Source: Nocardioidaceae bacterium
GTDB lineage: Bacteria; Actinomycetota; Actinomycetes; Propionibacteriales; Nocardioidaceae
Direction: 5' to 3'
DNA length: 51,072 nt
Assembly (NCBI GenBank): GCA_025980475.1
Contig: JAICXL010000009.1
Coordinates: 1-51,072, forward strand
The notes below the pieces were generated by a model. The model did no database searches. It was not told the origin of the DNA and saw nothing but the letters and a program-made list of their open reading frames with translations. Position numbers and translations under genes: made by a program. The number at the start of each line of letters is the position of its first letter. Position 1 is the first letter of the stretch. Below are positions 1-51,072 of the stretch, piece after piece.

Positions 1-24
1 CAGGTGCACGAAGGGGTCAGTCAC
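1..24 (-). CDS. Possible first codons of a DnaE-type (DnaE2-like) DNA polymerase III alpha subunit, cut by the window edge
   Basis: A GTG at 24-22 on the minus strand opens a frame reading V-T-D-P-F-V-H-L to the edge. A G-rich stretch (GGGCGGG) lies about 5 nt upstream, and the stop of the HEPN gene is 20 bp away. DnaE-type polymerases of actinobacteria often begin with a PHP domain reading roughly F-x-H-L-H, and HEPN (SAV_6107) plus DUF6504 genes are commonly seen near error-prone polymerases. Only eight codons are visible, so identity is inference from context, strengthened by the SOS box in front of the cassette. Confidence 0.35.
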
Positions 25-44
25 GAGAACCCGCCCTGCCGCCC

Positions 45-467
45 TCAGGCCACCCGGATCGGGACGTGGCCGGTCAGCCCGAGCGCGGTCTCGACCGTGG
101 CCAGGAACCGGTCGGCGTCACGGACCAGGTCGTCGGCCTCGCGCTCGGTGGCCGCCCGCCGGGAGCCGGCCTCGGCCGCGGCCCGCTTCTGGGCGCCGGC
201 GGCGAAGAAGGTCGCCCACTCGGCGAGCTCGGGGGCCACCTCGGCGAGCAGCACCCAGGCGTTCTTCTGCCGGCCGCGCCGTGGCCGGGCCGGCCGGGCG
301 CGGGCGGCCAGCAGCGCCGCGGCCGCCCGCAGCGCCGCCACGTGGGCGTGCGCATAGCGGGAGGGCACGTCGGTGCTGGTGATCGCCTCGCGCAGCGACT
401 CCGCGGCCAGCTCGAGGTAGGCGTGCGTGGCCGCCGGCAGGTAGAGGGGATGTGCTGTGTCGCGCAT
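45..467 (-). CDS. SAV_6107 family HEPN domain-containing protein
   Basis: A 140-residue mostly helical protein with the layout of the actinobacterial SAV_6107-type HEPN family: an N-terminal helix around YLELAAESLREA, an Arg/Ala-rich middle, then helices ending in a DADRFLATVE-like segment. R-Y-A-H-A-H (residues ~38-43) superficially fits the R-x4-H pattern of HEPN nucleases but is not at the usual C-terminal position, so nuclease activity is uncertain. The ATG at 467 was chosen because upstream frame runs through DUF6504. It follows DUF6504 by 11 bp and precedes the putative polymerase start by 20 bp, so it is probably the middle gene of an SOS-controlled operon. Molecular role unknown. Confidence 0.8.
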   Translation of the reverse strand: MRDTAHPLYLPAATHAYLELAAESLREAITSTDVPSRYAHAHVAALRAAAALLAARARPARPRRGRQKNAWVLLAEVAPELAEWATFFAAGAQKRAAAEAGSRRAATEREADDLVRDADRFLATVETALGLTGHVPIRVA

Positions 468-478
468 GGCCGGCCCCC

Positions 479-775
479 TCAGTCCGCGGCGTGGGCCAGC
501 TGCCAGCTGCCCGCCGCCCAGTCGAAGGCCAGGTCGAAGACACCGAAGCCGGGGTCGTCGTCCTCCGGCCGCAACATCGGGTGGGCCGCCGCGACCCGCC
601 AGACCTCGCGCTCGGCGACCGGATCGGCCGGAGCCGCGGATCTCCACCAGGCCCCGGTCTCCACCCAGTGCGCGACCACCTCGCGCACCTGCCACAACCT
701 GCCGTGCCAGAGGAACTGCTCAGGGCCCTCGCCGGCCCCCTTGCGCACCTCCACGGGATCGTCGTACCGCCGCAC
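479..775 (-). CDS. DUF6504 family protein
   Basis: A 98-residue protein with the DUF6504 pattern: an N-terminal VRRYDDPVEV, then EQFLWHGRLW, VAHWVETGAWW and a C-terminal GVFDLAFDWAAGSWQL. The family is small, function unknown, and often sits beside translesion/error-prone polymerase genes in actinobacteria. I chose the GTG at 775 because GGAAGGAG lies 7 nt upstream and the family usually begins at this RRYDDPV motif; ATGs at 850 or 910 would run through the regulatory region and the SOS box. First gene of the leftward cassette. Confidence 0.8.
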   Translation of the reverse strand: MRRYDDPVEVRKGAGEGPEQFLWHGRLWQVREVVAHWVETGAWWRSAAPADPVAEREVWRVAAAHPMLRPEDDDPGFGVFDLAFDWAAGSWQLAHAAD

Positions 776-869
776 TGCACTGCTCCTTCCTGGTGGGCAC
801 CCCGACCGACCCCTGTCGGCGCTCCGGCGGAGAATGGGGGTCGAGGTCATTCCCCGCCGGAGCCGGTGA

Positions 870-885
870 TCGAACATCCGTTCGA
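870..885. promoter_or_regulatory. LexA SOS box (perfect actinobacterial consensus)
   Basis: TCGAACATCCGTTCGA matches the mycobacterial/actinobacterial LexA operator TCGAAC-N4-GTTCGA in every conserved position, as a perfect inverted repeat. It lies 95 bp upstream of the DUF6504 start and 54 bp before the rightward YbaK -10 element. The leftward cassette has DNA-repair-type context, so LexA repression is most likely aimed there; a possible leftward -10, CATTCT, lies at 836-831. Confidence 0.9.
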
Positions 886-938
886 ACCATCTCAACGTAC
901 ACCGCCCCACCGACAGTGCTCAACCCCTCGCCGCTCGA

Positions 939-944
939 TAGCCT
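939..944 (+). promoter_or_regulatory. -10 element of a leaderless promoter for the YbaK-family gene
   Basis: TAGCCT followed by 7 nt and then the ATG at 952. No Shine-Dalgarno sequence is visible, consistent with transcription starting at the start codon. Confidence 0.6.
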
Positions 945-951
945 GCGGTCC

Positions 952-1446
952 ATGCCGGAGCACCCGTCGATCACCCGATTTCGCAGCGAGCTCGAACGCG
1001 TCGAGGGCCGACCGGTCACCGACGGCCGGATCGTGGTCCTGCCCGACTCGGTGCACACCGCCCAGCTGGCCGCCGACGCGCTGGGGTGCGAGGTCGGCGC
1101 GATCGCCAACAGCCTGCTCTTCGCGGCCGAGACCGGTGCCGGCGACGAGCCCGTGCTGATCCTGACCTCCGGCGCGCACCGGGTGGACACCGCGAAGGTG
1201 GCGGCCGACATCGGCGTCGCGAAGCTCAAGCGCGCCACGCCGGAGTTCGTCCGGGAGCACACCGGCCAGGTGATCGGCGGCGTCTCCCCGATCGCCCACC
1301 CGAAGCCGGTGCGCACCTTCCTCGACCCGTCGCTGAGGACGTACGACGTGGTCTGGGCGGCGGCCGGGCACCCGGCTGCGGTCTTCTCGTCGACCTACGA
1401 CGAGCTCAAGGCGATGACCGGCGCCACCGAGATCGAGGTGAGCTAG
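952..1446 (+). CDS. YbaK/EbsC family aminoacyl-tRNA deacylase-like protein
   Basis: A 164-residue protein of the YbaK/ProX editing fold, which hydrolyses mischarged aminoacyl-tRNAs in trans. Family hallmarks are the central segment with NSLLFAAE, the strand VLILTSGAHRVD, the conserved lysine region VAKLKRATPEFV, the loop GQVIGGVSPIAHP and the C-terminal PAAVFSSTYDEL. Length is typical. The ATG at 952 is supported by the -10 element 7 nt before it. Its TAG stop overlaps the GTG of the ArsC-family gene by 1 bp, so the two form a translationally coupled pair. tRNA substrate cannot be predicted. Confidence 0.88.
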   Translation: MPEHPSITRFRSELERVEGRPVTDGRIVVLPDSVHTAQLAADALGCEVGAIANSLLFAAETGAGDEPVLILTSGAHRVDTAKVAADIGVAKLKRATPEFVREHTGQVIGGVSPIAHPKPVRTFLDPSLRTYDVVWAAAGHPAAVFSSTYDELKAMTGATEIEVS

Positions 1447-1838
1447 TGGAGATCTGGGTCAACCCGGCCTGCTCGAAGTGCCGCACCGCCACGGCCGCGC
1501 TCGACGAGGCCGGGATCGCCTACACCGAGCGCCGCTACCTCGACGACCCGCCCAGCGCCCAGGAGCTCGCCGACGTCCTGGACCGGATGGGTCTGGAGCC
1601 GTGGGACCTGGCCCGGCCGAAGGAGACCCGGGAGGCCGGCATCGAGCTGCCCCGGGACCCAGCCCACCGGGACGCCTGGATCGCCGCGATGGTTCTGGAC
1701 CCGATCACGATCCAGCGGCCGATCATTACTGCCGATGACGGCACCACCGTCGTCGCGCGCGACCCCCACGCGCTGGACGAGGTGCTGGCCCAGGCCCACC
1801 CCCGTCGAGGGCCCGGACCGGCACCTCGCGACAACTGA
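1446..1838 (+). CDS. ArsC/Spx-family (thioredoxin-fold) arsenate reductase-like protein
   Basis: A 130-residue ArsC/Spx-family protein. It begins V-E-I-W-V-N-P-A-C-S-K-C-R, giving a C-x-x-C at residues 9-12 at the head of the first helix where ArsC has its catalytic cysteine; the later ARPKETREAGIELP and DPITIQRPII segments match the ArsC anion-binding and cis-Pro regions. The CSKCR form differs from the classic C-x-K-S-R, so a general redox role is as plausible as arsenate reduction; no arsenic-resistance gene is adjacent. The GTG at 1446 overlaps the previous stop. Confidence 0.8.
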   Translation: MEIWVNPACSKCRTATAALDEAGIAYTERRYLDDPPSAQELADVLDRMGLEPWDLARPKETREAGIELPRDPAHRDAWIAAMVLDPITIQRPIITADDGTTVVARDPHALDEVLAQAHPRRGPGPAPRDN

Positions 1839-1918
1839 GACTCTCCCGGGCCCCGATCGGTTGCCTCGTCCGCTGGCCTCCCCCGATTTCGTTATCAAGC
1901 CGTAGCCGAACCCACGGC

Positions 1919-1924
1919 TAGGGT
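1919..1924 (+). promoter_or_regulatory. -10 element of a leaderless promoter for the FAD-dependent oxidoreductase
   Basis: TAGGGT, then 7 nt, then ATG at 1932. It supports the ATG at 1932 over the in-frame GTG at 1923, which overlaps the -10. Confidence 0.55.
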
Positions 1925-1931
1925 GACCGCC

Positions 1932-3248
1932 ATGGCACGGGTGGTGGTGGTCGGAGGTGGCTTCGGCGGCCTGGCCAGCGCCGCCCGGCTGGCCAAGCTG
2001 GGCCACGACGTCACCCTCGTCGAGGCCTCCGACCACCTCGGCGGCGCTCTCGGCTTCGTCGAGCACGACGGCTTCCGCTGGGACGCCGGCCCGACGAGCA
2101 CGCTGCTCCCTGCGGTGGTCCGCGACCTCTTCCGCAAGTCGGGCCGGCCGCTGGAGCGCGAGCTGGAGCTGGTGCCGCTGGAGCCCGTGCAGCAGCACCG
2201 CTTCGAGGACGGCACCACGCTCGACCTGCCGGCCGGCAGCCGGGGCGCGCAGCACGCCGCGGTCGAGCGGGCCCTCGGTGGCGGCCGGCGCCGGTCCCCG
2301 GCCGACGAGTGGGTCGACTACGTGCACGGCTTCGCGGACGTCTGGGACACCCTGCGACGCGAGTGGCTGGAGCGACCCTGGTCGCCCGAGCACGCGAGCA
2401 AGGAGGCCCGCGAGCTGCTGGCCACCCGCGCGTCGCTGCACAAGCACACCAACCGCTTCCTGCGCGACGAACGGCTGCGGAAGGTCGCGTCCTACCGCCC
2501 GGTCCTCGAGGGGCAGGACCCCCGCAACGTGCCCGCGTGGGTGGGGATGTGGAGCTACGTCGAGCAGCGGTTCGGCGCCTGGACGGTGCCCGGGGGCATG
2601 GGGCTGCTCACCGGTGCGCTCGAGCAGCGGCTGGTGACGCGCGGCGTCACGGTGCTGGGGGGTACGACGGCTCACGACCTGGTCGTCTCGGGCAACCGGG
2701 TCAGCGCCGTCCGCACGACCACCGGGAACGTCGACGCCGACATCGTCGTCTGCGCGGTCGACCCGCGCCGGCTGCCCGCGCTGGCACCCCACGTCGAGCG
2801 CACGATGCCCGCGATCCCGCCCGTGGTCTGCCACCTCGGCATCGTCGGGGACGTGCCCGAGCTGCCGCCCGAGGTGGTGCTGCACGGCGACCCGATGCTC
2901 GTGCTGCGCACGGGCGGCACCGCCCCCGACGGCGCGCACGCCTGGACCCTGCTGGGCCGCGGCCGGCTCGCGGAGGACATCGTCAGCATCCTGCAGCGCT
3001 GCGGGATCCGGGTGCGTGACCAGGTCGAGGTCCGGGTCGACCGCTCACCCCGCGAGCTCGTGCAGGCCTGGGGCGGCTCACCCGACGGCGTGCTGTGGCA
3101 GGGCCGTGGCACGCTGGCGCACCGGATGGGCACCCGCGCGCCGGTGGACGGTGTCTACCTCGCCGGCGCGCACACCACTCCGGGGTCGGGGCTGCCGTCC
3201 GTGGGGCTCTCCGCCGCCCTGGTCGCGCAGCTCGTCGGTCCCGCCTGA
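1932..3248 (+). CDS. Phytoene-desaturase-like FAD/NAD(P)-dependent oxidoreductase
   Basis: A 438-residue flavoprotein of the CrtI/amine-oxidase superfamily. The N-terminus has the dinucleotide fold VVVVGGGFGGLASA (GxGxxG) followed by an acidic VTLVEASDHLGG strand; residues ~40-60 contain the GFRWDAGPTSTLLP motif typical of CrtI-like proteins; the C-terminus has GVYLAGAHTTPGSGLPSVGLS, the family FAD-binding motif. It is shorter than carotenoid desaturases (about 500 aa). A GGPP-synthase-like gene lies about 940 bp downstream, but metF intervenes on the opposite strand and no phytoene synthase is present, so carotenoid substrate is unproven. It ends back-to-back with metF. Confidence 0.82.
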   Translation: MARVVVVGGGFGGLASAARLAKLGHDVTLVEASDHLGGALGFVEHDGFRWDAGPTSTLLPAVVRDLFRKSGRPLERELELVPLEPVQQHRFEDGTTLDLPAGSRGAQHAAVERALGGGRRRSPADEWVDYVHGFADVWDTLRREWLERPWSPEHASKEARELLATRASLHKHTNRFLRDERLRKVASYRPVLEGQDPRNVPAWVGMWSYVEQRFGAWTVPGGMGLLTGALEQRLVTRGVTVLGGTTAHDLVVSGNRVSAVRTTTGNVDADIVVCAVDPRRLPALAPHVERTMPAIPPVVCHLGIVGDVPELPPEVVLHGDPMLVLRTGGTAPDGAHAWTLLGRGRLAEDIVSILQRCGIRVRDQVEVRVDRSPRELVQAWGGSPDGVLWQGRGTLAHRMGTRAPVDGVYLAGAHTTPGSGLPSVGLSAALVAQLVGPA

Positions 3249-3255
3249 TCAGGCG
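3242..3255. terminator. Stop-to-stop palindrome between convergent genes
   Basis: CGCCTGATCAGGCG is a perfect 14-bp palindrome containing both stop codons: TGA of the flavoprotein (3246-3248) and the reverse TGA of metF (3249-3251). It may help terminate both transcripts, but it lacks a loop and U-tract. Confidence 0.35.
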
Positions 3256-4160
3256 TTGCAGGCCAACGCGGCGAAGATCTCACGCGTCGCCTTCGACCGG
3301 TTGAGCGTGAAGAAGTGCAGGCCCGGCGCCCCGCCGGCGAGCAGCGCATCGCACAGCTCGGTGGCCACCGCGATTCCCTCCGCACGCACCGATGCCGGGT
3401 CATCCTCGAAGCGCGCCACCCGGGCGACCACCTCGGCGGGGAGCGCGGCGCCGGACAGCTCGGCCATTCGCGACACCGACCGCAGGTTGAGGATCGGCAT
3501 GATGCCGGGGATCACGGGGATCCCGCAGCCGAGCGCGCGCACCCGCGACACCAGCTCGAAGTAGGGCTCCGCGGAGAAGAAGAGCTGGGTCACGGCGAAG
3601 TCGGCCCCGGCCGCGGCCTTGGCGGCGAGGATCCGCGCGTCGAGCTCCAGCGACCCGGACGCGGGGTTCTTCTCCGGGAAGGCCGCCACGCCGATCCCGA
3701 AGTCGCCGAGGGACCGGGCCAGCCGGACCAGGTCGATGGCGTGCTCGAAACCGCCGGGAGTCGGCGTCCAGGCCGCCCGCGGACCCTCAGCCGGATCGCC
3801 GCGCAGCGCCATCAGGTTGCGCACCCCGACCGCGAGGTGGCCTCCGATGATCGAGCGCAGCTCCTCGACGGTGTGCCCCACGCAGGTCAGGTGTGCCATC
3901 GGGGTCAGGGTGGTCTCCCGGGCGATCCGTGCGGTGATCGCCGAGGTGCGCTCGCGGGTGGAGCCGCCGGCGCCGTAGGTCACCGAGACGAAGGTCGGCC
4001 TGAGCGGCTCCAGCTCACGGATCGACTGCCACAGGACCCGCTCCCCCTCGGCGTCCTTCGGCGGGAAGAACTCGAAGGAGAACGAGCGCTCGCCGCGCTC
4101 GAGCAGGTGGCCGATGTGCTCGGTCGCGCTCGGCATGCGGGAGGGGACGCCCAGGGCCAT
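3249..4160 (-). CDS. metF: Methylenetetrahydrofolate reductase
   Basis: A 303-residue TIM-barrel flavoprotein that reduces 5,10-methylene-THF to 5-methyl-THF for methionine synthesis. Motifs in order: FSFEFFPPKD with the catalytic Glu, FVSVTYGAGGSTRERT, MAHLTCVGHT, NLMALRGDP, FGIGVAAFPEKNP, AVTQLFFSAEPYF, PVIPGIMPI and the C-terminal PGLHFFTLNRS. Length is usual for bacterial MetF. The ATG at 4160 is chosen because a TATTCT -10 ends 6 nt before it (leaderless); an ATG at 4136 is the alternative. It is divergent from the prenyltransferase gene, as in the Rv2172c-idsA2 region of M. tuberculosis. Confidence 0.93.
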   Translation of the reverse strand: MALGVPSRMPSATEHIGHLLERGERSFSFEFFPPKDAEGERVLWQSIRELEPLRPTFVSVTYGAGGSTRERTSAITARIARETTLTPMAHLTCVGHTVEELRSIIGGHLAVGVRNLMALRGDPAEGPRAAWTPTPGGFEHAIDLVRLARSLGDFGIGVAAFPEKNPASGSLELDARILAAKAAAGADFAVTQLFFSAEPYFELVSRVRALGCGIPVIPGIMPILNLRSVSRMAELSGAALPAEVVARVARFEDDPASVRAEGIAVATELCDALLAGGAPGLHFFTLNRSKATREIFAALACNA

Positions 4161-4166
4161 GGCCCG

Positions 4167-4172
4167 AGAATA
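4167..4172 (-). promoter_or_regulatory. -10 element of the leaderless metF promoter
   Basis: On the minus strand TATTCT is followed by 6 nt and the metF ATG at 4160. It lies only 6 bp from the oppositely directed -10 of the prenyltransferase gene. Confidence 0.55.
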
Positions 4173-4178
4173 CGGGGC

Positions 4179-4184
4179 TACGCT
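4179..4184 (+). promoter_or_regulatory. -10 element of the leaderless prenyltransferase promoter
   Basis: TACGCT followed by 6 nt and the GTG start at 4191. Confidence 0.55.
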
Positions 4185-4190
4185 CGGCCG

Positions 4191-5273
4191 GTGACCAGCA
4201 CCGACGTCTCGTGGGACAGCTGGGACCTCACCGGCTTCCGCGCGCGCGTCGAGCACACCCTGCAGGTCTTCGTGCAGGCGCAGTCCGGGTGGCTGGAACC
4301 CCTCGGCCCCGATGCGCGGCGGCTGGTCGAGCACGCCCGCACCAGCGTCTCGGGCGGCAAGCGCTTCCGGGCCGCCTTCTGCTGGTGGGGCCACCTGGCG
4401 GTCGCGGCTCCCGATGACGAGGGCGCCCTGCTCAAGGCCTGCGCCGCGCTGGAGCTGCTGCACGCCAGCGCGCTGGTGCACGACGACGTGATGGACGCCT
4501 CCGACGTGCGTCGCGGACACCACGCCACCCACCGGGCCTTCGAGGCGCTGCACCGCACCCACGGCTGGCCGGGAGACCCGGAGCAGTACGGCGCAGCCGC
4601 CGCGATCCTCCTCGGCGACCTGCTCCTGTCATGGTCGGACGAGCTGTTGCGCACCTGCGGCCTGCCTGCGCAGCGGGTGCTCGACGCGCTCGGCTTCTAC
4701 GACCTGACCCGCAGCGAGGTCGTCACCGGCCAGTTCCTCGACGTCTCGGCACAGGCCCGCGGTGCCAGCGACGTCGACACCGCGATGACGGTGGTGCGCT
4801 ACAAGTCGGCGAAGTACTCCATCGAGCGCCCCCTGCACATCGGAGCCGCCCTTGCCGGGGCACCGGTCTCGCTGATCGAGCAGCTCAGCCGCTTCGGGTT
4901 GCCGCTGGGCGAGGCGTTCCAGCTTCGCGACGACCTGCTCGGCGTCTTCGGCGACCCCGCGACCACCGGCAAGCCGGCCGGTGGCGACCTCACGGAGGGC
5001 AAGCGGACCGTGCTGGTCGCCCTGGCACTGGACGCACTGCCACCCGAGGACGCCAAGGTGCTCGACAGCCGGCTCGGCACCCCGCTGGCCGCGGAGGAGG
5101 TCGCCCTGCTGCGCGGGCTCGTCGAGCAGTCCGGCGCCCGCGGTCAGGTCGAGCAGGTGATCGGGCAGCTGACCGAGCGAGCGCTGTCCGCGCTCGACGC
5201 CGCCGACGTCACCGACGAGGCGCGCGTGGTGCTGCGCGGCCTGGCGGCAGCAGCCACCCAACGCAGGGGTTGA
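4191..5273 (+). CDS. Polyprenyl (geranylgeranyl/farnesyl-type) diphosphate synthase, IdsA2-like
   Basis: A 360-residue trans-isoprenyl diphosphate synthase that condenses IPP onto allylic diphosphates. The first Asp-rich motif DDVMD is at residues 98-102, preceded by ELLHASALVHD; the second, DDLLGVFGD, is at 247-255; GGKRFR (55-60) is the IPP-binding region. The single-spacer DDxxD form fits short-chain (C15-C20) enzymes, but the residues setting chain length cannot be read with confidence. The GTG at 4191 has no SD but a -10 at the right distance. Position beside metF and near the Rv2175c/kinase pair matches idsA2 (Rv2173) of M. tuberculosis. Confidence 0.9.
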   Translation: MTSTDVSWDSWDLTGFRARVEHTLQVFVQAQSGWLEPLGPDARRLVEHARTSVSGGKRFRAAFCWWGHLAVAAPDDEGALLKACAALELLHASALVHDDVMDASDVRRGHHATHRAFEALHRTHGWPGDPEQYGAAAAILLGDLLLSWSDELLRTCGLPAQRVLDALGFYDLTRSEVVTGQFLDVSAQARGASDVDTAMTVVRYKSAKYSIERPLHIGAALAGAPVSLIEQLSRFGLPLGEAFQLRDDLLGVFGDPATTGKPAGGDLTEGKRTVLVALALDALPPEDAKVLDSRLGTPLAAEEVALLRGLVEQSGARGQVEQVIGQLTERALSALDAADVTDEARVVLRGLAAAATQRRG

Positions 5274-5277
5274 GCCC

Positions 5278-5703
5278 TCAGGCGTCCAGGACGGGCACGT
5301 CGATCGCCGGGCCTTCGCCACGCAGCAGGGTGACGAACGGCCCCAGCTGCTGGTCCCGGGCGCGGCCGGCGAAGCAGTCCACGGCGATGTCGAAGGCGCG
5401 CCGGTCGCTGCGCGCCAGCGGTGCCCAGCAGTCCCAGAGCAGGACGGTGCCGTCGCCGTCGACGTCCCTGAGGCAGTCGGTGAGCGCATCGAAGTTCCGG
5501 CCGAAGTGGTCGGGAAAGGCGAGCGCCTCGGCGACCGTCCCCAGGAAGGCTGCCTTGTCCTGGTGGGTCAGCCCGTCGATGTAGGCGAACCGCCAGCCGG
5601 CGTGCTCGACGCTGTGCTGGACCTCGCCGGGCGGGAAGGCCGTGTGCCACTGGAAGACGCCCGGCCCCAGGTGCCCGGCGATGATCCCTGCCAGTCCACT
5701 CAT
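5278..5703 (-). CDS. Barstar family ribonuclease inhibitor (antitoxin)
   Basis: A 141-residue protein whose central part is barstar: YIDGLTHQDKAAFLGTVAEALAFPDHFGRNFDALTDCL, followed by the strand TVLLWDCWAPL. The FPxHFGxNxDAL-x-DCL core is the barnase-binding helix and loop of the family; the acidic helix residues (Asp in NFDAL and in TDCL) plug the RNase active site. About 45 residues longer than B. amyloliquefaciens barstar, with extra sequence at both ends. The ATG at 5703 has GGAG 7 nt upstream. It is 13 bp downstream of its likely cognate RNase on the same strand. Confidence 0.88.
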   Translation of the reverse strand: MSGLAGIIAGHLGPGVFQWHTAFPPGEVQHSVEHAGWRFAYIDGLTHQDKAAFLGTVAEALAFPDHFGRNFDALTDCLRDVDGDGTVLLWDCWAPLARSDRRAFDIAVDCFAGRARDQQLGPFVTLLRGEGPAIDVPVLDA

Positions 5704-5716
5704 CTGTCTGCTCCGT

Positions 5717-6190
5717 TCATCTGACGCCCTCGATCCTCCTGAACGACCCGTAGTGGTCGTCGGTGTAGTACAGCTCCCCCTGCTGGCCCACCACGATCCG
5801 TCGGGCGCCCCGGTCGGCCGAGCCGGGAGTGTCGACGGTGTACTCGTGGTAGTAGCCGCTGGGCTCCGAGGCCAGGTGGCCCTCCCGGTTCTCGAAGACG
5901 GCGCCGTCCTGGCTGTAGGGGAACGGCCCGCCCTGCCGGATCAGCTGGACGGTGTGCCGGGCCTCCGGCGGCAGCTGGGCATAACGGATGGCCCCGGTCG
6001 TGTGGCCGGTCGTGTGGCCGGTCGTGTGGCCGGTCGTGTGGCCGGTCGTGTGGCCGGCCGTGGCGCGGTCGTTGGGTGGGTGGTGCCTGCCGGAGCCGCC
6101 GCCGCCGGTGAGGAGGAACACGACGGCCAGCACCACGACGATGCCGACACCGATCGCGGTCTCGAAGGTGCGAGGCCGGGATGACGCCAT
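5717..6190 (-). CDS. Membrane-anchored or secreted barnase-type ribonuclease
   Basis: A 157-residue protein. Residues ~11-28 (IGVGIVVVLAVVFLLTGG) are a transmembrane or uncleaved signal segment, then a low-complexity linker with five TTG(H) repeats (~45-66), then a barnase-like domain. The last ~45 residues align by eye with barnase: YYHEYTVD (general base Glu, E73 equivalent), ARRIVVG (R83/R87 region), ELYYTDDHYGSFRRI (H102 equivalent in DHY). The active site therefore appears intact. No Cys is seen in the mature part. It sits between Rv2175c-like (13 bp upstream) and barstar (13 bp downstream), implying co-expression with the inhibitor. Likely exported with the inhibitor kept in the cytoplasm. 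Confidence 0.82.
   Translation of the reverse strand: MASSRPRTFETAIGVGIVVVLAVVFLLTGGGGSGRHHPPNDRATAGHTTGHTTGHTTGHTTGHTTGAIRYAQLPPEARHTVQLIRQGGPFPYSQDGAVFENREGHLASEPSGYYHEYTVDTPGSADRGARRIVVGQQGELYYTDDHYGSFRRIEGVR
5994..6053 (-). repeat. Five perfect 12-bp tandem repeats in the RNase linker
   Basis: The unit CCGGTCGTGTGG occurs five times without mismatch, followed by a degenerate sixth copy. In the RNase frame each unit encodes T-T-G-H. Being a multiple of three and identical at DNA level, it can change copy number by slippage without breaking the frame. Confidence 0.95.
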
Positions 6191-6203
6191 CAGCGAGCCA
6201 CCA

Positions 6204-6569
6204 TCAGAACGCCATCGCCTGGGCCCGTCGCTTCACCTCGGTGCCTCGGTTCTCGCGCAGCGCGTCGATCGGCCGTCCGGGGATGCTGTCGTCCGCGGTG
6301 AAGAGCCAGGCCAGCGCCTCGCGGTCGTCGTACCCCCCGTCGTGCAGCACGGTGAGCACCCCCGGCACGCCCTTGACGATCTCGCCCCCCATCAGCAGCT
6401 CGGCCGGCACCCGCTGGCCCCCGCCGGCCACTGGGACCGCGGCCGCGAGCTGGTGGTCGCGGATCAGCTGGCGGACCTTGCTCGCGCTGACCCCCAGCGC
6501 CTCCCCGGCGGCCTTCCAGTCCAGCCAGTCGGCGATCAGTGAGCCGAGATCGGGCGCGTCGGTGTCCAC
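6204..6569 (-). CDS. Rv2175c family DNA-binding protein
   Basis: A 121-residue protein with an N-terminal winged-helix/excisionase-like region (DWLDWKAAGEALGVSASKVRQLIRDHQL) and the C-terminal domain of the Rv2175c family (PAELL, GVLTVLHDGGYDDREALAWLFTADDSIPGRPIDAL). In M. tuberculosis Rv2175c is a DNA-binding substrate of the kinase PknL encoded next to it; the same divergent pairing is seen here. The GTG at 6569 is preferred: a possible CAGCAT -10 ends 6 nt upstream, and longer in-frame starts (to 6635) carry non-family sequence. First gene of an apparent operon with the barnase/barstar pair. Confidence 0.85.
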   Translation of the reverse strand: MDTDAPDLGSLIADWLDWKAAGEALGVSASKVRQLIRDHQLAAAVPVAGGGQRVPAELLMGGEIVKGVPGVLTVLHDGGYDDREALAWLFTADDSIPGRPIDALRENRGTEVKRRAQAMAF

Positions 6570-6687
6570 GGCTCCATGCTGCCAGCAACGCTGGTCGACC
6601 AACACCGCGCTACCCGAATCGGGACCCGCCAGCACCTAGACTGAGCGCCGAGCCGGAGCCTTCCCCCTTCGGCGGCTGGAGGTCGAC

Positions 6688-8640
6688 GTGGAGCGCACGG
6701 TTGCCGATCCGATGATCGGGCGCATCCTCGACGGCCGCTACCGGATCGGCCCGCGGATCGCGCGCGGCGGCATGGCCGTGGTCTACGAGGCGACCGACCT
6801 GCGCCTGGACCGCACCGTGGCGGTGAAGGTGATGCACGCCGGCCTCGCCGACGACGACGCGTTCGTCGCGCGTTTCGAGCGGGAGGCCCGGGCCGCGGCC
6901 CGGCTGGCCCACCAGAACGTGGTCGCCGTCTTCGACCAGGGCGAGGACCACGGGCCCGACGGGACCACGCTGTTCCTGGTGATGGAGTACGTGCCCGGGC
7001 TGACCCTGCGCGACCTGGTCCGCGCGGAGGCGCCGGTGGCGCCCTCCCGCGCGCTGGCGCTGGTCGAGCCGGTGCTCTCCGCGCTCGCTGCGGCCCACGG
7101 CGCCGGGATGATCCATCGCGACATCAAGCCCGAGAACGTCCTGCTCACCGAGGCCGGCCAGGTCAAGGTGGCCGACTTCGGGCTGGCCCGGGCGATCAAC
7201 GCCGAGACCCAGCACACCGCGACCGGCGGGGTGCTGATCGGCACCGTTTCCTACCTCTCCCCCGAGCTCGTCGTGGACGGGCGTGCGGACGCCCGCGCCG
7301 ACGTCTATGCCGTCGGGGTGCTGCTCTACGAGATGCTCACGGGGCGCAAGCCGCACCAGGCCGACAGCCCGATCCAGGTCGCCTACAAGCACGTTCACGA
7401 GGACGTTCCGCCGCCGTCGGCGATCGTGCCCGGAATCCCGGCCTACGTCGATGCGCTCGTCGCCCGGGCCACGGCCCGGGACATGTCCATGCGTCCGGCG
7501 GACGCCCGGGTCCTGCTGCACCAGGTGCGTCGTGTCCGGCACGCGCTCGACCACGGGGTGGTCGAGGACGACGAGCTGACCGACGACCTCGCGCCCACCG
7601 TGCTCCTCGGCCGCACCGACGAGCTCACCGGCCCGCTGCCGCGGCAGATCGTCGACCCGGGTGACCTCGGCTTCCAGGAGCAGGAACGCACCGCCACGCT
7701 CGGCGGCCCGGCCCGCCCGCGACCCGCGCGGCGGCCGGTGCCTTCCCGCACGCCCCGGTCGCGCCGCGGCCCGGTGCTGCTGGCGCTGCTGCTGCTCGCC
7801 GCGCTCGTTGTGGGCCTGGGCGGCTGGTGGTTCGGGGCCGGCCGCTACACCAGCACGCCCGCCGTCATCGAGATGAGCCAGGCGGCCGCCCGGGCCCGGG
7901 TCGTGCACGCCGGGCTGGGCTTCACCGTCACGAAGCGGTCCTACGACGAGACCGTCGCGAGGGGCCGGGTCATCTCCACCGACCCGGAGCCCGGGTCCCG
8001 GATCCTCAAGGACGGGACCGTCTCCGTCGTGGTGTCGCTGGGTCCGGAGCGGCACGCCGTACCCTCCCTCGCCGGTCACACCCTCGACCAGGCGCAGGCC
8101 CTGCTGCAACGTGCCCACCTCTCCTACGGGGACCGGATCGGCCGCTGGTCGGCGCAGGTGCCGAAGGGCACCGTGATCCGGAGCACGCCGAAGGCGGGGC
8201 AGATGCTGCACCGCGACGCGGCCGTCGACGTGGTGGTCAGCCGGGGACCCCGGCCGATCCCGATCCCGGACGTGTCCGGCGAGCGCGCCTCCCGAGCCCA
8301 GCACCGGCTGACGAGGCTCGGCTTCGTCGTCGACCGCCTCCGCCAGCACGACGACAGGGTGCCGCGCGGCGTGGTGATCTCCCAGACGCCGGACGGCGGC
8401 ACCGGCATCAAGGGCGATCACGTGCAGCTGCTGGTCTCTCAGGGCCCGGTCATGGTGACGGTGCCCAAGGTGACCGGGATGGGCCTCGAGGCCGCACGGC
8501 AGACCCTGGCCGACGCCGGGCTGCGGGTGCGCGTCGAGAAGGCGGAGTTCTACGTCTCGCTGCAGTACGTCGTCAAGCAGGACCCGTCCGACGGGGGCCG
8601 GCTCGCCCGCGGCAGCGTGGTCACCCTCACGATCGTCTGA
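6688..8640 (+). CDS. pknL: PASTA-domain serine/threonine protein kinase (PknL-like)
   Basis: A 650-residue transmembrane kinase. The cytoplasmic kinase domain spans ~18-280: glycine loop RGGMAVVYEA, catalytic Lys in AVKVM (K47), HRDIKPEN (143-150), DFG (163-165), and a TATGGVLIGTVSYLSPE activation loop with phosphorylatable Thr. A juxtamembrane Pro/Arg-rich stretch leads to a membrane helix at ~361-383 and about four extracellular PASTA repeats, expected to sense peptidoglycan or lipid II. The GTG at 6688 has GGAGG 5 nt upstream. Divergence from the Rv2175c-like gene and position near the DAHP synthase support PknL orthology rather than PknB, which is usually near pbpA/rodA. Confidence 0.92.
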   Translation: MERTVADPMIGRILDGRYRIGPRIARGGMAVVYEATDLRLDRTVAVKVMHAGLADDDAFVARFEREARAAARLAHQNVVAVFDQGEDHGPDGTTLFLVMEYVPGLTLRDLVRAEAPVAPSRALALVEPVLSALAAAHGAGMIHRDIKPENVLLTEAGQVKVADFGLARAINAETQHTATGGVLIGTVSYLSPELVVDGRADARADVYAVGVLLYEMLTGRKPHQADSPIQVAYKHVHEDVPPPSAIVPGIPAYVDALVARATARDMSMRPADARVLLHQVRRVRHALDHGVVEDDELTDDLAPTVLLGRTDELTGPLPRQIVDPGDLGFQEQERTATLGGPARPRPARRPVPSRTPRSRRGPVLLALLLLAALVVGLGGWWFGAGRYTSTPAVIEMSQAAARARVVHAGLGFTVTKRSYDETVARGRVISTDPEPGSRILKDGTVSVVVSLGPERHAVPSLAGHTLDQAQALLQRAHLSYGDRIGRWSAQVPKGTVIRSTPKAGQMLHRDAAVDVVVSRGPRPIPIPDVSGERASRAQHRLTRLGFVVDRLRQHDDRVPRGVVISQTPDGGTGIKGDHVQLLVSQGPVMVTVPKVTGMGLEAARQTLADAGLRVRVEKAEFYVSLQYVVKQDPSDGGRLARGSVVTLTIV

Positions 8641-8663
8641 GGCCGCCGGGGTTGACGCAGCCC

Positions 8664-8706
8664 GTCACGTTTGTCACATTCATAGACACCAGTCACACCT
8701 TTCACA
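8664..8706 (+). promoter_or_regulatory. Candidate MtrA-type direct-repeat operator
   Basis: Four copies of a GTCACA-like hexamer on the plus strand: GTCACG (8664-8669), GTCACA (8673-8678), GTCACA (8692-8697), TTCACA (8701-8706). Start-to-start spacing is 9, 19 and 9 bp. The response regulator MtrA of mycobacteria recognises GTCACA-type 9-mer direct repeats and controls cell-wall hydrolases, which fits the transglycosylase downstream. A weak TTGACG-17-CACATT promoter overlaps (8652-8680). Assignment is inference. Confidence 0.5.
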
Positions 8707-8736
8707 GGGTTGGCACCGTCGATGAAGGGGACACTC

Positions 8737-9591
8737 GTGGGCCTCGTCCGCCGCCTCACCGGCACCGTGCTCAGTACGGGCCTCTGCCTCGGAGTCGTCT
8801 CGACCGCCCTGGTCACGACCGCGGGAGAGGCGGCCGCCGTCGCCCCTCCGGGGCTCGCCACGGCCGGGCGCCCCTGGCCCGGACACCCGGGTCGCACCAT
8901 CGTGATGCACACGGTGCGCCGCGGCGACACCGCGACCGGCCTGGCGGTGCGCTTCCACGCCTGGACCGACGAGCTGTTGGCCATCAACCACCTGCACCGC
9001 CGCTCGGTGCTCTTCGCCGGCGAGCGCGTGAAGATCCCGGTCGTGGTCGCCGCCGCTCGCAAGGCGCGCCACCGTGCGACCAACCACCAGGCCCACCCGA
9101 AGGTCCATCACGCGACGCATCAGGCGACCCACCACCGGACCCACCACCGGACCCTGCACGACCGGGGCTGGCGGCACTACCGGATGACGCGGGCGGAGGT
9201 CGCCCGCCGGATCGCCCTGGAGGCCCGCCGCCAGGGCGTCTCCCCGACGCTGGCGCAGGCGATCGGGTGGCAGGAGTCCGGCTGGTACCAGCCCGTCGTC
9301 TCCAGCGCCGGGGCCGTCGGCGTCATGCAGTTGTTGCCCAGCACCGGTCGCTGGATGGCGGGGTACGTCGGCCGGCCGCTGCACCTGCGCGACACCTGGG
9401 ACAACGTCAAGGCCGGCGTGGTCCTGATCCACGTGCTGCAGCGCAACACGCGGACCACGCGCCGGGCGATCGGCGCCTACTACCAGGGCCTCGGCGGCGT
9501 GCAACAGCACGGCCTCTATCCCGAGACCAGGCGCTATGTCCGCAACGTCCGCGCCATCCAGCAACGGCTGGCCTCGGGGCGGACGCCCTGA
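8737..9591 (+). CDS. Secreted LysM-containing lytic transglycosylase
   Basis: A 284-residue exported cell-wall hydrolase. The first ~35 residues form a signal peptide (VRRLTGTVLSTGLCLGVVSTALVTTAGEAAA). A LysM-like domain follows (MHTVRRGDTATGLAVRFHAWTDELLAINHL), then a His-rich linker (~105-145), then a soluble-lytic-transglycosylase domain with AIGWQESGW (catalytic Glu), SAGAVGVMQLLPSTG and IGAYYQGLGGV. I chose the GTG at 8737: GAAGGGGA lies 5 nt upstream, the same arrangement as the secreted protein at 19315; ATG at 8722 and TTG at 8710 are alternatives. The preceding region holds candidate MtrA repeats. Confidence 0.87.
   Translation: MGLVRRLTGTVLSTGLCLGVVSTALVTTAGEAAAVAPPGLATAGRPWPGHPGRTIVMHTVRRGDTATGLAVRFHAWTDELLAINHLHRRSVLFAGERVKIPVVVAAARKARHRATNHQAHPKVHHATHQATHHRTHHRTLHDRGWRHYRMTRAEVARRIALEARRQGVSPTLAQAIGWQESGWYQPVVSSAGAVGVMQLLPSTGRWMAGYVGRPLHLRDTWDNVKAGVVLIHVLQRNTRTTRRAIGAYYQGLGGVQQHGLYPETRRYVRNVRAIQQRLASGRTP
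9097..9174 (+). repeat. Segment encoding a His-rich linker
   Basis: Imperfect short repeats such as CACCACCGGACC encode a string of H-x-T/H-H-x-T units between LysM and transglycosylase domains. High His density could bind divalent metal; this is only a suggestion. Confidence 0.6.
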
Positions 9592-9616
9592 CGGACCTTT
9601 TGCGGTCGGTGCCTCC

Positions 9617-9622
9617 TAGGCT
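9617..9622 (+). promoter_or_regulatory. -10 element upstream of a putative leaderless leader peptide
   Basis: TAGGCT is followed by exactly 6 nt and a GTG at 9629, the same geometry as the other leaderless promoters here. The GTG is not in frame with the downstream EamA gene. Confidence 0.5.
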
Positions 9623-9628
9623 GTGCCG

Positions 9629-9679
9629 GTGCCGCCGTCCGCCCCCGTGGAATCCCACGACGCTGCCGGGGTCCGATGA
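9629..9679 (+). CDS. Putative 16-residue leader peptide coupled to the EamA transporter
   Basis: A short frame, V-P-P-S-A-P-V-E-S-H-D-A-A-G-V-R, starts at GTG 9629 directly downstream of a TAGGCT -10 and ends in TGA at 9677-9679, overlapping the transporter ATG (9676-9678) as ATGA. This arrangement would let a leaderless transcript deliver ribosomes to the transporter start by termination-reinitiation, since the transporter lacks a clear SD. The peptide contains two consecutive Pro codons near its start. Not proven to be translated. Confidence 0.4.
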   Translation: MPPSAPVESHDAAGVR

Positions 9680-10575
9680 CCCGCACCCCCGAACGCCGGC
9701 TCCAGGCGCTGGCCGCGCTGGCCCTGCTCGCCGTCACCGCCACCTGGGGATCGACGTTCTTCCTCATCCACGACCTGCTGACCCGGCTCCCGGTCGTGGA
9801 CTTCCTCGCCGTCCGGTTCGCGATCGCCGCCATGGCCATGGTCGCCCTGGCGCCCCGGGCCATCGGTCGGCTGTCGCCGACCAAGCGCAAGCACTCGCTC
9901 GTGCTGGGCGTCCTCTACGGGTCGGCGCAGATCCTGCAGACCGCCGGGCTCGCGCACACCCCCGCCAGCGTCTCGGGCTTCATCACCGGGATGTATGTCG
10001 TGTGCACGCCGCTCTTCGCGGCGGCGATCCTCAAGACCCGGATCGGCCCGCTGACCTGGGGTGCGGTCCTGCTCGCCCTTGCCGGGCTCGGGGTGCTGAC
10101 CCTCAGCGGCTTCCACGTCGGGTACGGCGAGGCCCTCACCCTCGTTGCCGCGATGATCTATGCCCTGCACATCGTCGGGCTCGGGGCCTGGTCGACCGCG
10201 CGCGACGCGATCGGGATGTCGATCCTGCAGTGCATCGTGATCGCCGTGATCTGCGCCGTCGCGGCGGCTCCGGGGGGCATCGCGCTGCCCCACCGCGCGT
10301 CGGACTGGCTGTCGGTGGTCTACATGGCGCTGGTCGCCGGGGCCGCCGCGCTGCTCGTCCAGACCTGGGCGCAGGCCCACCTGCCCCCGACGCGCAGCGC
10401 GATCATCATGAGCATGGAGCCGGTCTTCGCGGCCCTGTTCGCGGTGCTCTTCGGCGGGGAGTCCGCGACCAGCCGGATGCTGCTGGGCGGCGGGATGGTG
10501 CTCGCGGCGATGCTCGTCGTGGAGCTCGCGCCGCGGCGCAAGGTCGAGTCGGAGGTGCCGCACATCGCGGTCTGA
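9676..10575 (+). CDS. EamA/DMT family transporter
   Basis: A 299-residue integral membrane protein of the drug/metabolite transporter superfamily with ten predicted helices in two EamA halves. First half: ALALLAVTATWGSTFFLIHDLL with the family's W-G-S/T-x-F motif, then a second helix with VRFAIAAMAMVAL; second half: GEALTLVAAMIYALHIVGLGAWS, ending with SMEPVFAALFAVLFGGE, the typical conserved segment before the last helices. Likely an exporter of amino acids or metabolites; substrate not predictable. It probably depends on the short upstream ORF for initiation. Confidence 0.88.
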   Translation: MTRTPERRLQALAALALLAVTATWGSTFFLIHDLLTRLPVVDFLAVRFAIAAMAMVALAPRAIGRLSPTKRKHSLVLGVLYGSAQILQTAGLAHTPASVSGFITGMYVVCTPLFAAAILKTRIGPLTWGAVLLALAGLGVLTLSGFHVGYGEALTLVAAMIYALHIVGLGAWSTARDAIGMSILQCIVIAVICAVAAAPGGIALPHRASDWLSVVYMALVAGAAALLVQTWAQAHLPPTRSAIIMSMEPVFAALFAVLFGGESATSRMLLGGGMVLAAMLVVELAPRRKVESEVPHIAV

Positions 10576-10581
10576 TTGCCC

Positions 10582-10587
10582 TACGCT
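10582..10587 (+). promoter_or_regulatory. -10 element of a leaderless promoter for the DUF4190 gene
   Basis: TACGCT, then 7 nt, then ATG at 10595. Confidence 0.55.
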
Positions 10588-10594
10588 GGCCGCC

Positions 10595-10969
10595 ATGAGC
10601 CAGCCCCCGAGCGCACCTCCTCCGCCGCCGGATTACGGCGGGTACGGCGGGTACGGCGGGTACGGCGGCCAGGGGCCCTACGGCCAGCCCTACCAACCCA
10701 GCGGGCAGACGTCGACGAAGGCGATCGTGTCGCTGGTGCTCGCCATCGTGTCGTTCTTCGTGTGCGGCCTGATCCTGTCGATCCCCGCGGTCTTCCTCGG
10801 CCGCAGCGCCCAACGGGAGATCGACGCGTCGGGTGGCCGCCTCGGCGGACGGGGCCTGGCCACGGCGGGCTTCATCCTCGGCATCGTGAACGTGGTGATC
10901 TCCGTGCTCGTGATCATCTTCGTGCTCGTCTTCGTGGTCGGCGCACGGGGCATCACCACCGGCCCGTGA
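10595..10969 (+). CDS. DUF4190 domain-containing membrane protein
   Basis: A 124-residue protein. The N-terminal ~40 residues are a Pro/Gly/Tyr-rich disordered tail with four Y-G-G repeats; two membrane helices follow (~43-69 and ~86-114), separated by the conserved loop with a G-R-x-A-x-R-E-I-D-x-S-G-G-R-x-G-G-R-G pattern typical of DUF4190. The helix pair and loop are widespread in actinobacteria with unknown function. ATG at 10595 is placed 7 nt after a TACGCT -10. It ends 9 bp from the convergent threonine aldolase. Confidence 0.87.
   Translation: MSQPPSAPPPPPDYGGYGGYGGYGGQGPYGQPYQPSGQTSTKAIVSLVLAIVSFFVCGLILSIPAVFLGRSAQREIDASGGRLGGRGLATAGFILGIVNVVISVLVIIFVLVFVVGARGITTGP
10634..10669 (+). 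repeat. 9-bp tandem repeat encoding Y-G-G units
   Basis: TACGGCGGG occurs three times perfectly and a fourth time with a changed last base, in the N-terminal tail of the DUF4190 protein. Confidence 0.9.
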
Positions 10970-10978
10970 CCGCACGAC

Positions 10979-11977
10979 CTAGGCCAGGACGCTGGCCAGC
11001 ACCTTCGCGGCCTGCTCGGCGTCGGCACGACTGACGTCGAGATGGGTGACCAGCCGTAGCGCACGCGGGCCGACGGCGCTGACGACCACGTCGTGCTCAC
11101 GCACCTGCGCGACCACGGCTGGTGCGTCGGGCACGTCGACGACCACGATGTTGCTGTGCACCCCGGCCGGGTCCACGCCGCAGGCCTCGGCCAGGAGGCG
11201 GGCGTTGTCGTGGTCCTCGGCGAGCCGCTCGACGTTGTGCTCGAGGGCGTAGAGGCCGGCCGCAGCGAGGATGCCGACCTGGCGCATGCCGCCGCCCATC
11301 CGCTTGCGCCGCACCCGCGCCTCGGCGATCGCACCGGCGGTGCCGAGCACCAGCGAGCCGACCGGCGCGCCGAGCCCCTTGGAGAGGCAGACGGCCAGCG
11401 CGTCCGCGACGGCGCCGTAGGTTGACAACGCCGTGCCGGTCGCGACGTGGGCGTTCCAGATCCGCGCGCCGTCGAGGTGCACGCCGATGCCACGCTCGTC
11501 GGCGAAGGCCCGTAGCGCCTGCAGCTGCGACAGCGGGGTCACCTCGCCGCCGCGGAAGTTGTGGGTGTTCTCCACCGACACCGCCCGGGTCGGCACGAAG
11601 AACGGCCCCATGTCCGGGGCGAAGATCGCCTCGACGGCCGCCAGGTCCAGCGGCCGGCCGACCCAGGTCCGGGTGGTGATGCCGGTCACCGCCCCGTGGG
11701 CCCCGAGCTCGGCGCGCACGATGTGGGCGCTGGCCTCGCAGAGCACCTCCTGGCCCGGACCGACCAGCGACCCGACGGCGAGCACGTTGGCCATCGACCC
11801 GGTCGGCGTGAAGAGGGCCGCCTCCTTGCCGAACAACCCGGCGACGGTCTCCTCGAGGTGGCGCACGGTCGGGTCCTCGCCGTACACGTCGTCGCCGACC
11901 TCGGCGTCGGCCATCGCTCGGCGCATGCCGGCGGACGGCCGAGTGACGGTGTCGGAGCGGAGGTCGATCACGCTCAT
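10979..11977 (-). CDS. Low-specificity L-threonine aldolase / beta-eliminating lyase
   Basis: A 332-residue PLP enzyme of fold type I that cleaves L-threonine/allo-threonine to glycine and acetaldehyde. Motifs: [19 protein letters not shown] at the N-terminus, [47 protein letters not shown] (PLP-binding Asp) and [13 protein letters not shown] with the Schiff-base lysine. Length is standard. Its ATG overlaps the DAHP synthase stop as ATGA, so it is translated downstream of that gene; the link to aromatic synthesis is not obvious. Confidence 0.92.
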
Positions 11978-13314
11978 GCCTTGCGCAGCATCTCGGCGAC
12001 GAGGAAGGCGAGCTCGAGCGACTGCACGCGGTTGAGCCGCGGGTCGCAGACCGACTCGTAGCGCTCGCCCAGCCCGGCCTCGACCAGCTGCTCGCCCCCG
12101 CCGACGCACTCCGTGACGTCGTCGCCGGTGAGCTCCACGTGGATGCCGCCGGGCCAGGTGCCCAGGGACCGGTGGACGTCGAAGAAGCCCTGGACCTCCG
12201 CGATGACGTCGTCGAAGCGGCGGGTCTTGTAGCCCGACGACGCCTCGAACGTGTTGCCGTGCATCGGGTCGCACACCCAGGCGACATTGACCCCCGCCGC
12301 GGTGACCTTCTCGACGAGGTCGGGCAGGCCGTCGCGGATCCGGGCTGCGCCGAAGCGGGTGATGAAGGTGAGCCGACCAGGCTCGTTGTCGGGGTTGAGC
12401 CGGGCCGCCAGCGCCAGCGCGTCGTCGGGCGTCGTGGCCGGACCGAGCTTGACGCCGATCGGGTTCTCGATGTGCCGGACCAGCTCGACGTGGGCGCCGT
12501 CGAGCTGGCGGGTCCGCTCCCCGATCCAGACGAAGTGCGCGGAGACGTCGTAGGGCAGGCCCGTCCGCGAGTCGGTGCGGGTCATCGCGTGCTCGTACTC
12601 CAGCACCAGCGCCTCGTGGCTGGAGTGGAAGTCGACCCGGTGGAACTCGTCGGGATCGGCGCCGATCGCCTGCATGAACGTCAGCGCCCGGTCGATCTCG
12701 TGGGCGACGGTCTCGTAGCGGCGGCCGACCACGGAGTGCTTGACGAAGTCGGTGTTCCAGGTGTGCACCTGGCGCAGGTCGGCGTAGCCGCCGGTCACGA
12801 ACGCTCTCACGAGGTTCAGCGTCGCGGCCGAGGAGTGGTAGACCTCGACGAGCCGCCGGGGGTCGGGCAGCCGCGACTCCGCGGTGAAGTCGAAGCCGTT
12901 GACCGCGTCGCCGCGGTAGGCCGGCAGGGTCACGCCGTCGCGGGTCTCCTCGTCCGACGAGCGGGGCTTGGCGTACTGCCCCGCGAGCCGGCCGAGCTTG
13001 ACCACGGGCACCGACGCCGCATAGGTCAGCACCACCGCCATCTGGAGCAGCACCCGCAGCTTGTTGCGGACGTTGTCGGCGGTCGCGCCGGCGAAGGTCT
13101 CCGCACAGTCCCCGCCCTGCAGCAGGAACGCCTCGCCCCGGCTGACCGCGGCCAGCTTGGTCTTCAGCTCGTCGCACTCGCCGGCGAAGACCAGCGGCGG
13201 GCAGGTGCGCAGCCGCGCGACCGCGGCCTCGACGGCGGCCGGGTCGGGGTAGGCCGGCTGCTGCGCCGCGCCGAGTGCATGCAGCGCCGCCAGGTCGGGG
13301 ATGGGCGAATTCAC
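11974..13314 (-). CDS. aroG: Class II 3-deoxy-7-phosphoheptulonate synthase
   Basis: A 446-residue plant/actinobacterial-type (class II) DAHP synthase, the first enzyme of the shikimate pathway, condensing PEP and erythrose 4-phosphate. Visible motifs: [12 protein letters not shown] (metal-binding Cys), the [14 protein letters not shown] segment, [57 protein letters not shown]-like sequence, and the C-terminal [15 protein letters not shown]. The GTG at 13314 lies 6 nt after a TAGGCT -10 with no SD, so it is likely leaderless. Chromosomal order relative to the kinase resembles Rv2176/Rv2178c. Translationally coupled to threonine aldolase. Confidence 0.95.
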
Positions 13315-13320
13315 CGGGCC

Positions 13321-13326
13321 AGCCTA
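13321..13326 (-). promoter_or_regulatory. -10 element of the leaderless DAHP synthase promoter
   Basis: Minus-strand TAGGCT, then 6 nt, then GTG at 13314. Confidence 0.55.
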
Positions 13327-13370
13327 CGACCGGCGGGGAATGCGACTCGCGGGAGCGCCGTTGTCCGGAC

Positions 13371-14315
13371 ATGGCGACGATCCGCGCGCAGGTCGTGGTA
13401 GCCACCGACTTCGGTGGCCCGGAGGTCCTCTCGGTGGTCGACCAGCGGGTAGCCGAACCGGGAGCCGGCGAGGTGCGGGTCGCCGTCCGCGCCGCCGGGG
13501 TGAACCGGTTCGACGTCAAGGTCTACAGCGGCGCGTTCGGGACCGACCGCTCGCAGCTGCCCCGTCGGCTCGGCTCCGAGGCCGCCGGCGTGGTCTCCGC
13601 CGTCGGGCCGGGAGCCCGCGTCGCCGTCGGCGACGAGGTGATCCTCTTCCCGGCTTCCGGCGCCTACGCCTCCGAGCTGCTCGCGCCCGCCGACGCGGTC
13701 GTGGCCAAGCCGGCCGGGCTCGGCTGGCACGAGGCTGCCGGGCTGCTGCTGACGGGAGGTACGGCGGCCCACACCCTGGCCGCCACCTCCGTCGGGGCCG
13801 GCGACACCGTGCTCGTGCACGGCGGGTCCGGCGGGGTCGGCCTGATGGCGGTCCAGCTGGCGCGTCTCCGCGGGGCCCGGGTGGTCGCCACCGCGAGCAA
13901 GCGCAACCACGAGCTGCTGCGGTCACTCGGTGCCGAGCCGGTCGTCTACGGTGACGGCCTGGCCGAGCGCGTCCGTGCCCTCGCTCCGGACGGTGTCGAC
14001 GCCGCGATCGACACCGTCGGCAACGACGAGGCCATGGACGTCTCGCTCGAGCTCGTCGCGGACCGGTCCCGGATCGCCACGATCGCCAACTTCGACCGCG
14101 CGCCCCGCGAGCGCGTGCTGCTGCTGGGCAACGGCCCCGGCGCGGTCCCCGGCGAGGAGATCCGCCGCGCCGCCCGTCCCGAGCTGGCCCGGCTGGCCGC
14201 CGCGGGCGAGCTGCGCGTGGTCATCGCGGGCATGTTCCCGTTCGACCGCGCGGCCGAGGCGCACCGTCAGGTCGCCGCCGGGCACACCACCGGCAAGGTC
14301 ATCCTGGTCCCCTGA
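13371..14315 (+). CDS. Zinc-independent quinone oxidoreductase-like MDR family protein
   Basis: A 314-residue medium-chain dehydrogenase/reductase. It has the GroES-like N-terminal domain (GEVRVAVRAAGVNRFDVKVYSG, LGSEAAGVVSAVG) and a Rossmann domain with VLVHGGSGGVGLMAVQLARLRGARVVAT. The catalytic-zinc Cys and structural four-Cys loop are absent, as in quinone reductase/crotonyl-reductase-type members that reduce activated alkenes with NADPH. The ATG at 13371 is the start closest to the family N-terminus. It overlaps the end of the convergent nucleotidyltransferase gene by 17 bp. Substrate unknown. Confidence 0.87.
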   Translation: MATIRAQVVVATDFGGPEVLSVVDQRVAEPGAGEVRVAVRAAGVNRFDVKVYSGAFGTDRSQLPRRLGSEAAGVVSAVGPGARVAVGDEVILFPASGAYASELLAPADAVVAKPAGLGWHEAAGLLLTGGTAAHTLAATSVGAGDTVLVHGGSGGVGLMAVQLARLRGARVVATASKRNHELLRSLGAEPVVYGDGLAERVRALAPDGVDAAIDTVGNDEAMDVSLELVADRSRIATIANFDRAPRERVLLLGNGPGAVPGEEIRRAARPELARLAAAGELRVVIAGMFPFDRAAEAHRQVAAGHTTGKVILVP

Positions 14316-14898
14316 TGTCCCGGGATGGCTCGTGCGGGCCCGGCACCACCTCCAGCCGGTCGAGCAGCAGCAGCACCGCCTCGGCGAAGGGGTTGTCCTG
14401 TGTCTGCGCGCGGACCCGTGACCAGTCCACCTGCTCGCGGAGCGCGCGGCAGGCCGGCAGCACCTGGGCGAGGTCGCAGTAGCGCTCGCTGAGCACCGAG
14501 AGCTTCTGGATGACCAGGTCGGTCGCGGCCAGCACGGGCATCTTCACCGAGAGCACCTCGACCTCGGTCGCATCCTCGAGGACCGGCTCCTGCACGGGCG
14601 AGCCCGCAGCACGGAAGAGCACGTCGACCATCGCGCCGTCGGTGAACACCTTGAACAGCCAGTCCTCGGGCGGCTGCTCCACGTCGAGGCCCTGCTCACG
14701 CAGCAGGTCGGCAGCCTTGCCGGCGTCGCTCTCGGCGACCAGGAAGTCGACGTCGTGCTCGGGCTCCGGGCCACCCCGGGCCCAGACCGCGTAGCCGCCG
14801 GCGAGCGCGAAGGCGATGCCGGTCTCCTTCAGCGCGACCGCGACGCGCTTGAGCGCTTCGCGCAGGTCGCTCTGGGTGGTCCGGGGCTCGTGCACCAT
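14299..14898 (-). CDS. Nucleotidyltransferase-fold protein (MNT/AbiEii-like)
   Basis: A 199-residue protein with the core of the minimal nucleotidyltransferase fold: FALAGGYAVWARGG, then HDVDFLVAESDAGKAADLL, where G-G and the D-x-D pair are the expected nucleotide and metal ligands. A third acidic residue is likely in AMVDVLF. C-terminal half is helical and resembles DUF6036/AbiEii-type proteins. No HEPN or AbiEi partner is adjacent, so it is not evidently a toxin-antitoxin module. It overlaps the MDR gene end by 17 bp and is divergent from the EEP hydrolase gene 65 bp away. Confidence 0.75.
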   Translation of the reverse strand: MVHEPRTTQSDLREALKRVAVALKETGIAFALAGGYAVWARGGPEPEHDVDFLVAESDAGKAADLLREQGLDVEQPPEDWLFKVFTDGAMVDVLFRAAGSPVQEPVLEDATEVEVLSVKMPVLAATDLVIQKLSVLSERYCDLAQVLPACRALREQVDWSRVRAQTQDNPFAEAVLLLLDRLEVVPGPHEPSRDIRGPG

Positions 14899-14963
14899 GC
14901 CGCGGCCGGTACCCGACGGTCCGCCGGTGAATGCCGAGGCGCCGGACGGGAACCGGGGGGCCG

Positions 14964-15722
14964 ATGCGGATCGCCACCTTCAACATCCTCAACGGGCGCA
15001 CGCTGTCCGACGACCAGGTCGACCCCGCCCGGCTCGCGGATGCGGTGAAGGGGCTGGACGCCGACGTGCTGGCCCTGCAGGAGGTGGACCGCAACCAACC
15101 GCGGTCGGAGTACGCCGACCTCACCGCGATCGCGGCGGAGGCGATGGGCGCGGTCGAGCACCGCTTCGTGGCGGCGCTGTCCGGCTCCCCCGGGGCGACC
15201 TGGATGGCCGCGACCGGGGACGAGCAGCCCGACGCGGCTGCCTACGGGATCGCACTCCTGAGCCGGCACCCGGTCTCGTCGTGGCAGGTGGTCCGGCTGC
15301 CGGCCGTGCCGGTGCGGGTGCCGATGCGCTTCCGTGGCAGGAGACGTCCGATCCTGGTGCGCGACGAGCCGCGGGTTGCGGTGGCCGCCGACATCGAGAT
15401 GCCCCGCGGTCCGCTGACAGTGGTGTGCACGCACCTGTCGTTCCTGCCGTACTGGAACGGTCACCAGCTGCGTGGCCTGGTGCGGGCCCTGGCGAGCCAC
15501 CGGCGCCCCCTGGTGCTGGCCGGCGACCTCAACATGGGCCCGGCGCGCGCCGCCGACATCACCGGCCTGCGCCAGCTCGCCTCGGCCCTGACGTTCCCCG
15601 CCGACCGGCCCCGCGAGCAGATCGACCACGTCCTGGCCGACGGCCCGGTCGAGGCGGAGTCGTCGTACGCCGTCCAGCTGCCGCTGTCGGACCACCAGGC
15701 CCTGGTCGTCGACCTGGCCTGA
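14964..15722 (+). CDS. Endonuclease/exonuclease/phosphatase family protein
   Basis: A 252-residue EEP-superfamily hydrolase. Order of motifs: RIATFNILNG (Asn metal ligand), DVLALQEVDRNQPRS (catalytic Glu), a central VVCTHLSFLP (His in TH), VLAGDLNMGP (GDxN) and the C-terminal PLSDHQALVVDL (SDH). Phosphodiester substrate could be nucleic acid, phospholipid or inositol phosphate; the compact size and lack of a signal peptide suggest a cytoplasmic enzyme. The ATG at 14964 has a G6 run 3 nt upstream acting as SD. Confidence 0.87.
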   Translation: MRIATFNILNGRTLSDDQVDPARLADAVKGLDADVLALQEVDRNQPRSEYADLTAIAAEAMGAVEHRFVAALSGSPGATWMAATGDEQPDAAAYGIALLSRHPVSSWQVVRLPAVPVRVPMRFRGRRRPILVRDEPRVAVAADIEMPRGPLTVVCTHLSFLPYWNGHQLRGLVRALASHRRPLVLAGDLNMGPARAADITGLRQLASALTFPADRPREQIDHVLADGPVEAESSYAVQLPLSDHQALVVDLA

Positions 15723-15731
15723 CCGCAGTCC

Positions 15732-16763
15732 TCAGTTGCCGAAGAAGACCGCCGCCTCGGCGTACTCCCCCGGGTCCACCAGCTTCAGCTCCCCGGTGCC
15801 GTCGATGAGCGGCACCCGCTCGATCCGCGTGCCGCGCAGCGCCATCATCTTCCCGAAGTCGCCGTCCGCGACCGCCGCGATCGCGTGCAGGCCGAAACGG
15901 GTCGCGAGCCAGCGGTCGAACGCCGTCGGGGTGCCGCCGCGCTGCACGTGCCCGAGGACGACGGCACGGGCCTCCTTGCCGGTGCGCTGCTCGATCTCCC
16001 CGGCGAGCCGGTCACCGATGCCGCCGAGGCGGACGTGCCCGAAGGCGTCCTTCTGCCCGGTCAGCAGGCTCATCCCGCCACCCTCGACCGGCACCGCGCC
16101 CTCGGAGACGACCACGATCGGGGCGTACTGCTTCTTGAACCGGTTCTCGACGTACTCGCAGACCTTGTCGATGTCGAAGGGCTGCTCGGGGATCAGCACG
16201 ACGTTGGCGCCGCCTGCGATGCCCGCGTGCAGGGCGATCCACCCGGCGTGCCGGCCCATCACCTCCACGACGAGGACCCGGTGGTGTGACTCCGCGGTGG
16301 TGTGCAGCCGGTCGATCGCCTCCATCGCGATGTTGACCGCGGTGTCGAAGCCGAAGGTGAAGTCGGTGGCCGAGAGGTCGTTGTCGATGGTCTTCGGCAC
16401 GCCGACCACGTTGACGCCGAGGTCGTGCAGCCTCGTCGCGACGCCGAGGGTGTCCTCGCCGCCGATCGCGACCAGCGCGTCCACGCCGAGCTGGGCAAGG
16501 TTGGCCTTGATCCGCTCGACACCGCCCTCCTCCTGGAAGGGGTTGGTGCGCGAGGAGCCCAGGATGGTGCCCCCACGCGGGAGGATGCCGCGGACCTCGG
16601 CGACCCCGAGCTCACTGGTCGTGCCCTCGAGCGGGCCCCGCCAGCCGTCCCGGAAGCCGACGAACTCGAAGTCGTAGCCCTGCACGCCCCGGCGGACCAC
16701 CGCCCGGATCACCGCGTTGAGGCCCGGGCAGTCCCCGCCTCCGGTGAGCACGCCGACGCGCAT
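15732..16763 (-). CDS. pfkA: 6-phosphofructokinase with pyrophosphate-type signature
   Basis: A 343-residue PFK that phosphorylates fructose 6-phosphate. N-terminus MRVGVLTGGGDCPGLNAVIR. The phosphoryl-donor loop is GGEDT (101-105), so position 104 is Asp, and the substrate loop is PKTIDND (123-129), so 124 is Lys. In the family Gly104/Gly124 marks ATP enzymes and Asp104/Lys124 marks PPi enzymes, as in Amycolatopsis PPi-PFK. MGRHAGWIA and the LGHVQRGGTP effector/substrate motif are intact. The ATG at 16763 has AGGAGG 7 nt upstream. PPi use is prediction, not proof. Confidence 0.93.
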   Translation of the reverse strand: MRVGVLTGGGDCPGLNAVIRAVVRRGVQGYDFEFVGFRDGWRGPLEGTTSELGVAEVRGILPRGGTILGSSRTNPFQEEGGVERIKANLAQLGVDALVAIGGEDTLGVATRLHDLGVNVVGVPKTIDNDLSATDFTFGFDTAVNIAMEAIDRLHTTAESHHRVLVVEVMGRHAGWIALHAGIAGGANVVLIPEQPFDIDKVCEYVENRFKKQYAPIVVVSEGAVPVEGGGMSLLTGQKDAFGHVRLGGIGDRLAGEIEQRTGKEARAVVLGHVQRGGTPTAFDRWLATRFGLHAIAAVADGDFGKMMALRGTRIERVPLIDGTGELKLVDPGEYAEAAVFFGN

Positions 16764-16830
16764 GTGTCGTCCTCCTGGTTGGAACGTTCAAGCCGAGTGA
16801 CCACCCTAGCGAGCGGGACGGAGCCGTCAA

Positions 16831-18078
16831 TCAGCCGACGGGCTCCTCGGCCACCGCCGCGTTGGTCACCGGCCGCGCCGCCAGCGGGAGCGACCGGTGC
16901 ATCGGCACGCAGCAGGCCGCGCCGAGCACCGCGATGCCGGACAGCACCAGCCAGGCCGGTGCCGGACCCCGGTCGAGCAGCCAGGCGAAGAGCACCGGCG
17001 CCACCGTGGATGCTGCGTTCCAGGAGAACTGGTAGGTCGCCATGAAGCGGCCGCGCAGGTGCACCGGTGCGGACTCTGCGGCCAGCGTGGAGAGCACCGG
17101 CCCCCCGGTCATCTCACCCAGCGTGTAGACCGCCGCGGCGACGAGGACGACCCCGATCGCAGCCGCTGCGACCAGGTGGCCGGCTGCGAGCAGCAGCAGG
17201 AAGGAAGCCACCGTGAACCCCACCGCGAGCACGACGAGCCGCGACCGGGTGTGGCCGGTCATCGCCTGCACCACCAGGCCCTGGCCCACGCCGATCATCA
17301 CGGTGTTGACCACGAACACCGAGCCGGAGACCCAGCCGGGCAGGCCGAGCATCTTCACGACGTAGACGGGCATCGCCACGTTGAGTGCCATCCCGGTCAT
17401 CGCGTAGCCGAAGTTCGAGCCGATCAGCCAGCGGTAGCCGCGGTCGCGCAGCACCACTCCCCAGCCGCCCGGCGCGACTCCGGCCCCGCGCCGCGTCTCG
17501 TGCCCGACCACACCGGCCATCAGCACGAACGACAGCACGAACGACACCGCGTTGAGCACCACCACCCCCTGGTACGACGCCGCCGTCCCGACCGTGATCG
17601 CCGCCCCGGCGAGGAGCCCGCCGATCGCGAAGCCGGAGTTGCGCAGCGCCCCGAGGAAGCCGAACCACCGCTCCCGCTCCCCCGGGGCGCTGATCGCGGC
17701 GACCATCGGCGCGTAGGACCCCCAGAAGGCAGTCCGACCGGCCGCGGCGACCGCGACGACGAGCACCACCACCGGCAGCGAGTGCGCGAACGGATAGACC
17801 GCGAAGCCCGCCGCCTGGAGCAGGTTGCCCAGCTGCAGCACGCGCTTGGCGCCGTACCTGTCGACCACCCCGCCGACCAGCAGCGTCAGCGGCAGGGTCA
17901 GCAGCGAGGCGATCGACATCGCCAGGCCGACCTGCACCAGCGTCAGCGGCGTCACGGCGAGGAAGTAGAGCATCGACACGGGCATCCACACGCCGCTGCC
18001 GATCGCGTCGATGCCGATGGCGGTGACGAAGCGGCGATGCGCGCCGATGGGCGGGAACCCGAGCGTGCTCAGCACCAC
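16831..18078 (-). CDS. MFS transporter
   Basis: A roughly 415-residue major facilitator with about twelve membrane helices. Recognisable parts are the first cytoplasmic loop VVDRYGAKRVLQLGNLLQA (a version of G-x-x-x-D-R-x-G-x-K/R), the RERWFGFLGALRNSGFAIGGLL segment and a C-terminal GRFMATYQFSWNAAST region resembling the DHA1/MdtH-type multidrug efflux groups. Start is GTG at 18078 or the next GTG at 18075; CAGCAT, a possible -10, ends 6 nt before 18075. Substrate unknown. Monocistronic between pfkA and a divergent small membrane gene. Confidence 0.85.
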   Translation of the reverse strand: MVLSTLGFPPIGAHRRFVTAIGIDAIGSGVWMPVSMLYFLAVTPLTLVQVGLAMSIASLLTLPLTLLVGGVVDRYGAKRVLQLGNLLQAAGFAVYPFAHSLPVVVLVVAVAAAGRTAFWGSYAPMVAAISAPGERERWFGFLGALRNSGFAIGGLLAGAAITVGTAASYQGVVVLNAVSFVLSFVLMAGVVGHETRRGAGVAPGGWGVVLRDRGYRWLIGSNFGYAMTGMALNVAMPVYVVKMLGLPGWVSGSVFVVNTVMIGVGQGLVVQAMTGHTRSRLVVLAVGFTVASFLLLLAAGHLVAAAAIGVVLVAAAVYTLGEMTGGPVLSTLAAESAPVHLRGRFMATYQFSWNAASTVAPVLFAWLLDRGPAPAWLVLSGIAVLGAACCVPMHRSLPLAARPVTNAAVAEEPVG

Positions 18079-18174
18079 CCGATGCTGTCACAGGGGACCG
18101 GGCGCAGCAGCCGAATATCCCGCCGCGCGCCGCCTCCCCGGGATGAACCGGCGCCGCTTCGGGCACGGGGCCAC

Positions 18175-18354
18175 ATGAAGAAGGTCCTCGAGCTGATCGT
18201 CTGTTTCTTCCACCCGGTGGCAGTGGTGCTCGGCTGGGTCAACCTCGCCGGCAGGCAGGACCTGACCGGCGGTGCGAAGGTCGCCTGGGCGATCTTGCTG
18301 ATCATCCCGATCGTCCCGTTCCTCTACGTCCTCATCGGCGGCGACCTGTGGTGA
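18175..18354 (+). CDS. Small two-helix membrane protein, PLDc_N-like
   Basis: A 59-residue protein with two hydrophobic segments: VLELIVCFFHPVAVVLGWV (~4-22) and a second at ~36-55 reading WAILLIIPIVPFLYVLIGG, which resembles the phospholipase-D nuclease N-terminal (PLDc_N) hairpin P-I-x-G-P-x-x-Y-x-L-x-G. Nothing else is present, so no enzymatic role is implied. The ATG at 18175 has a CACGGGG stretch 5 nt upstream. It could be part of one transcript with DUF1028 29 bp downstream, though that gene has its own -10. Confidence 0.65.
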   Translation: MKKVLELIVCFFHPVAVVLGWVNLAGRQDLTGGAKVAWAILLIIPIVPFLYVLIGGDLW

Positions 18355-18371
18355 CCAGCTAGCCGCGTCGT

Positions 18372-18377
18372 TACCTT
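18372..18377 (+). promoter_or_regulatory. -10 element of a leaderless promoter for the DUF1028 gene
   Basis: TACCTT, then 6 nt, then ATG at 18384. Confidence 0.55.
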
Positions 18378-18383
18378 GAGCCC

Positions 18384-19232
18384 ATGACGTTCTCGATCGT
18401 GGGCCGTGCGACCGACGGGCCCGAGCCCGTCTGGGGCGTGGCGGTGGCCTCGAAGTTCCTCGCCGTGGGCAGCGTGGTCCCGGCCGCCGTCGCCGGTGTC
18501 GGCGCCCTGGCCACCCAGGCCGACGCCAACGTGGCGTGGAAGGGCATCGGGCTCTCGCTCCTCGACGAGGGCGCCACGGCCTCGGTCGCGCTGCAGCGGA
18601 TGATCGAGGAGGACGACAAGCGCGAGCACCGCCAGCTCGGCATCGTCGACGCCGAGGGCGGCGCGGCGAGCCACACCGGCCACGACTGCTTCGAGTGGGC
18701 CGGCGGCGTCGCCGAGCAGCGCGACGGGGAGGGGGTCGCGATCCAGGGCAACATCCTCGCCGGGCCGCAGGTCGTGGAGGAGATGAAGCGCTCCTGGGAC
18801 GCCTCGGCCGGGCAGCCCCTCGCCCGCCGGCTGCTCACCGCGCTGGCCGCCGGGGACCTCGCCGGCGGCGACCGGCGGGGGCGGCAGTCCGCGGCCCTGC
18901 TGGTGGTCCGGGAGGGGGCTGGGTACGGCGGCCTCGACGACGTCGCCGTCGACCTCCGGGTGGACGACCACCCCCAGCCGATCGAGGAGCTGGCCCGCCT
19001 GCTCGACCTCAACGACCTCTACCTGACCGCGTCGACCGAGCAGGAACAGGTCGAGGTCACCGAAGGGCTGCGTGCCGAGCTCGAGGCGTTCGCCCGTGCG
19101 CAGGGCCACCCGGACTTCAACGCCTGGGTCGGCGCGGAGAACTACGAGATGCGGGTCGCCGACGACGGCAGCTGGGTCGACCAGCGCGTTCTCGCGATCG
19201 TCCGGGCGGCCAGACCTGACGACACGACCTGA
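18384..19232 (+). CDS. DUF1028 domain-containing protein (Ntn-hydrolase-like)
   Basis: A 282-residue protein. Residues ~1-210 match DUF1028, an Ntn-hydrolase-like fold: TFSIVGRAT, WGVAVASKFLAVGSVVP, GALATQADANV, LGIVDAEGGAASHTG, GVAIQGNILAG and RRGRQSAALLVV. The C-terminal ~70 residues (LARLLDLNDLYL, RAELEAFARAQGHPDFNAWVGAENYEMR) are the peptidoglycan-binding-like extension often attached to it. The presumed N-terminal nucleophile after Met would be Thr2 or Ser4. Function is unproven; family members are annotated as possible amidases or peptidases. No signal peptide seen. Confidence 0.9.
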   Translation: MTFSIVGRATDGPEPVWGVAVASKFLAVGSVVPAAVAGVGALATQADANVAWKGIGLSLLDEGATASVALQRMIEEDDKREHRQLGIVDAEGGAASHTGHDCFEWAGGVAEQRDGEGVAIQGNILAGPQVVEEMKRSWDASAGQPLARRLLTALAAGDLAGGDRRGRQSAALLVVREGAGYGGLDDVAVDLRVDDHPQPIEELARLLDLNDLYLTASTEQEQVEVTEGLRAELEAFARAQGHPDFNAWVGAENYEMRVADDGSWVDQRVLAIVRAARPDDTT

Positions 19233-19273
19233 CGGGTTGCAGAGATCAACCACAGCCGACGACGAGTTCCCCC

Positions 19274-19279
19274 TACGAT
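19274..19279 (+). promoter_or_regulatory. Possible -10 element for the secreted protein gene
   Basis: TACGAT about 36 bp before the GTG at 19315, leaving a short leader that carries the AGGGGA ribosome site. No clear -35. Confidence 0.35.
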
Positions 19280-19314
19280 CGGCGCACCATTTGCACCTTT
19301 CTGAGGGGACCCTA

Positions 19315-19944
19315 GTGAAGCCCAACCGCACGATCTGCTTCGCCATGGGCGCGATCACCGCGCTCGTGCTCGGCTCCGGCACCGCCTACGCGGCCACCGG
19401 TGGCAAGTTCATCATCGGCAAGGCCAACTCCGAGACCAGCACCACCACCTTGAGCAACTCGCGCGGCACCGCGCTGGCCCTCAACTCGAAGGCCGGCACC
19501 CCGCCGCTGAAGGTCAACCGGACGACGAAGGTGCCGAACCTCAACGCCGACCGGCTTGACGGCAAGGACAGCACCGCCTTCGCGCTGTCCTCGGCGACGC
19601 TGGGCACCGTCACGGGAGTCGGCTCGCCCACGGACTTCGACGACGACGGGACGGACGACGCCATCGTGGCCACGGCGCAGTGCCCAGCCGGCAGCCAGCT
19701 CACGGGCGGGGGCGCCGAGGACGGGACCAGCGACGGCTACGTCGCAGGCAGCGAGCCGTTGGACAACCGCACCTGGGCCGTGGTGGTCTTCAGCAGCGAC
19801 CTCTCGGCGGGCAACGCCGCCAAGGTGACGGCCTTCGCCCGGTGCTGGGATCCGCAGGGCCGCGTCGCCGCCGATCTCGCGACCACCCAGCAGAGCGGCC
19901 CGACCGCTCTCCAGCTGCGAACGCTGGATCAGCTGTCGCGTTGA
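19315..19944 (+). CDS. Secreted protein of unknown function
   Basis: A 209-residue exported protein. Residues 1-~25 are a signal peptide (CFAMGAITALVLGSGTAYA, probable cleavage after AYA). The mature N-terminus has a repetitive TSTTTLSNSRGTALALNSKAG and NLNADRLDGKDS pattern seen in many actinobacterial secreted or cell-surface proteins; the C-terminal ~100 residues hold ATAQCPAGSQLTGGGAE and VTAFARCWDPQG, with two Cys likely to form a disulfide. GTG at 19315 has AGGGGA 5 nt upstream. A strong hairpin follows at 19951-19990. I do not recognise a function. Confidence 0.78.
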   Translation: MKPNRTICFAMGAITALVLGSGTAYAATGGKFIIGKANSETSTTTLSNSRGTALALNSKAGTPPLKVNRTTKVPNLNADRLDGKDSTAFALSSATLGTVTGVGSPTDFDDDGTDDAIVATAQCPAGSQLTGGGAEDGTSDGYVAGSEPLDNRTWAVVVFSSDLSAGNAAKVTAFARCWDPQGRVAADLATTQQSGPTALQLRTLDQLSR

Positions 19945-19950
19945 CACGCT

Positions 19951-19990
19951 CGACCGGGGGTGGTGCCTGCGGGACGGCCACCTCCGGTCG
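19951..19990 (+). terminator. Intrinsic terminator-like hairpin after the secreted protein gene
   Basis: 13-nt arms CGACCGGGGGTGG and CCACCTCCGGTCG pair with one G-U, around a 14-nt loop, 6 bp after the stop codon. No U-tract, as is common in actinobacteria. Confidence 0.65.
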
Positions 19991-20029
19991 CGCCGGCGGC
20001 CTGACCGGCGAACTGACAGGATGCGACTC

Positions 20030-21514
<1,485 letters not shown>

Positions 21515-21559
21515 CCTGGACCTGCGCCTGGGCCCCACCACCTCGGGGCAGGCCGGTGG

Positions 21560-21595
21560 CCCGGGCGGTGGCCGGCTTGGTGCCGGTCGCCCGGG
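21560..21595. terminator. Bidirectional hairpin between convergent glpK and HNH genes
   Basis: Outer arms CCCGGGCG (21560-21567) and CGCCCGGG (21588-21595) enclose an inner CCGG/CCGG pairing. Lies between two convergent stops and could serve both. Confidence 0.55.
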
Positions 21596-21603
21596 TCAGG
21601 CAG

Positions 21604-23085
21604 TCAGAGGGGCCGGGGTTCGTCGGGCAGCTGGTAGGTGCCGTGTCCTGGGACGACGAGGAAGCGGGTGCCTCCCGGGTCGGTCCACTCATAGGTGCCG
21701 TCGCGTCGGCGTCGGTAGCGCCAGCGGGTGAAGGTCTTGCACCGGTGGTGCCGCCGGCACAACGCCGCCAGGTTCTCCGGACTGGTCTGGCCGGGTGGGC
21801 CGCCCTCGTCCAGGGGGACGTAGGGGTCGATGTGGTCCAGGTCGCAAGCCCGCGCACGAGTTCCGCAGAACGGGAACACGCAATGGCTGTCGCGGTTGAT
21901 GACCAGCTCCCGCATCCACTCCGGCGGATCATGGGCGTCGACGGCGTCGGTGCGGTTGAGGTCCCAGACCGGGCGGATGGTGGCGTTGGTCTCCCCGAGC
22001 CACTCCCGGATGGTGGCCAGCAGCACCGGGCCGTGGCGCTCCACCCACCCCACACCGGGCTCGCCGGTGTCGATCGGGGGCCCGTCGAGGTCGACCCGGC
22101 GGCTGGCGAACACTGCGGTGGCCAGGTCGGCCAGGGAGGCGTGGATGAACAGGGTCGTGGAGGCCGCCTTGCGCACCGGCACCACCGAGCGGGAACCCGT
22201 CCCGGCGGGGATCCGCTTGGCTTCCTCGGTCTCGCAGTCGTCGAGGTCGAGCTCACCGGAGAGCAGCTGGTCGGCGATCAGGCCCAGGGCCTTGGAGCGG
22301 CGCACGTCCAACGAAGAGGTGTCACCGTGTCGGGCCAGCTCGGCGGCCTGGGCCGCGACCAGGGCATCGAACTTGACCGCGTCGGTGGTCGAGAGCCGCC
22401 CGTAGAGGTCGGCCACCGCCCCCGAGCGGCCGGGATCGGTGTCGCTGGGCAGGTGCAGGTCGAGCTTGCGGGAATCCTTCGCCTGGTCTTCGGCGTCCCG
22501 GGTCTCCTGCGGGCACCACTTCGCGATCGCGTAGGAGAGCTGCCGCAAGATCGTCGAGAACGCGCATCGCCCGGCCAGGGCCCCGGTGGTCTCATCGACC
22601 CACAGGGCGCCCTCCAGGGGCAGGTTGGCACACTCGACCGCGACCTTGCGCGCCACCCACGCCGGGCAGTCCAGGTCCTGCACGCGCGCCCACAGGATCG
22701 GGTGGCGGTGGGCCAGGTTCAGCCCATCGGCGACCAGCGACATCGCCGAGAAGCTCGACACACCCAGCCTGGTGGCGAGCTGGTCGACCGCGAACTCGGC
22801 CACCGGCGGGGTGCCCGGCCCACCGAGGAGGTCGACGAAGTCCTCCCCCCGCCCACCCACCGGCCCGAAGCGCGCCTGCGGCTCCCAGGAGGCACAATCA
22901 CCCTCCCCACCCGGATGGGCGTGCGCCCACACCACAGCAGCCGCCAGCTTCTCCGCCGCACACCGCTGCTCACCGCGAGCCGCCGCGACGACCGCGTCCA
23001 ACACCGCCGGGCCACGCCCGAACCGGGCCTCCGACCCAACGCCGAAACCCGCGGTCTCGATGTCGGGATAGTCGGTGGTTTCCAT
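21604..23085 (-). CDS. HNH endonuclease with DUF222 domain (13E12-repeat family)
   Basis: A 493-residue protein of the actinobacterial DUF222/HNH family. The large N-terminal DUF222 region (~50-350) includes ARKVAVECANLPLEGALWVDETTGALAG and SKALGLIADQLLSGE; the C-terminal HNH domain reads HCVFPFCGTRARACDLDHIDPY, followed by ENLAALCRRHHRCKTFTRW, with the zinc-binding Cys pairs and the D-H-I catalytic core intact. These genes are often multicopy and variable between strains; natural substrate and role are unknown. The ATG at 23085 is preceded by CATCAT 6 nt upstream and an unusually AT-rich stretch (around 23121-23134). No terminal repeats were seen. Confidence 0.88.
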   Translation of the reverse strand: METTDYPDIETAGFGVGSEARFGRGPAVLDAVVAAARGEQRCAAEKLAAAVVWAHAHPGGEGDCASWEPQARFGPVGGRGEDFVDLLGGPGTPPVAEFAVDQLATRLGVSSFSAMSLVADGLNLAHRHPILWARVQDLDCPAWVARKVAVECANLPLEGALWVDETTGALAGRCAFSTILRQLSYAIAKWCPQETRDAEDQAKDSRKLDLHLPSDTDPGRSGAVADLYGRLSTTDAVKFDALVAAQAAELARHGDTSSLDVRRSKALGLIADQLLSGELDLDDCETEEAKRIPAGTGSRSVVPVRKAASTTLFIHASLADLATAVFASRRVDLDGPPIDTGEPGVGWVERHGPVLLATIREWLGETNATIRPVWDLNRTDAVDAHDPPEWMRELVINRDSHCVFPFCGTRARACDLDHIDPYVPLDEGGPPGQTSPENLAALCRRHHRCKTFTRWRYRRRRDGTYEWTDPGGTRFLVVPGHGTYQLPDEPRPL

Positions 23086-23203
23086 GCATCCATGATGCCA
23101 CCGACCACCGACAGAATCGAGCACATAAACGAATCTGTGGCCTTGACCACAGCCGAGCGCCTGTCGAGGACCGCAGACGACCCGGCACTTGGTGGGCCGG
23201 CAG

Positions 23204-24079
23204 CTACTTCAGCTTCTCCAGCGCTCGTACGGCGCGCTCATGGCCGGCCTCGGCCTCGGCGAGGCGGCCGGCCGCCTCGTCGCGGGCCGCGACCGCCTCG
23301 TCGATGTCCTCCTCGACCCGGTCGGCGTCGCCCTCGAGCTCAGCCAGGCGGCGGCGGAGCTCGTCGATCTCCTCGTGCACCTGCAACCTGCGCGCCTCGA
23401 GGTCGGCCACGGCCCGGGCAGCCTCGTCGACCTCGGCCTGCGCGTGCCCGACCCGGGCCGCCGCGTCGTCGAGGGTCTCCTGCGCGCGCGCCCGCTTGAG
23501 CTCGTCGTCCTCGGGCACCAACCTGAGCTCGGTCGGGGGCCGGTCCAGTGGTGTCGCCCGGCTCCCGACGGCCGCCGGGATCGCCACCACTGACGCGACG
23601 TCGACATCGGAGACGCCAGTGGAGGTGAACGCCTTCACCAGCACGCCGGAACGCACCACGTCGGCGGCCACCGGGTCGAGCATGGCGGCGTTGAGCACCC
23701 CTTCGACCTGGTCGACCACCGCCGGGGTGAGGCGGGCGCCGCCCTCCCGGGCCAGCGCCCGGGCCGCGGAGGCCAGCGCCGCGGTCAGCTGGCGTCGCTG
23801 GCGGGTCAGCGTGCGCAGCTCCTCGCCCTGCATCGACTCGGCTGCCTCCCGCAGCGATGCGCCGAGCGACAGCACCTGATCGATCTGGCGCGGTTCACGG
23901 CGGACGAGCAGGTTCACCGCCCAGGCCGCGGTGGACGGCTTGCGCAGGGCCTTGACCTGCCGCGACAGCTCCCGATCCGCGATCTCCTTCGCGGCCGCGT
24001 TGCGCGCCTCGGTGAACGCCTCCACCGGCACCGCGTAGAGCCGGTCGGCGACCTCGACCAGCGGCTCCGGCGCACTCAT
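23204..24079 (-). CDS. Conserved actinobacterial coiled-coil protein of unknown function
   Basis: A 291-residue protein. N-terminal ~175 residues are helical with the conserved PVEAFTEARNAAAKEIAD and ALRKPSTAAWAVNLLVRREP segments typical of a family annotated as hypothetical in actinobacteria; residues ~195-291 are an almost uninterrupted Glu/Ala/Arg coiled coil (RARAQETLDDAAARVG to ALEKLK). No signal peptide or membrane helix. Its ATG overlaps the cinA stop as ATGA, so it is co-translated with cinA. I cannot assign a function. Confidence 0.8.
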   Translation of the reverse strand: MSAPEPLVEVADRLYAVPVEAFTEARNAAAKEIADRELSRQVKALRKPSTAAWAVNLLVRREPRQIDQVLSLGASLREAAESMQGEELRTLTRQRRQLTAALASAARALAREGGARLTPAVVDQVEGVLNAAMLDPVAADVVRSGVLVKAFTSTGVSDVDVASVVAIPAAVGSRATPLDRPPTELRLVPEDDELKRARAQETLDDAAARVGHAQAEVDEAARAVADLEARRLQVHEEIDELRRRLAELEGDADRVEEDIDEAVAARDEAAGRLAEAEAGHERAVRALEKLK

Positions 24080-24552
24080 CGAGCGAGCTCAGCGAGCAGG
24101 CCCTTCAGGGCCTCGGCACAGGCCTGCTCCCGGATCTCACTTCGGTCGCCGGAGAGCGCCAGCATCGCCGAGCGCACGCCCAACGGGCCGGCGATGCCGA
24201 CGAAGACGGTGCCCACGGGCTTGCCCTCCTGGCGGGCCGGCCCGGCGACCCCCGTCGTCGACAGCGCCCAGTCGGCGCCGAGCAGCCGACGCACCCCGGC
24301 AGCCATCGCCTCGGCGCACTCGCCGGAGACCACCCAGTGGGATGCGACGACGTGGTCCGGCACCCCGAGGACGCGCTGCTTCACCTCGGTGGCGTAGGAG
24401 ACAACGCCGCCGAGCACAGTGTCCGACGCTCCCGGCGCTGCGGTGAGGATCGCGGCGAGGTCGCCGCCGGTCAGCGACTCGGCGACCGCGATGGTCAGGC
24501 CACGGCGCAGCAGCTCGGCGTGCACCTGGGCGGCGAAGTCGACACCATCCAC
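24076..24552 (-). CDS. cinA: CinA C-terminal domain protein (nicotinamide-nucleotide amidase, PncC type)
   Basis: A 158-residue stand-alone CinA-C domain, which hydrolyses NMN to nicotinate mononucleotide in pyridine-nucleotide recycling. Motifs: LTIAVAESLTGGDLAAILT (active-site region with Ser/Thr), SDTVLGGVVSYATEVKQRVLGV, GECAEAMAAGVRRLLGADWALSTTGVAGP and GTVFVGIAG. The MoaB-like N-terminal half of full CinA is absent, as in many actinobacteria. GTG at 24552 lies 7 nt after a TAACGT -10 that overlaps the divergent GH15 promoter. Usually near pgsA and recA, which fits pgsA 2.7 kb away. Confidence 0.88.
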   Translation of the reverse strand: MDGVDFAAQVHAELLRRGLTIAVAESLTGGDLAAILTAAPGASDTVLGGVVSYATEVKQRVLGVPDHVVASHWVVSGECAEAMAAGVRRLLGADWALSTTGVAGPARQEGKPVGTVFVGIAGPLGVRSAMLALSGDRSEIREQACAEALKGLLAELAR

Positions 24553-24559
24553 GGACTGA

Positions 24560-24569
24560 ACGTTAGTCT
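24560..24569. promoter_or_regulatory. Overlapping bidirectional -10 elements for cinA and the GH15 gene
   Basis: Plus strand TAGTCT (24564-24569) with 7 nt to ATG 24577; minus strand TAACGT (24565-24560) with 7 nt to GTG 24552. The two hexamers share the TA at 24564-24565, so both leaderless transcripts would be started from one symmetric melting site. Confidence 0.6.
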
Positions 24570-24576
24570 CACGGGC

Positions 24577-26355
24577 ATGGCACTCCCCATCGAGGACTAC
24601 GCACTGCTCGCCGACGGGCACACCGCCGCACTCGTGGGCAAAGACGGCTCGATCGACTGGCTCTGCCTTCCCCGCTTCGACTCCGCGGCGTGCTTCGCGG
24701 CGTTGCTGGGCGACGAGACGAACGGTCGCTGGCTGATCGGACCGGCGGACGACGCCGAGGTGAGCCGCCGCTACATCGGCGACACCACCGTGCTGGAGAC
24801 GACCTACACCACCGCGACCGGCACCGTGGTGGTCACCGACTTCATGCCGATCAACGACGGCCGCTTCGACCTCGTGCGTCGGGTGCAGTGCAAGGCCGGG
24901 ACGGTCCGGATGCGCCATGTCTGGCGCGTCCGGCTGGACTACGGCGACGTCCGGCCGTGGGTGAACCGCGAGCACCACCACGGCCAGGAGGTGATCCTGG
25001 CCACCGCCGGTCCGGACCGGCTGGTCCTGCACGGCACCAGGCTCCCGGAGGCGCACGACGGCGAGCACGTCGACGACTTCGAGATCAAGAACGGAGAGAA
25101 CCACGAGTTCGCCACGATCTGGATCCCGTCGCACCGCAAGGTGCCCAAGCCGCTGGACTTCGCGGAGCGGCTGGCCGAGACACTGGATCGCCAGCAGGCC
25201 TGGGCCGACGCGTGCCACTACGGCGGACCCTGGCATGACGTGGTGATCCGGTCGCTGGTCACCCTCCGGCTTCTCACCGACACCGAGACGGGGGGCATCG
25301 TCGCCGCCCCGACGACCTCGCTGCCCGAGGACTTCGGGGGGGAGCGCAACTGGGACTACCGCTACTGCTGGCTGCGCGACGCCTCCCTGACCCTGCAGGC
25401 GCTGCTGCTCGCCGACCGCTCCGACGAGGCCAGGCTGTGGCGCGGCTGGCTGCTGCGGGCGATCGCCGGGGACCCGGAGGACATGCAGATCATGTACACC
25501 ATCGACGGCGGCCGGCACCTGCCGGAGCAGCAGCTCGACCACCTGTCGGGCTACGCCGGCTCCCGGCCGGTGCGGATCGGCAACGGCGCCGTCGACCAGC
25601 GACAGACCGACGTGCTGGGCGAGGTGATGTGCGCCCTCGCCGACGCCCGCGACGAAGGCCTGCAGGAGAGCCCCGACAGCTGGTCGCTGCAACGCACGCT
25701 GATCAACAACCTCGCCGACAACTGGGACCAGCCCGACAACGGCCTGTGGGAGATCCGCGGGCCGTTGCGGCACTTCACGCACAGCCGGGTGATGGTGTGG
25801 GCGGCCTTCGACCGGGCGGTGCAGGCCGTCGAGCAGCACGGCCTCGAGGGACCCGTCGAGCGTTGGCGGGCCTTGCGCGACAAGGTCCGGGACGAGGTGC
25901 TCGCCAAGGGCTTCCGGCAGGACCTCAACACCTTCACCCAGCACTACGACACCGACCAGGTCGACGCCTCGCTGCTGGTGCTGCCGCTGGTCGGCTTCAT
26001 CGACGGCGACGATCCCCGGATGCTGGGCACCATCGAGGCCGTCGAGAAGGGGCTGATGCGCGACGGGCTCCTCCTGCGCTACCGCACCGACTCCGGCGTC
26101 GACGGGTTGAAGGGCGACGAGAACCCCTTCCTGGCCTGCTCGTTCTGGCTGGTCTCGGCCTACGCCCTGGCCGGCCGGCGCGAGGACGCCGAGCGGCTGA
26201 TGGACAAGCTGGTCGGGCTGTGCAACGACGTCGGCCTCCTCAGCGAGGAGTACGACATGGCCAACCAGCGGATGGTCGGCAACTTCCCGCAAGCGTTCTC
26301 CCACCTCGCGCTCGTCCGGGCGGCGGAAGTGCTCTCCCGCGACTCGCTGAGATGA
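24577..26355 (+). CDS. Glycoside hydrolase family 15 protein (trehalase/glucoamylase-like)
   Basis: A 592-residue GH15 enzyme. The N-terminal beta-sandwich begins IEDYALLADGHTAALVGKDGSIDWLCLPRFDS, and the (alpha/alpha)6 barrel carries the family motifs GGERNWDYRYCWLRDAS (~249-265, with substrate-binding D/R) and the C-terminal LSEEYD near 557 with a catalytic Glu. The first catalytic Glu is expected in the mid-barrel region. Actinobacterial relatives act as alpha,alpha-trehalases or glucan hydrolases; the exact sugar is not clear. No signal peptide, so intracellular. Followed by an alpha/beta hydrolase with ATGA overlap. Confidence 0.9.
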   Translation: MALPIEDYALLADGHTAALVGKDGSIDWLCLPRFDSAACFAALLGDETNGRWLIGPADDAEVSRRYIGDTTVLETTYTTATGTVVVTDFMPINDGRFDLVRRVQCKAGTVRMRHVWRVRLDYGDVRPWVNREHHHGQEVILATAGPDRLVLHGTRLPEAHDGEHVDDFEIKNGENHEFATIWIPSHRKVPKPLDFAERLAETLDRQQAWADACHYGGPWHDVVIRSLVTLRLLTDTETGGIVAAPTTSLPEDFGGERNWDYRYCWLRDASLTLQALLLADRSDEARLWRGWLLRAIAGDPEDMQIMYTIDGGRHLPEQQLDHLSGYAGSRPVRIGNGAVDQRQTDVLGEVMCALADARDEGLQESPDSWSLQRTLINNLADNWDQPDNGLWEIRGPLRHFTHSRVMVWAAFDRAVQAVEQHGLEGPVERWRALRDKVRDEVLAKGFRQDLNTFTQHYDTDQVDASLLVLPLVGFIDGDDPRMLGTIEAVEKGLMRDGLLLRYRTDSGVDGLKGDENPFLACSFWLVSAYALAGRREDAERLMDKLVGLCNDVGLLSEEYDMANQRMVGNFPQAFSHLALVRAAEVLSRDSLR

Positions 26356-27233
26356 CGGCGTACGACGCGCTCACCCTGCCTGTCGCCGGCGGTGGCCTGC
26401 ACGTGGGTCGCTGGACGGTCGCTCCCGGTGCACCCACCGTCCTCGCGGTCCACGGCGTCACCGCCAACCACCGGTGCTGGATCGCCCTGGCCCGCGCCGG
26501 CGCGGTCAACGTCGTGGCGCCGGACCTCCGCGGTCGCGGACGCAGCAGCACCCTGCCCGGTCCGGCCGGGATGGCGACGCACGCTGCCGACCTGCTCGCC
26601 GTCATCGACCACCTCGGCCTCGACCGGATCGTGCTGGCGGGGCACTCCATGGGCGGCTTCGTCGTCGCGGCCCTCGCCGCGGCCCATCCCGAGCGGGTCG
26701 CCGGTGTGCTGCTCGTCGACGGGGGCCTGCCGCTGCCGGCCCCACCGCCGGGGGTGACCGCCGACCAGGCGATCGCGGCGACCATCGGGCCGGCTGCGGA
26801 CCGGCTGCGGATGACGTTCGCGGGCCCGGATGCCTACCTGCGCTTCTGGCGCGACCATCCCGCCCTGCGCGACACCTGGTCCCCGGATGTGGAGGACTAT
26901 CTCCTCCACGACCTCGTCGGGGAGCCACCGGAGTGCCGCTCGAGCGTCTCTCTCGAGGCGGTCCGCGACGACTCGGGCGACCTGCTCGACACCGACGCCG
27001 TGCGGGCGCGCGCGCGATCACTGCCCCCGGGCACCGTGTTCCTGCGCGCGCCGGCCGGGCTGATGGCCGAACCCGGGGGCCTCTATCCCCCGGACCTCAT
27101 CAGTCGGCACGCGCAGGACTTCCCGACGGTGGACATCCGCGACGTCGATGACGTCAACCACTACACGATCGTGATGTCGGACCGCGGCGCAGCAGCTCTC
27201 ACCGGAGCGCTGACGGACCTCACGCGCGGCTGA
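26352..27233 (+). CDS. Alpha/beta hydrolase
   Basis: A 293-residue alpha/beta-hydrolase. The oxyanion region VLAVHGVTANHRCWIAL (HG-x), the strand VVAPDLRGRGRSS, and the nucleophile elbow VLAGHSMGGFVVAAL (G-x-S-x-G, Ser) are clear; the catalytic Asp is probably in a loop near residues 230-240 and the His in DVNHYTIV near the C-terminus. Substrate unknown (ester, lactone or epoxide-type). Translationally coupled to the GH15 gene by ATGA and overlapping the end of pgsA by 14 bp on the opposite strand. Confidence 0.85.
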   Translation: MTAYDALTLPVAGGGLHVGRWTVAPGAPTVLAVHGVTANHRCWIALARAGAVNVVAPDLRGRGRSSTLPGPAGMATHAADLLAVIDHLGLDRIVLAGHSMGGFVVAALAAAHPERVAGVLLVDGGLPLPAPPPGVTADQAIAATIGPAADRLRMTFAGPDAYLRFWRDHPALRDTWSPDVEDYLLHDLVGEPPECRSSVSLEAVRDDSGDLLDTDAVRARARSLPPGTVFLRAPAGLMAEPGGLYPPDLISRHAQDFPTVDIRDVDDVNHYTIVMSDRGAAALTGALTDLTRG

Positions 27234-27831
27234 CGGGGCGCGTCTGCCGCCAGGCGTCCCGGGCGAACTCCAGGCCAGAGGTCACCGTCAACACCACCGC
27301 CAGACCCATCAGCACCGCGCCGATCCACCACACCACGAGCCCCGGCGTGTGCCAGACCCCGGGCAACTGTTTGAACGGGGCGATGAACAGGCCCAGCGCA
27401 AACGTCTGTGCGACGGTCTTGACCTTCCCGCTCTGCCGGGCGGCGATGACGACGTGCCGGGCTATCGACAGCCGCGCGAAGGTCACCGCCCACTCGCGGA
27501 ACAGCACCAGCGCGGTGACCCACCACCACAGGTCGCCGATGACCGAGAGCCCGGCGAACGCCATCCCGGTGATCGCCTTGTCGGCGATCGGGTCGGCGAT
27601 CTTCCCGAAGTCGGTGACCAGTCCGTGCTTTCGGGCCAGGTCACCGTCGACCTTGTCGGTGACCATCGCCAGGGCGAAGATCGCCCAGGCCACCCACCGC
27701 CAGAGGTTGTCGGCTCCGTGGTCGACCAGCAGCGTCCAGCCGAGGAACGGCACCATCAGGATCCGCAGGGTGGTCAGCGCGTTGGGGACGTTCCAGTTGC
27801 TGGGCACCGTCTCCTGCTCGGGGACGCTCAC
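27220..27831 (-). CDS. pgsA: CDP-diacylglycerol-glycerol-3-phosphate 3-phosphatidyltransferase
   Basis: A 203-residue membrane enzyme that makes phosphatidylglycerophosphate. It has the complete CDP-alcohol phosphotransferase motif D-G-x2-A-R-x8-G-x3-D-x3-D ([23 protein letters not shown], with metal-binding Asp residues) within about five membrane helices. N-terminal [16 protein letters not shown] is family-typical. The GTG at 27831 overlaps the rimO stop (GTGA), giving the conserved rimO-pgsA order. pgsA 3' end overlaps the alpha/beta hydrolase gene. Confidence 0.93.
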
Positions 27832-29285
27832 GGTGAGGCCCGTGCGACCAGGTCGACCCCGTCGGACCCGACGACGGTGGCCCTGACCAGGTCGCCGACC
27901 CCCGCTGCGGGCGCGCCATCGAGGATGGTGCAGCCGTCGACCTCGGGGCCCTGATGGGCGGCACGGCCCTCGACGACCCCGTCGGCCACCGACTCGACGA
28001 GCACCACCACCCGCTCGCCGATCCGGTCCTCGGCGCGCTGGGCAGTCAGCTCGTCGGCCAGCGACACGACCCGCTCCACCCGGTCGCGCACGGCGTCGGG
28101 GTCGAGCTTGTCGGCATAGCCCTCCGCCTCGGTGCCGTCCTCGTCGGAGTAGCCGAAGACACCGACCGCGTCCAGCCGCGCCCGCTCGAGGAAGTCGCAG
28201 AGCACGTCGAGGTCGTCCTCGGTCTCGCCGGGAAAGCCGACGATGAAGTTCGACCGCACGCCGGCCTCCGGCGCCAGCGACCGCACCTGCTCGAGGAGCG
28301 CCAGGAACGACTCGGCGTCGCCGAAGCGGCGCATCCTGCGCAGCACCGGCCCGGACGCGTGCTGGAAGGAGAGGTCGAAGTACGGCGCGACTCCCGCGGT
28401 CGAGGCGATCGCTGCCACCAGGCCCGGGCGGGTCTCGGCCGGCTGCAGGTAGGAGACCCGGACCCGCTCCACGCCCTCGACCGCGGCCAGCTCGGGCAGC
28501 AGCGTCTCCAGCAGCCGGAGGTCACCCAGGTCCTTGCCGTAGGAGGTGGAGTTCTCCGAGACCAGGAAGAGCTCCTTGACGGCCTGGTCGGCCAGCCACC
28601 GGGCCTCGTCGAGCACGTCGGCGGGGCGACGGGAGACGAACGAGCCGCGGAAGGACGGGATCGCGCAGAACGCGCAACGCCGGTCGCACCCGGAGGCGAG
28701 CTTCAGCGGGGCCATCGGACCGGCGTCGAGCCGGCGTCGGACCGCGCGCGGTCCGCTGGCCGGGGCGCCGACCCCGATCTGGTCCAGGCCGTGACCCGGG
28801 ACGACGACCGCGCTGGCCGAGCGCTCCACCGGGCTGATCGGCAGCAGCCTGCGCCGGTCCTGCGGGGTGTGCGGGTGCAGCTGCTCGCCGGCCAGGACCG
28901 AGCGCAGCCGGGCGGCGATGTCGGGGTAGTCGTCGAAGCCGAGCACCGCGTCGGCCTCCGGCAGCGACGTGGCCAGCTCGGCGCCGTACCTCTCGGCCAG
29001 GCAACCGACGGCCACCACCGCTCTCGTGCCGCCGCCGTCCTTGAGGTCCGCGGCCGCGAGCAGCGTGTCGACCGAGTCCTTCTTGGCCGCCTCGACGAAG
29101 CCGCAGGTGTTGACCACGACCGTCTCGGCATCCGCGGGATCCGCCACCAGGCGGAAGCCGCCGGCCTCGAGCCGCCCGGCGAGCTCCTCGGAGTCGACCT
29201 CGTTGCGGGCACAGCCCAGCGTCACCATCGCGACCGTGGTGGTGGCGGTGGTGGCGTCGGGCACGGGTTCGGTGGGTCGGGTCAT
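27828..29285 (-). CDS. rimO: Ribosomal protein uS12 methylthiotransferase
   Basis: A 485-residue radical-SAM methylthiotransferase that adds a methylthio group to Asp of ribosomal protein S12. The N-terminal UPF0004 domain begins [16 protein letters not shown] and contains the three cluster Cys (C25, C61 in NTCGF, and one in AVGCLAER). The radical-SAM motif C-x3-C-x2-C is in [17 protein letters not shown]; later [15 protein letters not shown] and [12 protein letters not shown] are family marks; a TRAM domain closes the protein. The ATG at 29285 is the first likely start; about 18 extra low-complexity Thr/Pro residues precede the domain. Confidence 0.94.
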
Positions 29286-29358
29286 GGCCGTCACCGAGTA
29301 TGACGGGCGGTGACCCGTTCCGCCGAACTGCCCGGCGCCCGGTGGGGGGCGAGCAGGG

Positions 29359-31182
29359 TCAGTGCCGGCCGCCCACGGTGCGGCTGCCGTGTCCAGGGGC
29401 GGCTCCGACCGCACCCAGGTCGTGCTTGCCGACCCGGACGTGGACCGCCTCGGCGTCGGTGGCCGTCACCTTGAAGGGCGGCAGCCCGGCGAGGCCATGG
29501 TGACCGCCCGGGTGCAGCCGACCGGACCAGAGGACCTCGCCCGTGCGGTCCCGCACGATGACGTGGCTGGCCGCACCTTGGGCCGCCACCGTCAGGCGTC
29601 TGGTCACCGCGATCGGCGAGCTGCCGGACCGGGAGTGCTGCGCCGTCAGCCCGGCCGAGTCGCTGATCTCCGGCGACGGGCTCACCAGCTGCTCCGGGGT
29701 GGCGGTGAAGAAGCGCGCGACTCCCCAGACCATCAGCAGGCACAGCACGGCTCCGACCAGCAGGCTCCAGCGCGGGCCCCCGAAGCTGGCACGCAGGCCG
29801 CCGTTCATCCCGGTGGCCAGCTCGGCCTCGAAGACCCGCCGGGCGTTGATCGGGGCGTGGGCGTAGCGCTCGTCGTACATCCGCAGCATCGGCTCGACGT
29901 CCAGCCCCAGGAACCGCGCGAGCGTCCGGAGGTGTCCGCGGGCGTAGAAGTCGCCGCCGCACGGCGCGAAGTCGTCAACCTCGATCGCCTCGATCACGTG
30001 AGGCCGGATCCGGGTGCGGTCGCTGAGCTGGTCGACGCTCAGTCCCGCACGGGTGCGAGCCGCGGCGACCTCCGGCCCGATCACCGGCTCCAGGGCCGGC
30101 TGGGTGACGAAGTCGTCGATGACCGGCGGAATGACCGGGTCCGCGACGCGGGCCAGCGGCCGCACGTTGCCGGTGAGGGCGACGTCGTCGAAGACCAGCG
30201 GCACGGAGCCCGGCTTGCGCAGCTCGCGCTCCCCGGTTGATCCGGCTCCGGGCGCGCCCGAGGCCCGCACCTCCGCGGCCGGAACCTCGCGGGTGACCTC
30301 GACACGCAGGGCCCGCCGGGGCTCCCGCAGCGGCGCCACGGGCGCAGCGACCGGGTCCTCGGTGTCGACGTCGCGGGAGCGGGTCTTGCCGACCCGGGAG
30401 ACCAGCGTGGCCAGGCCGCCGATGACCCGGCGCTGCCGCGGGTCGGCAGGATCCTGCCCGTGGGCGTCCGCCGCCGCGGCCTCCTCGGTCGCCGGCTCGG
30501 GGACGGCCATCGGCTCCGGATCCGCCTCGACGGCGGCCTCCGGGTCCGCCGGCCCGTCCAGGTTGGCCAGCTCCTTGCCGCGCAGCAGCACCACCTCGGT
30601 GCGGCCTGCGGCGAGCTCGGCGAGGTCGTCCAGCAGCCGGTCGGTGTTGACCTTGGTGGTGACGGCCAACGGGACGGCGAGGGGGGCGCCGTACCACCGC
30701 TGGGTGCGCGCCACCTGCCGCCGGGCACCGCGGTCGAGACCCTCCAGGGCGCCGGCCAGGTCGCGGGGCGAGAGCACCAGCCGGCCGTCGCGCAGCGCCG
30801 AGTCGCGGCGCTCCACGACGACCTGGTCGAGCGCGGACCAGGGCAGCCCGCGCCACTCCTTGCCCAGCCGCACCCGCACGCCCAGCGTGTCCGCGAGCAG
30901 CAGCGGGGTGCGGGCATCGACCAGGGCGGCCAGCTGCACCACGCCGACGGCCGCCATCACCGCGAAGATCACCCAGTCCCAGATGGCGCCCGACCAGAGG
31001 TCACCGGCAGACGCCCGCCAGACGTAGGCGATCGCCATCGCCGAGGCGGCGACGCCAACCACGCCGCTCAGCGCCGCGTTGCGGCGGACGACCAGCTCCG
31101 TGGGCCCTGCGTCCCCCCGTGCGAGTCGGTCGCCGTCGTCCTCGAAGCCCGGATCGGGCACTCTCTCCAGCTCTGCCGCCAT
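29359..31182 (-). CDS. RodZ-like helix-turn-helix membrane protein with an N-terminal membrane/PH-like domain
   Basis: A 607-residue protein. N-terminal part: two membrane helices (~33-52 and ~66-90) and a bacterial PH-like domain ([30 protein letters not shown]); residues ~215-365 are Pro/Ala/Glu-rich and disordered; ~369-430 is the RodZ-type HTH ([43 protein letters not shown]); ~470-493 is a transmembrane helix, then a RodZ-like periplasmic domain. Ordinary RodZ is near 300 residues, so this is an enlarged form. ATG at 31182 (TGATG with the ftsK stop; GGGGAG 5 nt upstream) is preferred over GTG 31185. Likely scaffolds MreB/elongation or division. Confidence 0.82.
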
Positions 31183-33728
31183 CACTGCTCCCCGCTCAAA
31201 GTCGCGATCACGTCGTCGAGGTCGTCAGGCTTGACCAGGACGTCGCGGGCCTTGGAGCCCTCGCTCGGCCCGACCACGCCCCTGCTCTCCAGGATGTCCA
31301 TCAGCCGGCCCGCCTTGGCGAAGCCGACCCGCAGCTTGCGCTGCAGCATCGAGGTCGACCCGAACTGGGTCGACACCACCAGCTCGACGGCCTGGACGAC
31401 CAGGTCCAGGTCGTCACCGATGTCGTCGTCGAGCTCGCGCCTGCTCTGCTGCGGCGCGGTGACCTCCTCGACGTAGGTCGGCTCCAGCTGCTCCTTGCAG
31501 AGCTTCACCACCTGATGGGTCTCCGCCTCGGTGACCCAGCTCCCCTGGATCCGCGCCGGCTTGCTCGCGCCCATCGGCAGGAAGAGCCCGTCGCCCTGAC
31601 CGACCAGCTTCTCCGCCCCGGGCTGGTCCAGGATGACCCTGCTGTCGGCCAGCGAGCTGGTCGCGAAGGCGAGCCGGGACGGCACATTGGCCTTGATCAG
31701 GCCGGTCACGACGTCCACGGACGGCCGCTGGGTGGCCAGGACCAGGTGGATGCCGGCAGCGCGCGCGAGCTGGGTGATCCGGACGATGGCGTCCTCGACG
31801 TCGCGGGGCGCGACCATCATCAGGTCGGCGAGCTCGTCGACGACGATGCAGAGGTAGGGGTAGGGCGCCAGCACCCGCTCGCTACCGGTCGGCAGCTGCA
31901 CCTTGCCGGCACGCACAGCCTTGTTGAAGTCGTCGACGTGCCGGAACCCGAAGTTGGCCAGGTCGTCGTAGCGCAGGTCCATCTCGCGCACGACCCACTG
32001 CAGCGCCTCGGCAGCCTTCTTGGGGTTGGTGATGATCGGCGTGATCAGGTGCGGGATGCCCTCGTAGACGTTGAGCTCCACCCGCTTCGGGTCGACCAGG
32101 ATCATCCGCACCTCGTCGGGCGTCGAGCGCATCAGCAGCGAGGTGATCATCGAGTTGATGAAGCTGGACTTGCCGGATCCGGTGGCGCCGGCGACGAGCA
32201 GGTGCGGCATCTTGGCCAGGTTGGCGACCACGAAGCCGCCCTCGACGTCCTTCCCCAGGCCGACCACCATCGGGTGCGGGTCGCTGCGCGCGGTGCCGGA
32301 GCGCAGCACGTCGCCCAGGGAGACGACCTCCTTGTCGCTGTTGGGGATCTCGATGCCGATCGCGGACTTCCCCGGAATCGGGCTCAGGATCCGAACGTCC
32401 GCGCTGGCCACCGCGTAGGCGATGTTCTTGCTCAACGCGGTGACCTTCTCCACCTTCACCGCCGGCCCGAGCTCGACCTCGTAGCGGGTGACCGTCGGGC
32501 CGCGGGTGTAGCCGGTGACCTGGGCATCGATGCCGAACTCGTCGAGCACCTGGGTGAGCCGGTCGACGACCGCGTCGGAGGCCTTCGAGCGCGCCTTGTG
32601 CACCGACCCCGGCTTGAGCACCTGGCTGTCGGGCAGCGAGTAGGCGATGTCGCCGGACAGGGAGAGCTGCTCGACGCGCGCCGGCAATGGGCTGTGCGGC
32701 GGCGGCTCGAGCTCCTCCTTGCCGGCGCCGTCCCCCTGGTCGGGCGGGTCGACGACGTCGGCCTCCGCCGGCGCTGACTTCCGCCGGCCCCGACGGCCCA
32801 GCTCGCGGCCCTCGAGCACCGGACTCGCGTAGGGCTGGTCACCCGCGTCGGGGTCGCCCTGGTCGTCGGGGGTACGACGACGGCGCCGCACCGGCTCGGT
32901 GTCCTCTACCTCAGGGGCCTCGTCCTTCGCGGCGCGCCCGAGGAGCCGGTCGCGCACCTCCCGGACGCGGGCGGGGACCTGGTAGACCGGCGTGGCGGTG
33001 ACCACGAGCAGCCCGAAGAGCGCGAGCAGGACCAGGATCGGCACCACGACGTAGGTCGACTGCAGCAGGTCGGTGAGCAGCTTGGCGACCACGAAGCCGA
33101 GCGCACCTCCGGCCTCCTGCAGTGGCCGGGTGTTGCCGAGGACGGGCCTGGGCGAGCCGTTCGCGATGTGGACGAGCCCGAGGGTCCCGAAGAGCAGGGC
33201 TCCCCAACCCACCAGCTGTCGGCCGGCGGGGCCGTTGCGGTCCGGGTCGCGCAGGTTGCGCCAGGCGACGAACAGCAGCAGCAGGGGCACGAACCAGGCC
33301 ACCAGCCCGACCGAGCCGGCTACTACGGCCCGGGTGGCGGCGAAGACCGATCCGGGCAGCTGCCACCAGACCGAGGCCGCGACCACGACGGCGAGGGCGA
33401 CCAGGAAGAGCCCGGCTCCGTCCCGGCGGTGCTCGGGCTCGAGCTCGGCGGCGGTGCGTCCGATCCGGCGGACCCCGGCGCCGACGGCGTGGGCCACCCC
33501 GAGCCACAGCCGCCCGAGCACGCCGAAGAGGGCCGTGCAGGCGCGGGCGACCGGACCAGGTCCGTTGCGGACCGCCCGTGGGGCCGGGCGCCTCGAGCTC
33601 TTCGGGCGCTTCGACGCGGGCTTCCGCCTGGCCTGGCTGCCGGACGACCGGGACCTCGAACCCGAGCTGCCCTTCGCAGGGGTCCCTCGGGTTCGCGACC
33701 CCGGTGGGGAAGACGTACGGGTCGCCAT
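31182..33728 (-). CDS. ftsK: DNA translocase FtsK/SpoIIIE
   Basis: An 848-residue DNA pump at the septum. Basic N-terminal tail (1-~65), about four membrane helices (~102-265), a short acidic linker, then the motor: Walker A GATGSGKSSFINSM (near 515), Walker B region LCIVVDELADLMMVAP, VHLVLATQRPSVDVVTGLIKAN, and the C-terminal gamma winged-helix domain (VSTQFGSTSMLQRKLRVGFAKAGRLMD) that reads KOPS-type sequences. Complete. The ATG at 33728 follows a TAGATT -10 by 6 nt (leaderless). Overlaps the RodZ-like gene start. Confidence 0.95.
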   Translation of the reverse strand: MATRTSSPPGSRTRGTPAKGSSGSRSRSSGSQARRKPASKRPKSSRRPAPRAVRNGPGPVARACTALFGVLGRLWLGVAHAVGAGVRRIGRTAAELEPEHRRDGAGLFLVALAVVVAASVWWQLPGSVFAATRAVVAGSVGLVAWFVPLLLLFVAWRNLRDPDRNGPAGRQLVGWGALLFGTLGLVHIANGSPRPVLGNTRPLQEAGGALGFVVAKLLTDLLQSTYVVVPILVLLALFGLLVVTATPVYQVPARVREVRDRLLGRAAKDEAPEVEDTEPVRRRRRTPDDQGDPDAGDQPYASPVLEGRELGRRGRRKSAPAEADVVDPPDQGDGAGKEELEPPPHSPLPARVEQLSLSGDIAYSLPDSQVLKPGSVHKARSKASDAVVDRLTQVLDEFGIDAQVTGYTRGPTVTRYEVELGPAVKVEKVTALSKNIAYAVASADVRILSPIPGKSAIGIEIPNSDKEVVSLGDVLRSGTARSDPHPMVVGLGKDVEGGFVVANLAKMPHLLVAGATGSGKSSFINSMITSLLMRSTPDEVRMILVDPKRVELNVYEGIPHLITPIITNPKKAAEALQWVVREMDLRYDDLANFGFRHVDDFNKAVRAGKVQLPTGSERVLAPYPYLCIVVDELADLMMVAPRDVEDAIVRITQLARAAGIHLVLATQRPSVDVVTGLIKANVPSRLAFATSSLADSRVILDQPGAEKLVGQGDGLFLPMGASKPARIQGSWVTEAETHQVVKLCKEQLEPTYVEEVTAPQQSRRELDDDIGDDLDLVVQAVELVVSTQFGSTSMLQRKLRVGFAKAGRLMDILESRGVVGPSEGSKARDVLVKPDDLDDVIATLSGEQ

Positions 33729-33734
33729 GGTCCG

Positions 33735-33740
33735 AATCTA
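33735..33740 (-). promoter_or_regulatory. -10 element of the leaderless ftsK promoter
   Basis: Minus-strand TAGATT, then 6 nt, then ATG at 33728. Confidence 0.55.
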
Positions 33741-33827
33741 CACAGCCGCCCCACCAGTCACAGGTGTTACACGCCGCCACCGCACTCGCGCGTGGATTCG
33801 TGACTGCTGGGTACCGAACTGCTTCAA

Positions 33828-33842
33828 CGAGACGACGTCTCG
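33828..33842 (+). promoter_or_regulatory. Small hairpin just before the ribosome site
   Basis: CGAGAC-GAC-GTCTCG forms a 6-bp stem directly before the GGAGGAG site of the membrane protein gene; it could modulate initiation. Confidence 0.35.
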
Positions 33843-33858
33843 GGAGGAGATGACTGCC

Positions 33859-34488
33859 ATGACCACCACCACGACCACCCGTCGTGAGCACGCCGTGGAC
33901 ATGCGTGACCGTCTGCACATGCCCCGGTCCCGGGGCGCGACCAGCGGCATCCTGCTGGTCCTGCTGGGGATCTGGGGTGGCCTGGTCCCCTTCGTCGGAC
34001 CATATTTCGGCTACGCCTTCACGCCCGACCTCAGCTGGCACTTCACGTGGGGCCGCTTCTGGCTGGAGATCCTTCCGGCGGCCGCCACCTTCCTCGGTGG
34101 CCTGTGGCTGCTCGGCAGCGCCAACCGGGTCACCGGGCACCTGGGCGCCTGGCTCGCCGCCCTGGGCGGCGCCTGGTTCGTGATCGGCCAGCAGGTGAGC
34201 CGGCTGTGGACCGGCGGCACCCCTGCTGCTGGTCTCCCGGTGAGCGCCAGCAACCTCGGCTACGTGGCCGAGTGGATCGGCTTCTTCACCGGCCTGGGCG
34301 TAGTGATCACGTTCCTGGCGGCCAGCGCGCTCGGCCGGATGAGCGTCGTCGGCGCCCGTGACGTGCACCGCCGCCGTCGCGCCGAGGAGCGCCTGGCTGA
34401 GGAGCGCCTGGCTGAGGAACGCGCTGCCCAGCGGGAGACGACCGTCCCGGGCCAGCGACCCGTCGAGGGCCGCGGCACCATCGAGTGA
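33859..34488 (+). CDS. Four-helix membrane protein of unknown function
   Basis: A 209-residue protein. A Thr-rich N-terminus is followed by four predicted membrane helices (GILLVLLGIWGGLVPFVGPY, ILPAAATFLGGLWLL, LGAWLAALGGAWFVIG, EWIGFFTGLGVVITFLAASAL), and a charged C-terminus with tandem RLAEE repeats encoded by a 15-bp duplication (34384-34419). I do not recognise the family; proteins like this are annotated as hypothetical in actinobacteria. ATG at 33859 is preferred because GGAGGA sits 10 nt upstream; an in-frame ATG at 33850 lies too close to it. A perfect hairpin terminator follows. Confidence 0.75.
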   Translation: MTTTTTTRREHAVDMRDRLHMPRSRGATSGILLVLLGIWGGLVPFVGPYFGYAFTPDLSWHFTWGRFWLEILPAAATFLGGLWLLGSANRVTGHLGAWLAALGGAWFVIGQQVSRLWTGGTPAAGLPVSASNLGYVAEWIGFFTGLGVVITFLAASALGRMSVVGARDVHRRRRAEERLAEERLAEERAAQRETTVPGQRPVEGRGTIE

Positions 34489-34506
34489 GAACCTGAGCGA
34501 CGCACC

Positions 34507-34540
34507 GAAGCCGTGGCGCAGCGATCTGCGCCACGGCTTC
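34507..34540. terminator. Perfect 15-bp hairpin terminator
   Basis: Arms GAAGCCGTGGCGCAG and CTGCGCCACGGCTTC are perfectly complementary around a CGAT loop, 19 bp after the membrane protein stop. No U-tract follows. It also lies past the end of the leftward DUF2156 remnant. Confidence 0.85.
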
Positions 34541-34593
34541 GACCTGTCTGGCGCCGCTCGACTCCGGCCCTGCCTCCGCTGGGGCGGTCCGCC

Positions 34594-34893
34594 ACGGAAC
34601 TCAAGCCACAGCAGCGCCGCCGCGACCCGGACCACCTGCGGCCACCGCAGCATCACGAAGCGCTCCTGGTCGAACGCGTGGAACGTGCGCATGTCGTGGT
34701 AGAGCCGCCCGACCCGGATCAGCGGGTCCAGCGTGTGCACCAGCGCGAAGAGGTCCGGGAACGGCGCAAAGGCGAGTGGGACCCGGCGTACGCCGTGGCC
34801 GTCCGCCCATGCCACGGTCTCCCCGATCAGCCGCTCGTCGACCCCGTTCGGGGCACCTGCAGCCCGGACAGGCACGTCCAGCGAGAGATCCTT
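34594..34893 (-). pseudogene. Truncated remnant of a DUF2156/phosphatidylglycerol lysyltransferase-type gene
   Basis: A minus-strand frame of about 100 codons reads LSLDVPVRAAGAPNGVDE, then ERLIGETVAWADGHGVRRV, PLAFAPFPDLFALVHT, DPLIRVGRLYHDMRTFHAFD and RFVMLRWPQVVRVAAALLWLEF. This resembles the C-terminal acyltransferase part of DUF2156/MprF-like proteins (NGV-x-E, a helix, then a SLNFA-like strand and the C-terminal LEF). The N-terminal ~200+ residues are missing because the DinB gene occupies that space on the same strand, and the frame has no stop before it runs under the neighbouring gene. I infer a decayed fragment. It fills most of the 34541-34931 gap. Confidence 0.55.
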
Positions 34894-34931
34894 CCTGCCC
34901 CCGGCATGGCGTGGCTCTCGCCGGTCCCCGG

Positions 34932-35438
34932 TCAGCGTCGGGCGAGGAGTCCCCGCAGGTAGGCTGCCTGGCCGACGTGCTGGTTGATCTCGCAGACCAC
35001 GCTGACCAGCCGGGCCCCGAGGGTCACCGGCGGGTCCCACCGCTCGTCGACGACCCGGTCGAGATCGTCGTCGGACAGGGTTCGGACATACTCCTGGGCC
35101 CGGTCGGCGACCGCCTGGTGGTAGCCGGTGAGCAGCTCACCGGTGGCCCGGACGACCGCCACCTGCTCGCTCGAGTGGCCGAACCCGTGGTCCTCCTCGG
35201 GCAGCGGCAGCTCGAACCGGGCCATCCAGCCGTCCTCGACCCAAACCTGGCCGGTGCCGGCCACGTCGGCGACGTGGTCGTCCTCCACGCGGGTCAGGTG
35301 CCACAGCAGCCAGGCGATCGAGTTCGCCTCAGGGTCGGCCCGCCACGCCAGCGCATCCTCGTCGAGGCCCTCCACGATGCCGGGAACCTGCTCGCGGACG
35401 CGGCCGAGGGCGTCGGACAACAGCTCGCTGCTCTTCAT
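34932..35438 (-). CDS. DinB family protein (mycothiol-transferase-like)
   Basis: A 168-residue four-helix protein of the DinB/DUF664 superfamily, which in actinobacteria includes mycothiol-dependent transferases and hydrolases. The metal-binding His are likely in SIAWLLWHLTRVEDDH and EINQHVGQAAYLRGLL; the W-L-x-W-H and H-x-x-x-A-x-x-R-G motifs are family-typical. The ATG at 35438 has TAGACA 6 nt upstream, a plausible leaderless -10. Substrate not assignable. Adjacent on one side to a DUF2156 remnant. Confidence 0.87.
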   Translation of the reverse strand: MKSSELLSDALGRVREQVPGIVEGLDEDALAWRADPEANSIAWLLWHLTRVEDDHVADVAGTGQVWVEDGWMARFELPLPEEDHGFGHSSEQVAVVRATGELLTGYHQAVADRAQEYVRTLSDDDLDRVVDERWDPPVTLGARLVSVVCEINQHVGQAAYLRGLLARR

Positions 35439-35471
35439 GGACCGTGTCTAGCACGACCCGGGGTCCACCGG

Positions 35472-35984
35472 TCAGGCGCCGACGCGCTGGGCGCGGACGG
35501 CGTACGCCGGGGTGCCTCCCCAGAGCAGCGTCTTGCGATAGCGGTAGACGTCGGCGCGCTGCCGTCGGATGACCGGCGTCGTCCGCGGCGCGAGCACCCG
35601 GGTCACGTGCTCGCAGGCGCGGGCGTCCAGCCCGTCGACCAGCCAGTAGACGTCGCGCGTCGCGCCGGCTATCGCGGCGGGCCCGACCCAGTCGCCACTC
35701 CGGGCCAGCAGGGCCTGCATCCGGACCACTGCCGCCAGGACCCGCCGGCGCTCGGCGGGGTCGCCGCACTCCCGGAACGCGCTGTCCGCGGCGGCGAGCT
35801 CGCCGACCGCGCAGCAGAGCAGCGGGTCGTCGGTGCGCAACAGCTCGACCAACCAGCTGAGGTGCTGGACGAGCGCGCGGCGCCGGGCCCGGTCGATGAA
35901 GGTGGTCGTCGAGAGGAGCAGGCGCGTGCGAGTGAGGTCGCGGCGCACGGCTCGCTGGACGAGCCGGTCGGCATCAGTGTCCAT
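35472..35984 (-). CDS. Degenerate hemerythrin-like helical protein
   Basis: A 170-residue helical protein. The first half (DLTRTRLLL, RARRRALVQHLSWLVELLR) resembles the first two helices of actinobacterial hemerythrin-type proteins, but where those have an H-H-x-x-E-D cluster this one has TDDPLLCCAVGE, so the di-iron ligands look lost. The C-terminal ~35 residues are basic (RRQRADVYRYRKTLLWGG). It may be a structural relative rather than an oxygen or iron protein, and could equally be an unrelated hypothetical. No signal peptide. Close to DinB and rnj on the same strand. Confidence 0.55.
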   Translation of the reverse strand: MDTDADRLVQRAVRRDLTRTRLLLSTTTFIDRARRRALVQHLSWLVELLRTDDPLLCCAVGELAAADSAFRECGDPAERRRVLAAVVRMQALLARSGDWVGPAAIAGATRDVYWLVDGLDARACEHVTRVLAPRTTPVIRRQRADVYRYRKTLLWGGTPAYAVRAQRVGA

Positions 35985-36018
35985 GCCGTCAGGAGCGCCG
36001 TCCCCATCGGCTGATACG

Positions 36019-37710
36019 TCAGGCTTCGAGAACCACCGGGATGATCATCGGCCGCCTGCGGTGGGTGTTGGACACCCACCGCCCGACGACCCGGCGGATC
36101 GTCTGCTGGAGCTGGTGGGTGTCGTCGACGCCCTCCGCGACCGCCTTGTCCAGCGCTTCGACGATCGGCTGCTTGATCGCGTCGAAGGTGGTCTCGTCCT
36201 CGGCGAAGCCGCGGGCGTGGATCTCCGGTCCGCTGACCACCTTGCCGGTCTGGGAGTCCACCACCACGACCACCGAGATGAAGCCCTCCTCGCCGAGGAT
36301 GCGACGGTCCTTGAGGGAGGTCTCGGTGACGTCACCGATCGACGTGCCGTCCACGAAGACGTAGCCGCAGTCCACCTTCCCGGAGATCTGGGCGACACCG
36401 TCGACGAGGTCCACCACCACGCCGTCCTCGGCGACGACGACGCGGTCGGCGGGCACCCCGGTGGCGCGGGCCAGCTCGGCGTTCGCGTGCATGTGCCGCA
36501 CCTCGCCGTGCACCGGGAGCACGTTGCGTGGCTTGACGATGTTGTAGGCGTAGAGGAGCTCACCGGCGCTCGCGTGGCCCGAGACGTGGACGAGGGCGTT
36601 GCCCTTGTGCACCACGGCGGCGCCGTGCCTGGTGAGCCCGTTGATCACCCGGTAGACGGCGTTCTCGTTGCCCGGGATCAGCGACGACGCGAGGATCACC
36701 GTGTCGCCCTCCTCGAGGTGCACGAAGCTGTGGCTGCGCTGGGCGATCCGGCTCAGCGCCGAGAGCGGCTCACCCTGCGACCCGGTCGAGATCAGCACGA
36801 CCTTCTCCGGCGGCATGTCCGCGAGCGCCTTCGCGTCGACCAGCAGGTGTGGGGGCACGTGCAGGTAGCCGAGGTCGCCGGCGATCCCCATGTTGCGGAC
36901 CATCGAGCGGCCGACGTAGGCGACCTTGCGGCCATGCCGAGCCGCCGCGTCCATCACCTGCTGGACCCGGTGGACGTGTGAGGCGAAGCAGGCGACGATG
37001 ATCCGCCTGCTGCTGTTGTGGAAGACCCGGTCGAGCACCGGGGCGATGTTCTGCTCCGACGTGGTGAAGCCGGGCACCTCGGCGTTGGTCGAGTCGGTCA
37101 GGAAGAGGTCGACGCCCTCCTCGCCCAGCCGGGCGAAGGCACGAAGGTCGGTGATCCGGCCGTCGAGAGGCAGCTGGTCCATCTTGAAGTCGCCGGTGTG
37201 CAGCACCGTGCCTGCGCCGGTGCGGATCGCCACGGCCAGTGCGTCGGGGATCGAGTGGTTGACGGCCATGAACTCCAGGCCGAACGGGCCGAACCCGATG
37301 CGGTCCCCCTCGGAGACCACGTGCTGGACGGTGTTCTTGATCCGGTGCTCGCGGAGCTTGGACCCGACCAGTGCCAGGGTCAGCTGCGAGCCGACGAGCG
37401 GGATGTCCGCGCGCTCGCGGAGCAGGTAGGGCACCGCGCCGATGTGGTCCTCGTGGCCGTGGGTGAGCACCAGCGCGTCCACCCTGTCGAGGCGGTCCCG
37501 GATCGACTCGAAGTCGGGCAGGATCAGGTCCACGCCCGGATGGCTCTCCTCGGGGAAGAGCACTCCGCAGTCGACGACCAGCAGCCGGCCGTCGTACTCG
37601 AAGACGGTCATGTTGCGGCCGACCTCGCCGAGACCGCCGAGGGCGATCACGCGCAACCCGCCCTGCTGGAGGGCGGGCGGGGTGGACAGCTCGGGATGGG
37701 GATGGCTCAC
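36019..37710 (-). CDS. rnj: Ribonuclease J
   Basis: A 563-residue beta-CASP metallo-beta-lactamase RNase with 5'-3' exo- and endonuclease activity in mRNA and rRNA processing. Motifs: LGGLGEVGRNM, VLTHGHEDHIGAVPYLL (H-x-H-x-D-H at 84-89), NHSIPDALA, LHTGDFKMDQ, TDSTNAEVPGFT, STGSQGEPLSALSRIA, VHVSGHASAGELL and VHGEVRHMHANAELA. C-terminal ~130 residues are the J-specific domain. The GTG or ATG near 37710 begins a short variable tail. It lies 44 bp downstream of dapA in the conserved dapA-rnj order. Confidence 0.95.
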   Translation of the reverse strand: MSHPHPELSTPPALQQGGLRVIALGGLGEVGRNMTVFEYDGRLLVVDCGVLFPEESHPGVDLILPDFESIRDRLDRVDALVLTHGHEDHIGAVPYLLRERADIPLVGSQLTLALVGSKLREHRIKNTVQHVVSEGDRIGFGPFGLEFMAVNHSIPDALAVAIRTGAGTVLHTGDFKMDQLPLDGRITDLRAFARLGEEGVDLFLTDSTNAEVPGFTTSEQNIAPVLDRVFHNSSRRIIVACFASHVHRVQQVMDAAARHGRKVAYVGRSMVRNMGIAGDLGYLHVPPHLLVDAKALADMPPEKVVLISTGSQGEPLSALSRIAQRSHSFVHLEEGDTVILASSLIPGNENAVYRVINGLTRHGAAVVHKGNALVHVSGHASAGELLYAYNIVKPRNVLPVHGEVRHMHANAELARATGVPADRVVVAEDGVVVDLVDGVAQISGKVDCGYVFVDGTSIGDVTETSLKDRRILGEEGFISVVVVVDSQTGKVVSGPEIHARGFAEDETTFDAIKQPIVEALDKAVAEGVDDTHQLQQTIRRVVGRWVSNTHRRRPMIIPVVLEA

Positions 37711-37754
37711 GAGTGTGCTCAGTCCTGTCGGGGCAGTGGGGGTTCGGTCGGGGG

Positions 37755-38651
37755 TCAGATGAGGTGGGCGGCGCCCAGGCCGGCGCGCAACGCGTCGACC
37801 TCGTCGTCGTCGAGCTCGACGAGCGGCAGCCGCACGCGACGGTTGTCCAGCACGCCGGCCAGCTGGAGCGCTGCCTTCGCGGTGGTGCCACCGTAGTTGG
37901 CGACCCCCATCACGGCGGCGATGGCCGGCAGCAGCGCGTGGAAGGTCTCCTGGGCCTTCGTGAGGTCTCCGGCGTCCACAGCGCGGACCAGCGCGGCATG
38001 CTGGTCCCCGGCGACGTGGCCGACGACGGAGATGACGCCGCAGCCGCCGTGGGCCAGCCAGGCCAGGTTGTGCGCGTCGTCGCCGGAGTAGACGGCCAGA
38101 CCGAGGTCACGCATCAGCCGGACGCCCTGCACGAGGTCGCCGACGGCCTCCTTGACGGCGACGATGTTCTCGATCTCCGCGACCTGCTGGTAGGTCGGCC
38201 AGCCGATGCGCAGGCCGGTGCGGCCGGGCACGTCGTAGACCATCACCGGCAGCTCCGTCGCCCGGGCGACGGCCCGGAAGTGCGCCAGCACCCCCGGCTG
38301 GGAGGGCTTGGAGTAGTACGGCGTCACCACCATCACTCCGGCCGCGCCGAGCTTGTCGGCCTGCTCGGTCAGCTCGAGGGAGTGCGCGGTGCTGTTGGTG
38401 CCGACGCCGGCGACCACATGCAGCCGGTCGCCGACCGCCTCGATCACCGCGCGCAGCAGGTCGCCGTCCTCGGCCACGGTGGTGGTGGGTGACTCGCCGG
38501 TGGTGCCGGAGAGGACCACCCCTTCGTGGCCGTGGTCGGCGAGGTGGGTGGCGACGGCCTGCGCCGCCTCGAGGTCGACCGCGCCGTCGCTGGTGAAGGG
38601 GGTGACCATCGCGGTCAGGACCCGTCCGAAAGGCGCTGCGGGAAGACTCAT
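37755..38651 (-). CDS. dapA: 4-hydroxy-tetrahydrodipicolinate synthase
   Basis: A 298-residue class I aldolase that condenses pyruvate and aspartate semialdehyde in lysine/DAP synthesis. Motifs: LTAMVTPFTSDGAVDL, VVLSGTTGESPTTT, the catalytic Tyr in VMVYDVPGRTG (Y139), the Schiff-base Lys in IVAVKEAVGD (K167) and SGDDAHNLAWLAHGGCGVISV. ATG at 38651 follows a TAACCT -10 by 7 nt (leaderless). Likely co-transcribed with rnj. Divergent from the M3 peptidase, whose own -10 lies about 27 bp away. Confidence 0.95.
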   Translation of the reverse strand: MSLPAAPFGRVLTAMVTPFTSDGAVDLEAAQAVATHLADHGHEGVVLSGTTGESPTTTVAEDGDLLRAVIEAVGDRLHVVAGVGTNSTAHSLELTEQADKLGAAGVMVVTPYYSKPSQPGVLAHFRAVARATELPVMVYDVPGRTGLRIGWPTYQQVAEIENIVAVKEAVGDLVQGVRLMRDLGLAVYSGDDAHNLAWLAHGGCGVISVVGHVAGDQHAALVRAVDAGDLTKAQETFHALLPAIAAVMGVANYGGTTAKAALQLAGVLDNRRVRLPLVELDDDEVDALRAGLGAAHLI

Positions 38652-38658
38652 GCGGCCT

Positions 38659-38664
38659 AGGTTA
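38659..38664 (-). promoter_or_regulatory. -10 element of the leaderless dapA promoter
   Basis: Minus-strand TAACCT, then 7 nt, then ATG at 38651. Confidence 0.55.
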
Positions 38665-38690
38665 GTGGCGGACCCGGGCAAATGGCGTGG

Positions 38691-38696
38691 TGGAAT
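38691..38696 (+). promoter_or_regulatory. Possible -10 element for the M3 peptidase gene
   Basis: TGGAAT, then 6 nt, then ATG at 38703. A weaker match than the others because it lacks TA at the first two positions. Confidence 0.35.
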
Positions 38697-38702
38697 GCCG
38701 CC

Positions 38703-40763
38703 ATGCCTGCTCCGACCCTCGCCGAGGACAACCCGTTCGCCCGCCCCTCGGACCTCCCCTACGGCCTGCCGCCGTTCGCCGACATCCGGGTGGAGCACTA
38801 CCGGGCCGCCTTCGACGCCGGAGCTGCCGAGCAGCTCGCCGAGATCGCTGCGATCGTCGCTGACCCGGCCGAACCGGACTTCGACAACACCGTGGTCGCG
38901 CTCGAGCGCAGCGGCCGACTGCTCGGCCGAGTCCTGGCGACGTTCTTCAACCTCGTGTCCTCCGACGGGACCGCGGAGATGCTGGCCCTCGAGGAGGAGC
39001 TGGCGCCGGCCCACGCCGCACACATGGACGCCATCCGCCTCGACCCCGACCTCTTCGCGCGAGTGGACGCGGTGCACGCCGACCGCCACCGAGCCGGGCT
39101 GGCCCCCCAGCAGGTACGGCTGGTCGAGCGCTACCACGCCGACTTCCGGCTGGCGGGTGCCCACCTGACCGAGTCGGACCGATCCAGGCTGAAGCAGATC
39201 AACCAGCGGATCGCCTCCCTGGGCACGCAGTTCAGCACGAACCTCCTCAAGGACGCAGAGGCGCGGGCCGTCCTCGTCGGCAGCCGGGAGCAGCTCGCGG
39301 GTGCCGGCGCGGACGAGGTCGAGGCGGCGGCCAGCGCAGCCGAGCAGCACGGCCACCCGGGCAGCTACCTGCTCACCCTGGTGCTGCCCACCAACCAGCC
39401 GCTCCTGGCCAGCCTCACCGATCGCGACACCCGCCAGCGGTTGTACGACGCCTCCGTCGGTCGGGCCTCGGCCGGGGAGCACGACAATGCGCCGATCGCG
39501 CGCGAGATGGCCCTGTTGCGCGCCGAGGCCGCCCAGCTGCTGGGCTTCGAGACCCACGCCGACCAGGTCGCCTTCGACCAGACGGCCGGCAGCACCGCCG
39601 CGGTCGACACGATGCTGGAGCAGCTGGTGGGACCGGCCATGGCCAACCTGGCGGCCGAGCAGTCCGAGCTGGAGTCGCTGGCACGGGCTGACGGCATCGA
39701 CCTGGCCCCCTGGGACTGGGCGTTCTACTCGGCCCGGGTCGCTCGCGAGCGCTACCACGTCGACGGCACCGCCCTGCGCCCGTGGTTCGAGCTGGACCGG
39801 GTGCTCCACGACGGCGTCTTCCACGCCGCGGGCCTGCTCTACGGGATCACCTTCCGCCGTCGGGAGGACCTCGTCGCCTACCACCCCGACGTGCGGGTCT
39901 GGGAGGTTCTCGAGCCCGATGGGACCTCCATCGGGCTCTACCTCGGCGACTACTTCGCCCGGGACACCAAGCGCGGCGGCGCGTGGATGACCTGCTTCGT
40001 CGAGCAGAACCACCTCTTCGGCGACCGGCCGGTGGTGGTGAACTGCCTCAACGTCCCGCACCCGCCCGCGGGACAGCCGGCGCTGCTCACCCTCGACGAG
40101 GTCCGCACCCTCTTCCACGAGTTCGGCCACACCCTGCACGGGCTCTTCTCCGACGTGACCTACCCACGCATCGCGAGCACCGACGTGCCGACGGACTTCG
40201 TGGAGTTCCCGAGCCAGGTCAACGAGATGTGGGCGATGTGGCCCGAGGTGGTCGACCGGTTCGCGATCCACCACCGCACCGGGGAGGGACTGCCCCACGA
40301 GCAGGTGCAGGCGATCCGCGACGCCGAGCGGTGGGGCCAGGGCTTCGCCACGGCCGAGTCGCTGGGCGCGGTGCTCCTCGACCAGGCCTGGCACCGACTG
40401 CGCGCCGACGAGGACGTGCCGGACGTCGCGGCCTTCGAGGCCGAGGCGCTCCAGCGCGCCGGCGTCGCCTCGCCGCTGGTCCCGCCGCGCTACCGGACGC
40501 CGTACTTCCAGCACGTCTTCTCCGGAAACGACGGCTACTCGGCCGGCTACTACTCCTACCTGTGGTCCGAGGTCCTCGACGCCGACACCGTCGACTGGTT
40601 CCGGGCCAACGGCGGACCCACCCGTGAGAACGGCGAGATCTTCCGCCGCCGGCTCCTCTCGGTGGGCGGCTCGACGGACCCGGTCGGCGCCTTCGAGTCA
40701 GTCGTCGGTCACCCCCCGGACCTCGCGCCACTGCTGCGTCGCCGCGGGCTGGTCCGTGACTAG
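38703..40763 (+). CDS. M3 family metallopeptidase (oligopeptidase/Dcp-like)
   Basis: A 686-residue cytoplasmic zinc peptidase cleaving short peptides. The zinc site HEFGH is at 472-476 (FHEFGHTLHGLF), with the third ligand Glu about 25 residues later in the DFVEFPSQVNEMWA region. Also typical: NPFARPSDLPYGLPPFADI at the N-terminus, YFARDTKRGGAWMTCF, and the C-terminal YSAGYYSYLWSEVLDAD. Full length for the family. It overlaps the Asp/Glu racemase gene by 8 bp, so the two form an operon. Confidence 0.93.
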   Translation: MPAPTLAEDNPFARPSDLPYGLPPFADIRVEHYRAAFDAGAAEQLAEIAAIVADPAEPDFDNTVVALERSGRLLGRVLATFFNLVSSDGTAEMLALEEELAPAHAAHMDAIRLDPDLFARVDAVHADRHRAGLAPQQVRLVERYHADFRLAGAHLTESDRSRLKQINQRIASLGTQFSTNLLKDAEARAVLVGSREQLAGAGADEVEAAASAAEQHGHPGSYLLTLVLPTNQPLLASLTDRDTRQRLYDASVGRASAGEHDNAPIAREMALLRAEAAQLLGFETHADQVAFDQTAGSTAAVDTMLEQLVGPAMANLAAEQSELESLARADGIDLAPWDWAFYSARVARERYHVDGTALRPWFELDRVLHDGVFHAAGLLYGITFRRREDLVAYHPDVRVWEVLEPDGTSIGLYLGDYFARDTKRGGAWMTCFVEQNHLFGDRPVVVNCLNVPHPPAGQPALLTLDEVRTLFHEFGHTLHGLFSDVTYPRIASTDVPTDFVEFPSQVNEMWAMWPEVVDRFAIHHRTGEGLPHEQVQAIRDAERWGQGFATAESLGAVLLDQAWHRLRADEDVPDVAAFEAEALQRAGVASPLVPPRYRTPYFQHVFSGNDGYSAGYYSYLWSEVLDADTVDWFRANGGPTRENGEIFRRRLLSVGGSTDPVGAFESVVGHPPDLAPLLRRRGLVRD

Positions 40764-41457
40764 GCGGGTCGGCCTCATCGGCGGGATGAGCTGGCAGAGC
40801 ACCGCGGAGTACTACCGGCTCCTCAACGAGCTGACCCACGAACGCCTCGGCGGGCTGCACTCCTGCGAGCTCTTGCTGCACTCGGTCGACTTCGCCGACA
40901 TCGAGCAGCTGCAGGTGGCCGGCGACTGGGACACGGCCGGCGAGCGGCTGGCCTCGGCCGCCGTCGGACTGGAGCGCGCCGGCGCCGAGCTGCTGGTGCT
41001 GTGCACCAACACGATGCACAAGGTCGCGCCCGTGATCGAGGCGGCCGTGTCGGTGCCGCTGCTGCACCTCGGCGACGCCACTGCGGCTGCGGTGAAGCGT
41101 GCCGGACTGGACACGATCGGGCTCCTCGGCACGGCCTTCACGATGGAGCAGGACTTCTACCGCGACCGGCTCGCCTCCCACGGGCTCGACGTCGTCGTGC
41201 CGGCAGCCGAGGACCGCGCCCTGGTGCATCGCATCATCTACGACGAGCTCTGCCTGGGCGTCGTCCGCGAGGAGTCGCGCCAGGCCTACGGCGGGGTCAT
41301 CTCCCGGCTCCGGGAGGCCGGCGCTGCCGGGATCGTGCTGGGCTGCACCGAGATCGAGCTGCTCATCCCGGCCGGAGCCACCGACCTGCCGGTCTTCCCG
41401 ACGACCCGGATCCACGTCGAGGCGACGCTCGACCACGTGGGCATCCGGCAGCGCTGA
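40756..41457 (+). CDS. Aspartate/glutamate racemase family protein
   Basis: A 233-residue cofactor-independent amino-acid racemase. N-terminus RVGLIGGMSWQSTAEYYRLLNE is characteristic; the two catalytic Cys are in VLCTNTMHK (~82) and VLGCTEIELL (~195). GTG at 40756 overlaps the M3 stop by 8 bp, so it is probably translated by reinitiation. The substrate (Asp or Glu, or hydantoin) is not decided from sequence; a single copy beside a peptidase may recycle D-amino acids. Confidence 0.9.
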   Translation: MTRRVGLIGGMSWQSTAEYYRLLNELTHERLGGLHSCELLLHSVDFADIEQLQVAGDWDTAGERLASAAVGLERAGAELLVLCTNTMHKVAPVIEAAVSVPLLHLGDATAAAVKRAGLDTIGLLGTAFTMEQDFYRDRLASHGLDVVVPAAEDRALVHRIIYDELCLGVVREESRQAYGGVISRLREAGAAGIVLGCTEIELLIPAGATDLPVFPTTRIHVEATLDHVGIRQR

Positions 41458-41507
41458 GCTGGCCGCGAAGCGGTGGTGTGGGCGCCCTCGCCGCCCAGTT
41501 CGGCTGA

Positions 41508-41999
41508 TCACTCCCCGAGCGCCCCGACGACCTGGTCGACCAGCTTCTCGACCGCCGGGCCGACGTCGACCACCACGCCGGCCTCACCGTCGGCGATCGG
41601 CTCGAAGGTCGCCCACTGGGAGTCCATCAGCGAGGTCGGCATGAAGTGCCCGTGCCGGGCGGCCTGCCGCTGGGCGATGAGGTCACGGTCGCCGGTCAGC
41701 TGGACGAAGAAGAGGTCCGGGCACGACTGCCTGATCAGGTCGCGGTAGGAGCGCCTCAGCGCCGAGCAGGCGACCACGCCGCCGTGGTCGTGGCCCTTCA
41801 GCCAGGCCCCGATCTCGAGCAGCCACGGCCGGCGGTCCTCGTCGTCCAGGGCGATCCCCGCGGTCATCTTGTCGACGTTTGCCTTGCTGTGGAAGTCGTC
41901 GCCGTCCGCGAACGGCACGCCCAGTCGCTCGGCCACCTCCTTGCCCACCGTCGACTTGCCGGAGCCCGAGACACCGCCGACCACGATCCGATGGGCCAT
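41508..41999 (-). CDS. gntK: Gluconokinase, GntK-type
   Basis: A 163-residue P-loop kinase making 6-phosphogluconate. Motifs: GVSGSGKST at 9-17, the substrate region DGDDFHSKANVDKMTAG, and VVACSALRRSYRDLIR; the C-terminus RQAARHGHFMPTSLMDSQ-x-ATFEP is the LID/gluconate segment. Length is standard. The ATG at 41999 has GAGGAG 6 nt upstream. Convergent with the racemase, 50 bp between them. No gnt regulator or permease adjacent. Confidence 0.93.
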   Translation of the reverse strand: MAHRIVVGGVSGSGKSTVGKEVAERLGVPFADGDDFHSKANVDKMTAGIALDDEDRRPWLLEIGAWLKGHDHGGVVACSALRRSYRDLIRQSCPDLFFVQLTGDRDLIAQRQAARHGHFMPTSLMDSQWATFEPIADGEAGVVVDVGPAVEKLVDQVVGALGE

Positions 42000-42065
42000 C
42001 CACTTCTCCTCGTCCTCGGCCGGCCGCACGACAGCCCCACCGTACGGGGCCTCAGTCGTTAGACG

Positions 42066-42995
42066 TCACGAGACGTGCGGCAGCACCTCCGCCGCGACCA
42101 GCTCGAGGTGCTCGAGGTCGGACAGGTCGAGCGTCTGCAGGTAGACCCGTTCCGCGCCGAGGGCGGCGTACCTCCCGAGCTTGTCGACGACCTCGTGGGG
42201 AGTGCCTGCCAACCCGTTCCCGCGGAGCTCGTCCGGCTCGCGGCCGATCGCCTTCGCACGCCGCCGGAACTCCGCCTCGTCCTGGCCGCAGCACAGCACC
42301 AGCGCGTTGGACCACAAGAGGTCGCCAGGGTCACGGCCGGCCTCCTCGCACGCCGAGCGCACCCGGGCGAACTGCGTCCGGGTGGTCGCCTCGTCGACGA
42401 AGGGCAGGTTGAACTCGTCGGCGAAGCGGGCGGCGAGGGCAGGAGTACGACGCTTGCCCTGGCCGCCCACGATCACCGGCGGCCGGGGCCGCTGCACCGG
42501 TTTGGGCAGGGCCGGCGAGTCCACCAGCGGGTAGTGCCGGCCGTTGAACGAGAACCGCTCCCCCGGCGGCGTCTCCCACAGCCCGGTGATCACACTGAGC
42601 TGCTCCTCCAGCCGGTCGAACCGCTCGCGCACGTCGGGGAAGGCGATGCCGTAGGCGGTGTGCTCGGCGTCGTACCAGCCAGCGCCGATGCCCAGCTCGA
42701 CCCGGCCACCGCTCATCTGGTCGACCTGGGCCACGGCGATCGCCAGCGGGCCGGGCAGCCGGAACGTCGCTGAGGTCATCAGGGTGCCGAGCCGGATCGT
42801 GCTGGTGTCGCGGGCCAGCCCGGCCAGCGTCACCCAAGCGTCGGTGGGCCCCGGCAAGCCCTCGGTGCCCATGCCGAGGTAGTGGTCGGAGCGGAAGAAC
42901 GCCCCGAAGCCGAGCTCCTCGGCCTTGCGGGCGACCGCGAGCAGGTCGTCGTAGGTCGCGCCCTGCTGGGGCTCGGTGAAGATGCGCAGTTCCAT
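42066..42995 (-). CDS. LLM class F420-dependent oxidoreductase
   Basis: A 309-residue luciferase-like monooxygenase-fold enzyme using F420 or flavin. Features: AVARKAEELGFGAFFRSDHYLGMG, RLGTLMTSATFRLPGPLAIAVAQVDQMSGGRVELGIGAGWYDAEH (the SGGR-x-x-LGIGAGW core), and HYPLVDSPALPKPVQRPRPPVIVGGQGKR. Typical actinobacterial TIGR03560-like group. ATG at 42995 follows TAGGTT by 6 nt. Divergent from a second LLM gene 43 bp away; substrate unknown. Confidence 0.88.
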   Translation of the reverse strand: MELRIFTEPQQGATYDDLLAVARKAEELGFGAFFRSDHYLGMGTEGLPGPTDAWVTLAGLARDTSTIRLGTLMTSATFRLPGPLAIAVAQVDQMSGGRVELGIGAGWYDAEHTAYGIAFPDVRERFDRLEEQLSVITGLWETPPGERFSFNGRHYPLVDSPALPKPVQRPRPPVIVGGQGKRRTPALAARFADEFNLPFVDEATTRTQFARVRSACEEAGRDPGDLLWSNALVLCCGQDEAEFRRRAKAIGREPDELRGNGLAGTPHEVVDKLGRYAALGAERVYLQTLDLSDLEHLELVAAEVLPHVS

Positions 42996-43001
42996 GGACC
43001 C

Positions 43002-43007
43002 AACCTA
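43002..43007 (-). promoter_or_regulatory. -10 element for the leftward LLM gene
   Basis: Minus-strand TAGGTT, then 6 nt, then ATG at 42995. Confidence 0.55.
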
Positions 43008-43024
43008 GTCAACGGGTACGGCGA

Positions 43025-43030
43025 TACCGT
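43025..43030 (+). promoter_or_regulatory. -10 element for the rightward LLM gene
   Basis: TACCGT, then 8 nt, then ATG at 43039. Confidence 0.4.
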
Positions 43031-43038
43031 CACTCGTC

Positions 43039-43962
43039 ATGAGCATCCGTCTGAGCACGGTCATCCTGGCGCACCAGCGGTGGCACGAGGGCGGCGCCGA
43101 CGTCTGGCGCCGCGCGGACGAGCTCGGCTTCCACGCCGCCTACACCTACGACCACCTGTCGTGGCGCAGCTTCCGCGACCGGGCCTGGCTCGGCGCGGTG
43201 CCGACCCTGGCCGCCGCAGCGGCCGTCACGGCGCGGATCCGGCTGGGCACGCTGGTCACCTCCCCGAACTTCCGGCACCCGGTGCTGCTCGCGAAGGACC
43301 TGGTCGCCCTCGACGACCTCTCGGCCGGGCGGATCACCCTCGGCATCGGGTCGGGCGGCACCGGCTTCGACGCCACTGCGCTCGGCCAGCAGCCGTGGTC
43401 GCCGCGCGAGCGGGCCGACCGGTTCGAGGAGTTCGTGGAGCTGCTCGACCACCTGCTCAGCCACCCGGAGGACGCGTCCCGGGACGGTCGGTTCTACTCC
43501 GCCCACGAGATCCGCAACCTGCCCGGCTGTGTGCAGCAGCCGCGGGTCCCGTTCGCCGTCGCCGCGGTCGGGCCGCGGGCCATGCGGCTCGCCGCCCGGT
43601 TCGGACAGGCGTGGGTGACCTTCGGCGACCCCGCGCTGTCCGACACCGCCACGCCGAAGCAGTCCCGGGAAGCGCTGCGGCGACAGGTGGAGCGCCTCGA
43701 TGAGGCCTGTGCCGCCGAGGGCCGACGCGTCGAGGAACGGATCCTGCTCCTGGGCACCCCGCCCGAGGGGGCGCTGGACTCGGTGGCCGCGTTCGTGGAC
43801 TTCGCCGGCGCGCACGCGGAGCTGGGCTTCACCGAGGTCGTGCTGCACTGGCCGGTCCCCGACTCGATCTTCGAGGCCGACCTGACGACCTTCGAGACGA
43901 TCGCGACCGAGGCCCCCGCCCAGCTGGGTCAGCCGACGCGCTCCAGCCACACCCACTCGTAG
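43039..43962 (+). CDS. LLM class flavin/F420-dependent oxidoreductase
   Basis: A 307-residue LLM-family enzyme. Features: VWRRADELGFHAAYTYDHLSWRSFRDRAWLGAVPTLAAAAA, RLGTLVTSPNFRHPVLLAKDLVALDDLSAGRITLGIGSGGTGFD and PFAVAAVGPRAMRLAARFGQAWVT. It differs from the neighbour in the SGGTGF variant of the core, so they are not recent duplicates. Its 3' end overlaps folA on the opposite strand by 34 bp. Substrate unknown. Confidence 0.87.
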   Translation: MSIRLSTVILAHQRWHEGGADVWRRADELGFHAAYTYDHLSWRSFRDRAWLGAVPTLAAAAAVTARIRLGTLVTSPNFRHPVLLAKDLVALDDLSAGRITLGIGSGGTGFDATALGQQPWSPRERADRFEEFVELLDHLLSHPEDASRDGRFYSAHEIRNLPGCVQQPRVPFAVAAVGPRAMRLAARFGQAWVTFGDPALSDTATPKQSREALRRQVERLDEACAAEGRRVEERILLLGTPPEGALDSVAAFVDFAGAHAELGFTEVVLHWPVPDSIFEADLTTFETIATEAPAQLGQPTRSSHTHS

Positions 43963-44435
43963 GCGAGGTCGCCCGCAGGTCCCGGCTCACGCCGGGTCTC
44001 CCGCCACTGCGAGCGGTCGAACTCCGGGTAGAACGCGTCGCCGGCCGGCTGGCAGTGCACCTCGGTGAGCACCTGGTGGGTCGCGTGCGGCATCGCCTGC
44101 GCGTAGACCTGGCCGCCGCCGGCGATGACCACGTCGCGGCCCGGCTCGCTGTCGAGCTCCGTCGCGGTGCGTATCGCCTCCTCCAGCGAGTGCGCGACCA
44201 GGGCGCCCTCGGCGCTCCAGCCCGGGTCGCGGGTGACCACCACCGTCGTGCGGCCCGGCAGCGGTCGGCCGATGCTGTCCCAGGTCGCGCGGCCCATCAC
44301 CAGCGTGTTGCCCAGGGTCTCGCGCTTGAAGTGGGCGAAGTCCTCGGGCAGGTGCCACGGGATCCGGCCCTGGTCGCCGATGACCCTGTTGTCGGCGTGC
44401 GCCGCGAGCATCACGACGCGGTGAGCGGGGCTCAT
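43929..44435 (-). CDS. folA: Dihydrofolate reductase
   Basis: A 168-residue DHFR supplying tetrahydrofolate after thymidylate synthesis. Motifs: [22 protein letters not shown] (catalytic Asp/Glu region with Trp), [26 protein letters not shown] and [14 protein letters not shown] (NADPH site). ATG at 44435 overlaps the thyA stop (ATGA), giving the conserved thyA-folA operon. C-terminus overlaps the LLM gene by 34 bp. Confidence 0.94.
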
Positions 44436-45241
44436 ACCGCGATCGGCGCCTTGATGGCCGGGTGCGGGTCGTAGCCCTCCACGGTGATGTGGTCGAGGTC
44501 GAAGCCGTCGATGGTTGTCACCGACGGGTCGAGCCGCAGCGTCGGCAGCGGCCGCGGCTCCCGGGTGAGCTGGAGCCGGGCCTGGTCGAGATGGTTGAGG
44601 TAGAGGTGGGCGTCACCGAAGGTGTGCACGAAGTGGCCGACCTGCAGCCCGGTCACCTGGGCGACCATGTGGGTGAGCAGCGCGTAGGAGGCGATGTTGA
44701 ACGGCACGCCGAGGAAGACGTCGGCCGAGCGCTGGTAGAGCTGGCAGCTCAGCCGCCCCGGGCCCTCTTCCTGAGGGGCCACGTAGAACTGGAACATCGC
44801 GTGGCAGGGCGCCAGCGCCATCCTCGGGAGGTCGGCGACGTTCCACGCCGAGACGAGGTGGCGCCTCGAGTCGGGGTTGCGTCGGATCTGCTCGATCACC
44901 CGCGCCAGCTGGTCGACGTGGCCGCCGTCGGGCGTGGGCCATGATCGCCACTGGGCGCCGTACACCGGACCGAGGTCGCCGTCGGGGTCGGCCCACTCGT
45001 CCCAGATGGTGATGCCCCGGTCCTGCAGCCACTTCACGTTGGTGTCGCCGCGCAGGAACCACAGCAGCTCGCCGAAGACCGACCGGGTGTGCACCTTCTT
45101 GGTGGTGACCAACGGGAAACCCTGCGCAAGGTCGAAGCGCAACTGGTGGCCGAAGACGCTGAGGGTGCCCGTGCCGGTGCGGTCGGACTTGCGCACGCCC
45201 TCGTCGAGGACCCGCTGCACGAGGTCGAGGTAGCTCCGCAT
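44432..45241 (-). CDS. thyA: Thymidylate synthase
   Basis: A 269-residue enzyme that methylates dUMP using methylene-THF. The catalytic Cys is C146 in [12 protein letters not shown]; other marks are [16 protein letters not shown], the [11 protein letters not shown] loop, [26 protein letters not shown] and the C-terminal [10 protein letters not shown]. Length matches E. coli ThyA closely. ATG at 45241 follows TAGGTT by 6 nt (leaderless). ThyA regenerates DHF that FolA, its operon partner, reduces. Confidence 0.96.
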
Positions 45242-45247
45242 GGCGAC

Positions 45248-45253
45248 AACCTA
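45248..45253 (-). promoter_or_regulatory. -10 element of the leaderless thyA promoter
   Basis: Minus-strand TAGGTT, then 6 nt, then ATG at 45241. Confidence 0.55.
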
Positions 45254-45317
45254 CCGTCGGCCTACGACGGCCGGGGTGGCGGTGCAACGCGTCCCGACGG
45301 CTGGTTTCATGGGTGCC

Positions 45318-45881
45318 ATGAGCACCCCGCACGGTCATGGCGCCGACGTCTCCGTCCGGGTCGCCTGGACCGACGACGCGGCGGCGATCGCGGCTGTGCA
45401 GGTGCGCGCCTGGCGGTCCTCCTACGACGGGCTCCTCCCCGCCGACGTCCTCGAGTCCCTCGATCCCGACGAGATCGCCGACGGCTGGCGAGAGGCGCTC
45501 TCCCACCCGCCCGATGCCCGCAACCGGGTGCTGGTCGCGCTGGAGCGCAACCTCGTGACCGGCTTCGCGGTGACCGGGCCGGCGACCGACCCCGACTGCG
45601 ACCAGGTCGCAGACGGCGAGGTCGACGACCTGACCGTCGACCCCCACAAGCGCGGCGAGGGCCACGGCTCCCGGCTGCTGCAGGCCTGCGCCGACACGCT
45701 GCGGGCCGACCGGTTCACCCGCGCGGTCAGCTGGCTGCCCGCGAGCGCTGACGACCTGCGGGCCTTCCTCACCAGTGCGGGCTGGGCGCCCGACGGCGCG
45801 CACCGGACGCTCGACCTCACCGGTGACGGGTCGGTGACGGTCAAGCAGGTCAGGTTGCACACGGGCCTGGCCGAGGGGTGA
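45318..45881 (+). CDS. GNAT family N-acetyltransferase
   Basis: A 187-residue GNAT acetyltransferase. N-terminal helix AWTDDAAAIAAVQVRAWRSSYDGLLP is a common start for the ribosomal-protein/aminoglycoside-like subgroup; the acetyl-CoA pocket is VDDLTVDPHKRGEGHGSRLLQACADTLRAD (R/Q-x-x-G-x-G/A form, here RGEGHGSRLL). Start ATG at 45318 follows a weak TTTCAT by 7 nt; other in-frame ATGs lie upstream. Substrate unknown. Overlaps AzlC by 4 bp (GTGA). Confidence 0.85.
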   Translation: MSTPHGHGADVSVRVAWTDDAAAIAAVQVRAWRSSYDGLLPADVLESLDPDEIADGWREALSHPPDARNRVLVALERNLVTGFAVTGPATDPDCDQVADGEVDDLTVDPHKRGEGHGSRLLQACADTLRADRFTRAVSWLPASADDLRAFLTSAGWAPDGAHRTLDLTGDGSVTVKQVRLHTGLAEG

Positions 45882-46621
45882 GCGATCTGGACGCCGGCCT
45901 GGATCCGGGTCGCCGGCGCTCGATCATCCGCGACGGACTGGCCGTCGGGGTGGCGACCGGCGCCTACGGTCTCTCCTTCGGCGCGATCGCGGTCACCTCC
46001 GGCCTCGACGTCTGGCAGGCGTGCGTGCTGTCGCTGCTGGCGTTCACCGGTGCGTCGCAGTTCGCACTCGTGGGCGTGATCGGCGCCGGCGGCGCCCCGC
46101 TGTCGGGCATGGTCACCGGGCTGCTCCTCGGCACCCGCAACACGCTCTACGGCCTCCGGCTGTCCACGTTGCTGGGGTTCCGCGGAGTACGCCGGGTAAC
46201 CGCCGCCCACCTCGTCATCGACGAGTCGACCGCGATGAGCGTCACCCGCGAGACCCGCGAGGCGGCCCGCGTCGGCTTCCTCGCCACCGGGATCGCCGTC
46301 TTCGTGCTGTGGAACCTGTCCACGTTCGGCGGCGCCCTCGCCGGGCACGCGCTCGGTGACCCGAAGGCGTGGGGCTTCGACTCCGCCGTCGGCGGCGCCT
46401 TCCTCGCACTGCTCTGGCCGCGGCTCAAGGACCGCCGCAACCAGATCTGCGCCGCCCTCGCCGTCGCCGTCGCCCTGGTCCTCGTGCCGGTGGTGCCCGC
46501 CGGCGTCCCGGTCCTGGCGACGGCGGGCGTCGCCCTGGGCCTCGGCCTGCTCGCCCGGGACCGGTTGGACCCCACCGAGGTGCCCGACCAGCACGACCTC
46601 CCCGAGGGCGGGCTGGGATGA
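45878..46621 (+). CDS. azlC: AzlC family branched-chain amino acid exporter, large subunit
   Basis: A 247-residue membrane protein of the AzlC/BrnF family with seven or so helices. It shows RDGLAVGVATGAYGLSFGAIAV, LLAFTGASQFALVGVI (the conserved F-x-G-A-S-Q-F) and the GTRNTLYGLRLSTLL segment. The partner AzlD follows with ATGA overlap. Such pairs export leucine, isoleucine, valine or methionine. It overlaps the preceding GNAT gene, suggesting co-expression of an acetyltransferase with export. Confidence 0.9.
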   Translation: MSDLDAGLDPGRRRSIIRDGLAVGVATGAYGLSFGAIAVTSGLDVWQACVLSLLAFTGASQFALVGVIGAGGAPLSGMVTGLLLGTRNTLYGLRLSTLLGFRGVRRVTAAHLVIDESTAMSVTRETREAARVGFLATGIAVFVLWNLSTFGGALAGHALGDPKAWGFDSAVGGAFLALLWPRLKDRRNQICAALAVAVALVLVPVVPAGVPVLATAGVALGLGLLARDRLDPTEVPDQHDLPEGGLG

Positions 46622-46932
46622 TCTGGGCCGCCGTCCTCGGTTGCGCGGTCGGATGCTACCTGCTCAAGCTGGCCGGGCTCTCCGTGCCGCCCCAGGTGCT
46701 GGAGCGCCCCGTGGTCCGCAGGATCGCCGACCTCATCCCGGTCGCGCTGCTTGCGGCGCTGGTCGCCGTGCAGGTCTTCGCCACCAGCGGCCACAACGGC
46801 GGCCAGCACCTCGCCGTCGACGCCCGGCTCGCCGGCCTCGCCGCTGCGGTTGTCGCGCTGCTGCTCCGGGCGCCGTTCATCGTCGTGGTGGTGCTGGCCG
46901 CCGTCGTGGCGGCCCTGATCAGGCTGGCCTGA
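46618..46932 (+). CDS. azlD: AzlD domain-containing protein (branched-chain amino acid exporter, small subunit)
   Basis: A 104-residue AzlD/BrnE-type protein with four predicted helices: WAAVLGCAVGCYLLKLAGL, LIPVALLAALVAVQVF, LAGLAAAVVALLLRAPFIVVV and a final helix. The AzlD family pattern L-x-P-x-A-L-L-A-A-L is visible. Its ATG overlaps the azlC stop. The stop codon and downstream sequence lie in a 14-bp tandem repeat (46915-46956). Confidence 0.88.
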   Translation: MIWAAVLGCAVGCYLLKLAGLSVPPQVLERPVVRRIADLIPVALLAALVAVQVFATSGHNGGQHLAVDARLAGLAAAVVALLLRAPFIVVVVLAAVVAALIRLA

Positions 46933-46951
46933 TCAGGCTGGTCTGATCAGG

Positions 46952-46956
<5 letters not shown>
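46915..46956 (+). repeat. Three 14-bp tandem repeats at the azlD 3' end
   Basis: CTGATCAGGCTGGY occurs three times (46915-46928, 46929-46942, 46943-46956). The first copy encodes the last residues of AzlD and the later copies follow its stop at 46930-46932. Confidence 0.9.
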
Positions 46957-47737
<781 letters not shown>

Positions 47738-49111
47738 TCAGCCGGGACCGACGGTCGCCAGCGTCTCGGGTTGGCTGAACAGCTCGGCCGCGAGCCGCTG
47801 GACGTCCGCGCAGCTGACCGCCTCGATGCGGTGCAGCACCTCGTCGACCGACAGCAGCCGGTCGAGGAACAGCTCGGCCTCCCCCAGCCGGGTCATCCGG
47901 GAGGCGGAGTCCTCCAGGCTGAGCACCAGGCCGCCGCGCAGCTGACCCTTGCCGCGGCGCAGCTCCTCCTCGTTGATCCCGGACTCGGCGACCTTGGCCA
48001 GCTCGGCGCGCACCACCTGCAGGACCTCGCCGGCCTTGCTCGGCAGCGATCCGACCGCGACGCCGACCAGGCCGGCGTCGGAGTAGCTGGTCGCGAAGGA
48101 GAAGACGGAGTAGGCCAGCCCGCGGCGCTCGCGCACCTCCTGGAAGAGTCGGGAGGACGACCCGCCGCCGAGCGCGACGTTGAGGACGCCGAGGGCGTGA
48201 CGGCGTACGTCGGAACGCACCAGCCCCCGCATGCCCAGCACCTGGTTGACCTGCTCGAAGGGACGGGTGGCGTGCGCCTCGCCGGCGCGGGCCGGCCGGA
48301 TCCGGCTCGACAGCCGGGGCGACTGCGGGCGGCCCGAAGAGCCGTCGAGGAAGCCGGCGCGGCCGAAGGACCGACGGACCGTGCGCACGACGTCGGTGTG
48401 GTCGACGTTGCCCGCGACGGCCACGGTCATCGCCTCGGCCCGGTAGCGGGCGCGGTAGTAGCGGTTGATCTGGGTGCGGCCCAGCGCCTTGATCGACTCG
48501 GCGGTCCCGGCGATCGGCCGGGCCAGCGCGGTGCCCGCCCATGCGGTCGCGGTGAAGAGGTTGTGCACCACGTCGTCGGGGTCGTCGTCGTGCATGGCGA
48601 TCTCGTCGAGGATCACCTCGCGCTCGGCCTCGACGTCCTCGCTGCTGATCCGCGAGGAGGTGACCATGTCGCCGAGGACGTCGATCGCCATCGGCAGGTC
48701 GTCGTCGAGCACCCGGGCGTGGAAGCAGGTGTACTCCTTGGCGGTGTAGGCGTTGAACTCCCCGCCGACCTCGTCGAGGGCCGCGGAGATGTCCATCGCC
48801 GACCGCTGCGCGGTGCCCTTGAAGAGCAGGTGCTCGAGGAAGTGCGAGGCGCCGTTCAGCGAGGCGGCCTCGTCACGCGACCCGACCCCGACGAAGACCC
48901 CGATCGAGGCCGACCGCACTCCGGGCATCTGCTCGGTCACGACGCGGAGTCCGCCGGGCAGGACCGTGCGCCGGACCCGGGAGACCACCTGGCCGGCGTC
49001 GTCCCGCGTGGACAGCAAGGTGCGGGTGGTCCCCGGAGCCTGGTCGGCCGCGATCGGCGCGACCCGGCTCCGGAGGCCCCCGGGTGCTCTGGTCAAGGGG
49101 TCCCTGGACAA
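47738..49111 (-). CDS. M16 family zinc peptidase (processing-peptidase-like)
   Basis: A 457-residue insulinase-type peptidase. The inverted zinc motif H-x-x-E-H is SHFLEHLLFKGT (H90, E93, H94), with the distal Glu ~75 residues later in EREVILDEIAMHDDDPDD. The C-terminal half has the second M16 domain (RGLAYSVFSFATSYSDAG). It lies just downstream of pnp, the usual pnp-pepR-dapB order. Start is uncertain: the TTG at 49111 is the longest start compatible with pnp ending at 49117, with no clear SD; the domain itself begins near residue 46. Confidence 0.9.
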   Translation of the reverse strand: MSRDPLTRAPGGLRSRVAPIAADQAPGTTRTLLSTRDDAGQVVSRVRRTVLPGGLRVVTEQMPGVRSASIGVFVGVGSRDEAASLNGASHFLEHLLFKGTAQRSAMDISAALDEVGGEFNAYTAKEYTCFHARVLDDDLPMAIDVLGDMVTSSRISSEDVEAEREVILDEIAMHDDDPDDVVHNLFTATAWAGTALARPIAGTAESIKALGRTQINRYYRARYRAEAMTVAVAGNVDHTDVVRTVRRSFGRAGFLDGSSGRPQSPRLSSRIRPARAGEAHATRPFEQVNQVLGMRGLVRSDVRRHALGVLNVALGGGSSSRLFQEVRERRGLAYSVFSFATSYSDAGLVGVAVGSLPSKAGEVLQVVRAELAKVAESGINEEELRRGKGQLRGGLVLSLEDSASRMTRLGEAELFLDRLLSVDEVLHRIEAVSCADVQRLAAELFSQPETLATVGPG

Positions 49112-49116
49112 CGAGA

Positions 49117-51072
49117 TCAGTGGGCCGCCTCGGCCTGGGCCGCAGCCTCGTCCGACTCCTCCACGACCGGGACCAGCGAGAGCTTGCCGCGGTCGTCGAT
49201 CTCGCCGATCTCCACCTGGATCTTCTGGCCGACCGAGACGACGTCCTCGACGTTCTCGACCCGCTTGCCGCCGGCCAGCGCCCGCAGCTTGCTGATGTGC
49301 AACAGGCCGTCCTTGCCGGGAAGCAGCGAGACGAACGCACCGAAGTTCGTCGTCTTCACCACGGTGCCGAGGTAGCGCTCGCCGACCTCGGGCATCGTCG
49401 GGTTCGCGATCGCATTGACCGCGGCCCGGGCCGCCTCGGCGGCTTCGCCGTTGGTCGCACCGATGTAGACGGTGCCGTCGTCCTCGATGGACAGCGACGC
49501 GCCGGTGTCGTCCTGGATCTGGTTGATCACCTTGCCCTTGGGGCCGATGACCTCGCCGATCTTGTCCACCGGGACCTTCACGCTGATGATCCGCGGGGCG
49601 TGGACCGACATCTCCTCGGGCGCGTCGATGGCCTCGGCCATCACGTCGAGGATGGTCATCCGGGCATCGCGGGCCTGGGTCAGCGCCCGGCCCAGCACGT
49701 CGGCGGGGATGCCGTCGAGCTTGGTGTCGAGCTGCAGCGCGGTGACGAACTCGCGAGTGCCGGCGACCTTGAAGTCCATGTCGCCGAAGGCGTCCTCGGC
49801 GCCGAGGATGTCGGTGATGGCGACGTACTCCGGCTTGCCGTCGATCTCACCGGACACCAGGCCCATCGCGATGCCCGCGACCGGTGCGCGCAGCGGCACA
49901 CCGGCCTGCAGCAGCGACAGCGTCGAGGCGCAGACCGAGCCCATCGAGGTGGAGCCGTTGGAGCCCATCGCCTCGGAGAGCTGGCGGATCGCGTAGGGGA
50001 ACTCCTCGCGGCTCGGGAGCACCGGCAGCAGTGCCCGCCGTGCCAGGGCCCCGTGGCCGACCTCGCGGCGCTTGGGCGAGCCCACCCGGCCGGTCTCGCC
50101 GGTGGAGAACGGCGGGAACACGTACTTGTGCATGTAGCGGCGGGACTTCTCCGGCGACAGCGTGTCGAGCTTCTGCTCCATCGTCAGCATGTTGAGCGTG
50201 GTGACGCCCAGGATCTGGGTCTCCCCGCGCTCGAACAGCGCCGAGCCGTGCACCCGCGGGACCACGGCGACCTCGGCGGAGAGGGTGCGGATGTCGGTGA
50301 GGCCGCGGCCGTCGATGCGGACCTGGTCGCGGAGGATCCGCTCCCGGACCAGCTTCTTGTTCAGCGCCCGGAACGCGGCGCCGATCTCCTTCTCGCGTCC
50401 CTCGAACTGCGGGCCGACCTTCTCCATCAGCGCCGACTTGACGTCGTCGAGCCGGTCCTGCCGCTCCTGCTTGCCGGCGATGGTCAGCGCCTGGGCGAGG
50501 TCGGTCGAGGCCGTGGCCTCGACGGCGTCGTAGACGTCGTCCTCGAAGTCGAGGAAGACCGGGACCTCGGCGGCGGCCCGTGCCAGGCCGACCTGGGCGG
50601 CCTGCTTGGCCAGCTCGGCCTGGGCCTCGCAGAGCTGCTTGATGAAGGGCTTGGCAGCGTCGAGGCCGCCCGCGACGATCTCCTCGGTCGGGGCCTGCCT
50701 GCCGGACTGGACGAGGTGCCAGGTCTGCTCGGTGGCCTCGGCCTCGACCATCATGATCGCCACGTCGTCGGTCTCGGTGACCCGCCCGGCCACGACCATG
50801 TCGAAGACGGCCTCCTCGAGCTGGCTGTGGGTCGGGAAGGCCACCCACTGGCTGTCGATCAGGGCGACGCGGACTCCGCCGACGGGGCCGGAGAACGGCA
50901 GCCCGGACAGCTGGGTGGACAGCGACGCCGCGTTGATCGCGAGCACGTCGTAGGGGTGGTCGGGGTCGAGCGCCAGCACGGTGATGACGACCTGGACCTC
51001 GTTGCGCAGGCCCTTCTTGAAGGTCGGGCGCAGCGGCCGGTCGATCAGCCGGCAGGTCAGGATGGCGTCCTC
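49117..51072 (-). CDS. pnp: Polyribonucleotide nucleotidyltransferase (PNPase), 5' end outside the window
   Basis: About 651 codons of PNPase are visible; the first ~90 residues lie beyond the window. From the edge: [16 protein letters not shown] and [27 protein letters not shown] (RNase PH-like domain 1), the helical linker, the second RNase PH domain with [37 protein letters not shown] and [10 protein letters not shown] (catalytic Asp), then a KH domain ([21 protein letters not shown]) and an S1 domain ([28 protein letters not shown]). It degrades mRNA 3'-5' phosphorolytically. Only 5 bp from the M16 gene, so they form an operon. Confidence 0.97.

Follow-up and report, generated by a model that had tools for sequence, protein, structure and literature searches.

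The DNA analysed here, a stretch of 51,072 nucleotides from a bacterium of the family Nocardioidaceae that we call the window, is an entire contig (C62) of a 2.76 Mb assembly (114 contigs, 92.8% complete), and near its left end an SOS box stands before two small genes and the first codons of a third. The question that this locus raises is whether the box serves a mutagenic polymerase to which the two small proteins are accessories, as a preliminary description of the locus had supposed, or whether one of the small proteins is itself the gene with which the box is associated.

The SOS box, the putative operon and its promoter

The box, TCGAACATCCGTTCGA, occupies positions 870..885, has perfect palindromic half sites (no strand is assigned), and shows 0 mismatches to TCGAAC-N4-GTTCGA, so that the preliminary description was right to call it a perfect actinobacterial SOS box. 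It is the only perfect site in the window, which contains seven sites with at most two mismatches compared with 1.67 ± 1.36 in 100 shuffles, and one of two in the assembly, the other lying at G000:C5:37896-37911 (L237:7897). Elsewhere in the same genome a one-mismatch box (G000:C68:8994; L240:6995) is found 48 bases before a gene that by eye resembles uvrA, which supports the same LexA consensus. Our search for lexA in this 92.8%-complete assembly did not find the gene; the LexA DNA-binding family was matched in 28 of the 30 genomes of the search of relatives, in 27 of them over the cut-off.

To the left of the box, and on the minus strand, lie a gene for a DUF6504 protein of 98 aa (479..775; PF20114, E 1.6e-18) and a gene for a HEPN_SAV_6107 protein of 140 aa (45..467; PF18726, E 7.8e-35), which bears out the two domain assignments made earlier. 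The third gene enters the window with its first 8 codons only (1..24, minus strand, GTG start at 24), and had been named as a possible dnaE2; since contig C71 of the same genome ends in 116 bases that match positions 1-116 of the window, with one mismatch, and carries the rest of dnaE2, that identification stands. The gene order on C71 is dnaE2, SAM methyltransferase, dinB and DUF3040, and the DnaE2 encoded there is 71.6% identical, over 1253 alignment columns, to the protein of a related locus (L059). The gaps in the window are 11 bp between DUF6504 and HEPN and 20 bp between HEPN and the dnaE2 GTG. Across loci, with start codons picked by our own ribosome-site rule, the DUF6504-HEPN gap has a median of 12 bp and does not exceed 50 bp in 48 of 58; where dnaE2 is downstream (34 loci), the HEPN-dnaE2 gap stays within 50 bp in 25. 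The span 479-885 covered by the preliminary description thus excludes the HEPN gene, the dnaE2 start and the promoter element described below. A methyltransferase gene is also found near HEPN in nearly all of the loci L047-L077 and L236; for that of L059 the best model is CmoM, at a score below the cut-off.

A divergent gene with a YbaK-type editing domain (952..1446, plus strand; PF04073, E 2.1e-26) flanks the box and could share it. That the box serves ybaK only was considered and rejected, because there are loci (L051-L054, L174 and L184) in which the box is near DUF6504 or HEPN while ybaK is more than 1 kb away.

The region on the other side of the box contains a predicted promoter on the minus strand. 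Its -10 element, TACGTT (TAnnnT; 894..899), is situated 8 nt upstream of the box, a spacing that is kept in relatives, and 10 nt before it is the -35-like sequence TGTCGG (910..915), which fits the consensus tTGTCRgtg-8 nt-TannnT given for RecA-independent damage promoters (PMC5656591). Together the two elements match TGTCRG-N10-TAnnnT at 6/6 bases, at -30 from the box. Of 90 boxed loci, 51 have an element with at least 5/6 bases and the other 39 lack it; with genera represented once the figure is 24 of 58, and random 60-bp windows from the same loci give 0.1%. With one exception, the 51 elements start 30 to 33 nt upstream of the box. The same TGTCRG-N10-TAnnnT is found in the RecA-independent P1/PafBC promoters, among them that of mycobacterial recA (PMC5656591). 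At the present locus it is the start predicted for this very promoter, and not a second promoter, that the LexA box overlaps. Because of this overlap, RecA-dependent derepression and RecA-independent activation should both be able to act at the locus, provided that LexA and PafBC bind where these elements suggest.

Conservation of the box with the HEPN gene and with the polymerases

The DUF6504 protein of the window was matched in 34 of 58 genomes (its own included) and the HEPN protein in 46 of 58. In each of the 31 other fetched loci in which DUF6504 was found, this gene has a perfect box upstream, and a perfect box is likewise near HEPN in all 18 further HEPN loci, 16 of which have no DUF6504 match; the conservation of the box in relatives, which the preliminary description had left to be checked, is therefore confirmed. 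Across the class, HEPN was found in 197 of 296 genomes and 87 of 114 genera. We took one locus for each of 60 genera with a HEPN place among the matches listed, a set that favours better-scoring members, and found a perfect box at most 1.6 kb upstream of HEPN in 49 loci, a one-mismatch box at most 1 kb upstream in 9, and neither kind in 2. The remainder of the 733 kb of these 60 loci contains 5 one-mismatch boxes and a single perfect box, which directly precedes the dnaE2 gene of L139. There (L139:13064-13301) dnaE2 is apart from HEPN and has its own perfect box, with a leader hairpin 7 nt later and then the dnaE2 start.

The two loci of this set with no box within one mismatch are L145 and L138, the latter from genus g40, which we take to be Streptomyces. 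The best sites upstream of HEPN in g40 loci have two or more mismatches, and in L138, L101, L110, L114, L118 and L120-L122 a two-mismatch site is located at approximately -216 to -227 relative to HEPN and resembles a box that has degenerated at its original position. Family f20 (L136, L154, L171, L178, L183 and L185) has no single perfect box; two one-mismatch boxes, 38 to 40 bases apart, precede HEPN. For 50 loci of the Mycobacteriaceae-like family f7, the best site at most 1.2 kb upstream of HEPN has 0, 1, 2, 3 or 4 mismatches in 20, 16, 10, 1 and 3 loci, respectively. One f7 genus, g25, is missing HEPN in 6 of 6 sampled genomes, with HEPN present in 114 of the 115 other f7 genomes, and Corynebacterium (genus g133) has it in 179 of 181.

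Counts of this kind bear on the reading that the box is there mainly for dnaE2 and dinB, with HEPN and DUF6504 as passengers. DUF6504, dnaE2 and dinB do accompany the boxed HEPN gene in 25 of the 60 genera, and the LexA targets of S. venezuelae include dnaE2 and dinP (PMC9380542, whose main text does not contain the word HEPN). The comparative data nevertheless largely contradict this reading, and we consider it improbable. In particular, 19 of the 60 one-per-genus loci have no Y-family or DnaE profile match, and 17 of the 19 have a box within one mismatch (L139, one of the 17, has dnaE2 farther away behind the separate box noted above); in L149, L156 and L160, where dnaE2 is upstream of HEPN, the box is between the two and directly before HEPN; and in f7 HEPN is present in 114 of 121 genomes even though no polymerase is seen in 18 of the 20 loci for which 6 to 11 kb was examined.

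The same picture is seen at closer range. Some species of the window's genus have the order DUF6504-HEPN-dnaE2-methyltransferase-dinB and others have it minus dnaE2, and the box is perfect in both. It is retained in loci without dnaE2 (L065-L067 and L069-L076) and in loci whose fetched stretch gave no profile match to a Y-family or DnaE protein (L051-L054, L056, L057 and L085-L092 among them), and it is perfect in genus g16, with genomes of 8 Mb, for which neither tblastn nor profiles found dnaE2 or dinB in the fetched 18 to 19 kb. Among 130 fetched loci checked by profile, several of them short stretches, 57 are without Y-family and DnaE matches. Conversely, L046, L048, L049 and L068 have DUF6504 and dnaE2 without HEPN and keep the box; the absence of HEPN from these loci and from g25 indicates that HEPN is not required for the DnaE2B system introduced below. 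The proposal of a mutasome cassette thus stands insofar as the box leads into dnaE2, but the box also stays where the polymerase is absent and is not bound to it. Judged from these gene orders, HEPN is the constant SOS-linked gene of the sampled loci, steadier than the adjacent polymerases, and the box would mark it as a core SOS gene that is often, but not always, inside an ImuB-C/DnaE2B/DinB operon.

A search for DnaE in 20 Mycobacteriaceae-like genomes gave matches at two or more places in 19, so that HEPN could still act with DnaE2 in trans; the genome with a single DnaE place, G353, has HEPN and no box. Co-occurrence of HEPN and DUF6504 in the 296 genomes of the class (both in 76, HEPN only in 121, DUF6504 only in 45, neither in 54) was left out of the argument because the Pfam DUF6504 family includes copies far from HEPN. 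The Pfam DUF6504 model also matches Caulobacter vibrioides, a genome of the control list.

The proteins of the operon and candidate roles for HEPN

Systems in which DnaE2B is found with an active PolY and a standalone ImuB-C have been described in Actinobacteria, with Tessaracoccus lapidicaptus as an example (PMC12926913). The L059 DnaE2 is just 28 to 32% identical to the DnaE2 of 20 other loci, which are of the imuB-linked kind, and the catalytic motifs of DinB are kept in the DinB of the window's own genome as well as in relatives (DMDAF in 63 of 64, SxDE[AVC] in 60 of 64, with the four misses reading ALDEA); given this distance and these motifs, the cassette fits that description. It has in common with the DnaE2B systems of PMC12926913 a distant DnaE2, an operon-encoded active DinB, a small partner rich in beta structure and an SOS box, and, unlike them, it adds HEPN, a methyltransferase and DUF3040. 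With the ImuA-ImuB-DnaE2 mutasome it shares an SOS-controlled error-prone DnaE2 and an accessory beta domain; unlike in that mutasome, the ImuB-C-like part forms a protein of its own, and PolY has intact catalytic motifs. No imuA or imuB was seen in the cassette, and the gene order of the window's operon offers no place for either. A search for DnaE homologues in the window's own genome found DnaE2B and one other place. The words HEPN and DUF6504 are absent from the main texts of PMC12926913 and PMC6511836, as is the word HEPN from that of PMC3765255.

The fit to these systems depends in part on DUF6504, which the preliminary description had presented as having no known role. That statement needs qualifying, as DUF6504 bears a weak resemblance to ImuB-C, the beta-rich domain that ends ImuB and of which standalone copies have been described next to DinB, DnaE2 and further repair genes (PMC3765255, PMC6511836). 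The structural model of DUF6504 is all-beta with six strands (pLDDT 87.2). Of 20 further dnaE2 loci from relatives, 14 encode an ImuB-like protein, and all seven of these proteins that we tested carry the Y-family domain. Aligned with hhalign to the last 150 residues of 13 ImuB-like proteins, the DUF6504 profile scored 23.0 locally and 16.6 globally, compared with maxima of 21.6 (n=200) and 11.9 (n=100), respectively, for column-shuffled controls; the set includes L256 and L258 on account of their earlier match to the DUF6504 profile, and L259, which has a frame problem, was in the first ImuB-C profile comparison and was left out of the shuffle-controlled one. The hhalign probability is 4 to 11%, the comparison with one single ImuB is not significant (P 0.25), and the Pfam DUF6504 model matched none of the seven ImuB proteins. 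In the reverse direction, an ImuB-C model searched against a set of 62 matched the DUF6504 protein of L158 at E 1.9e-6 and most others weakly, and a pattern common to the two families can be traced by eye (P-x2-F, W-x5-WW and a final W-x6-D). Foldseek comparison of the DUF6504 model with the PDB gave nothing below E 0.001 and linked it to no known fold, a profile search of the PDB gave no convincing match, and a plasmid collection held no match to the L059 DUF6504 protein at E 0.01. Taken together, the alignments suggest that DUF6504 is probably a diverged standalone ImuB-C.

The HEPN protein is of the same sequence family and fold as the SAV_6107 family of the HEPN superfamily (PMC3710099, the main text of which does not link that family to LexA, DnaE or ImuB). 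Its AlphaFold model (pLDDT 91.8) has as its top matches in the PDB the HEPN domains 2hsb, 1ufb and 1wol, with probability 1.00 and TM 0.54 to 0.77; the best E value is 0.033, none being below 0.001, and a profile search of the PDB returned just 2hsb, sub-threshold, at E 0.098. The plasmid collection held no HEPN match at E 1e-5. We know of no interaction or phenotype for HEPN_SAV_6107. A search of openly accessible literature, with subscription papers mostly outside it, yielded no report that links DUF6504 or SAV_6107 HEPN to SOS.

The fold invites the reading that HEPN is a damage-induced RNase, causing RNA decay and dormancy in the manner of HEPN toxins. Most HEPN domains have an RNase active site (PMC3710099), and an R-x4-H-like motif, RYxxAH relaxed to [RK][YF]xxA[HY], is present in 87 of 88 family members outside Corynebacterium. 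The same survey, however, lists the SAV_6107 family without a conserved active-site motif (PMC3710099). Furthermore, the only common R-x4-H of the family sits in the second helix of the HEPN model, the aligned Corynebacterium members read ExAYQA at that position though the synteny-matched gene is LexA-regulated in C. glutamicum, and no antitoxin-like partner was seen in the operon. The second helix is, we presume, not the usual place of the HEPN R-x4-6-H catalytic motif. A motif that is listed as not conserved in the family and is lost in Corynebacterium makes a catalytic RNase unlikely, and we regard this reading as very improbable.

By gene order the C. glutamicum gene in question is cg2381, which is among the LexA-regulon genes and is induced by ciprofloxacin with an M of 3.86, equal to the value for recA (PMC5055667); the regulon, of 48 genes, was defined by comparative transcriptomics and band shifts (Jochmann 2009, cited in PMC5055667). 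It is described there only as a conserved hypothetical protein. C. gallinarum has the order metF, an acetyltransferase-like gene on the opposite strand, HEPN, DUF3040 and mraZ (metF and the acetyltransferase being named by reading the sequences), and HEPN-DUF3040-mraZ is found in three more Corynebacterium loci. Counting genes from mraZ, which is cg2378 (PMC5055667), the HEPN gene should be cg2381. This assignment is by synteny: C. glutamicum has a PF18726 match, found as a control, and was not among the 22 named Corynebacterium relatives found with the alignment query. No DUF6504 or polymerase was seen beside HEPN in the Corynebacterium loci.

This neighbourhood is the basis of what we consider the main rival, namely that HEPN acts in the SOS response as a checkpoint, slowing growth, division or the synthesis of the cell wall after damage, and that its proximity to polymerases is secondary. 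The locus is just upstream of DUF3040 and, where examined, of mraZ, the start of the division cluster, an arrangement found in all four Corynebacterium loci; ciprofloxacin raises cg2381 and lowers mraZ in C. glutamicum (PMC5055667); and, of 50 Mycobacteriaceae-like loci, 45 have the order box-HEPN-DUF3040 and no match to dnaE2 or dinB, counting boxes with at most two mismatches and DUF3040 loosely, in a set in which 30 stretches reach just 1.5 kb each side and dinB appears only in L226 and L233. The neighbourhood may, on the other hand, be merely ancient synteny, and many genera have HEPN placed between DUF6504 and dnaE2, separated from them by short gaps. We rate a checkpoint as unlikely, if well worth keeping in view, and an adaptor of translesion synthesis as the most likely role of HEPN.

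The leader hairpin and a model for the locus

Between the box and DUF6504 lies an inverted repeat (823..861, minus strand) predicted to form, in the leader RNA, a hairpin with a 14 bp stem and the loop ACCUCGACCCC. From 38 leaders that contain the loop motif we aligned 25, the 13 omitted having another loop register or poor pairing. All 14 of the 14 pairs change on both sides in these 25 leaders, and 93.7% of positions are paired, the latter being a selected figure; the constancy of the loop in this alignment is imposed by the motif search. The covariation score is 0.765, compared with 0.244 ± 0.026 for shuffled alignments, 0 of 500 of which scored as high, and sliding the partners abolishes the signal. 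In the unselected set of 38 leaders, 11.3 of 14 positions pair, compared with 8.0 for shuffled partners (maximum 9.1).

A covariance model, R1, matches the hairpin of the window at 55.3 bits (E 3.4e-8), the window being among the 25 sequences from which the model was built. Searched against 92 sources (1.35 Mb), R1 gave 44 matches, 3 of them the opposite strand of another, and thus 41 distinct sites, of which 40 are within 250 nt after a box; 16 of the 41 are independent of the building set, and 15 of these follow a box. From 75 further loci came 8 matches, 7 of them after a box (L080, L081, L082, L089, L093, L094 and L095). All 22 independent box-linked matches have the loop TCGACCC. The matches that do not follow a box are in L185 and L248; that of L248 (L248:8958-8993, 30.7 bits) belongs to the other type of dnaE2 locus, has no box of at most three mismatches around it in 8601-9215, and is perhaps due to chance.

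The hairpin follows the box in 38 of the 62 DUF6504 loci of the 92-source set and in 2 of the 30 without DUF6504. It precedes dnaE2, not DUF6504, in L139, and its presence before HEPN in L080-L082, where there is no DUF6504 match, indicates that it is not strictly tied to DUF6504. A search of Rfam gave no family for it (window positions 1-1900, in which the only match was a sub-threshold miRNA elsewhere), and six loci gave no Rfam match at E 0.1. A pseudoknot between the loop and downstream sequence was considered and set aside: it is good in the window and some close relatives and fails generally, the mean longest complement being 5.3, compared with 4.4 for shuffled sequences, over 38 leaders.

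The repeat could instead be a DNA-level operator or a plain terminator and not a recognised RNA. Its richness in GC and its position, 4 to 116 nt after the box, would suit either. Yet the two arms differ among leaders in a compensatory manner and the loop stays the same, the reverse of what a palindromic DNA operator would show, and no T-run follows the repeat in the window. We think an operator or terminator rather unlikely; the hairpin is apparently a new leader RNA element.

These observations can be brought together in a model, which as a whole we favour on balance and with modest confidence. The locus would be a damage-inducible operon comprising the hairpin, DUF6504 (probable ImuB-C), HEPN, a DnaE2B-like DnaE2, the SAM methyltransferase, DinB and DUF3040, repressed by LexA at a box overlapping the point from which transcription by a PafBC-type promoter is predicted to begin. 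DUF6504/ImuB-C, DnaE2B and DinB would form a translesion mutasome. HEPN would be a core SOS protein, a non-catalytic helical adaptor that is induced together with recA and retained by most of the actinomycete genera sampled, and would most likely help control translesion polymerases, acting from the same operon where DnaE2B is present and in trans elsewhere.

A more far-reaching version, which we put forward only tentatively and think doubtful as it stands, is that HEPN is an unrecognised core SOS effector and that the mutasome operon is gated twice, by LexA on the PafBC-type promoter and, after initiation, by a new family of leader hairpin with a near-invariant UCGACCC loop. A protein made upon damage, possibly HEPN or DUF6504, could bind the loop and so time mutagenic synthesis.

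For the actinomycetes, the analysis gives a protein found in 87 of 114 sampled genera a concrete pathway and, by synteny, a model gene, cg2381. The covarying hairpin adds a possible RNA layer to the control of error-prone replication, and the operon is a natural setting for work on the function of standalone ImuB-C proteins. An aspect of the bacterial response to damage that has received little study is thereby made testable.
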